This document shows positions 1 through 35,493 of a stretch of DNA of 35,493 nucleotides, in pieces. Under the pieces are notes generated by a model. The model saw nothing but the letters and a program-made list of their open reading frames with translations, did no database searches and was not told where the DNA came from. The position numbers and the translations under genes were made by a program. Numbering within the stretch: position 1 is the stretch's first letter; every line of letters starts with the position of its first letter. The DNA is from Streptosporangiales bacterium (GTDB lineage Bacteria > Actinomycetota > Actinomycetes > Streptosporangiales > Streptosporangiaceae). The stretch lies in assembly GCA_009380095.1 (NCBI GenBank), contig WHSL01000036.1, positions 1-35,493 on the forward strand, read 5' to 3'.

Positions 1-240
1 GCGGTGGCGCTGGTGTACGTGGTCGCGACCGTCGCCATGGCGTTCACCGCGTACTCGTACGCGGAGATGTCCCGCGTGATCCCCAGGGCGGGCTCGGTGT
101 TCGCGTACGCGCGCAGTGGTCTCGGCCGCCCCGCCGGCTTCCTCGCCGGCTGGCTGGCCATGCTCGACTACCTGCTGATCCCGAGCGTGGCGTACCTGTT
201 CTCCGGCATCGCCATGCACTCGCTGGTGCCGGCCGTGCCC
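1..240 (+). pseudogene. APC-family amino acid permease fragment
   Basis: The open frame at the left edge encodes about 80 residues typical of the second and third membrane helices of APC-superfamily amino acid permeases. It contains an EMSRVIPRAGSVFAYAR loop, then GFLAGW and a MLDYLLIPSVAYLFSG helix. The gene enters from outside the window, so its start is not visible. After nt 240 the reading frame continues into methyltransferase sequence, so at least eight further expected helices are missing. The permease is therefore truncated and cannot be functional as read. A genomic deletion or an assembly join could both explain this. Family assignment is by pattern recognition. Confidence 0.6.
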
Positions 241-640
241 GACCTCTCCCTGGCCATGGTCGACCACGCCCGGCGGGCCAACCCGGCGCTGCGGTTCGAC
301 GAGGCGCGGATGGAGGCCCTGCCGGTCGAGGACGGCGCGCTCGGCGGCGTGCTGGCCCACTACTCGATGATCCACACGCCTCCCGGCGAACTACCCGCGC
401 TGCTCGCCGAGCAGGTGCGCGTCCTGGCACCAGGGGGCCTGCTCCTGGTCTCGTTCTTCGGAACCGACGGACCCGAGCCGGTCCGCTTCGACCACAAGGT
501 GGCGCCCGCCTACAGCTGGCCGGCGGACCGGTTCGCCGAGCTGCTGACCGGGGCCGGGCTCGACACGTTCGCCCGGATGCTCCACGACCCGGCCTCTGAA
601 CGGGGCTTCCTCGACGCCCACCTGCTGGCCCGCCTCCCCT
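241..640 (+). pseudogene. Class I SAM methyltransferase fragment
   Basis: In frame with the preceding permease fragment, this stretch matches the middle and end of a small SAM-dependent methyltransferase. DLSLAMVDHARR is the acidic loop after strand 2. HTPPGELPALLAEQVRVLAPGG holds the strand-5 region, and a DHKVAPAY segment and a C-terminal HLLARLP follow. The N-terminal 50 or so residues with the glycine-rich SAM-binding motif I are absent. No stop follows the expected end near 640; the frame stays open far into the antisense of the next genes. The fragment thus lacks both a proper start and a proper stop, which suggests decay or a chimeric join. Substrate unknown. Confidence 0.55.
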
Positions 641-678
641 GGAGCGTGCCCCTGGGGCGGGCGGCCACGGGACGGTCC

Positions 679-1173
679 CTAACCGTGGGGGACGGCCGCG
701 GAGGGCTGGTCGGCTTCGAGGTAGTGGCGGTAGCCCTGCGCGCAGGTCTCGAAGCCGAGCGCCGCGTAGAACGTGTGCGCCTCCGCCCGGTCCTGGTGGG
801 AGAGCAGCTGCACCTTGTAGCAGCCGGCCTCCTGGGCACGGCTCAGCGCTTCCTGGACGAGCGCGCGGCCGATGCCGCGGCGGCGGTGCGCCGGGGCGAC
901 GACGACGTTCTCCACGATCGCCCAGGAGCGGGCGGCGTGCGTCAGGTTGGGCACGACGAGCAGGTCGAGCGTGCCGATCAGCTCGCCGCGGCGCTCCGCC
1001 ACCAGCAGGGTGCGGTCGGGGTCGGACTCGATCCGCGTCCAGGCCCGTACCGAGGCGGACGACATGCGGGCGCTCTGCGCCTCCGGGTCGTCGTCGCTCA
1101 GCAGGGCCAGCAGCCGCAGCAGGGCGCCGAGGTCGGAACGGATGGCGGCACGGATGGTCATCGGTTCGGGCAT
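679..1173 (-). CDS. GNAT-family N-acetyltransferase
   Basis: A 164-aa single-domain GNAT acetyltransferase, predicted to move an acetyl group from acetyl-CoA to an amine. The acetyl-CoA pyrophosphate loop is visible as RRRGIGRA around residues 97-104 after ENVVVAP, and the C-terminal HTFYAALGFE element is the usual helix-strand end of the fold. The ATG at 1173 (MPEP) is preferred, but the ATG at 1161 (MTIR) is equally possible, since neither has a clear ribosome binding site. A GATAAT hexamer lies 9 nt upstream of 1173, so the message may be nearly leaderless. The gene ends against the methyltransferase fragment and follows the terminator-like hairpin of the DivIVA-type gene. The acceptor substrate cannot be predicted. 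Confidence 0.85.
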   Translation of the reverse strand: MPEPMTIRAAIRSDLGALLRLLALLSDDDPEAQSARMSSASVRAWTRIESDPDRTLLVAERRGELIGTLDLLVVPNLTHAARSWAIVENVVVAPAHRRRGIGRALVQEALSRAQEAGCYKVQLLSHQDRAEAHTFYAALGFETCAQGYRHYLEADQPSAAVPHG

Positions 1174-1182
1174 CGCCGACCC

Positions 1183-1188
1183 ATTATC
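1183..1188 (-). promoter_or_regulatory. Candidate -10 element of the GNAT gene
   Basis: GATAAT on the minus strand, one mismatch from TATAAT, ends 9 nt before the ATG at 1173. No good -35 hexamer is seen 16-18 nt further upstream. Confidence 0.35.
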
Positions 1189-1207
1189 GTCCAGCCGGAC
1201 ACCCACC

Positions 1208-1232
1208 GGGACCCCGCCCGAAGGCGGGGCCC
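1208..1232 (-). terminator. Terminator-like hairpin after the DivIVA-type gene
   Basis: CCCCGCC-CGAA-GGCGGGG forms a 7-bp all-GC stem with a tetraloop, extendable by three outer G:C pairs past a bulged A. It lies about 40 nt beyond the stop of the DivIVA-type gene and upstream of the GNAT start. No U-tract follows, as is common in actinobacteria. Confidence 0.45.
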
Positions 1233-1272
1233 ACTCCACCATCACCGGCCATCCGGCCGCCAACCAGGTCGC

Positions 1273-2298
1273 CTACTCGCGGATGACGCGGACGCCTTCC
1301 ACGAACTCCTCGTCGGGCTGCCCGTCCTGGCCGTTCGGGACGCGCAGTGCCTTGGTCTCGGACGGGTCGTCGGTCTCGGCGGCGTCCGCCGGGACGTCGG
1401 TCTCCTCCGCGTACGCGTAGTCGTGGTCCGCCTCTTCGCGCGCCGCGTCGTCGTCGTCCTCATCGTGCACGGTCACGTCGCGGGCCGCCCCCTCGTCGGC
1501 GGCAGGCTCGGGACGCACCGGCTCCAGCCGGCCCGGGGCCGGGGCGACCGGCTCGGCGTGCACCAGCTCCGGCTCCGGCTCGGGACGCGCGGGACGCGGC
1601 GGCCGGCCTTCGCTCTCCTGGGCGTCCGTGGTGGGCGCCTGGGTGGCGTCGAGCGGCCCGGCCGCGGCGTCACGGCGGAGCAGCTCGGCCAGCGTGGTCG
1701 AGATCTCCGTCATCCGGCGGATGGCCTCGCCGTGCGTGGAGGTCAGCGTGTCCAGCCGGCGGTCGGCGTGCTCGTTGATCGCCGCGGCACGGCTCTCGGC
1801 CTCGGACAGCGCGCGGTGCGCCCGCTGCTCGGAGTCCGAACGCAGCCGCTCGGCCTCCTCCTTGGAGGAGGTGATCATCTGCTGCGCCTGCTCGCGCGCG
1901 GCGGTGACGACACGTTCGGCGTGCTCGCGGGCCTCGGCCAGCGACTTCTCGAGGTCGGCCTCGGACTTCTTGCGGGTCTCCTCGATCTCGCCCTCGACGA
2001 CGGCCTTCTTGGCCTCCGCCTCCTCCTCGGCGAGCTTGAGGATCTGCGCGAGACGGTCGCTCAGCTCCTCGTGCTGCGGCTTGGTGGTGGCGGCCTCGCG
2101 GGCGGCGGTCAGCTCGCGCCGGGTCTGCTCGACGTCGTCGAGCGCGCGCGCCAGCCGCTCCTGCAGATCGCGGATCTGGTTGCGGCTGCGCGCCACGAAG
2201 TCATCGACCTGGCGCTTCTCGTAACCGCGACGCACCACATCGAAGGAGTCGTCGCGGAGCAGGTTCGGCAGGATCTCAGTGTGGTGTTGTTCGTTCAT
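1273..2298 (-). CDS. DivIVA-domain coiled-coil protein
   Basis: A 341-aa cytoplasmic protein. The N-terminal 45 residues resemble the DivIVA membrane-targeting domain (FDVVRRGYEKRQVDDFV, residues 19-35). Residues about 36-215 are a long coiled coil dense in Glu, Ala, Arg and Lys with heptad spacing. Residues about 215-341 form an acidic, Pro-rich disordered tail (several Asp runs). DivIVA-like proteins in actinobacteria mark growing poles or septa and scaffold wall synthesis; here the role is inferred from architecture only. The protein differs from classic DivIVA/Wag31 in having the long acidic tail and no dcw-cluster neighbours. It stands alone, with a hairpin downstream. The ATG at 2298 is the first start in frame with the domain. 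Confidence 0.8.
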   Translation of the reverse strand: MNEQHHTEILPNLLRDDSFDVVRRGYEKRQVDDFVARSRNQIRDLQERLARALDDVEQTRRELTAAREAATTKPQHEELSDRLAQILKLAEEEAEAKKAVVEGEIEETRKKSEADLEKSLAEAREHAERVVTAAREQAQQMITSSKEEAERLRSDSEQRAHRALSEAESRAAAINEHADRRLDTLTSTHGEAIRRMTEISTTLAELLRRDAAAGPLDATQAPTTDAQESEGRPPRPARPEPEPELVHAEPVAPAPGRLEPVRPEPAADEGAARDVTVHDEDDDDAAREEADHDYAYAEETDVPADAAETDDPSETKALRVPNGQDGQPDEEFVEGVRVIRE

Positions 2299-2657
2299 GG
2301 CCCATCATCACGTGGTCGGCGGCGTATGACTCGGAGTTACCGAAGCAAGCGCGGGATTAGCGAAGCAAGCACGGTGAAACGACTCTTGTCGCATCCGCAA
2401 CGTTGCGCAACCGAAACGCAGCAGCTAGGTGCCTATTTCACGATGTTCCCCCGGCAGGGACCTGCCCGGCGTCCGCGCCGGTAATCCGTGATCAAGGCCG
2501 CTACCTGCGTGGCGGCGTACGCTCCGCCCCTTTCGGGGGAATACGTCCTGGTTGCCCGATCCGTTCCCGTCGGCGGCCCGGACCCCCGCATGTGTCCGCG
2601 TGCCCGGGAGATCACACTGGGAGATCGACAGGGAACGGTGCGGACGGAAGGAATCCT
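2299..2657. other. Intergenic region with repeats and palindromes
   Basis: This divergent control region lies between the DivIVA-type gene (minus) and the carbonic anhydrase gene (plus). It holds two exact copies of CGAAGCAAGC at 2341-2350 and 2361-2370 (20-bp period), a 12-bp perfect palindrome CGCAACGTTGCG at 2396-2407, a GGCAGG/CCTGCC inverted repeat near 2453-2468 and a CCCC-TTTC-GGGG hairpin near 2527-2538. No convincing gene was found here. Confidence 0.5.
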
Positions 2658-3203
2658 ATGACCCAGCGGAGTCGGTTCCCAGGTGCGTGGGTGGGTGCCA
2701 TCGAACAGGGCGCCCCCGAGATCCATCCCGAGGCCTGGGTCGCACCGGGCGCGGTCGTGGTGGGGCGCGTACGGCTCGGGCGTGCCTCGAACGTCTGGTA
2801 CGGCAGCGTGCTGCGCGCCGAGGGCGACGTGATCGACATCGGTGAGATGTGCAACCTGCAGGACCAGGCCTGCCTGCACGTGGACCCCGGGTTCCCGGTG
2901 GTGCTGGAGGACCGGGTGAGCCTTGGGCACCGGGCGATGGTGCACGGCGCGCACGTGGAGACCGGTGCGCTCATCGGCATCGGCGCGATCGTGCTGAACG
3001 GCTCGCGGGTCGGCGCGGGCTCGCTGATCGCCGCCGGCGCCGTGGTCACCCCGGGCACGAAGGTGCCGGCGGGCGTGCTCGTCGCCGGCGTGCCGGGCAA
3101 GGTCGTACGGGAGCTGACCGACCGCGACCGCCAGTCCTTCGCCAACACGCCGGAGAACTACGCCGCCCGCATCGCCACGCATCGGGCCGCCGACTGGGAG
3201 TGA
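2658..3203 (+). CDS. Gamma-class carbonic anhydrase family protein
   Basis: A 181-aa left-handed beta-helix protein built from hexapeptide repeats. The three metal-binding histidines of the gamma carbonic anhydrase family are present: His74 in LHVDP, and His91 and His96 in LGHRAMVHGA. NLQD (66-69) matches the conserved Asn/Gln segment. The expected reaction is reversible CO2 hydration, as a trimer with Zn or Fe at subunit interfaces. Many members of this family (YrdA/PaaY/CaiE type) have weak or unproven activity, so the exact role is uncertain. The ATG at 2658 has a good GGAAGGA ribosome binding site 6 nt upstream; the frame is open further upstream but without matching sequence. A run of 12-bp tandem repeats begins just after the stop. 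Confidence 0.9.
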   Translation: MTQRSRFPGAWVGAIEQGAPEIHPEAWVAPGAVVVGRVRLGRASNVWYGSVLRAEGDVIDIGEMCNLQDQACLHVDPGFPVVLEDRVSLGHRAMVHGAHVETGALIGIGAIVLNGSRVGAGSLIAAGAVVTPGTKVPAGVLVAGVPGKVVRELTDRDRQSFANTPENYAARIATHRAADWE

Positions 3204-3206
3204 CCC

Positions 3207-3290
3207 GCCGGGCCGTGAGCCGGACCGCGCGCCGGACCGCGCGCCGGGTAGTGAGCCGGGTAGTGAGCCGGGTAGCGAGCCGGGCCGAGG
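3207..3290. repeat. Seven 12-bp tandem repeats
   Basis: Seven consecutive 12-bp units start with GCCGG: GCCGGGCCGTGA, GCCGGACCGCGC twice, GCCGGGTAGTGA twice, GCCGGGTAGCGA and GCCGGGCCGAGG. The array begins 4 nt after the carbonic anhydrase stop and contains in-frame stops on the plus strand, so it is not coding there. It looks like a minisatellite formed by slippage. Confidence 0.85.
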
Positions 3291-3461
3291 GCGGCGACTC
3301 TCGGCCCGCTCGGGCCCGGCCATGGCGGCGTCGTCGCCGGTGGGTGGAGGGTCAGTTCCGCGGTTCGGAAAGATGGTCCCGATGGGCCATAGGTCCCCGA
3401 GTCGCCACGCCGTAGCCTGACGGACAGGTGAGGGGTGGCTCGGTAGATGGAGGTGGGCGCG

Positions 3462-3614
3462 ATGAACGGCCGGCTCGACACGCGCCTTCACGATCGCGTC
3501 GCGCTTGACGAGATCGAGCTCTACGCCGAGGTTCTGAGCGCCGTCGCCTCCGCCGATCGCCCGCTCACCTCCGACGAGTTGGACCAGGTTCTCGGCCTCT
3601 CCGACGACGAGTGA
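3462..3614 (+). CDS. Small conserved-looking protein, 50 aa
   Basis: A short frame encodes 50 residues with strong coding character (GC-rich third positions). GGAGGTG sits 6 nt before the ATG at 3462; an in-frame ATG at 3447 lacks such a site. The protein is acidic and probably all-helical. ALDEIELYAEVLSAVASADR forms one amphipathic helix, then PLTSDELDQVLGL looks like a second helix-turn element resembling a piece of a winged-helix fold. No membrane segment or cysteine is seen. I recall similar short hypothetical proteins in actinomycetes but know no function. It stands between the carbonic anhydrase and the DUF47-PitA pair, followed by a weak GTGCC/GGCAC hairpin (3639-3653). Confidence 0.7.
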   Translation: MNGRLDTRLHDRVALDEIELYAEVLSAVASADRPLTSDELDQVLGLSDDE

Positions 3615-4089
3615 GCCCGAGACCGGCCCGCTCGCTCTGTGCCTAGGCGGCACCCTCGCCGTGGCCCGTGATATCCACCCCCTCATGTTCGGCCCGCCTG
3701 GATGGGTCAGGAGGGACTAGTCCCACCACCTCGCCCTCGCTGACCCGAGTGCCAGAGGTACGGCGGGGACGCGGGAGGCCCGGCCGACGGTGGCGCCGAT
3801 CGCTTTGTCCGGTGTGTGATTTATGTCGCGCTGCGGGTATTGGCGAATGTCGCCATGATTAATCGGTTTCGTATCCGCTGCGCGCTGCTTGACCTGCGTA
3901 AAGCCCGAATCGGCTGTAGGGGCGAAAGATCCGTTCGCGTGTCGGGGGTGTCACAGGCCGCGAACGGGGCGACCATGGACCCATGGCAGGGGTGTCAATG
4001 GACACGGCAGGACGTCACCGGAAGTTCGCTTTCCTCCCGCTTGGCCTTACGATCCTCTGCGGACTGTTCCCGCACTTCAGGAGAGTGAC
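3615..4089. other. Intergenic region upstream of the DUF47-pitA pair
   Basis: No gene is seen in this 475-bp stretch, which is locally less GC-rich around 3815-3900. It has three short perfect inverted repeats that could be regulator sites: GGGACTAGTCCC (3713-3724), TGGCGA-ATG-TCGCCA (3841-3855) and GTGTC-AATG-GACAC (3992-4005). A TACGAT at 4049-4054 could be a -10 element for the downstream genes. No clear GTTCACC-type PHO repeats are present. Confidence 0.45.
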
Positions 4090-4707
4090 GTGCGACTTCG
4101 CCTGACGCCGCGTGAGGACAGCTATTACGAGTTGTTCGCCGACTCGGCGAACAATCTTGTGACCGCCGCCCGGCTGCTGGTAGAGCAAATCAGCGACGGT
4201 GCCGACCGTGAAGGCATCGCCGAGAAGATGCGCGCCTGCGAGCACGCCGGTGACGAGCGGACTCATGCGATCATGCGGCGGCTCAACGAAAGCTTCATCA
4301 CGCCATTCGACCGGGAGGACATCTACCGGCTGGCCTCCACGCTCGACGACGTCATGGACTACATGGAGGCCGCGGCCGATCTCATCGTCCTCTACAAGAT
4401 CGACCAACTCCCCAAGGAAGTCGTCCGCCAGGTCGAGGTGCTGGAGCGCGCCGCCGAGCTGACCGCCGAGGCGATGCCGCGGCTGCGTTCGATGAAGGAC
4501 CTCACCGAGTACTGGATCGAGATCAACCGGCTGGAGAACCAGGCGGACCAGATCTACCGCCGGCTGCTCGCCCACCTGTTCAGCGGGGAGTACGACGCGC
4601 TGACCGTGCTCAAGCTGAAGGAGGTCATCGAACAGCTGGAGATGGCGGCCGACGCGTTCGAGCACGTGGCCAACACGGTCGAGAGCATCGCGGTCAAGGA
4701 GTCCTAA
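4090..4707 (+). CDS. DUF47 (PhoU-like) phosphate transport partner
   Basis: A 205-aa all-helical protein of the DUF47 family, distantly related to PhoU and usually encoded directly before a Pit phosphate transporter. The fold is suggested by repeated helical segments with the family's E-D motifs: YYELFADSANN near the start, CEHAGDERTHAI and FDREDIYRLASTLDDVMDYME in the middle, and NRLENQADQIYRR and EQLEMAADAFEHVANTVE near the end. Such proteins are thought to bind metal and modulate Pit activity from the cytoplasm. The GTG at 4090 is chosen because AGGAGAG lies 5 nt upstream. The stop is 3 nt from the pitA start, so the two genes are surely co-transcribed. Confidence 0.9.
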   Translation: MRLRLTPREDSYYELFADSANNLVTAARLLVEQISDGADREGIAEKMRACEHAGDERTHAIMRRLNESFITPFDREDIYRLASTLDDVMDYMEAAADLIVLYKIDQLPKEVVRQVEVLERAAELTAEAMPRLRSMKDLTEYWIEINRLENQADQIYRRLLAHLFSGEYDALTVLKLKEVIEQLEMAADAFEHVANTVESIAVKES

Positions 4708-4710
4708 GCC

Positions 4711-5709
4711 TTGAACGGTGAGCTGATCGCTCTCATCGGCGTCGTCGGCGTCGCTCTGTTCTTCAACTACACCAACGGCTTCCACGACGCCGCGAACGCC
4801 ATCGCGACGTCCGTGTCCACCCGGGCACTCACCCCCCGCGCCGCGCTGCTGATGGCGGCGGTGATGAACCTCATCGGTTCGTTCCTCGGCGAGGGCGTGG
4901 CGAAGACCGTCGGGGCCGGGATCATCGAGACCCCCAAGGGCATGTACGGCCTGGCGATCGTGTTCGCCGCGCTCATCGGCGCGATCGTCTGGAACCTCGT
5001 CACCTGGTATTTCGGGCTTCCGTCGTCCTCCTCGCACGCCCTCATCGGCGGCATGGTGGGCGCGGCGCTCGCCGCCACCAGCGGGGTCATCTGGTCCGGC
5101 GTGCTCGACAAGGTCGTCATCCCGATGGTGCTGTCGCCGCTGGTCGGCGGCCTGACCGGCTACCTGCTCATGGTGCTCATCCTGTGGCTGTTCCGGCGGG
5201 CACACCCGGGCCGGGTCAGCCGCGGCTTCCGGCTGGCGCAGACCGTCTCGGCGGCCGCTATGGCGCTCGGCCACGGCCTGCAGGACGCGCAGAAGACCAT
5301 GGGCATCGTGGTCCTCGCCCTCGTCACCACCGGCTACCAGCGCACGTACGACGTGCCGGTCTGGGTGGTCGTGATCACCGCGACCGTGCTCTCGCTGGGC
5401 ACGTACGCGGGCGGCTGGCGGATCATGCGCACGCTCGGCCGCCGGGTCATCGAGCTGGACCCGCCGAAGGGCTTCACCGCCGAGGCCACGGCCTCGGCGG
5501 TGCTCTACACGACGGCCTTCGTGTGGCAGGCGCCGATCTCAACGACGCACACGATCACCTCGGCGATCATGGGCGTGGGCGCCACCAAGCGGCTGTCCGC
5601 GGTGCGCTGGGGCGTGGCCGGCAACATCATCATGGCCTGGATCCTGACCATCCCCATGTCCGCCCTCGTCGCCGCCCTCGTCTTCTGGGCCACCGCCATC
5701 TTCCTCTGA
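4711..5709 (+). CDS. pitA: Low-affinity inorganic phosphate transporter (Pit family)
   Basis: A 332-aa integral membrane protein of the PiT family, a proton-coupled symporter for phosphate or metal-phosphate. The duplicated family signatures are present: FNYTNGFHDAANAIATSV (residues 18-35) with GLPSSSSHALIGG in the first half, and GHGLQDAQKTMG with APISTTHTITSAIMG in the second half. About ten hydrophobic helices fit the family. The TTG start at 4711 is supported by AAGGAG 9 nt upstream, which overlaps the end of the DUF47 gene. The gene converges on pstB with 12 nt between stops, so low- and high-affinity phosphate uptake lie tail to tail. Confidence 0.95.
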   Translation: MNGELIALIGVVGVALFFNYTNGFHDAANAIATSVSTRALTPRAALLMAAVMNLIGSFLGEGVAKTVGAGIIETPKGMYGLAIVFAALIGAIVWNLVTWYFGLPSSSSHALIGGMVGAALAATSGVIWSGVLDKVVIPMVLSPLVGGLTGYLLMVLILWLFRRAHPGRVSRGFRLAQTVSAAAMALGHGLQDAQKTMGIVVLALVTTGYQRTYDVPVWVVVITATVLSLGTYAGGWRIMRTLGRRVIELDPPKGFTAEATASAVLYTTAFVWQAPISTTHTITSAIMGVGATKRLSAVRWGVAGNIIMAWILTIPMSALVAALVFWATAIFL

Positions 5710-5721
5710 CCCTCGGAAGGC

Positions 5722-6498
5722 TCAGCCGAAGCGGCCGGTGATGTAGTCCTCGGTGCCCTTCTCGGAGGGGTTGGTGAAGATTTTGTTGGTGTCGTCCATC
5801 TCCACCAGGCGGCCGGGCTCGCCGGCGTCGGTGATGGTGAAGAACGCGGTGACGTCGCTGACCCGGGCCGCCTGCTGCATGTTGTGGGTGACGATGACGA
5901 TCGTGTAGCTCTCCTTGAGCGTGGCGATCAGGTCCTCGATGGCCAGCGTGGAGATCGGGTCGAGCGCCGAGCACGGCTCGTCCATGAGCAGCACCTGCGG
6001 CTGTACGGCGATCGCCCGCGCGATGCAGAGCCGCTGCTGCTGCCCGCCGGACAGCCCGGCCCCGGGCTTGTCCAGCCGGTCCTTGACCTCGTTCCACAGG
6101 TTGGCGCCGGTCAGCGAGCGCTCCACCACGTCGTCGAGCTGGGACCTGCGGGTCCGGCCCAGCAGCCGCAGCCCCGCCGCCACGTTGTCGTAGATGGACA
6201 TCGTGGGGAACGGGTTGGGCCGCTGGAAGACCATGCCGATGGTGCGGCGTACGGCGACCGGGTCGACCTGGGCGCCGTACAGGTCGGTGCCGTCGAGCAT
6301 GACCTTGCCCTCGACCGTGCCGCCCGGGGTGAGCTCGTGCATCCGGTTGAGCGTGCGCAGCAGCGTCGACTTGCCGCACCCCGACGGGCCGATGAACGCG
6401 GTCACCTGGCGTGGCTCGACGGCCATGGAGATGTCGGCGATCGCCCGGGTCCTGCCGTAGAAGGCGTCGAGCCCCGAGATCTCGATCCGCTTGGCCAT
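5722..6498 (-). CDS. pstB: Phosphate ABC transporter ATPase PstB
   Basis: A 258-aa ATP-binding subunit of the high-affinity phosphate importer. Walker A is GPSGCGKST (37-45), the Q-loop lies in VFQRPNPFP, the ABC signature is LSGGQQQR (149-156), Walker B is LLMDEP (170-175) and the switch His is His205 in VTHN. The length and the [14 protein letters not shown] segment are typical of PstB. A strong GAGGAGCA ribosome binding site precedes the ATG. It is the last gene of pstSCAB, 37 nt after pstA, and expression should follow the PHO-box-controlled promoter upstream of pstS. Confidence 0.97.
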
Positions 6499-6535
6499 TG
6501 CTCCTCTTCCTCTTCCTACGTCCTGGTTCGCGGAC

Positions 6536-7429
6536 TCACCGGCTCGTCGCGGGCCGTCGCCACCAGGCGATCAGCCGCGCGCCGAGGTTGAGCAGCATCA
6601 CGATCAAGATCAGCGTCAGCGCCCCGGTCCAGGCCCGGTCGATCGCCGTGGGGTTGGGCTTGCCCGCCTGGTCGAACACGAACAGCGGGAGGCCCATCTG
6701 GGCGCCGGAGAACGCGCTGTTGTTGATGGAGTCCGTGAAGAACACGGTCAGCATCAGCGGCGCGGTCTCGCCGGCGACCCGCGCCACGGCGAGCATCACG
6801 CCGGTGACGATCCCGGTGAACGCCGTGGGCAGCACGATCTTGACGATCGTCCGCCACTTCGGCACGCCCAGCGCCAGGCTCGCCTCGCGCAGCTCGTTCG
6901 GGACCAGCCGGAGCATCTCCTCCGCGGAGCGCACCACCACCGGCATCATCAGGATGGACAGCGCCAGCGCGCCGGCGAAGCCGGAGAAGCTCATCCCCAG
7001 CCCGAGCACCCAGAAGGCCAGGATGAACAGGCCGGCCACGATGGACGGGATGCCGGTCATCACGTCCACGAAGAAGCTGATGCTGCGCGCGAGCCGCCCG
7101 CCCTCGCCGTACTCCACCAGGTAGATCGCGGTGAGCAGAGCGATCGGGATGGAGATCAGCGCGGCCAGCGCGACCTGCTGGAGCGTGCCGAGGATCGCGT
7201 GGTACGCGCCCCCGTGCGCGTCGAACGGCCCGATGTTGCGCATCGAGTGCGTGAAGAAGTCCAGGTCGAAGCGGGCCAGGCCGTTCTTCACGACCATCCA
7301 CAGGACGGAGACCAGCGGGATGACCGCCAGCCCGAAGGCCGCCCCGACGAGCACCTTGGCCGTCAGGTCCTTGAGCTTGCGGCCGGCCGAGACGTGGGTG
7401 AGCGTGTCGTCCATCGTGCGCGTGCTCAT
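6536..7429 (-). CDS. pstA: Phosphate ABC transporter permease PstA
   Basis: A 297-aa inner-membrane permease with about six helices. The EAA-type cytoplasmic loop that contacts PstB is visible in [18 protein letters not shown]. Other PstA hallmarks are [24 protein letters not shown] and [12 protein letters not shown]. The ATG at 7429 overlaps by 4 nt (ATGA) the end of a 37-aa open frame that fills the space after pstC, which suggests coupled translation. The preceding AGGTGAG is only a moderate ribosome binding site. Confidence 0.96.
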
Positions 7430-7539
7430 TGGTCGCTCACCTGCCTCACGCGCTCCGCGGCCACCGCGGTAGGCGCGGGGTTCGCATCATTCGGGGGCGG
7501 CGTCCACTCCGCGCGCTGCGTCCGGTTCGCTCCGGTCAT
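7426..7539 (-). CDS. 37-aa open frame coupling pstC to pstA
   Basis: The frame starts with an ATG whose ATGA overlaps the pstC stop and ends with a TGA overlapping the pstA start, so it fills the pstC-pstA gap exactly with 4-nt overlaps at both ends. The predicted peptide is hydrophilic and Pro/Ala/Asn-rich (begins MTGANRTQRAEW, ends ERVRQVSDQ), with no membrane segment. It may be a true small protein, a translational bridge that carries ribosomes to pstA, or a remnant of a longer PstA N-terminus after a frameshift. I do not recognise it. The double overlap is seen directly; translation is inferred. Confidence 0.45.
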   Translation of the reverse strand: MTGANRTQRAEWTPPPNDANPAPTAVAAERVRQVSDQ

Positions 7540-8540
7540 GCCCCCGCCCTCGCGTACTCCTTCCGGCGCGCGATCACCGCGCGCGCGGCCATGTTGACCA
7601 CCAGGGTGATCACGAACAGCACCAGGCCGGAGGCGATCAGCGCGCCCCGCCCGGTGGCGCCGGCCTCCTGGAACGTGTTCGCGATGTTGGCGGCGATGGA
7701 GTTGCCGCCGGGCATCATGACGTTCCAGTCGATCTCGAAGGACGCGGAGACGATCAGCGCGACCGCGATGGTCTCGCCCAGCGCGCGGCCGAGCCCGAGC
7801 ATCGACGCGCTGATCACGCCGGGGCGGCCGAACGGCAGTACGGCCATCCGGACCATCTCCCAGCGGGTGGCGCCGAGCGCCAGGGCCGCCTCCTCGTTCG
7901 CCTTCGGCACCTGCAGGAAGACCTCGCGGGAGATCGCCGCGATGATCGGCAGGATCATGATCGCCAGCACCACGGAGGCGGTGAAGATCGACTTGCCGCT
8001 GCTCACCGGCTGCCCGTTGAAGATCGGCAGGAACGCCAGGTTCCGGTTCAGCCACGAAGCCGGGTCCATGATCAGCGGGACCAGGAAGACCGCGCCCCAC
8101 AGGCCGTACACCACGCTGGGGACGGCGGCCAGCAGGTCGACCACGTACCCGAGCGTCGCGGCGAGCCGGCGCGGCGCGTAGTGCGAGATGAACAGCGCGA
8201 CGGCGACCGCGACCGGGGTCGCGATCACCAGGGCGATGAGGGAGCTCACTACGGTCCCGAAGGCCAGCGCCGCGATGCCGAACCGCGGCGGCACCGCGTT
8301 GGGGTTCCAGATCTTCTCGGTCAGGAACGGCGCGGTGTTGGCGCGGAGCGCGGGCAGCGCCTGAATGACCAGAAAGACCGCGATCGCGGCCATGATCGCC
8401 AGCAGCAGGACGCCCGACCCGCTGGAGGCCAGGCGGAACACGCGGTCACCGATACGTCCCGTGCGGGAGGCGTCCTTCCCCTCAGGAAGGTCGCCCCCCG
8501 CGGGACCGTGATCGAGCGTCTCGGTCTGGGATGTCGTCAT
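7536..8540 (-). CDS. pstC: Phosphate ABC transporter permease PstC
   Basis: A 334-aa membrane permease with a hydrophilic N-terminal tail of about 35 residues and six helices. The EAA loop is seen in KANEEAALALGATRWEMV. GLGRALGETIAVALIVSAS and AAVPSVVYGLWG are PstC-typical. The ATG at 8540 is 3 nt after the pstS stop, so it is in the same operon. Its C-terminal TGA overlaps the start of the 37-aa frame. It partners with PstA to form the phosphate channel. Confidence 0.96.
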   Translation of the reverse strand: MTTSQTETLDHGPAGGDLPEGKDASRTGRIGDRVFRLASSGSGVLLLAIMAAIAVFLVIQALPALRANTAPFLTEKIWNPNAVPPRFGIAALAFGTVVSSLIALVIATPVAVAVALFISHYAPRRLAATLGYVVDLLAAVPSVVYGLWGAVFLVPLIMDPASWLNRNLAFLPIFNGQPVSSGKSIFTASVVLAIMILPIIAAISREVFLQVPKANEEAALALGATRWEMVRMAVLPFGRPGVISASMLGLGRALGETIAVALIVSASFEIDWNVMMPGGNSIAANIANTFQEAGATGRGALIASGLVLFVITLVVNMAARAVIARRKEYARAGA

Positions 8541-8543
8541 CGA

Positions 8544-9665
8544 TCAGGAGAGAGCCTGTACGGAGGTGCGGACCTTGCTGATCACACTCTGCGGGACCGG
8601 TGCGTAGCCCAGGGCGGTCAGCTTGGACTGGCCCTGCTCGCTCGCCGCGTACGTCAGGAACGACTTGGTCAGCGCGAGCTGGTCGGCGGGCAGCCCCTTC
8701 TCGCAGGTGATCTCGTACGTGACCAGGACGATCGGGTAGGCCCCGGCCGCCTTGGTGGTGTAGTCGATGGAGAGCTTGAGGTCGTTGCCCTCACCCTCGA
8801 CCTCGGCACCCTCCACGGCCTTGGACGCGCTCTCCGGCGTCAGCTCGACGTACTCGTCGGCCCCGTTGGCGATCTTGGCCTGCTGCATCTGGCTCGCCTT
8901 GGCGAAGGAGTACTCGACGTACCCGATCGCGCCGGTGGTCTGCTTGGTGGTGGTGGTCAGGCCCTCGGAGCTCTTACCGCCGAGGCCCTTGGCCTGCGCC
9001 GGCCATGCCTTCTCGGGCTCGTACGGCCAGTCCTTGGGCGCGGCCTCCTTGAGGAAGCTCGTGAAGTTGTCCGTGGTGCCCGACTCGTCGGCGCGGTGCA
9101 CCGGCTGGATCGGGGTGGCCGGCAGCTGAACGCCCTGGTTCTCCTTGGCGATCGCCGGGTCGTTCCACTTGGCGACCTTGCCGTTGAAGATCTTGGCGAG
9201 GGTCGGCGCGGAGAGCTGCAGGCCGTCCACGCCCGGCAGGTTGTAGACCACGGAGACCGGGCCCACGACCATCGGCAGGTTGATCGCCTTGCCGGTCTTG
9301 CAGCGCGCGTCGGCCTTGGCCGGCTCGCCCTTGTCCTCCTTGAGCGCGGAGTCCGAGCCCGCGAAGGCCGTGGAACCCGCGATGAACTGCTCCACGCCCG
9401 CGCCGGAGCCGCTGGCCTGGTAGTTGATCGAGGCGCCGGCACAGGCCTGCTGGTAGGCCTTCTTCCACTCGCTCATCGCGTTGTCCTGCGCGGAGGAGCC
9501 GGACGCGTTGATGGTCCCCTTGACGCACTCGACCCCGAGGTCAGCGGCCTTGGCCCCGCCGCCGGACGTACCGCCCCCGCTGTTGTCGTCGGTGCCGCAG
9601 GCGCTCAGTGCCAGTGCACCGGCGAAGGCCACGCCGGCGATCCGGCCGTAGGTGGTGAGCTTCAC
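8544..9665 (-). CDS. pstS: Phosphate-binding lipoprotein PstS
   Basis: A 373-aa extracytoplasmic phosphate-binding lipoprotein. The GTG at 9665 is preferred: it gives a compact lipoprotein signal (MKLTTYGRIA, then a hydrophobic run, then the lipobox LSAC with Cys23) and AGGAGG lies about 10 nt upstream. Starting further upstream would add a basic tail before the signal. Phosphate-site segments of the PstS family are recognisable: GSSAQDNAM near the N-terminus, GSGAGVEQF, FAGSDSALK, and HRADESGTTDNF in the second lobe. A Gly/Ser linker follows the lipidated Cys. It is the first gene of the pst operon, with PHO-box-like repeats 100-120 nt upstream. Confidence 0.96.
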   Translation of the reverse strand: MKLTTYGRIAGVAFAGALALSACGTDDNSGGGTSGGGAKAADLGVECVKGTINASGSSAQDNAMSEWKKAYQQACAGASINYQASGSGAGVEQFIAGSTAFAGSDSALKEDKGEPAKADARCKTGKAINLPMVVGPVSVVYNLPGVDGLQLSAPTLAKIFNGKVAKWNDPAIAKENQGVQLPATPIQPVHRADESGTTDNFTSFLKEAAPKDWPYEPEKAWPAQAKGLGGKSSEGLTTTTKQTTGAIGYVEYSFAKASQMQQAKIANGADEYVELTPESASKAVEGAEVEGEGNDLKLSIDYTTKAAGAYPIVLVTYEITCEKGLPADQLALTKSFLTYAASEQGQSKLTALGYAPVPQSVISKVRTSVQALS

Positions 9666-9765
9666 TGCCCTTTGCCCTCCTAGGAGTCTTCTGCGCGGGT
9701 GGCGCACGATTCGCCACCGTTATTCGCGACGTTAAGGAGGGCAAGTGACCAGGCATCCCCATGCC

Positions 9766-9783
9766 GGTGAACGGAGAGTGAAC
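9766..9783 (-). promoter_or_regulatory. PHO-box-like direct repeat upstream of pstS
   Basis: On the minus strand, GTTCACTCTCC is followed directly by GTTCACCGGCA. This gives two GTTCAC cores at the 11-bp period expected for PhoP sites in Streptomyces-type actinobacteria. It lies about 100 nt before the pstS start. A second, imperfect pair (GTTCACC and GTTCCCG, 12-bp period) lies at 9820-9838. Confidence 0.6.
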
Positions 9784-9819
9784 ACGGACGATCGCCGTGA
9801 AGAAACCTCCTGAGTCGTA

Positions 9820-9838
9820 CGGGAACATTCAGGTGAAC
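9820..9838 (-). promoter_or_regulatory. Second, imperfect PHO-like repeat
   Basis: GTTCACC followed by GTTCCCG on the minus strand at 12-bp spacing, about 50 nt further upstream of pstS than the exact pair. It could extend PhoP binding. The spacing departs from the 11-bp rule. Confidence 0.35.
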
Positions 9839-9856
9839 GTGGGCCGGATCACCTGG

Positions 9857-10918
9857 TCAGGCGTTGGCGGGCAGCGAGGTGCCCGGCCCGCGGCGCCGTA
9901 CGGCGACGGCCTCGTGCCGCTCCCCATCCGGTGCGGGCTCCTCCGCCCCCTCCACGGTGAACCCGGCGTCCGCGATCATCTCCAGGTCCGCGTGCCCCGC
10001 CTGGCCCTCGCTGGTCAGGTAGTCCCCCAGGAAGATCGAGTTCGCCAGGTGCAGCGCCAGCGGCTGCAGGCTGCGCAGGTGGATCTCCCGGCCCCCGGCG
10101 ACGCGCACCTCCACGTCCGGGAACATGAACCGGTACAGCGCGAGGATGCGCAGGCAGCGCTGTGGGGTCAGCTCCCAGCGCCCACGCAGCGGGGTCCCGT
10201 CGAACGGGATCAGGAAGTTGATCGGCACCGAGTCGGGCCGCAGGTCGCGCAGCGCGAGCGCCACCTCGACGATCTGCTCGTCGCTCTCGCCCATGCCGAA
10301 GATCGCCCCGGAGCAGGGGGAGAGCCCGCCCTCCTTGGCCTTCGTCACGGTGTCCACCCGGTCGGCGAAGTCGTGCGTGGTGCAGATCTCCGCGTAGTTG
10401 CTCTCCGCGGTGTTGAGGTTGTGGTTGTACGCGTCCGCGCCCGCCGCGCGCAGCCGCTCCGCCTGGCCGTCGGTGAGCAGCCCGAGGCAGGCGCAGACCT
10501 CCACGCCCGGGTGACCCGCCTTCACCTCGCCGATCATCTCCGCGACCCGCTCGACGTCCCGGCGGCTCGGCCCGCGGCCGCTGGCCACCAGGCAGACCCG
10601 CCGCGCGCCGCCGGCCACGGCGCGCTCCACGTTCGCCGCGACCTCGTCCGAGGTGATCCAGGAGTACTTCAGCACCTCCGCCTGCGAGCCGAGCCGCTGG
10701 GAGCAGTACGAGCAGTCCTCCGGGCACAGCCCGCTCTTCAGGTTGACCAGGAAGTTGAGCTTCACCCGGTTCCCGAAGAAGCGGCGGCGCACCTTCCCGG
10801 CCGCCGCGATCACGTCGATCAGGTCGTCGTCGGAGGTCGTCAGCAGCGCCAGCGCCTGCTCGCGGTCCGGCGCCTCGCCGCGCAGGGACCGGTCCACGAG
10901 GTCATCGAGAAGATCCAT
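9857..10918 (-). CDS. bioB: Biotin synthase
   Basis: A 353-aa radical-SAM enzyme that inserts sulfur into dethiobiotin. The radical-SAM cluster ligands are Cys65, Cys69 and Cys72 in CPEDCSYC. Auxiliary cluster residues are suggested by [27 protein letters not shown] and [11 protein letters not shown] (the family Arg). The [12 protein letters not shown] segment is the BioB substrate region. It lies alone between mshD and pstS; no bioA, bioD or bioF is in the window. I saw no downstream gene like the small biotin synthase auxiliary protein sometimes paired with actinobacterial bioB. The C-terminal 30 residues are an extra charged tail. The ATG is preceded by GAGGATGCC. Confidence 0.95.
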
Positions 10919-10933
10919 GCAGGCATCCTCGCG

Positions 10934-10951
10934 GCCTCCCTAGGCGGAGGT
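10934..10951. other. Short inverted repeat between mshD and bioB
   Basis: CCTCC-CTAGGC-GGAGG forms a 5-bp stem in the 75-bp gap between the mshD stop and the bioB start. It may be a weak terminator for mshD or a leader hairpin for bioB. No biotin operator was recognised. Confidence 0.3.
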
Positions 10952-10993
10952 CAGGAGGGAAGCGCACAAAGATCCGCCGCCGAGTTTGAAGCC

Positions 10994-11896
10994 CTAGCCC
11001 TGATACATGACGTCGGTGTCCCAGCGGGTGAAGCCGAGGGACTCGTACATCCGTATGGCGGCGGTGTTGGACTCGTCCACGTACAGCAGCACCGTACGGA
11101 GGCCGCGGTCGCGCAGGTGGTGCAGGCCGGTGAGGGTGAGCGCGCGGCCCAGCCCGTCGCCCTGGGCGTCCGGGTCGACCCCCACCACGTAGACCTCGCC
11201 GAGTTGCTCGGTGCCGTCGTGCACCTTGGTCCAGTGGAAGCCGGCGATCCGGCCGGTGCCGTCGTCGTACTCGGCGAGGAAGAACCCGGAGGGGTCGAAC
11301 CACGGCTCGTCCTCCCGCTGCCGCAGGTCCGCCGGCTCCAGCCGGCCCTGCTCCGGGTGGTCGGCGAACGCGCGGCGGTTCACCTCCAGCCAGGCCTGCT
11401 CGTCCCGGCCCGGCACGAACGTGCGGACGCGGTAGCGCCCCGCGTACGACGGGTCCGGCAGCGGCTCGTCCAGTGGGCGGCGCATCTGCCACAGCGCGCG
11501 CACCCGCGCGAAGCCGAGCTCGCCGGCGAGCCGGTCGGCCGCGGGGTGGCCGCCGTGCGCCCAGGCCCGCAGCGGCCTGCCGTCGCGGCCGGACAGCACC
11601 GCCCGGGCCAGCGCCCGGCCGTGGCCACGCCGTCGGTACTCGGGGTGCACCACGCCCTCCGCCGTGCCCGGAACGTCCGGCTCCGTGAGGTCGAGGGAGG
11701 CGTAGCCGGCCAGCCGTCCGTCCACCCGCAGCAGCAGGTGCCCCACGTGCTCCGCGCCGTGCCGGAGGTGCAGCAGGGTCTGCTCGTCCACCGGCCGGAC
11801 GCCGTCGGCGAGCTCGGCGTGGTCGATCAGCCGGAGCACGTCCTGGGTGTCCTCGGGGGAGAGGCTCGCGAGCCGCTGGACCGTACGCTCACTCAT
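10994..11896 (-). CDS. mshD: Mycothiol synthase
   Basis: A 300-aa protein with two tandem GNAT domains that performs the last step of mycothiol synthesis, acetylating Cys-GlcN-Ins with acetyl-CoA. The N-terminal domain has VVHPEYRRRGHGRALARAV, the C-terminal domain VVGVDPDAQGDGLGRAL and the terminal ESNTAAIRMYESLGF. Length and domain order match MshD, which is essentially confined to actinobacteria. A TAAGCT hexamer lies 7 nt before the ATG, so the transcript is probably leaderless. The neighbours glnR, lmeA and pst fit the conserved actinobacterial neighbourhood of mshD. Confidence 0.95.
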   Translation of the reverse strand: MSERTVQRLASLSPEDTQDVLRLIDHAELADGVRPVDEQTLLHLRHGAEHVGHLLLRVDGRLAGYASLDLTEPDVPGTAEGVVHPEYRRRGHGRALARAVLSGRDGRPLRAWAHGGHPAADRLAGELGFARVRALWQMRRPLDEPLPDPSYAGRYRVRTFVPGRDEQAWLEVNRRAFADHPEQGRLEPADLRQREDEPWFDPSGFFLAEYDDGTGRIAGFHWTKVHDGTEQLGEVYVVGVDPDAQGDGLGRALTLTGLHHLRDRGLRTVLLYVDESNTAAIRMYESLGFTRWDTDVMYQG

Positions 11897-11903
11897 GATC
11901 GCA

Positions 11904-11909
11904 AGCTTA
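11904..11909 (-). promoter_or_regulatory. Candidate -10 of a leaderless mshD
   Basis: TAAGCT on the minus strand, separated by 7 nt from the mshD ATG. There is no Shine-Dalgarno-like sequence between it and the start. Confidence 0.45.
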
Positions 11910-11941
11910 GATGCGGACGGGCGCGGCGGCGCGCGCCGCGA

Positions 11942-13216
11942 TCAGCGGCGGCGGATGCGGACGCGCCGGGAGGGCAGGGCCGGCAGCGCGACCCAGGCCA
12001 GCAGCATCAGCAGCGCGATCAGGATGGTGGGCGGGACGATCTTGGCGGTGCGGTTCTCGCCGTCCGCCCGCGTCGCGCCCTTGCCTGCGGGGGTCGCCGG
12101 GTTCGGGCCCACCATCGGCAGGTCCACCCCGTTGCCCACGGTCGGCAGGCCCAGCCCGACCCCGGTCAGCCCTGGCGGCGCGGCCACCGCGGGGCCATCG
12201 AACGGGGGCAGCGCCGACGGGTTGGAAGCGCCACCGCTGGAGCCCTTGCCCGGCGCCGAGGAGTCGTCGCCTTCGCCCGGCGAGCCGGAGTCATTGTCAC
12301 CGTCGCCGTCGTCGGGGGGCCGCGGCGCGGAGTCGACGGCCAGCGTAAGCGTGGCGCTGTCGTTCGGGCTCGCGCTGTCGTCGGTGAGCGTGCTGCCGTC
12401 CCGCACCTTGGCGGTGATCTGAGCCCGCTCCGGCCAGCCGGCGTCGGGGTCGAACGAGCCGCGGAAGACGAGCTCGGTGGACTCGTCATCCGACATCGAG
12501 CCGAGCGGGCAGACGTACGCCGAGGTGCAGCGGCTGTCGCGGCTCGCAGAGCGCCAGGAAGGGATGTCGACGTCGGCGGTGACCTCGCTGGCGGTGTCCG
12601 GGCCGAGGTTGGTGGCGCGGACCTCGATCCTGACGGGGTCACCGGCGCGCAGCCGTCCCCCGTTCCCGTCCTGGTGGTCGATCGAGACCCCGAGGTCCAC
12701 GCTGTCGTAGAAGGTGATCTTGCGCGAGAGCGAGTTGTTCGTGGTGTCGGTGTCTCCGGACTGCGTGACCTGGAAGGCCTGCGTCCGAACCCCGGCGCTG
12801 CTCGTCCCGTTGAGCGTGAACGACTTGCTGGCACCGGGCGCCAGTGTGCCGACGTCACAGTCCTTCAGGATGTGGCCGTTGCCGTCGGGGTCGGTCGCTG
12901 TTGCCGTCGGGCACTCCTGGGGCGGTGCACCGTTGATGACCAGCCCGAACGGGTTGATGTCCAGCTTCCCGCCCCCGGCCGCTTCATTGCCGCTATTGCT
13001 CACGGTCACCACGAAGGTGGCGGGGTCGTCGGCGGGGAGGCGCTCGGCGGGGGTCACGGAGACCTCGAGATCAGGGCCGTCAACAGCCGCGTGGGCCGGA
13101 GTGACGGTGGGCTGGGTCAGCGCGATCGTTGTGATAAGTCCCAGGGCAATTGCGTAGGCGGCACGTGCCGGTGTTCTCCGCTGACCGGTCTTCCCGGTGC
13201 TGAGGGCCGTGCCCAC
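11942..13216 (-). CDS. Secreted membrane-anchored protein with CARDB/DUF11-like repeats
   Basis: A 424-aa surface protein. The GTG at 13216 is chosen because GGGAGA lies 8 nt upstream and it opens a classic signal peptide: a basic start, a hydrophobic AYAIALGLITTIAL core and a likely cleavage after AHA (residues 41-43). Residues about 48-170 and 185-310 look like two Ig-like domains of the CARDB/DUF11 kind (VTVSNSGNEAAGG, VRATNLGPDTASEV). A Cys pair occurs in CTSAYVC. An Asp/Gly/Ser/Pro linker follows (about 310-390), then a C-terminal membrane helix (VPPTILIALLMLLAWVALPAL) and an Arg-rich tail. No LPxTG motif precedes the helix, so it is probably membrane-tethered rather than sortase-linked. 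Function unknown. Confidence 0.8.
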   Translation of the reverse strand: MGTALSTGKTGQRRTPARAAYAIALGLITTIALTQPTVTPAHAAVDGPDLEVSVTPAERLPADDPATFVVTVSNSGNEAAGGGKLDINPFGLVINGAPPQECPTATATDPDGNGHILKDCDVGTLAPGASKSFTLNGTSSAGVRTQAFQVTQSGDTDTTNNSLSRKITFYDSVDLGVSIDHQDGNGGRLRAGDPVRIEVRATNLGPDTASEVTADVDIPSWRSASRDSRCTSAYVCPLGSMSDDESTELVFRGSFDPDAGWPERAQITAKVRDGSTLTDDSASPNDSATLTLAVDSAPRPPDDGDGDNDSGSPGEGDDSSAPGKGSSGGASNPSALPPFDGPAVAAPPGLTGVGLGLPTVGNGVDLPMVGPNPATPAGKGATRADGENRTAKIVPPTILIALLMLLAWVALPALPSRRVRIRRR

Positions 13217-13493
13217 CGCTGTTCTCCCTGGGGACGGAGACCGCGGCCCGGGCCTTGTGGGCGTGCGGCCGAGATGTGTGTTACCCGAGAAAGCATCACT
13301 ACCCGTATGCCCCGAGTGCAACCCCTGCAGGCGATTTCCAGCCTTCTGCCGTACGGGACAGAGCGAAGCGGAGGATGAGTGCCCAGGAGCGTCGTCCGGG
13401 CGTGGCCGTATCCGGCCATCGTCGGCCGGGGCGCGTGCGTAACGCGCACGGCGCAGCGCGTGGACGGGCCTGGGGGCGCAGGCCCGGCCGGGA
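13217..13493. other. Region between the surface-protein gene and glnR
   Basis: About 277 bp. It holds the glnR terminator hairpin (13465-13486) and a second GTGCG/CGCAC hairpin around 13436-13450. The long leader upstream of the secreted protein was checked for a ydaO-type cyclic-di-AMP riboswitch, but its conserved elements were not found. Confidence 0.4.
13465..13486 (-). terminator. Terminator-like hairpin after glnR
   Basis: CGGGCCTG-GGGGCG-CAGGCCCG: a perfect 8-bp stem with a 6-nt loop, starting 8 nt beyond the glnR stop. No U-tract follows. Confidence 0.6.
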
Positions 13494-14213
13494 TCAGCGC
13501 GCCGGCTGTGGCGCCGGCCGCTGCTCCTTCTCGTCGTCGCCACCCCTGCTGGGCACGAACCGGTAGCCGACGTTGCGAACCGTACCGATCAGCGCCTCAT
13601 GCTCCGCGCCGAGCTTGGCGCGCAGCCGTCGTACGTGCACATCGACCGTGCGCGTCCCCCCGAAGTAGTCGTAGCCCCAGACCTCCTGCAGCAGCTGGGC
13701 GCGGGTGAACACCCGGCCGGGATGCTGCGCGAGGAACTTGAGCAGCTCGAACTCCTTGAACGTCAGATCCAGCACCCGCCCACGCAGCTTCGCGCTGTAG
13801 GTGGCCTCGTCGATGGTCAGGTCACCGTTGCGGATCTCGGTCGGCGAGGCCTCCGTCTCGGCGTCCGCGCGGCCGATGGCCAGCCGCAGCCGCGCCTCGA
13901 CCTCCGCCGGTCCGGCCGTGTCCAGCACGACGTCGTCGACCCCCCACTCGGCGGTCACCGCCGCCAGGCCGCCCTCGGTCACCACGACGATCAAGGGACT
14001 GTCCAGGCCCGTGCTGGTCAACACCCGGCACAGGCTCTTGGCCTGCACCAGGTCACGCCGCGCGTCGACGAGGACCGCGTCCGCTGGGGGCGCGTCCAGG
14101 AGGGCCGACGCCTCGGCGGGCGCGACCCGCACCGAGTGCAACAGCAGGCCGAGCGCGGGTAGGACCTGGGTGGACGGTTCAAGCGCATTCGTGAGCAACA
14201 ACAAGCCACTCAA
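13494..14213 (-). CDS. glnR: Nitrogen regulator GlnR (orphan OmpR-family)
   Basis: A 239-aa response-regulator-like transcription factor controlling nitrogen assimilation genes in actinobacteria. The N-terminal receiver-like domain begins [19 protein letters not shown], a GlnR signature, and keeps Asp50 in VLVDARRDL; in known GlnR this residue supports dimer structure rather than phosphorylation. [16 protein letters not shown] follows. The C-terminal winged helix contains [20 protein letters not shown] and [15 protein letters not shown]. The start is taken as TTG at 14213, with GGAGGTG upstream at good spacing. No sensor kinase gene is adjacent, as expected for GlnR. A strong hairpin follows the stop. 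Confidence 0.95.
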
Positions 14214-14292
14214 TCGCTGACACCTCCGATTGCCGCCGAAGCCGTACGGTGAACCGCACCTGGCGGGCACGGGCCCGTACGGAAACAACAAT

Positions 14293-14322
14293 GGGACCCG
14301 GGGGCGGCATCGCCCGAGTCCC
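14293..14322. other. Imperfect hairpin between glnR and the MoaD-like gene
   Basis: GGGACCCGGGGGCG-GCAT-CGCCCGAGTCCC can form a stem of about 10 bp with a bulge, followed on the plus strand by TTCGTTGCT. The flanking genes diverge, so it is not an obvious terminator. It could end a short transcript or insulate the promoter at 14333. Confidence 0.35.
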
Positions 14323-14332
14323 TTCGTTGCTA

Positions 14333-14338
14333 CAGGAT
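14333..14338 (+). promoter_or_regulatory. Candidate -10 of the MoaD-like gene
   Basis: CAGGAT lies 7 nt before the ATG at 14346 with no ribosome binding site between, which suggests a leaderless transcript. Confidence 0.35.
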
Positions 14339-14345
14339 ATCGGAC

Positions 14346-14606
14346 ATGGCTTCCGGGACTATCAGGTACTGGGCCGCGGCGCGTGAGGCCGCCGGGCTCG
14401 CCGAAGAGGCGTACGAGGCCCGTACGCTGCGCGAGGCGCTGGACGCCGCGCGCGAAAGGCATGCGGGGCGGCCGACGTTCGCCACCGTGCTCGCCCGCTC
14501 CTCCTTCCTCGTGGACGGCGATCCGGTCGGCAAACGCGATCACGCCACGGTGGAATTGCCCGAAGGCGGCACGGTCGAGGTTCTGCCACCGTTCGCCGGT
14601 GGTTGA
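14346..14606 (+). CDS. MoaD/ThiS-family sulfur carrier protein
   Basis: An 86-aa ubiquitin-fold protein ending in the di-glycine (PPFAGG) that is adenylated and thiocarboxylated in this family. [12 protein letters not shown] at the start and [17 protein letters not shown] at the end match MoaD-type carriers, which donate sulfur during molybdopterin synthesis; ThiS-type carriers serve thiamine. No other molybdenum-cofactor or thiamine gene is in the window, so the pathway is open. The sulfur genes 3-4 kb downstream (rhodanese, thioredoxin) might hint at a different sulfur-relay use, which is inference. It is divergent from glnR. Confidence 0.85.
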
Positions 14607-14699
14607 CGCGCAGCGATAGGGTGCTCACGCCGTCCTGCGATTTGTCGATAATGCGGGAACGCCGCCGGGTTCCGGCGCCCCCCTGACCTCGGGAGAGGA

Positions 14700-15419
14700 A
14701 TGCGCAAGCTCGTCATCTTCCTCGTCGTGCTGCTTGCGCTTGTGATCGTGGGCGACTGGGGTCTCAAGCAGGCAGCGGAACGAGAGATCGCCAAGCGGGT
14801 GGCGGCGAAGGTCAGGCTGACCGAGCCGCCGGAGGTGACCATCGATGGTTACCCGTTCCTCACCCAGATGCTCTCGGGCAGGTATGAGTCCATCCACCTC
14901 GTCTCCGGCCAGATCAGCCGCGGCGAGGTCAGGGTCAAGAGCCTCGACGTGCGGCTGAACGGCGTGACGGCGCCGCTGGAGAAGCTGCTCGCCAACTCCG
15001 GCGACTCCATCACCGCCACGAGCGCCACCGCCACGGCCCTGGTGCCGTACGGCGAGGTGCAGCGGCGCGTCCCCGAAGGGCTGACCGTCGCGCCCGCCGG
15101 GGAGTTCCTGCAGCTCTCCGGGGAGTTCTCGGTGGCCGGGGTGAAGGTGCCGGTCAAGTCCAAGCTGAAGCTCAAGGTCACCCGGCGCGGCATCGTCGCG
15201 GTGCCCAAGGAGGTCCAGGTCGGGCGATTCCCGGCCAGTGCGGTGCGCAACCGGCTGGGCTTCACCGTGCCGCTGCGCGAGCTGCCGATGAAGCTGAAGG
15301 TCACCGGCGTCAAGGTCACCCCGGGCGGCCTGCAGGTCAACGCGCGCGGCACCCAGGTCGCCCTGTCCGGTGGGAACCTGTCCGGCGGCAGCCTCGAAGA
15401 GGGCACCTCGGGCAACTGA
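14700..15419 (+). CDS. lmeA: LmeA-type phospholipid-binding protein (DUF2993)
   Basis: A 239-aa envelope protein with an N-terminal hydrophobic helix (residues 3-20, VIFLVVLLALVIVGDWGL) serving as signal or anchor, followed by a DUF2993 domain. The domain shows its typical features: EREIAKRVAAKV, DGYPFLTQMLSGRYESIHL, and repeated beta strands such as VRVKSLDVRLNGV. In mycobacteria the family member LmeA binds phospholipid in the periplasm and promotes mannan elongation of lipomannan; that it does so here is inferred from family and from synteny with glnR and mshD. Start ATG at 14700, immediately preceded by GGGAGAGGA. Confidence 0.85.
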   Translation: MRKLVIFLVVLLALVIVGDWGLKQAAEREIAKRVAAKVRLTEPPEVTIDGYPFLTQMLSGRYESIHLVSGQISRGEVRVKSLDVRLNGVTAPLEKLLANSGDSITATSATATALVPYGEVQRRVPEGLTVAPAGEFLQLSGEFSVAGVKVPVKSKLKLKVTRRGIVAVPKEVQVGRFPASAVRNRLGFTVPLRELPMKLKVTGVKVTPGGLQVNARGTQVALSGGNLSGGSLEEGTSGN

Positions 15420-15483
15420 TCCTCCGCAGACGCCCGCTCGCGCGTACGGTGAACCATCGGCGCCGGGCAGACGTGAGGCTGGT

Positions 15484-15999
15484 GTGGGCGAGGCCGCAAG
15501 GACTGCGGATGAGGACTTGATGCGTGCGCTGTACGCGGAGCACGCGGGTCCGTTGTTCGGCTATGCCCTGCGGCTGACCGGTGATCGTCAGCGAGCCGAG
15601 GACATCGTGCAGGAGACGCTGCTGCGGGCATGGCGCCACCCGGAGGCCCTGGGTGGGGCCCCGGTACGGCCTTGGCTGTTCACCGTGGCGCGCAACCTGG
15701 TGGTGGACGCCGCGCGGGCCCGCAAGGCCCGGCCCCCCGAGGTGGGCGACGCCGCGCTACAGGCGGTGGCCGCCGCCGACGAGATCGACCGTGCCCTGCA
15801 GTCCTGGGCGGTGGCCGACGCGATCGGCACGCTCAGCCTTGACCACCGCGCGGTGCTGATCGAGACGTACTTCCGCGGCCACACCGTGGCGGAGGCCGCA
15901 CGGCGCCTCGGTGTGCCCGAGGGCACCGTCAAGTCGCGCACGTACTACGCGCTGCGCGCGCTGCGGCTGGCCCTGGAGGAGCGGGGGCTCGCGCCATGA
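15484..15999 (+). CDS. ECF RNA polymerase sigma factor (SigL-like)
   Basis: A 171-aa extracytoplasmic-function sigma factor. Region 2 (about residues 12-75) includes LYAEHAGPLFGYALRLTGD and RAEDIVQETLLRAWRH, which bind the -10 element and core polymerase. Region 4 near the C-terminus has the helix-turn-helix HTVAEAARRLGVPEGTVKSR, which binds the -35 element. The GTG at 15484 is taken as start (GAGG 5 nt upstream); the in-frame ATG at 15520 is possible. The stop overlaps the anti-sigma start by 4 nt (ATGA), a sign of strict co-production. It resembles the SigL/RslA kind of pair. Targets unknown; autoregulation is usual. Confidence 0.92.
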   Translation: MGEAARTADEDLMRALYAEHAGPLFGYALRLTGDRQRAEDIVQETLLRAWRHPEALGGAPVRPWLFTVARNLVVDAARARKARPPEVGDAALQAVAAADEIDRALQSWAVADAIGTLSLDHRAVLIETYFRGHTVAEAARRLGVPEGTVKSRTYYALRALRLALEERGLAP

Positions 16000-16655
16000 G
16001 TGCCTGCGCTGACATCAGGTACGAGCTCGGCGCGTACGCCCTCGGTGTGCTGGACGACGACGACCGCCGGGCCGTGGACGCGCACCTCGCGGACTGCCCA
16101 GAGTGCCGCGCGGAGGTGGACTCCTTCACCCGGCTCGGCGCGCAGCTCGCGCTGGTGAACGAGGAGCAGGTGCACCAGGCCGCCGAGCCGCCCCCCGAGC
16201 TGCTGGACCGTACGCTCGCCGCGGTGGCGTCGGGCCGCCGGCGCGGGCGCCGCCGGCTGCTGCTGGCCGCGGCCGCCGCCTCGGTGGCGCTCGGCCTCGG
16301 CGTGGGCGCCGGGTGGAGCCTGCTCGACCAGGACGGCGACTCGCCCGCACTGACCGCGCCGCCGACCACGTCGGCCAGCGAGTCGTCGGACGGGATCGCC
16401 GCGCAGGTGGGCATGGAGGCACGGGGCTGGGGCACCGCGCTGACCGTACGGATGACCGGGGTGCCGGTGAAGACCCGCTGCCGCCTGGTGGCCGTGGGCG
16501 ACGACGGCCGCCGCGACACCGCCGCGAGCTGGGAGATCACCTACCCGGGCCCCGCCCGCTTCGAGGGCGCCACGGCCATCCCCCGAGACCGCCTCCAGCA
16601 CCTGGAGATCGTCACCACCCAAGGCCACACCCTCCTCACCATCCCCGTCGCCTAA
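15996..16655 (+). CDS. Zinc-finger anti-sigma factor
   Basis: A 219-aa membrane protein that should hold the upstream sigma factor inactive. The N-terminal cytoplasmic anti-sigma domain carries the zinc motif His30-x3-Cys34-x2-Cys37 (HLADCPEC), which can sense redox state in this family. A basic RRRGRRR stretch leads into a single membrane helix (about residues 84-107), and the extracytoplasmic part (about 120-219) is a compact domain with RLVAVGDDGRRDTAASW. It is translationally coupled to the sigma gene by ATGA overlap. Signal and release mechanism (oxidation or proteolysis) cannot be told from the sequence. Confidence 0.92.
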   Translation: MSACADIRYELGAYALGVLDDDDRRAVDAHLADCPECRAEVDSFTRLGAQLALVNEEQVHQAAEPPPELLDRTLAAVASGRRRGRRRLLLAAAAASVALGLGVGAGWSLLDQDGDSPALTAPPTTSASESSDGIAAQVGMEARGWGTALTVRMTGVPVKTRCRLVAVGDDGRRDTAASWEITYPGPARFEGATAIPRDRLQHLEIVTTQGHTLLTIPVA

Positions 16656-16711
16656 CCCCCAATTTGTGGTTGAGCGGGAATGTGGGAGGCGCGGGATAGC
16701 TTGAGAACGTT

Positions 16712-17137
16712 GTGACTGGTCTTGTGGTCTGCCTACTCGTCCTCGCCGGGGCGGCGGCTTTCGGTGCCTGGTGGCGCCGGCGCGACGGGGAGGTGCGTGA
16801 CGTGCCCGCGGCCGAGGGGTCCGCCCTGTTCGCCGCGGACCTCGGCGCGCCGCTCGGTCCGCGCGCCACCCTCGTGCAGTTCTCCTCGGCGTTCTGCCAG
16901 CCCTGCCGGGCGACCCGCCGGGTGCTCGGCGAGGTGGCCGGCATGGTCGACGGCGTGGCGCACGTGGAGATCGACGCGGAGAGCCGCCTCGATCTGGTAC
17001 GCCGCCTCGACGTGCTGCGCACCCCGACCATCCTGGTGCTGGACGCCGAGGGCCGGGTGGTCCGGCGCGCCTCCGGGGCCCCGCGCAAGGCGGACGTCAT
17101 CGCCGCGCTGGGACAGGCGATCCCCGAAGGTGTCTGA
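16712..17137 (+). CDS. Membrane-anchored thioredoxin-like protein (ThiX-type)
   Basis: A 141-aa protein with an N-terminal membrane helix (residues 3-20) and a thioredoxin fold with the redox motif FCQPC (Cys62, Cys65). The cis-Pro segment RTPTILVLD and the EGRVVRRASG strand follow. The loop between helix and domain is basic (WWRRRDG), so by the positive-inside rule the domain would face the cytoplasm. In mycobacteria a thioredoxin (ThiX) sits next to the cysA2-sseC genes, as here, which suggests a role in sulfur transfer or reduction of a persulfide carrier. The start is GTG at 16712, with no ribosome binding site; a TAGCTT lies 9 nt upstream. Confidence 0.85.
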   Translation: MTGLVVCLLVLAGAAAFGAWWRRRDGEVRDVPAAEGSALFAADLGAPLGPRATLVQFSSAFCQPCRATRRVLGEVAGMVDGVAHVEIDAESRLDLVRRLDVLRTPTILVLDAEGRVVRRASGAPRKADVIAALGQAIPEGV

Positions 17138-17168
17138 CCGTACGGACCGGAGCGGAACGGATCCGGAA

Positions 17169-17197
17169 GTGACAGCCACGGGCCGTACCCGTAGCAT
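17169..17197 (+). promoter_or_regulatory. Promoter of the sulfur operon leader
   Basis: GTGACA (17169-17174) and TAGCAT (17192-17197) stand 17 bp apart and match housekeeping -35/-10 elements well. The -10 ends 7 nt before the ATG of the leader peptide, so transcription would begin at or next to that ATG and the leader would be leaderless. Confidence 0.6.
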
Positions 17198-17204
17198 CGG
17201 GGAC

Positions 17205-17312
17205 ATGCGTACCCGCGATGTGCGACGCCGCGACGGTGCCGCGCGCCTGCTCACCAGGCGTCGCGCCGTCGACTTCTGCCGCGTCGCCACCGCACTGTGT
17301 CCCGCCGGCTGA
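17205..17312 (+). CDS. Putative Cys-containing leader peptide of the sulfur operon
   Basis: A 35-codon frame with the pattern of actinobacterial leader peptides found before sulfur-assimilation genes: an Arg-rich first half, then LLTRRRAVDFCRVATALC, ending PAG. Two Cys codons (residues 25 and 32) stand near the end, suited to ribosome stalling when cysteine is short. A good promoter lies directly upstream so that the start codon is near the transcript start. The next gene begins 78 nt later, behind a pyrimidine-rich stretch and a hairpin covering its ribosome binding site. Attenuation by cysteine is known for poly-Cys upstream frames in mycobacteria; here it is inferred. Confidence 0.7.
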   Translation: MRTRDVRRRDGAARLLTRRRAVDFCRVATALCPAG

Positions 17313-17376
17313 GCGCGCGATCCGCATTTCTTCGATTCCTCGCGTTTCTTCGCATCCCGCAATCCCGCTCCGCTTA

Positions 17377-17389
17377 GGGGGACGCCCCC
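17377..17389 (+). promoter_or_regulatory. Hairpin masking the DUF4395 ribosome binding site
   Basis: GGGGG-ACG-CCCCC is a 5-bp G:C hairpin ending 1 nt before the ATG at 17391. The G-run is the only candidate Shine-Dalgarno, so it would be hidden when the hairpin forms. Together with the upstream Cys leader it could serve translational control. Confidence 0.5.
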
Positions 17390-17390
17390 G

Positions 17391-17813
17391 ATGCAGGTCG
17401 ACCCGAGAGGCCAGCGGTTCTCCGCGGCCGTGACCACCGTTGTGCTGGCGATCGTCCTGGTGACCGGCAGCCTGTGGCTGCTCGTCGCGCAGGCGGTGGT
17501 CTTCGCCGCCGGAGCCCTCGCCGGCCTGAGGTACGCACCGTACGGCTTGCTCTACGCACGGTTCGTGCGTCCGCGGCTGGGCCCACCGGCCGAGCTCGAA
17601 GACGCCGCCCCGCCCCGGTTCGCCCAGGGCGTCGGTCTGGTTTTCGCGCTGGCAGGTGTGCTCGGCTACGTCCTCGGGGTCACCTGGCTGGGCATGGCGG
17701 CGACCGCCGCCGCGCTCGCCGCGGCCTTCCTCAATGCGGCCTTCGGGTTCTGCCTTGGATGCGAGATGTATCTGATCATCGTCCGATTCAGGCCATCCCG
17801 CAGCAGAGTATGA
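17391..17813 (+). CDS. DUF4395 membrane protein
   Basis: A 140-aa integral membrane protein with about four helices in two pairs, separated by a cytoplasm-like loop (ARFVRPRLGPPAELED). The family's FGFCLGCEMYL motif lies near the C-terminus, with Cys121 and Cys124 at a membrane edge. DUF4395 proteins are usually found with rhodanese or thioredoxin genes; a role in moving or reducing a sulfur species across the membrane is a reasonable but unproven idea. It is the first structural gene after the Cys leader peptide and 10 nt before the sulfurtransferase gene, so clearly one operon. Confidence 0.85.
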   Translation: MQVDPRGQRFSAAVTTVVLAIVLVTGSLWLLVAQAVVFAAGALAGLRYAPYGLLYARFVRPRLGPPAELEDAAPPRFAQGVGLVFALAGVLGYVLGVTWLGMAATAAALAAAFLNAAFGFCLGCEMYLIIVRFRPSRSRV

Positions 17814-17823
17814 GGAGGTTCCC

Positions 17824-18663
17824 ATGAGCCGCTCTGACGTTCTTGTCGACGCCGACTGGGTCGAGTCTCACCAAGACGACCCCGGCGTGGTGCTCGTCGA
17901 GGTCGATGAGGACACCAGCGCCTACGACAAGGGCCATATCCGCAACGCCGTCAAGATCGACTGGAAGCAGGACCTGCAGGACCCGGTCCGCCGCGACTTC
18001 GTCGACAAGGCTGGTTTCGAGAAGCTGCTCTCCGAGCGCGGCATCGCCAACGAGCACACGGTGGTGCTGTACGGCGGCAACAACAACTGGTTCGCGGCGT
18101 ACGCGTACTGGTACTTCCGCCTTTACGGGCACCGCGACGTGAAGCTGCTCGACGGCGGCCGCAAGAAGTGGGAGCTGGAGTCCCGCGAGCTCGTCGCCGA
18201 CGTGCCGCAGCGGCCCAAGACCACCTACACCGCCAAGGAGCAGGACACCGACATCCGCGCCTTCCGCGACGAGGTGGTGGCCGCGATCGGCGCGAACAAC
18301 CTGGTGGACGTGCGCTCGCCCGACGAGTTCACCGGCAAGCTGCTGGCCCCGGCGCACCTGCCGCAGGAGGCCTCGCAGCGGCCCGGCCACGTGCCCACCG
18401 CCCGCAACATCCCGTGGGCGAAGACGGCCAACGACGACGGCACCTTCAAGTCCGAGGACGAGCTCCGCGAGCTCTACGCGGGCGAGGGCGTGGACCTCGG
18501 CAAGGACACCATCGCCTACTGCCGCATCGGCGAGCGCTCGGCCCACACCTGGTTCGCCCTGCACGAGCTGCTGGGCCTGCCGAACGTGAAGAACTACGAC
18601 GGCTCGTGGACCGAGTACGGCTCCCTGGTGGGCGTACCGATCGAACTGGGAGAGGCCAAGTGA
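17824..18663 (+). CDS. cysA2: Thiosulfate sulfurtransferase (two-domain rhodanese)
   Basis: A 279-aa cytoplasmic protein with two rhodanese domains. The N-terminal inactive one (about 1-125) contains YDKGHIRNAVKIDW and KLLDGGRKKW. The catalytic C-terminal one (about 145-279) has NLVDVRSPDEFTGK and the active loop YCRIGERSAHTWF with Cys233. The reaction moves the sulfane sulfur of thiosulfate to an acceptor such as cyanide or a thiol through a Cys persulfide. The CRIGERS loop is typical of actinobacterial CysA-type sulfurtransferases. AGGAGG precedes the ATG, and the stop overlaps the next start by 4 nt (GTGA). Confidence 0.95.
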   Translation: MSRSDVLVDADWVESHQDDPGVVLVEVDEDTSAYDKGHIRNAVKIDWKQDLQDPVRRDFVDKAGFEKLLSERGIANEHTVVLYGGNNNWFAAYAYWYFRLYGHRDVKLLDGGRKKWELESRELVADVPQRPKTTYTAKEQDTDIRAFRDEVVAAIGANNLVDVRSPDEFTGKLLAPAHLPQEASQRPGHVPTARNIPWAKTANDDGTFKSEDELRELYAGEGVDLGKDTIAYCRIGERSAHTWFALHELLGLPNVKNYDGSWTEYGSLVGVPIELGEAK

Positions 18664-18962
18664 GCGACCAGGGCTGCGGCGCGCCGACCGGCGGCGCGGC
18701 GGTGACCGACGCCGGCAACCAGGCCATCATCCAGGGCACCGTCACCAAGGACGGCGCCCCGGTGAACGCCTACGCGCGCCTCCTCAACGCCGACGGCGAT
18801 TTCGTCGGCGAGGTGCCCACCGGCAGCGAGGGCACCTTCCGCTTCTTCGCCGCCTCGGGCACCTGGACCGTACGCGTCCTGGCCGCAGGCGGGTTCACCC
18901 AGGATTACCCCGTCCAAGCCGAACTCGGCACCATCAAGGACCTGGAAGTAACGGTCGCCTGA
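18660..18962 (+). CDS. sseC: SseC-type protein (DUF1416)
   Basis: A 100-aa protein of the DUF1416 family, nearly always encoded right after the CysA-type sulfurtransferase in actinobacteria. It has an early Cys in DQGCGAPTGG and a transthyretin-like beta-sandwich: IIQGTVTKDGAPVNAYARLL, GDFVGEVPTGSEGTFRFFAA and GTWTVRVLA. The GTG start overlaps the rhodanese stop, so translation is coupled. The function is unknown; a structural partner or sulfur acceptor for the rhodanese is plausible. The operon ends with a strong hairpin 8 nt past the stop. Confidence 0.92.
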   Translation: MSDQGCGAPTGGAAVTDAGNQAIIQGTVTKDGAPVNAYARLLNADGDFVGEVPTGSEGTFRFFAASGTWTVRVLAAGGFTQDYPVQAELGTIKDLEVTVA

Positions 18963-18970
18963 CCCACACA

Positions 18971-19005
18971 TGGCCGCGGCCCCGGAACCCCTGGGGTCGC
19001 GGCCA
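18971..19005 (+). terminator. Strong terminator hairpin of the sulfur operon
   Basis: TGGCCGCGGCCCC pairs with GGGGTCGCGGCCA, 13 bp with one G:U wobble and a 9-nt loop, right after the sseC stop. No T-run follows. It is the longest GC stem found in the window and separates the conserved genes from the accessory locus to the right. Confidence 0.75.
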
Positions 19006-19056
19006 CGAACATGCCCACGCTGGGGCAGGGGCGAGCACCGACCCCGGCACACTGCG

Positions 19057-19062
19057 TACGAT
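19057..19062 (+). promoter_or_regulatory. Candidate -10 for membrane protein A
   Basis: TACGAT ends 7 nt before the GTG at 19070, matching the spacing seen before other starts in this window. No good -35 hexamer is seen. Confidence 0.35.
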
Positions 19063-19069
19063 GCGGCAG

Positions 19070-20296
19070 GTGGCCGAGGAAACCCGAACCGCCGCCGCCG
19101 TGGCACGCGTACCACTGCGGCTGCCGGTGCGAACCCTGCGCCTGGCCTGGCGCTTCCTCCTGCCACTCTCCCTCTGGTTCGTGGTCGGAGAACTCTTCCG
19201 CTACCTGATCGTCAAGTACGCCGCGGCCTGGACGGAACGCCTCCCCGTATCAAGCCTCCTGGCCCTGACCCTGATGATCATGGTCAGCGTGGTCACCACC
19301 GTCGCCATGCTGCACGCCCTACGCCCTGGCATGCCACGCCCTCCACGCCGCGGCGAGACCACGAAGGTCCCCTGGGATCCCGAACGCCGCGAGACGATCG
19401 CCGACGCCCTGGCCCGCTGCCTGCTGCCGTTCCTGCTGATCTACCTGGGCTGGTCGCTGATGCGCGAGGACGCACGCGCCCTCGCCAACGCCCCCGGCCG
19501 CACCGCCCCGCCGGGCCTCGACGACTCCCCGGAGGGCTACGCCGTGCTGCTCTCCCTGGAACAACGGTTCCTGGTGGCCGTGGCGCTGACGGTGATCTTC
19601 TTCGCGCTCCGAGTGGCGGCCGAACGCCGGCTGTCCCCGGTGGCCCCGCGCGCCGGCGCGGCCGCGGTGGCCGTCTTTGAGATCGGCTGGACCGTGTTCG
19701 GGATCCTCGCGCTGGCCCGGGTGATCGAGGCGGCGGCCCGCTGGCTCGGCGGGCGGGTGCTGTGGAGCTGGGTCACCACCCCGGTCCACGAGCTGTACGC
19801 CGCCGCCCCGTGGCTGCGCGCGGCCGCCGAGGTCTGGCCGGGCGTGAAGGAGGCGGTCATCGCCCCGCTGCTCTGGCTGGTCATCGCGGCGGTGGTGCTC
19901 GGCACGGTCCTGGACCAGCCGCGCCCGGACGCGCGGACCGCCCGCGGCGTGACCGCGATCGTGACGAGGTCGCTGCGCGACAAGTGGGTGCCCGCGGTGA
20001 ACGGCCTGCGCCTGGTGGCCCGCGCCGGCACGCCGCTGTTCGCCTGGTTCTGCGTGCTCTACGTGGGGCTGGAGGTGGTCCGAGAGCAGCTGCAGCGGCT
20101 GGTGGTCTCGCTGATCGGGCCGCACCACGAGTACTTCTGGTGGACCGCGCTGGTGCCGGTGGACGTGCTGAGCGAGTGGGCGTACCAGGTCCTCCGCGTG
20201 ACGCTGCTCGCGGCCACGGTGACGATCATGGTGCGCCGGGTCACCCGCCCGGCGGTCCCGACGGCCGAGCGCGCCCCCGTCGAGGCGCGCTCCTAG
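19070..20296 (+). CDS. Multi-pass membrane protein, module 1 (A)
   Basis: A 408-aa protein with about eight hydrophobic helices, approximately at residues 26-48, 62-85, 110-132, 168-186, 198-222, 265-286, 326-343 and 362-398. I recognise no family. It is a clear paralogue of the protein at 22140-23483: both begin with a similar RFLLPLSLWFVVGE / RFALPLVLWFSAGQ helix, share RDKWVPxxNxLRL before helix 7, and end with VLRVxLLAATxxxxVRR. The GTG at 19070 is preferred on promoter spacing; the ATG at 19061 is in frame. It runs tail to tail, 1 nt apart, with three minus-strand genes for single-pass Ig-like proteins. It is probably a membrane platform for those partners. Confidence 0.75.
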   Translation: MAEETRTAAAVARVPLRLPVRTLRLAWRFLLPLSLWFVVGELFRYLIVKYAAAWTERLPVSSLLALTLMIMVSVVTTVAMLHALRPGMPRPPRRGETTKVPWDPERRETIADALARCLLPFLLIYLGWSLMREDARALANAPGRTAPPGLDDSPEGYAVLLSLEQRFLVAVALTVIFFALRVAAERRLSPVAPRAGAAAVAVFEIGWTVFGILALARVIEAAARWLGGRVLWSWVTTPVHELYAAAPWLRAAAEVWPGVKEAVIAPLLWLVIAAVVLGTVLDQPRPDARTARGVTAIVTRSLRDKWVPAVNGLRLVARAGTPLFAWFCVLYVGLEVVREQLQRLVVSLIGPHHEYFWWTALVPVDVLSEWAYQVLRVTLLAATVTIMVRRVTRPAVPTAERAPVEARS

Positions 20297-20297
20297 G

Positions 20298-20879
20298 TCA
20301 CGGCACCGCGGGCGGGCTGCCGAACCGCAGCACCGGCAGCTCCCGTTGGATCAGCCCGCGCCACACCGAGGTGTCCTGGGCGTGTCCTTCGCCGGGGGCG
20401 AGCTCCAGCCGTACGGCCGCGGCCCGGTCCCGCGCCACCGCACCGATGATCACGTACCGGAACTTCGCGCCGGGGCGGCGCTGTGGCCGGTCCGCCGCCA
20501 CCCCCGGGTCGCGGAAGTCGCCCACCGCGTTCCAGGTGCGGCCGTCGGCGTCCTCGAAGGTGAAGGCGATCTCGTCGAGAAACCGTTCCGCCCGCGGCGA
20601 GAGCACGGTGACCTCGACCTCCGCCTGCATGTAGACCCCGCCGGCCGGGGGCCGTACGGGCAGCGGCAGCGGGGCGCCGCGCGTCGAGGTGATCCGGTAC
20701 GAGGCGAGCCGCCAGCGCATGTCCCCGAACGTGTCGCTGCCCTGCGGCGGCACCACCGTCACCGCCTCCGGCGGCGTGTCCGCCTGGGCCTCCCGGCGCT
20801 GGTCCTGCCAGCGCAGGCCGATCAGCGCGGAGGCGGCGAGCACCAGCGCCACCGCCTGGACCGTACGGGCCCGGATCAC
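20298..20879 (-). CDS. Single-pass Ig-like envelope protein, module 1 (P3)
   Basis: A 193-aa protein with one N-terminal membrane helix (residues about 5-22) and an extracytoplasmic beta-rich domain containing MRWRLASYRITS, YMQAEVEVTVLSP, FEDADGRTWNAVGD and a terminal PVLRFGS. It is homologous to the C-terminal domain of the protein at 23496-24902 (shared layout: PPxG-(V)xV-E..D..GR.W....PALRF). The GTG start overlaps the stop of the next gene upstream in the operon by 4 nt. It is the last gene of a three-gene minus-strand operon converging on membrane protein A. I know no named family; DUF4352-like folds are the nearest idea. Confidence 0.75.
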   Translation of the reverse strand: MIRARTVQAVALVLAASALIGLRWQDQRREAQADTPPEAVTVVPPQGSDTFGDMRWRLASYRITSTRGAPLPLPVRPPAGGVYMQAEVEVTVLSPRAERFLDEIAFTFEDADGRTWNAVGDFRDPGVAADRPQRRPGAKFRYVIIGAVARDRAAAVRLELAPGEGHAQDTSVWRGLIQRELPVLRFGSPPAVP

Positions 20880-21442
20880 CGCGGGCTCCGTACGGTCACC
20901 GGGCGCGGGCGGTCCGCGGCGCCGAGCTCGAGGTCCACGTCGACGCCCGCGCGGAGCAGGGCGCCCTGCCCCGCCGAGGTGGACAGCCGGGCGCCGGCCT
21001 GACTCCCCGCGGGGATCTCGAACAGGTACCGGGTGCGGGTGGTGAGCAGCGGGTCGAGCCGGGCGGAGGTGGCGTCGCGGAGCCGGTCGCTGGGCTGGTA
21101 GCGGTGCCCGTCGGCGGTGGTGAGCACGATGGCGGCCAGCGAGGTGGGCTCGGAGAGCGCCATCGCGTTCACCTCGACGAGCACGAACACCCCCGGAGTC
21201 TCCAGCCGGGAGGTGGCGCGCGGGGTCTTCAGGGTGAGCGGCTTCACCAGCCGCGCCCGGGTGACGGTGAACCGCAGGTTGCGGGTCTGCAGCTGGTCGT
21301 TCACGGTGCCGCGGACCGCGAGCGGGGCCTGTCGCTGCAACGGCATGCGCAGCCGGCCGTGCAGCCACACCGCCGCGGCGAGCAGCACCAGGGTGAGCAC
21401 CACGGCACCGGCGAGCCGGGCCCAGCGCGGCACGGCCGTCAC
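20876..21442 (-). CDS. Single-pass Ig-like envelope protein, module 1 (P2)
   Basis: A 188-aa protein with an N-terminal helix (about residues 8-27, ARLAGAVVLTLVLLAAAVWL) and an outer domain resembling DUF4352/telokin-type beta sandwiches: LRFTVTRARLVKPL, PGVFVLVEVNAMAL, TTADGHRYQPSD and RYLFEIPAGS, ending in GVDVDLELG. It is the paralogue of the C-terminal half of the protein at 24899-26767 (GVFVIIAVQASA, GTRFEPMD, YVFEVSKG, GVEIDLGL). The GTG start overlaps the upstream stop (GTGA), so all three genes are translationally coupled. Ligand or partner unknown. Confidence 0.75.
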   Translation of the reverse strand: MTAVPRWARLAGAVVLTLVLLAAAVWLHGRLRMPLQRQAPLAVRGTVNDQLQTRNLRFTVTRARLVKPLTLKTPRATSRLETPGVFVLVEVNAMALSEPTSLAAIVLTTADGHRYQPSDRLRDATSARLDPLLTTRTRYLFEIPAGSQAGARLSTSAGQGALLRAGVDVDLELGAADRPRPVTVRSPR

Positions 21443-22014
21443 GTCGTACCCGCCATGGTCACCGGGGTACGGACCCGCGCCACCGGCGGACCGGAATCGG
21501 GCACCGACCACGGCCCGCCGCCGTCCACGTCGCCGAACGACCCGCGGTCGTACTCCCACCCGCGCAGCTCCACGGTCGCCTCACTCGGCCACAGCGCCTC
21601 CGGACGGTGGAACGCCTTGGTGAGCCGTACCGGCACGCCCGGCTGGAGTTGGGTGGAGGTCTCGCCCTCGCTGAGCTCGAGGCGGGAGCCGAACGGGACC
21701 GGGCGCAGCCACCGCCCGCCCACGCGCGCCCCGACGCCGCGCTCGAAGGCGGTCAGCGGCGCGGTCTCCCGGCCGGTGTTGGTGACCCGCATGGTCACCA
21801 CGAGGACCGGGGTGTCCGCGGAGGCGCTGTCCCGGCCGGCCTCGGCGCCCAGCACGGTGACGGAGAACCGGCCCTGGTCGACGGGTGTGCCGGAGGTGAC
21901 GGTGGCGGCGAGGTCCGGCGAGACGGGGCTGAGGCCGCCGAACGCCGCCAGCGCGGCGAGTGCCGCGCCGGCCAGGCCGGCGGCCATCGCGCGGCGCGTC
22001 CGGAGTTCAGCCAC
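21439..22014 (-). CDS. Single-pass Ig-like envelope protein, module 1 (P1)
   Basis: A 191-aa protein that opens the module-1 trio. An N-terminal hydrophobic stretch (about residues 9-28) is followed by a beta-sandwich domain with DQGRFSVTVLGAEA, PVLVVTMRVTNTGRETAPL and TSTQLQPGVPVRL, then WEYDRGSFGD near the end. The MRVTNTG pattern is typical of DUF4352-like extracellular domains. It is the paralogue of the protein at 26764-27432 (ERYQVRVEKAVV, FTVTNTSSSTAKL, LLQPGLPTLVVL). The start is GTG at 22014, with TAGCAT 6 nt upstream and no ribosome binding site, so the operon message is probably leaderless. It is divergent from membrane protein B. Confidence 0.75.
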   Translation of the reverse strand: MAELRTRRAMAAGLAGAALAALAAFGGLSPVSPDLAATVTSGTPVDQGRFSVTVLGAEAGRDSASADTPVLVVTMRVTNTGRETAPLTAFERGVGARVGGRWLRPVPFGSRLELSEGETSTQLQPGVPVRLTKAFHRPEALWPSEATVELRGWEYDRGSFGDVDGGGPWSVPDSGPPVARVRTPVTMAGTT

Positions 22015-22020
22015 TTCGAA

Positions 22021-22026
22021 ATGCTA
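22021..22026 (-). promoter_or_regulatory. Candidate -10 for the module-1 trio
   Basis: TAGCAT on the minus strand, 6 nt before the GTG at 22014. It shares a 125-bp divergent control region with the promoter of membrane protein B. Confidence 0.45.
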
Positions 22027-22126
22027 TCCACCCGGCGGCCCACCTTCGCCGCAGCGCCACCCGTCGCGATCACGGCCGGGACCGGCCAGGAGGTGGGAGT
22101 GTCTGCGGGCGCGGGGGTGCCCCCAA

Positions 22127-22132
22127 TAGGCT
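22127..22132 (+). promoter_or_regulatory. Candidate -10 for membrane protein B
   Basis: TAGGCT ends 7 nt before the ATG at 22140, again the leaderless spacing. Confidence 0.45.
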
Positions 22133-22139
22133 TTCGGTG

Positions 22140-23483
22140 ATGCCCGGTATGTCGTCACCTCGGACGACACCCCCCACGACCCTGCGGCTGCCCTGGGACG
22201 TCCTGCGGCTGGCGGGGCGCTTCGCGCTCCCCCTCGTACTGTGGTTCAGCGCCGGTCAGGTCGTCAGATACCTGCTCGTGCAGGGGATGATCCGGGTCAA
22301 CCGGATCGAGTTGCTGGAACAGCTACACGTCAACCGTGTGGCGGCGATGCTGCTGCTCACCCTCATGATCATCCTGCAGATGGCGGTCATGGTGGGCATG
22401 CTCTACTCGGTCCGCCGTGGGCTGCGGAGTCTCGGCGACGCCGCGAACGAGCGGTTCTCCGTCGCCCTCGCCAGATCTCTGATGCCGTTCCTGGTCGTCT
22501 ACTTCGCCTGGAACCTCATCGCCAACGACGTGTTCGACGTCGTCCAGGCCGACATGCAGGCCAACTTCGACGAGGACGTCAACGACATCTTCGCCTCCGT
22601 ACTCGGCGGGCAGCCGCGGCAGAACGACAACCCGGCGGGCCAGCTGTTCATCCTGGACAGCCTGGGCATGCCGGTGCTGCTCGGCATCACCACGGTGGCC
22701 TGGGGTCTGCGGGTGGTCTGCGAGAAGTGGTACGAGCGCTCCGAGGGCCGGGTCGCCGGCGTCGGGATGGCGTACTTCGAGGGTGCGTTCAGCCTCTTCG
22801 GCATCTTCTCGATCACGCAGCTCATCGAGGGCGGCACGGCCTGGATCACGCAGCGCCGCGCGTGGGCCGGCACCGCCGACTTCTTCGGCTCGCTCGGCGG
22901 GCGCATCCCCGGGTGGGCGGACTTCTGGGCGCTGTTCGGCGACTTCACCCCGCACATCAAGGACGCCATCGGGCTGCCGCTGGTCTGGCTCACGATCGCG
23001 GTCCTGGTGTACGGGGTCGACGTCGAGGATCATCGCGCGGTCATCTCCGGCACCCGGCTGGAGGCGGCGGCGTCCCGGATCGCGGGGTTGCGCGGGTTCG
23101 TCCAGCGCCCGCTGGACTGGATCACCGCGGGGTCGCGCGACAAGTGGGTGCCGTTCGCCAACGCGCTCCGGCTGATCCTGCGGGGTGGCATGCCGCTGCT
23201 CGGGCTGTTCTGCCTGAGTTACGCGGCGCTGGACTTCGGGGCGGAGCACCTGTGGCGGTTCGCCGTGGAGCAGGTCGGTGGCGATCACGAGCTGGTGTTC
23301 TGGGCGTGGGCGTGGCATCCGCTCGACTTCGGCAGGCAGCTCGTCGTGGAGGTGCTGCGGGTGGCGCTGCTGGCCGCCACGTTCGACCTCGCCGTACGGC
23401 GCAGTGAGGCGCTCGCCGCCGCGGCCTCTCCGCCTCCGCCCCCGCCGGCTGCGGAGTCGGCCATGGTGGGTGCGCCGCGCTGA
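22140..23483 (+). CDS. Multi-pass membrane protein, module 2 (B)
   Basis: A 447-aa paralogue of the membrane protein at 19070-20296 with the same layout of about eight helices (approximately 22-48, 60-85, 104-122, 178-195, 211-232, 280-299, 345-364 and 390-420). It carries the shared SRDKWVPFANALRLILRGG segment and VLRVALLAATFDLAVRR end. Compared with A it has a longer loop after helix 3 rich in Asp and Asn (VVQADMQANFDEDVNDIF). The C-terminal 25 residues include a run of eight prolines in PPPPPPAAE context. It converges, 12 nt apart, on the module-2 trio. Family and function unknown. Confidence 0.75.
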   Translation: MPGMSSPRTTPPTTLRLPWDVLRLAGRFALPLVLWFSAGQVVRYLLVQGMIRVNRIELLEQLHVNRVAAMLLLTLMIILQMAVMVGMLYSVRRGLRSLGDAANERFSVALARSLMPFLVVYFAWNLIANDVFDVVQADMQANFDEDVNDIFASVLGGQPRQNDNPAGQLFILDSLGMPVLLGITTVAWGLRVVCEKWYERSEGRVAGVGMAYFEGAFSLFGIFSITQLIEGGTAWITQRRAWAGTADFFGSLGGRIPGWADFWALFGDFTPHIKDAIGLPLVWLTIAVLVYGVDVEDHRAVISGTRLEAAASRIAGLRGFVQRPLDWITAGSRDKWVPFANALRLILRGGMPLLGLFCLSYAALDFGAEHLWRFAVEQVGGDHELVFWAWAWHPLDFGRQLVVEVLRVALLAATFDLAVRRSEALAAAASPPPPPPAAESAMVGAPR

Positions 23484-23495
23484 GCGGCGCCGGGG

Positions 23496-24902
23496 TCAGA
23501 TCACGTTCCAGGTCTCGAAGCGGAGCGCGGGCGGGACCGACTTCATCCCCTTCAGCGGGGTGGACTTCGGCAGGATCACCAGGCGAACCTCGTTGAACTT
23601 GTTCCGCGGGATCGTGCAGGTGAGAGCGAACTGCTCGACCTTGCCCGGGACCTTGGCCGTGCCCAGCGGGGACAGTTGCCACTTCCGCCCCTGTGAGTCG
23701 CGCAGCTCGTAGGAGACGGCGGCCGAGCGCTTCACCGCGGTCGCGTCCATCGGCTTGAGGAACAGGTCGACCTTCACCTCCACGGCGCCGGGCGGGGCGG
23801 GTGAGGTGTCGAAGAGGGACTTGTTCTCGGTGATCTTGGCGGGGATCCAGCGGGTGTTGTAGAGCAGGCCGTACTTCATCTTCGGGATGTTCTGCACCCG
23901 CTCCTGGTTGGCCTTCTCCTCCGCTTCCGCGGCGAGGCCGTCGCGCATCGGCAGGTAGAGCGCGAGCGGCAGCGCCACCGCGACGCCGAGCAGTTGCAGG
24001 GCGATGATCGCCGGGAGCGGCAGCCGCCTCCGCTGCGGCGCGGCCAGCGGTTCAGATCCCCCCGGGATCTCGGGCACCCGCGGCACCGCGGGCACCGCGG
24101 CCGCCTCCGCCGCATCTCCCCGCCCTCGCCCTCGCGCCCGCCGTCGACGACGTCCCTTGGGCGGGGTCTCCCCACCGCCCTCCCACACCGACTCTTCCGG
24201 CACACCGCCGCTGCCGTATGGGCCGCCATACGGACCTCCGGGGCCGTGCGGGCCGCCGGGCCCGTGCGGACCTCCGGAGTCGTGGGGGCCGCCGGGGCCG
24301 TGCGGGCCGCCGGGATCGTGCGGGCCGCCAGGGCCGCCGTCGCCGTATGCGCCTCCGGGATACGGGCCCAGGGGCGCGTCCGGCGGTCCGGATGGATCTC
24401 CGGGGTGCGGGCCCGGCGGCATGGGCGGGGGCGTGCCCGCCCGCCCGCCCTGCGGCGGGGTCGGCCACCCCTGCCCCGGCCCCGTGCCCTGCTCGGGCCC
24501 GGCGTGGCTTGGTGCGGAGCGGGGTGGGGCCGGCCACGCCTGATTTGGTCCTGGGCCCTGCTCGGGCCCGGCGTGGCTTGGTGCGGAGCGGGGTGGGGCC
24601 GGCCACGCCTGATTTGGTCCTGGGCCCTGCTCGGGCCCGGCCTGGCTTGGTGCGGAGCCGGGCGGGACCGGCCACGCCTGGCCGGGTCCTGGGCCCTGCT
24701 CTGGTCCAGGCTGGCCTGGTGGGGAGCCGGGCGGCGGAACCGGCCAGTGCGGAGCTGAGCCGGGGTTGGGGGGCGTCCCCTCCTCCCAGCCGCGGGCGTC
24801 GTGGCCGGAGGGGGGTGTGGGGGGCTGGGGTGGGGGGTCGCCGGGTGGGGGTGGGCCGGGGAGATCGGGGTGGCCGCCGTAAGGGTTGCCTGAGCCGTTC
24901 AT
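23496..24902 (-). CDS. Pro-rich single-pass envelope protein, module 2 (Q3)
   Basis: A 468-aa protein in three parts. Residues 1-270 are Pro/Gly-rich and presumably cytoplasmic and disordered, with four tandem 23-aa repeats (core PEQGPGPNQAWPAPP) and a later GGPHGPGGPHDPGG region, then a very basic KGRRRRRARGRGRG patch. A single membrane helix follows (about 310-332, PAIIALQLLGVAVALPLALYL). The outer domain (about 345-468) is homologous to the whole of the small protein at 20298-20879 (ELRDSQGRKWQLSP, PPALRFETW). The positive patch before the helix puts the N-terminus inside. Its ATG overlaps the previous stop (ATGA). Compared with its module-1 counterpart, the long N-terminal region is an added feature. 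Confidence 0.75.
   Translation of the reverse strand: MNGSGNPYGGHPDLPGPPPPGDPPPQPPTPPSGHDARGWEEGTPPNPGSAPHWPVPPPGSPPGQPGPEQGPGPGQAWPVPPGSAPSQAGPEQGPGPNQAWPAPPRSAPSHAGPEQGPGPNQAWPAPPRSAPSHAGPEQGTGPGQGWPTPPQGGRAGTPPPMPPGPHPGDPSGPPDAPLGPYPGGAYGDGGPGGPHDPGGPHGPGGPHDSGGPHGPGGPHGPGGPYGGPYGSGGVPEESVWEGGGETPPKGRRRRRARGRGRGDAAEAAAVPAVPRVPEIPGGSEPLAAPQRRRLPLPAIIALQLLGVAVALPLALYLPMRDGLAAEAEEKANQERVQNIPKMKYGLLYNTRWIPAKITENKSLFDTSPAPPGAVEVKVDLFLKPMDATAVKRSAAVSYELRDSQGRKWQLSPLGTAKVPGKVEQFALTCTIPRNKFNEVRLVILPKSTPLKGMKSVPPALRFETWNVI
24487..24762. repeat. Four 69-bp tandem repeats in Q3
   Basis: A 69-bp unit recurs with exact period: GCTCGGGCCC starts at 24491, 24560 and 24629, and a diverged GCTCTGGTCC starts at 24698. 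The two inner copies are almost identical. Each encodes 23 residues, so copy number can change without a frameshift. Confidence 0.9.
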
Positions 24903-26767
24903 GAGGCCCCCTTGGGCAGCAGGCGACCGGGCTCGGGCTGCTCGATCAGCCGCTTCGCCTTGGCCGCGTCGAGCCCGAGGTCGATCTCCACGCCGTAGCC
25001 CGGCACCTGCACGCTGGCCCCGGCCGCGAAGTTGCTCGGCTGCAGCTTGTCGTCCGAGACCTGGAGCACGGCGCCGGCGAGGTCGGCACCCTTGGACACC
25101 TCGAACACGTACGCGCTCGGCGTCCAGTACCCGGCGTTCACCACCTGCTCCTCCATGAGCTCCGCGAGCAGCGCCTTGTCCATCGGTTCGAAGCGGGTGC
25201 CGCCGGCGGTCACCAGGTTGGCGGCGCGCAGCGTCTTGGGCTCCTTGGCGGCGCTGGCCTGGACGGCGATGATCACGAAGACCCCGTCGGTGGCGGCCTT
25301 CTTCCGGCCGCCGATTCCGTCCCAGCCGATCACGCGGGCGGAGTGCACGGAGTCCACCTTGAACGAGAAGCGCGTGGTGGCGACCGGTTCCCCGATCTTG
25401 CCGGTCTCCAGCAGGGGGGCGTAACGCTGTTCGTACTCATCCGGCACGGCCCCGCGCACGTACAGCGCACCCCCCAGCAGCGCCAGCCCGATCACCCCGG
25501 ACAACAACCGCATTCCCAGCGGCCGCTTCGCCGCGGGCACAGGCTCCGGCCCGCCGTCATCCCCCGCGACCCCCGCTGCCCAAGGCCCTCCACCGGACGA
25601 CCGCCCCGACTCGGAGGACGACCGCCCAGACCCATACGGCCCGTCGGAAGCGGCCTCACCGAACGCGGGCCCCCCGAACGCAGATCCCCCGAACGCAAGC
25701 GCTCCCGGCGCGGCTTCCCCCGGTGCGGCCTCCCCGGGCGCGGATTGCCCTGGCACGAGCTGCCCAGGAGCGGACTGCCCAGGTGCGGCCTGTCCGGGCG
25801 CGAGCTGCCCGGGGAACGGCTGCCCGGACTCCGGGAACTCCGACGGCCGCGCGGGAGGCTGCGGCGGCGCGGCGGGAGGTTGAGGGGGCGCGGTGGGTGG
25901 CTGCGGTGGCGCAGTCAGACGCTCGGGCGCGGCCGCCTCGGGCTCGGCCACCACCGGCGGCGGAGCCGAGAGCGGCATGGACGGCGTCCACGGCCGCTCG
26001 TCTCGTGCCCGGAAGGGGTCCGACGGCTCGCCGGCAGGGGGCCGGGGAGCAGGGGTCCATGGCTGCTCGGTGGCGGCGGGGACCGTGCCTGGTCCCGCCG
26101 GATCCTCGTGAGATGGGCCAGGAGCAGGCGGGGAGGAAGGACCCAGCGCGTCCTCGAAGGGCTCCGAGTACCGGGCGGAGGCCTGACGGAGCAGCTCTTC
26201 CGTGGACGGCGGCGGCTCCGGGAACGGATCAGGATCCGCGCTCCACCGGAACGGCCCGGCGTCGGACCGCGAGGGCTCCGGGAACGGATCCGGCCCCGTG
26301 GTTTGCGGAAAGATCTCGGGGTCGGGCGCCGGCGAGGACGCCGGGAGCGGATCCTGATTCGCGCTCCACCGGTACGGCTCGGGGCCGGACGACGTGGCCT
26401 CCGGGTCCGCGCTCCACCGGAAGGGCTCGGGATCGGACGACGTGGCCTCCGGGTCCGCGCTCCACCGGAAGGGCTCGGGATCGGACGACGTGGCCTCCGG
26501 GTCCGCGCTCCACCGGAAGGGCTCGGGACGCGACGGCGAGGGCTCCGGGCCCGGGGTGCGCGGGAGGAGCTCCGGCTCGGGTGGCGGTGAGGGCTCCGGG
26601 AAGGGATCCGGGTCCGGGGTGCGGGGGAAGGGGTCAGGGTCGTCGGGTGGGGAGACCTGGCGGAAGGGCTCGGTGGAGGAGGCCGGGTGGGGGTGCGGTG
26701 TGCCATCGGGGGGTGTGCTGGAACGCACCCCGCTCCCGTGCTCGTCGGGATAGCCTTCGCGCCTCAT
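24899..26767 (-). CDS. Pro-rich single-pass envelope protein, module 2 (Q2)
   Basis: A 622-aa protein. Residues 1-430 are a Pro/Glu/Ser-rich, low-complexity cytoplasmic region with a tandem 16-aa repeat (PEPFRWSADPEATSSD, three good copies plus diverged ones), TAPPQPP/AAPPQPP units and a PGQSAPGQLVPGQ five-residue periodicity. A membrane helix follows near 445-465 (LLSGVIGLALLGGALYV). The outer domain (about 480-622) is the paralogue of the whole small protein at 20876-21442 (FSFKVDSVHSARV, DGVFVIIAVQASA, SAYVFEVSKG, GVEIDLGL). Start and stop overlap the neighbours by ATGA. The FRW-centred repeats look like short linear binding sites and might contact the ATPases encoded nearby; that is inference. 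Confidence 0.75.
   Translation of the reverse strand: MRREGYPDEHGSGVRSSTPPDGTPHPHPASSTEPFRQVSPPDDPDPFPRTPDPDPFPEPSPPPEPELLPRTPGPEPSPSRPEPFRWSADPEATSSDPEPFRWSADPEATSSDPEPFRWSADPEATSSGPEPYRWSANQDPLPASSPAPDPEIFPQTTGPDPFPEPSRSDAGPFRWSADPDPFPEPPPSTEELLRQASARYSEPFEDALGPSSPPAPGPSHEDPAGPGTVPAATEQPWTPAPRPPAGEPSDPFRARDERPWTPSMPLSAPPPVVAEPEAAAPERLTAPPQPPTAPPQPPAAPPQPPARPSEFPESGQPFPGQLAPGQAAPGQSAPGQLVPGQSAPGEAAPGEAAPGALAFGGSAFGGPAFGEAASDGPYGSGRSSSESGRSSGGGPWAAGVAGDDGGPEPVPAAKRPLGMRLLSGVIGLALLGGALYVRGAVPDEYEQRYAPLLETGKIGEPVATTRFSFKVDSVHSARVIGWDGIGGRKKAATDGVFVIIAVQASAAKEPKTLRAANLVTAGGTRFEPMDKALLAELMEEQVVNAGYWTPSAYVFEVSKGADLAGAVLQVSDDKLQPSNFAAGASVQVPGYGVEIDLGLDAAKAKRLIEQPEPGRLLPKGAS
26380..26540. repeat. 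48-bp tandem repeats in Q2
   Basis: A 48-bp unit starting GCCTCCGGGTCCGCGCTCC recurs at 26397, 26445 and 26493 with almost no divergence; a diverged copy precedes it at about 26349. It encodes the 16-aa PEPFRWSADPEATSSD repeat. The near-identity points to recent expansion. Confidence 0.9.
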
Positions 26768-27432
26768 GGCCGCGTGACCGTCTCATAGCGGAGCTCGGAC
26801 CGGCCGATCGGCACGGCCTTCCTGCGGTCGTCCTCGTCCCGGATCAGCAACCAGGAGTGCGCACCGGTGAACGCCTCCGCGTGGTCCTCGAAGCTGCCGA
26901 ACGTGAGCTTCAGCGGCTGCGCGGGCGGCCGCCCGCCGGGCAGCTCGAAGGTCAGCACGACGAGCGTGGGCAGCCCGGGCTGCAGCAGTTCGGTCTTGGT
27001 CCGCCCGGTGTACGCGGCCGCCGCGATCAGGCGGTGACCCTCGATGAGGACGCTCGTCTCACGCTCGGGCGGGTGGCCTGTCACCAGCGGCGCCCCGGTG
27101 AACGGGTCGTCGCCGATGTCGTAGTCCAGCTTGGCCGTCGAAGAGCTGGTGTTGGTGACCGTGAAGGCGACGTCCAGGAACGGCACCGTGCCGTCCTTGA
27201 ACTCGTACCCCTTCTTGGTACGGACCACGGCCTTCTCCACCCGAACCTGATACCGCTCCATGTCGATCTGCTGCCCCACCGTGAAGTGTGGCGGCCCCTT
27301 CTCGGCGGCGGCCTCGAATCCCCCGGTCAACGCCGCCACGGCAGCGATCAGCAGCACGCCGGTGAGTGCTCCGAGAACGGCGGCACGGCCCAGCGTGAGG
27401 CGCCGACCACCGGAGGCGGGAGAGGCGTGCAT
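26764..27432 (-). CDS. Single-pass Ig-like envelope protein, module 2 (Q1)
   Basis: A 222-aa protein heading the module-2 trio. The N-terminal helix spans about residues 15-37 (GRAAVLGALTGVLLIAAVAAL). The outer domain begins FTVGQQIDMERYQVRVEK and includes PFLDVAFTVTNTSSSTAKL, TELLQPGLPTLVVLTFELP and LKLTFGSFEDH. It is the paralogue of the protein at 21439-22014 and belongs to the same DUF4352-like kind. The ATG at 27432 has TAGTAT 7 nt upstream and no ribosome binding site, so it is probably leaderless. The gene is divergent from the VirD4/TraG-like ATPase gene, across a 171-bp gap. Confidence 0.75.
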   Translation of the reverse strand: MHASPASGGRRLTLGRAAVLGALTGVLLIAAVAALTGGFEAAAEKGPPHFTVGQQIDMERYQVRVEKAVVRTKKGYEFKDGTVPFLDVAFTVTNTSSSTAKLDYDIGDDPFTGAPLVTGHPPERETSVLIEGHRLIAAAAYTGRTKTELLQPGLPTLVVLTFELPGGRPPAQPLKLTFGSFEDHAEAFTGAHSWLLIRDEDDRRKAVPIGRSELRYETVTRP

Positions 27433-27439
27433 CGAGGCG

Positions 27440-27445
27440 ATACTA
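27440..27445 (-). promoter_or_regulatory. Candidate -10 for the module-2 trio
   Basis: TAGTAT on the minus strand with 7 nt to the ATG at 27432. A convincing -35 was not found. Confidence 0.45.
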
Positions 27446-27603
27446 ACGGGGAGGTCACGATGGAAATGGGCAGAACGGTCGAATCCGCATCCCCGGGCCG
27501 CTGACCGGGTCCGGCCGGAACGCGCCCGGGACCCCTCACGTCCTACAGGATCGGCCCACCCGACCTGGACACGTACGTGCCGTGCTGGAAGCCTTATCCC
27601 GCG

Positions 27604-29472
27604 ATGGCGAAAGGTGGCATTCCCGTATCCGGCCCGAGGCGAGCCAGATACCTCATCCCCCAGGGGACGCCGCGCCGGGCCGAGCTGCTGGCCGGGATCT
27701 GGACCGTGTTGCTCCTGGTCCACATCCTGGCGGCACAGCTCACCGCGGTGTCCGCGGTCGTGCTGTACGGCCTGGCCCGGGCCGCTCGGCTGCCCGCGGG
27801 CTGGCTGCTGGCCCCGGCCGCCGCCGGCCTGCTCTGGGCGCTGGCGACCGGCCCCGCCGACGCGGTGGCCGGCCTGCTCGCCGGCCCAACCCAGGTGCTG
27901 GACTTCCTCGGCGGCATCCCCGGCCACCCGGAGCGCCTGCGCGACCTCGGCGCCGCCTGGCAGGGCTGGCAGGTGTGGCTGCCCGCGCAGCTCCCGCTGG
28001 CCCTGGTGCTCGGCGCCGGCGAGGCGATGATCGGGGTCTGGCTGCACCGGCTGCACACCGACGCGTGGAAGCTCGAGCCGTCCCGGCCCGGGCCGCTCGC
28101 CGTGCTCCGCCGCCTCCGCAACACGCGGGCGCTGCGCGGCGGCGCGGTGGTCACGAAGGACGGGGCCGCGCTCGGCGTCGTACCGGAGACCGGGGAGCGC
28201 GCGGAGCTGAGCTGGCGCGAGGTACGGGCCGGCGTGCTCGTCGTGGGCGCCGCCGACTCCGGCAAGACCACCACCGGCTTCCAGCTGCTGCACGCGGCGA
28301 TCCGGCGCCGCCGCCCGGCGATCGTGATCGACCTCGCCGGGTCCGGCCGGCTGGCGGGCTGGATCGAGGAGGCCTGCCGGGACACCGGTACGCCGTTCCA
28401 GCGTTTCGGCCCGGACGGCCCCGCGTACTACGACCCCGGCAAGCGCGCGAACCCCGCGACCCGCGCCCGGCTCTACACCGACATGATCGACTGGCGCGGC
28501 AGCGCCGACCAGTACCGCCGCAGCGCCACCGCCTACCTCCGCGACCTCTTCGACGTCGCCGACGCCGCGCCCGGCGACCCCCGCGCCTCCTCCCTCGACG
28601 AGGCCGTACACCTGCTCACCCCCGCCTCGCTCCGCGCCCGCGCCGACCTGGTGCCCGACTACCACCCCGAGCGGGCCGCGCTGTCGGAGCGCGTCCGGGT
28701 GGCCCTCGGCGTCGCCGCGGACGACCGGCAGTCGCTGGCCGCCGTCACCGAGCAACTGCGCGAGGTGCACGGCTCCGCGTACGGCCGGTGGCTCCGGCCC
28801 GACCCGCACGTGACCGACCGCACCGCCCCGCCGGACACCGAGATCGACCTGGACGAGGTGCTCGCCCGCCGCGGCGTGGTGCTGTTCTCCCTCGACACAG
28901 CCGTGTACGGCCGCCCGGCCGCACTCGTCGCCGGCCTCGTCGCGGCCGACGTGCTGGAGCGCTGCGCCGAGGTGCGCCGGCTGGGGCTGGACGCCGACGG
29001 GCTGCTCTGGGTGGACGGCTGCGAGGCGCTGCGCACCGCGACCCTCACCGACCTCATCGGCCGCGGTGCGGACGCCGGGCTCGGCGCGATGCTCACCACG
29101 GCCGCCCTGGTCGCCTCGCAGGGGTCGCCGGTGGAGCGGCTGAGCGAGCTGGCGGGCACGCTCATCGTCCACCGCGTCACCGACCCCGCCTCCGCGGAGC
29201 GGCTGGCCCGGCTCACCGGCGAGCGGCCGAGCGTGACGGAGACCACGCCGTCCGTCCAGCCGCAGGGCGCCGGCCCGGCCGCCGGGCAGCCGGTCACGCC
29301 GGCCACCGCCCAGCCGGTGCTGCTCCGCGGCCCCGCCGTACCCCCCGAGGACCTGCAGGAACTCAGCGATGGTGAGTTCGTCCTCACCGTCCGCTCACCG
29401 AAGCGCCGTCTCCTCGCCCCGGTCCGTACCGTCGGACGAGAATCCGGCCGATCACCAGGCCAGAGGAGTTGA
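27604..29472 (+). CDS. VirD4/TraG-like membrane ATPase
   Basis: A 622-aa protein with an N-terminal membrane part (helices about residues 25-55, 60-80 and 120-145) and a cytoplasmic P-loop ATPase domain. Walker A is GAADSGKT (215-222) in VLVVGAADSGKTTTGF. The Walker B-like strand is LLWVDGCEAL, where the usual DE reads DG. GVVLFSLDTAVYGRPAALVA and TLIVHRVTDPASAERLARLTG match the TraM-recognition part of coupling proteins, and DGEFVLTVRSPKRRLLAPVR ends the domain. Coupling ATPases recruit substrate to type IV secretion or conjugation channels. The start is uncertain: ATG at 27604 is chosen, but GTG at 27577 is in frame. It leads a run of three plus-strand genes. Confidence 0.75.
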   Translation: MAKGGIPVSGPRRARYLIPQGTPRRAELLAGIWTVLLLVHILAAQLTAVSAVVLYGLARAARLPAGWLLAPAAAGLLWALATGPADAVAGLLAGPTQVLDFLGGIPGHPERLRDLGAAWQGWQVWLPAQLPLALVLGAGEAMIGVWLHRLHTDAWKLEPSRPGPLAVLRRLRNTRALRGGAVVTKDGAALGVVPETGERAELSWREVRAGVLVVGAADSGKTTTGFQLLHAAIRRRRPAIVIDLAGSGRLAGWIEEACRDTGTPFQRFGPDGPAYYDPGKRANPATRARLYTDMIDWRGSADQYRRSATAYLRDLFDVADAAPGDPRASSLDEAVHLLTPASLRARADLVPDYHPERAALSERVRVALGVAADDRQSLAAVTEQLREVHGSAYGRWLRPDPHVTDRTAPPDTEIDLDEVLARRGVVLFSLDTAVYGRPAALVAGLVAADVLERCAEVRRLGLDADGLLWVDGCEALRTATLTDLIGRGADAGLGAMLTTAALVASQGSPVERLSELAGTLIVHRVTDPASAERLARLTGERPSVTETTPSVQPQGAGPAAGQPVTPATAQPVLLRGPAVPPEDLQELSDGEFVLTVRSPKRRLLAPVRTVGRESGRSPGQRS

Positions 29473-29520
29473 GCCAATCGATGAGAACGGTGCGCCAGAG
29501 GGGTTGTCAGCTTTTACGCT

Positions 29521-29572
29521 GTCTGCCAAGGACTGACCGGTTTTCCCCTGCAGATGTCGCGAGGTGGCAGAC
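29521..29572 (+). promoter_or_regulatory. Inverted repeat hiding a ribosome binding site
   Basis: GTCTGCCA (29521-29528) and TGGCAGAC (29565-29572) are perfect 8-bp complements. The right arm overlaps the GAGGTGG ribosome binding site and ends exactly before the GTG at 29573, so folding would block translation. Confidence 0.45.
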
Positions 29573-32041
29573 GTGACTGCGGCGCACGCCCGGCCTGCGC
29601 ACGATTCGCAGCCGCTCCGCTCCGACCGCCTGTATCTCGGCTGGCAGTTCGCCCTGCTCCATCCGGATCCGGGGCCCGCCCCGCGCCGCCCCACGCCACC
29701 GGGGCGGGAGGGCATCAACGACGAGTGGCTCGCCGCACAGCGCCGCGAGGAGAGCCTGCTCAACCGGCCGCTGAAGATCGCCTTCAGCTGCGCGATGTTC
29801 GGCGTGCTGCTGTTCCTCGCGCTGTGGGTGCTCGGCGTGCTCGACTGGCTGTTCGCGCTCGTCGGCATCCTGGCCTGCCTGGCGGTGGGCGCCATCACCG
29901 GGTACGCGACGCTCCAGGGTGAGCAGGCCCTGAAGAGCCGCGTCGCGCAGGAGCAGCGCCGCTACGAGCGCCGGCAGAGCGAGCTGGACAACCGGCTGCG
30001 CGCGGCCCAGGAGGAGCACGCCCGGCAGTACCAGGCCTGGGAGGCGCGGCGCAGCGCGTTCGAGTCCCAGGAGCAGTGGTACGCGGTGTCCGTGCCGGAC
30101 GACGTGGACCGGGTGGACATCGCCGGCGGCACGCTGGCCGGCTGGTCCGCGGCGCTCACCATGATCGGCGCGGCCCGGCTGAACGCCGGCGGCGCGCTCA
30201 GCGTGATCGACCTCTCCGAAGGCGCCGTGGGGGCGGACCTCTTGGGGCTCGCCGGCCGGTCGGGCATCGACCCGCTCGTCTGGGTGCTCCCGGTGGACCT
30301 GCCGCGGCTGGACCTGGGTCTCGGCCTCGGCCGGGAGGCGCTCGCCGACGTGCTGTCCCTGGTGGTGAGCGTCAGCGAGGAGCAGGCCAACACCCGGGAC
30401 CTCTCGTTCGACAACGCCATCCTGGAGCGGGTGCTCGAGGTGCTCGGCGAGGACGCGACCATCTCCCAGGTGACCGCGGCGCTGCGGGCGCTGGCCCAGG
30501 TCGGCGACCCGCGGGTGGACATGCGGCAGGGCCTGCTCACGCCGCAGCAGCTCGAGCGCATCGGCACGATGTTCGGCCGGGGCGCCACCGACCGGGTGGT
30601 GATCGAGCGTGCCTGGGCCCTGGAGTCGCAGCTGCGCAAGCTTGAGAACCTGGGCACCAACCCGGCCACGATGCCGGGCACCCGGGTGCACGTGGTCTCC
30701 ACCGACCGCCGGGCCGGGGTGTTCGGCAACCGGGTGCTGGGGACGTACGTGGTCACCGCGCTCACCCACGCGCTGCGCCAGGCGCCGCCGGGCCGGCCGT
30801 GGCAGCACACGCTGTTCCTGTGCGGGGCGGAGAAGCTCCGGGGTGACGTGCTGGACCGGCTGATCGACGCCTGCGAGACCACCCGTACCGGGCTGGTGAT
30901 GATGTATCGGGCGATCCCGGGGCACGTGAAGGAGCGGCTCGGGCGGGGCAACGCGGCGGTCGGCTTCATGCGGCTGGGCAACGCGGAGGACGCCAAGACG
31001 GCGGCGGAGCACATTGGCACCGAGCACCGGTTCGTGCTGAGCCAGCTCACCGAGACGATCGGCACGCAGCTGACCGACACGGCGGGGGACTCGTACTCCA
31101 GCACGGTCGGGTCCAACGACTCGGTCTCCACCTCGACCTCGGTGTCCACCACGGAGTCGAGCAGCCGCGGGCGTGGGCGGACCGATGAGGGGCCGTGGCT
31201 GGGGCTGGGCGACAGCACGTGGTCGCGTAGCCGCGACGCGAGCAGTTCCACCAGCGAGAGCGATAGCGAGTCCATCACCGAGGGGATCAGCAACTCCACC
31301 ACGTGGGGGCGGAACACCTCGCAGGCGTACGGGAGCAACGAGTCGCAGGCGCGGACCATGCAGCGGTCCCGGGAGTACCTGGTGGAGCAGCACGAGCTGC
31401 AGCAGTTGCCGGTGACGTCGATGGTGATCACGCATGCCACCCGGCAGGGCCGGCGCATCGTGATGGCCGACGCGAACCCGGCGATTCTCACCCTGCCCAC
31501 CACGACCGTCCGCGAGTTCGACGAGGTCCAGCGCCAGCAGAGCCTCGGCGGCACCCTCGCCGACGCGGCCGCCGCGTACCCTGCTCCACCCGACGCGGCC
31601 CGCCCACCTGACCCCGCGAGCCAGCCTGACCCGGCGCGTCCGCCCGACCCGGCGCGACGCCCGGACGACGCGCGACGCCCGGACGACGCGCGACGGCCGG
31701 ACGATCCGCGACGGTGGCAGGCGCAGCAGCCCGCGATGGATCCGCACGCGCCCACCGAGCCCGCCCCCGCCGCCCACCATGCCCCGCGCCGGGACGCCCG
31801 GGACGCGCCGCCTCGCGAAACCCGCGCCAGGCGGGACACCCCGAACCGGGGCGCCCCGAGCCGGGACGCGCCGGCCCGGGACGCGCCGGCCCGGGACGCC
31901 CCGACCGGGGCGGATCAGGGTGGCGGGCCGCCGGAGCCACGGCCGCGGGGAGCGCACCGGTCTCCGGTGGAGGAGGCGCCGCCGAACCTGGGGCCGCCGC
32001 CGGAGCGGCTCGACTGGCGGAAGGACAAGCGCCGTCGCTGA
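29573..32041 (+). CDS. TraG-like membrane protein with degenerate P-loop
   Basis: An 822-aa protein. Two membrane helices lie near residues 67-110 (IAFSCAMFGVLLFLALWVLG, LFALVGILACLAVGAITG), then a coiled coil (about 118-165, rich in Arg, Glu and Gln). A VirD4/TraG-like domain follows, but its P-loop reads GGTLAGWS (185-192): Trp191 stands where the ATP-binding Lys belongs, and the Walker B strand reads LFLCGAEKL with Cys417 in place of Asp. Residues about 490-600 are a Ser/Thr-rich insert; the fold resumes with ELQQLPVTSMVITHATRQGRR and ends in a Pro/Arg/Asp repeat tail (RRPDDARRPDD). It probably does not bind ATP in the normal way and may be a structural partner of the two ATPases. The start is GTG at 29573 with GAGGTGG upstream. 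Confidence 0.75.
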   Translation: MTAAHARPAHDSQPLRSDRLYLGWQFALLHPDPGPAPRRPTPPGREGINDEWLAAQRREESLLNRPLKIAFSCAMFGVLLFLALWVLGVLDWLFALVGILACLAVGAITGYATLQGEQALKSRVAQEQRRYERRQSELDNRLRAAQEEHARQYQAWEARRSAFESQEQWYAVSVPDDVDRVDIAGGTLAGWSAALTMIGAARLNAGGALSVIDLSEGAVGADLLGLAGRSGIDPLVWVLPVDLPRLDLGLGLGREALADVLSLVVSVSEEQANTRDLSFDNAILERVLEVLGEDATISQVTAALRALAQVGDPRVDMRQGLLTPQQLERIGTMFGRGATDRVVIERAWALESQLRKLENLGTNPATMPGTRVHVVSTDRRAGVFGNRVLGTYVVTALTHALRQAPPGRPWQHTLFLCGAEKLRGDVLDRLIDACETTRTGLVMMYRAIPGHVKERLGRGNAAVGFMRLGNAEDAKTAAEHIGTEHRFVLSQLTETIGTQLTDTAGDSYSSTVGSNDSVSTSTSVSTTESSSRGRGRTDEGPWLGLGDSTWSRSRDASSSTSESDSESITEGISNSTTWGRNTSQAYGSNESQARTMQRSREYLVEQHELQQLPVTSMVITHATRQGRRIVMADANPAILTLPTTTVREFDEVQRQQSLGGTLADAAAAYPAPPDAARPPDPASQPDPARPPDPARRPDDARRPDDARRPDDPRRWQAQQPAMDPHAPTEPAPAAHHAPRRDARDAPPRETRARRDTPNRGAPSRDAPARDAPARDAPTGADQGGGPPEPRPRGAHRSPVEEAPPNLGPPPERLDWRKDKRRR
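31620..31710. repeat. 18-bp repeat coding for ARRPDD/ARPPDP units
   Basis: Tandem units such as GCGCGACGCCCGGACGAC and close variants encode a repeated Ala-Arg-Arg-Pro-Asp-Asp in the tail of the preceding protein. Period 18 bp with modest divergence. Confidence 0.75.
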
Positions 32042-32062
32042 CATACGGGCCGGCCAGGGGGC

Positions 32063-32174
32063 GGGAGGTGCAGGCATGCGCGCCGGCATGGGGCCGGGAG
32101 GTGCGGGGATGCGCGCCGGCATGGGGCCGGGAGGTGCGGGGATGCGCGCCGGCATGGGGCCGGGAGGTGCGGGG
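32063..32174 (+). repeat. 33-bp tandem repeat copying the RBS and start codon
   Basis: Three in-frame ATG codons at 32076, 32109 and 32142 stand in a 33-bp unit (MRAGMGPGGAG). Each is preceded at 5-6 nt by GGGAGGTG, the only ribosome binding site of the gene. A fourth, degenerate unit (CCG instead of ATG at 32175) follows. Translation could begin at any of three places. Confidence 0.9.
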
Positions 32175-35114
32175 CCGCGTGCCGGCATGGGGGCGGGGAG
32201 TGTGCTGGGGCCCTGGTATCGGATCGAGGCGATCCCGGCGGCCACGCGTACCCCGTCCGCGGAGTCGGACTTCGTCTCGGTGCTGCCCGCCGTGCTCAAC
32301 GCCGCCCGGGAGAAGCGGTCGTTCGTCATCGGCTGGCTGTCCCGCGGCGGCGGCGCCCCGCTCGAGCTGATCACCAACGCGGGCCCGCTCAGCCCGGACC
32401 CCGACCCGGACCGCGAGCAGGGGCTGCTGTTCCCCGCCGGTTCCCGCGGCCGCGCCATCGGCGACGGCTGGCTGGACGACCTCGACAAGCTGGTGTGGAC
32501 CCCCTGCCCGGGCCGCCAGGCACCCCCGCTCTCCACCCGGGAGGACCGGGAGCAGCCCGGCGACCCACGCCGGCCGAGCCTGTTCGAGTCCACGCTCACC
32601 ACGCTGATGTCCCGCCCCTTCGGCTGGCTGGTGATCGCCGAGCCCACCCGGCTGCTGGACGAGGAGATCGGCGAGCTGCGTACGCACCTGAACGTGCTGC
32701 GCCAGTACACCGAGGCCTCCGAGCGCTCCCGCTTCGACGTGGAACGGGCCGAGCGGCGGCTGCAGGAGCTGGACGCGTTCCGCGAGGCCGGGCTGTGGAA
32801 CATCCGGCTGCTGGCCGGCGCGGCCACCGCGGACGAGCTGGCCCAGCTCGCGCCGGTGCTCGTCGGGTCCGTGGAGTTCGGCCACCACCCGTACCGGCTG
32901 AGCAGCGGCCTCGACGCGCACACGCTCGTCGATTCGCTCACCGCGAACGTGCAGGACACCACCGGCCACAACGACGTGGACCCCACCGTGCCGTTCGCCG
33001 CCACCGCGGGCGCCCTCGCCGCGCTCGCCGGGCTGCCCCGCCGCGAGGTGCCCGGCCTGCGTGTGCTGGACACCGGTTACTTCGACGTGACGAGCGAGGC
33101 CGCGGCACGTACGGCGGGCGAGGGCCCGCCGATCCGGCTCGGCGCCATCCTGGACGGCCAGGACCGCCCGGTCGGCGACTTCGCCGTCCCACTGTCCACG
33201 CTGAACCGGCACGCCTTCGTGACCGGCGCGACCGGCGCGGGCAAGTCGCAGACCGTACGGCACCTGCTCGAACAGCTCTCCCACGCGGGCATCCCGTGGC
33301 TGGCCATCGAGCCCGCCAAGTCGGAGTACGCCGCCATGGCGGGCCGGCTGGAGGGAGCCGGGGAGGTCACCGTGGTGAATCCGTCCGACACCGCGGCGGT
33401 GCCGTTCTCGGTGAACCCGCTGGCCCCCGAGGCCGGCTACCCGGTGCAGGCGCACATCGACATGGTGCGGGCGCTGTTCCAGGCGGCGTTCGACGCCGAG
33501 GAGCCGTTCCCGCAGATCATGTCGCAGGCACTGCAGCAGGTGTACGAGGACAACGGCTGGGACGTGGTGATCGGCGGGCAGGCCCCCGGCTCCACCGTGC
33601 CGCCCACGGTCCCCACCCTCGAGCAGCTGCAGCGGGCGGCGCTGCAGATCATCGACGAGGTCGGCTACGGCCCGGAGATCGCGGCCAACGTGCGCGGCTT
33701 CGTGGACGTACGGCTGCGCTCGCTGCGCATCGGCTCCGCGGGCCGGTTCTTCGAGGGCGGTCACCCCGCCGACATCGGCGACCTGATGGACCGAAATGTG
33801 GTCCTGGCCATCGAGGACATCGCCAACGACGAGGACAAGGCGTTCCTGATGGGGACGCTGATCATCCGGGTGGTCGAGCACCTGCGGCTGCGCGCGCGCC
33901 GCGAGCGCACCCGCGGGCTGCGGCACGTCATCGTGATCGAGGAGGCGCACCGGCTGCTCCGCAACCGCGGCGAGGAGCGGGCCAGCGCGCACGCGGTGGA
34001 GCTGTTCGCCGGGATGCTCGCGGAGATCCGCGCGTACGGCGAGGGCATCGTGGTGGCCGAGCAGATCCCCACCAAGCTCGTGCCGGACGTGGTGAAGAAC
34101 ACCGCGCTGAAGGTGGTGCACCGGCTGCCCGCCGCGGACGACCGGCAGATCGTCGGCGCCGCGATGAACCTGGACGAGGACCAGTCCCGGCAGGTGGTCT
34201 CGCTGCGGCCGGGCGTCGCCGCGGTCTTCGCCGACGGGATGGACCGGCCGCTGCGGGTGGAGGTGCCGCTGGGCGAGGGCCGTGAGGCCGTACGGCCCGG
34301 GCCGGCCCCGCCCATCGCCGGCCGGCGCTCCGCCGCCTGCGGGGCGCGCTGCCGGGCGCGGGCCTGCACGCTGCACGAGGTCCGGCAGGCCGACCTGCTG
34401 TCCACCGCCGCCCCCCAGGTGTGGCTGCGGCTGTGGGCGGAGACGCTGGTGCTCGCGTTCGTGACCAACCGCGGGCTGCCGATCGTGCCGGAGGAGCTGC
34501 GGCTGCGCTGGCGGGACGGGCTGCACGCACCGGAGCAGCTCCGCGAGTGCCTGCTCGCCACCGTGGTGGAGGGGGCCGTGGCGCGCCGGGCGTCGGCACT
34601 GCGCACCGCGTTCCCGCCCGCCCGGCTGGTGGAGGCCGCCGCGGACGTGGCGGCCCGGATGCTGGCCGGGGACGACGCTCTGGCGGGACGGCTGCCCGGG
34701 CCGCAGTGGGTGATCCCGCAGGTGCGCTGGCTGCACGAGATGCAGCGGGTGCTGGGCCGCCGGTCCGACGACTACGACCGGGCGGAGTTCGCGCCGCCGC
34801 TGGACTACCCGATCGAGGGGCTGACGGACCGTACGGGCAAGCGCGGCAGCCGGGCGCGTGCCCTGCGCCGGCACCCGCTGTCCATGGGGCTCGCGGTGAA
34901 CCGGGCCACCGCGCTGCGCGCGCTGATCGGCGACGACACGGCCGGGTTCACCCACGACCTCCCCATCGTCGCGGTCGGACTGGACGAGACCGAGCAGATC
35001 CGCATCGTCGCCCAGCACACCGCCACCGAGGACTGGCTCCTCGAAGTCCTCCGCTGGCCCGAGCGGTTCATCGTCAACGGGGACCTGGACGAAGTCGTCT
35101 TCTACTCGGACTGA
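32076..35114 (+). CDS. HerA/VirB4-like ATPase
   Basis: A 1012-aa ATPase without membrane helices. After a Gly/Met-rich repeat start, residues about 40-365 form an N-terminal domain with VLPAVLNAAREKRSFVIGWL and a GWLVIAEPTRLLDEEIGEL segment. The motor has Walker A GATGAGKS (384-391), EPAKSEY, Walker B VIVIEEAH (618-625) and sensor-like VVAEQIPTKLVPDVVKNTALKVVH elements, all as in HerA/VirB4-type hexameric DNA or protein pumps. A Cys755-x3-Cys759-x4-Cys764-x2-His767 cluster may bind zinc. A C-terminal region of about 245 residues follows. It begins 34 nt after the degenerate TraG-like gene. It is likely the main motor of the system. Confidence 0.8.
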   Translation: MRAGMGPGGAGMRAGMGPGGAGMRAGMGPGGAGPRAGMGAGSVLGPWYRIEAIPAATRTPSAESDFVSVLPAVLNAAREKRSFVIGWLSRGGGAPLELITNAGPLSPDPDPDREQGLLFPAGSRGRAIGDGWLDDLDKLVWTPCPGRQAPPLSTREDREQPGDPRRPSLFESTLTTLMSRPFGWLVIAEPTRLLDEEIGELRTHLNVLRQYTEASERSRFDVERAERRLQELDAFREAGLWNIRLLAGAATADELAQLAPVLVGSVEFGHHPYRLSSGLDAHTLVDSLTANVQDTTGHNDVDPTVPFAATAGALAALAGLPRREVPGLRVLDTGYFDVTSEAAARTAGEGPPIRLGAILDGQDRPVGDFAVPLSTLNRHAFVTGATGAGKSQTVRHLLEQLSHAGIPWLAIEPAKSEYAAMAGRLEGAGEVTVVNPSDTAAVPFSVNPLAPEAGYPVQAHIDMVRALFQAAFDAEEPFPQIMSQALQQVYEDNGWDVVIGGQAPGSTVPPTVPTLEQLQRAALQIIDEVGYGPEIAANVRGFVDVRLRSLRIGSAGRFFEGGHPADIGDLMDRNVVLAIEDIANDEDKAFLMGTLIIRVVEHLRLRARRERTRGLRHVIVIEEAHRLLRNRGEERASAHAVELFAGMLAEIRAYGEGIVVAEQIPTKLVPDVVKNTALKVVHRLPAADDRQIVGAAMNLDEDQSRQVVSLRPGVAAVFADGMDRPLRVEVPLGEGREAVRPGPAPPIAGRRSAACGARCRARACTLHEVRQADLLSTAAPQVWLRLWAETLVLAFVTNRGLPIVPEELRLRWRDGLHAPEQLRECLLATVVEGAVARRASALRTAFPPARLVEAAADVAARMLAGDDALAGRLPGPQWVIPQVRWLHEMQRVLGRRSDDYDRAEFAPPLDYPIEGLTDRTGKRGSRARALRRHPLSMGLAVNRATALRALIGDDTAGFTHDLPIVAVGLDETEQIRIVAQHTATEDWLLEVLRWPERFIVNGDLDEVVFYSD

Positions 35115-35142
35115 TCCGCGCGCCTTGGGGCATTTGAGCAGG

Positions 35143-35175
35143 TCGCGTAGGGTTTGGCGCACCCCCGCACGCGAC
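35143..35175 (+). terminator. Hairpin after the HerA-like gene
   Basis: GTCGCGT and ACGCGAC are perfect 7-bp complements enclosing an inner GGG/CCC pair. The hairpin begins 28 nt after the ATPase stop and ends 13 nt before the next start. It may be a terminator or a leader structure of the next gene. No U-tract follows. Confidence 0.4.
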
Positions 35176-35188
35176 GGCTCGAGGACAG

Positions 35189-35493
35189 ATGAAGAAACTT
35201 CATCCGGCACTCATCTCGTTCCCCCGGTTCGCCCAGCACTGTGCCGGTATGGCCTTCACACAGCGGATCGCCGCCACCAGCCAGTTCCTCGCCGGCGGTC
35301 AGGAGAAGCCGGACGTGCCACAGCGCGTCCGGCTGGACGGTGGCACGGTCGCGCCCACCCCGACCCGGCCGGTGACGCCACCGCCCTCGCCGAGCGCCTC
35401 CCCCTCGCCGTCGCCGTCCCCGACCGGGGGCGACGAGGTCGTACCCGGCCCTCCGGCGCGAGGCGGCGGCGATGACGACGACGGCGGAGATGA
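35189..35493 (+). CDS. Pro/Ser-rich protein, cut by the window edge
   Basis: An open frame of at least 101 codons begins at the ATG 35189 (GAGG 4 nt upstream) or at the in-frame ATG 35249, and leaves the window. The first 50 residues are ordinary (FTQRIAATSQFLAGG) without a clear signal peptide or membrane helix. From about residue 55 the chain is Pro/Ser/Thr-rich (TPTRPVTPPPSPSASPSPSP), then Gly and Asp-rich. The composition resembles a disordered linker before another domain outside the window. Its place directly after the ATPase gene suggests it belongs to the same locus. No family recognised. Confidence 0.5.
   Translation, partial: MKKLHPALISFPRFAQHCAGMAFTQRIAATSQFLAGGQEKPDVPQRVRLDGGTVAPTPTRPVTPPPSPSASPSPSPSPTGGDEVVPGPPARGGGDDDDGGD

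Follow-up and report, generated by a model that had tools for sequence, protein, structure and literature searches.

A putative cysteine-sensing leader frame with a fixed UGU codon before a DUF4395 sulfur operon in a Streptosporangiales bacterium

In the window, i.e., the whole 35,493-nucleotide stretch of Streptosporangiales DNA that was analyzed (contig WHSL01000036.1), an operon with DUF4395, sulfurtransferase and DUF1416 genes is preceded by a short leaderless frame. Judged by its sequence, this leader is a member of an already known actinobacterial kind of Cys leader, and cysteine control of the operon is well supported by homology. Given that the same normally rare codon, UGU, is found as the last Cys codon in all the relatives read, the leader points to a sensing mechanism that would be more specific than the counting of cysteines. 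The fixed UGU is presented here as a new and unexplained codon lock on a known leader kind, perhaps a wobble-codon sensor with which the nascent peptide may help.

Leader frame, promoter and family

The features of the leader and the operon are presented in Table 1.

Table 1. Features of the leader region and the sulfur operon (positions in the window).
Feature	Position	Strand	Basis or remark
Promoter GTGACA-N17-TAGCAT	17169..17197	+	read directly and promoter scan
Leaderless leader frame, 35 codons	17205..17312	+	reads MRTRDVRRRDGAARLLTRRRAVDFCRVATALCPAG; stop 17310-17312
Conserved leader core (NF042934 profile positions 2-19)	17247..17300	+	profile search
First Cys codon TGC (Cys25)	17277..17279	+	TGC in 79/80 named relatives
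Last Cys codon TGT (Cys32, profile position 19)	17298..17300	+	proposed sensor codon
GUGUCCC, predicted partner of 17379-17385	17297..17303	+	folds; dependent on transcript length
C/T-rich spacer, possible Rho-loading stretch	17313..17376	+	base composition (C 26, T 19, G 12, A 7)
Shine-Dalgarno stretch GGGGG of DUF4395	17377..17381	+	read directly
Local hairpin GGGGG-ACG-CCCCC	17377..17389	+	competitor of leader pairing; GGGGG 17377-17381, ACG, CCCCC 17385-17389, then G and the DUF4395 ATG at 17391
DUF4395 membrane protein gene	17391..17813	+	PF14340
Rhodanese-type sulfurtransferase gene	17824..18663	+	PF00581
DUF1416 gene	18660..18962	+	PF07210

The promoter consists of GTGACA (17169-17174) and TAGCAT (17192-17197) separated by 17 nt, and the ATG at 17205 follows after 7 nt. 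It is the single site returned by a promoter scan of 17050-17450, with 9 of 12 matches, against a mean of 0.0 in 50 shuffles. This promoter, the leaderless frame with its two Cys codons and the pyrimidine-rich stretch behind it had been described in a first-pass annotation of the window, and all three were confirmed by scanning, reading and base composition. No terminator-like site (hairpin plus U-run), the mark of a classical intrinsic-terminator attenuator, was found in 17050-17450, and the Rfam search of the window yielded no match at gathering score.

The DUF1416 start overlaps the sulfurtransferase stop at 18660-18663 (GTGA), which suggests coupled translation. Directly 5' of the leader (15370-17137) lie genes for an ECF sigma factor, a zinc-finger anti-sigma factor and a thioredoxin-like protein, which may have a redox or sulfur connection to the operon.

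The leader end, LTRRRAVDFCRVATALC, matches the NCBIfam actinobacterial leader family NF042934 (cis_reg_atten) about at its cut-off of 27, with 27.5 bits in a six-frame genome search and 26.8 bits by hmmscan of the frame. The leader was not filed under NF042933 (leader_Ms5788A), because the 31.7 bits obtained by hmmscan (E 9.2e-8) fall below the curated cut-off of 45. Like actinobacterial Cys-leader attenuators, the frame is short and leaderless, carries Cys near its stop and is followed by sulfur genes. The likeness to poly-Cys frames proposed earlier does not hold: Cys25 and Cys32 are separate and are its only cysteines, and only one Cys is present in 38 of 91 relatives (11 of 48 where a leaderless start was recognised), a count that hinges on the chosen start where the leaderless promoter is unrecognised.

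A pattern search placed a leader frame upstream of 26 of 30 DUF4395 loci (the window's own locus counted), with a core mostly near LTKRRAVDFCRVATALC. Among the four loci without a pattern match (L020, L021, L030 and L044), L021 has, by eye, a divergent leader with a TGT Cys at its end, and L030 a shortened leader without the last Cys. Scanning named genomes with a degenerate pattern yielded at least 80 loci, whose titles are Streptosporangiales genera or unclassified actinobacterial bins. An in-frame ATG or GTG follows TANNNT by 6-8 nt in 79 of 80 named relatives, and by exactly 7 nt in 75, where about one is expected; in the class-wide sample, TANNNT is placed for a leaderless start in 48 of 91 leaders, with 1.6 expected.

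Profile searches matched 45 of 60 genomes across the class (E up to 1e-4), 85 of 158 in a second class draw (E up to 3e-6), and 6 of 149 in a phylum-wide draw (E up to 1e-5). These six are the source genome and five of its class, and 123 unmatched genomes of that draw are of unstated kinship. The leader recurs across the class more than by chance, with the named, DUF4395 and profile sets sharing organisms.

Seven leader places at E < 0.001 were obtained in the source genome (the window's included), five of them above the cut-off. The genes after the other six include those for a ThiS-type carrier and a PLP-dependent enzyme of cysteine-synthase type, as well as a sulfite/nitrite reductase, an FMN reductase, a 2-oxoacid:ferredoxin oxidoreductase subunit and a solute-binding protein; the frame after one of the six has no Pfam match at E 0.001. 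At L006 (G000:C76:6383-6418), the leader core ends SSALCPSC, before a 279-residue frame without a Pfam match (E 0.001). The last Cys codon is TGT in six of the seven. At L003 (G000:C270:929-982), before the 2-oxoacid:ferredoxin oxidoreductase gene, Tyr (TAT) replaces the last Cys, and this leader is possibly decayed or re-tuned; before a relative of that gene in G060 (L194), TGT is kept.

The fixed UGU codon and the peptide residues

The last Cys codon, at profile position 19, is TGT in all 91 profile-found leaders read, from 99 non-source-genome places listed. A second draw from other genomes gave TGT in 75/75 leaders read, from 89 new places among the matches listed, and hence 166/166 for the two draws combined. 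These leaders were found by a protein profile, which has no bias at the third base. As every match read extends to position 19, a Cys at that place is presupposed, and the test concerns its codon alone. The named loci, found by a pattern search with TGY, have TGT in 80/80. As a baseline, 18 of 238 Cys codons (7.6%) are TGT in DUF4395 and the following genes, and elsewhere in the same cores Cys is encoded by TGC 57 times and TGT 8 times in the first draw, and by TGC 59 times and TGT 3 times in the second. After position 19, the first draw has TGC 21 and TGT 12.

The base after the last Cys codon is C in 71 leaders, T in 16, A in 3 and G in 1 (first draw), and C in 59, T in 12 and A in 4 (second draw). 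In comparison, Cys codons in DUF4395, a gene whose codons begin with G 42% of the time, are followed by G 88, C 82, T 3 and A 2.

No tRNA-Cys is among the 43 tRNA places of the source draft genome, from which Asp and Phe are missing too; the anticodon was therefore checked in a complete relative, G021. There, GCA is the only Cys anticodon seen in 55 of 56 tRNA places read (the tRNA-finding counts being inflated by overlapping loci), so UGU would be wobble-read in that genome. Decoding would be weakened both by such reading and by a pyrimidine that comes next.

Profile positions 6, 10 and 13 are R, D and R in all 166 leaders, with several codons used. This invariance is partly selection by the search profile, given that the profile favours these residues and that His occasionally takes position 13 in the DUF4395 and named sets. 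The conserved part suggests a sensor: a single UGU, which would be enough in many leaders, at a set spacing from R, D and R, at which slow wobble decoding would stop the ribosome, with nascent-chain contacts perhaps also contributing to the stop. A literature search returned no statement of UGU invariance, although Canestrari 2020 could contain it.

A more far-reaching reading, which we put forward tentatively and doubt somewhat more than we believe, is that the actinobacterial cysteine regulon relies, in many operons, on a device that is part codon attenuator and part arrest peptide. In place of Cys-codon runs, an obligate UGU at one set position, nearly always with a pyrimidine behind it and read only by tRNA-Cys(GCA), would act together with R, D and R residues that grip the exit tunnel (-12, -8 and -5 from the P site). 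In such a hybrid, a small drop in charged tRNA-Cys would suffice to halt the ribosome at UGU, and a sulfur-dependent tRNA-Cys modification affecting UGU reading could join the signal.

RNA structure in the window and in relatives

For short transcripts, folding predicts a pairing of the DUF4395 ribosome site with the region around the last Cys codon. When 17205-17430 is folded, 17297-17303 pairs with 17379-17385 at 0.87-0.89. The mean pairing of 17377-17381 with the leader tail is 0.815, a value reached by 4 of 200 shuffled tails and by none of 200 GC-ending synonymous recodings, all of which lose UGU. Changing UGU to UGC alone gives a tail pairing of 0.04, with the local hairpin rising to 0.32. 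The prediction varies with the transcript end: with the start kept at 17205, tail pairing is above 0.5 for 9 of the 15 ends tried, none of them beyond 17440, and ends 17450 to 17520 give 0.15-0.49.

The local hairpin had been taken to mask the ribosome site, with CCCGC segments of the spacer as the alternative partner. As a mask it takes a small predicted share in most folds (0.04 for 17205-17430), yet it dominates (0.73) when the transcript ends at 17420, where the window's tail pairing is 0.02 in the comparison of relatives that ends there. The region of the last Cys codon is the better-supported predicted partner, compared with either the CCCGC segments or the hairpin. Folding with a ribosome at Cys32, as had been recommended, made the ribosome site only slightly cheaper to open (10.0 instead of 11.5 kcal/mol), a drop that does not exceed the one seen with a shuffled segment (rank 6 of 10). 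In stability, the 17205-17430 fold as a whole does not stand out from its shuffles, 66/200 of which are at least as stable (z -0.43).

Structure was compared across 87 sequences, with 15 of the 80 named loci left out for want of a downstream start and some doubtful start calls among those kept (e.g., L063, L072, L081, L113 and L114). Although GGGGG-ACG-CCCCC is indeed present before the DUF4395 ATG, a perfect local hairpin of at least 5 pairs occurs in 8 of 87 sequences including the window, against 7.4% in shuffles. It was rejected as a conserved switch of the family and kept as a competitor.

Pairing between tail and ribosome site averages 0.27 in the relatives, compared with 0.06 in shuffles (Wilcoxon p 0.018, relatedness uncorrected), and is at least 0.5 in 27 of 87 sequences and in none of the shuffled means; the remaining 60 fall below 0.5. 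When the ribosome is moved from the first to the last Cys, the site is freed by some 3 kcal/mol or more in 22 of 87 sequences, 13 of them Nonomuraea by title, and the freeing exceeds the shuffled control in 49 of 87. The peptide and the codon are thus conserved, whereas the RNA platform is variable among relatives.

A duplex between the A-L-C codons and the ribosome site was tried as a general rule and gave mixed results across relatives. In many Streptosporangiales, a helix between ACAGAGC at the leader start and GCUCUGU at the A-L-C codons is visible; the window has no ACA or ACG codon in the right place, so this helix is not claimed for it and it was skipped in the pair test. The tool alignment A1 came out ungapped and was left out of the pair counts. 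In L050, L061, L045 and similar Nonomuraea-type loci, CCUGAGG at the leader stop is a pairing partner of the ribosome site CCUUCAGG, and the DUF4395 start codon can be enclosed by GCAUC/GAUGC.

Proposed mechanism, alternatives and known systems

The explanation that we favor, and consider probable as a whole, is a ribosome-mediated cysteine sensor with ribosome-site release, belonging to the actinobacterial Cys-leader family. Of its parts, the sensing of cysteine by the leader seems very likely; release of the ribosome site as the output is put slightly below an even balance. Transcription would start at the leader's own ATG, with a ribosome beginning at once. With charged tRNA-Cys scarce, this ribosome would slow with UGU 17298-17300 in its A site and, with an assumed footprint, cover about 17280-17310. 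The covered tail could not hide the DUF4395 ribosome site, and the DUF4395, sulfurtransferase and DUF1416 proteins would be made. With plentiful cysteine the ribosome would run off, the tail GUGUCCC would pair with GGGACGC at the ribosome site, and the local GGGGG/CCCCC hairpin would act as a second lock.

The sensor model draws on the profile match, the 26 of 30 DUF4395 loci, the leaderless promoter, the leaders before sulfur genes, the fixed UGU, the predicted tail pairing and the mycobacterial precedent. The leader, its promoter, the codon and the link with sulfur genes are read from the DNA, the tail pairing is predicted by folding, and a response to cysteine would follow by analogy with relatives. 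We counted against the model its dependence on fold limits, the small drop in opening cost, the ordinary fold stability, the 60 of 87 sequences with tail pairing below 0.5 and the Tyr codon of L003.

Rho-dependent attenuation is somewhat unlikely as a substitute. Here, a ribosome halted on the last Cys codon would keep Rho off the C-rich spacer; with plentiful cysteine, Rho would load there and transcription would stop before DUF4395. C outnumbers G in the spacer of 72 of 85 sequences, compared with 31 of 87 for the stretch upstream of the leader, terminator-like sites are absent from 17050-17450, and the structures vary between relatives while the leader does not; Rho was also proposed for mycobacterial leaders, according to excerpts of Seliverstov 2005 (PMC1262725). 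However, the C excess of the window over the first 60 nt is not extreme, being equaled in 87 of 2100 neighbourhood windows, and the M. smegmatis case is termed translation attenuation in the available part of PMC13236596. That the leader is no cysteine sensor, and only serves to bring ribosomes to a weak ribosome site or yields a peptide acting elsewhere, is very improbable: conservation does extend to peptide residues besides Cys, but family leaders precede sulfur genes in the source genome, and a cysteine response of mycobacterial relatives is cited in excerpts of PMC9094748 and PMC13236596.

On the sub-question of why the codon is TGT, pairing of its last U in the RNA, instead of decoding, is an unlikely answer. 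An early-leader ACA or ACG codon can pair with UGU in many Streptosporangiales, the Thr codon there is ACA in 33 of 55 leaders (4.2% in genes), flanking pairs number 189 vs 180.9 +/- 3.1 when permuted (14/2000, relatedness uncorrected), and the window's U17300 pairs with A17382 in the fold. Yet TGT is just as invariant in the 14/54 leaders that lack a usable ACA/ACG partner, and in those of other operons and families, whose flanks vary and could still offer a partner in single cases. The ACAGAGC/GCUCUGU helix is hence insufficient as the whole reason for TGT, which is fixed without it.

If the sensor reading of UGU is true, the sensor works with a single codon, and codon identity, RNA pairing and nascent-chain effects become separable. 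The fixed UGU makes a one-base prediction, namely that a silent change of UGU to UGC should break cysteine control in actinobacterial sulfur operons.

Homology and print both lend strong support to the earlier claim that, as in mycobacteria, a sulfur operon is headed by a cysteine-responsive leader, and the leader would extend the known control system to a further operon and lineage. In the parts of these sources available, Cys leaders were predicted before mycobacterial cys operons, with Rho suggested (Seliverstov 2005, PMC1262725), a leaderless Cys-codon frame was described before mycobacterial cysA2 (Rv0815; Shell 2015, PMC4633059), and cysteine-dependent control is credited to Canestrari 2020 (PMC9094748 and PMC13236596). 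The excerpt of PMC8079986 covers eight S. lividans leaders, none of them termed cysteine-dependent there, and that of PMC11133741 holds nothing further on this subject.

Like the Ms5788A-type (NF042933) and cysA2 leaders, with which it shares the core LTKRRAVD.CRVA, the present leader is short and leaderless, has Cys close to its end and precedes sulfurtransferase-type genes; unlike the Ms5788A-type leaders, which have a cluster, it has two separated Cys codons. The NF042934 model likewise has a core of 18-19 residues with Cys at its end, and is silent on codon choice and RNA. As is reportedly proposed for the M. smegmatis attenuators (Canestrari 2020), stalling would release a hidden ribosome site, here by prediction from folding; unlike those poly-Cys attenuators, one or two Cys and a fixed UGU are found here, and the response is putative. 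According to the excerpt of PMC8632094, uORFC-8-2 is a Cys attenuator before cysS in Rhodobacterales in which UGC is dominant. There too a cysteine-related gene is controlled through the Cys codons of its leader frame, as is putatively the case here, yet uORFC-8-2 has two tandem Cys codons and an intrinsic terminator. In TnaC, the critical residues Trp12, Asp16 and Ile19 lie at -12, -8 and -5 from Pro24 in the part of PMC8429421 available, which would be the spacing of R, D and R from the P-site residue here, if UGU is in the A site. TnaC has another ligand, other residues except Asp, and a stop codon in the A site; hence the likeness is a resemblance of spacing only, offered as a lead.
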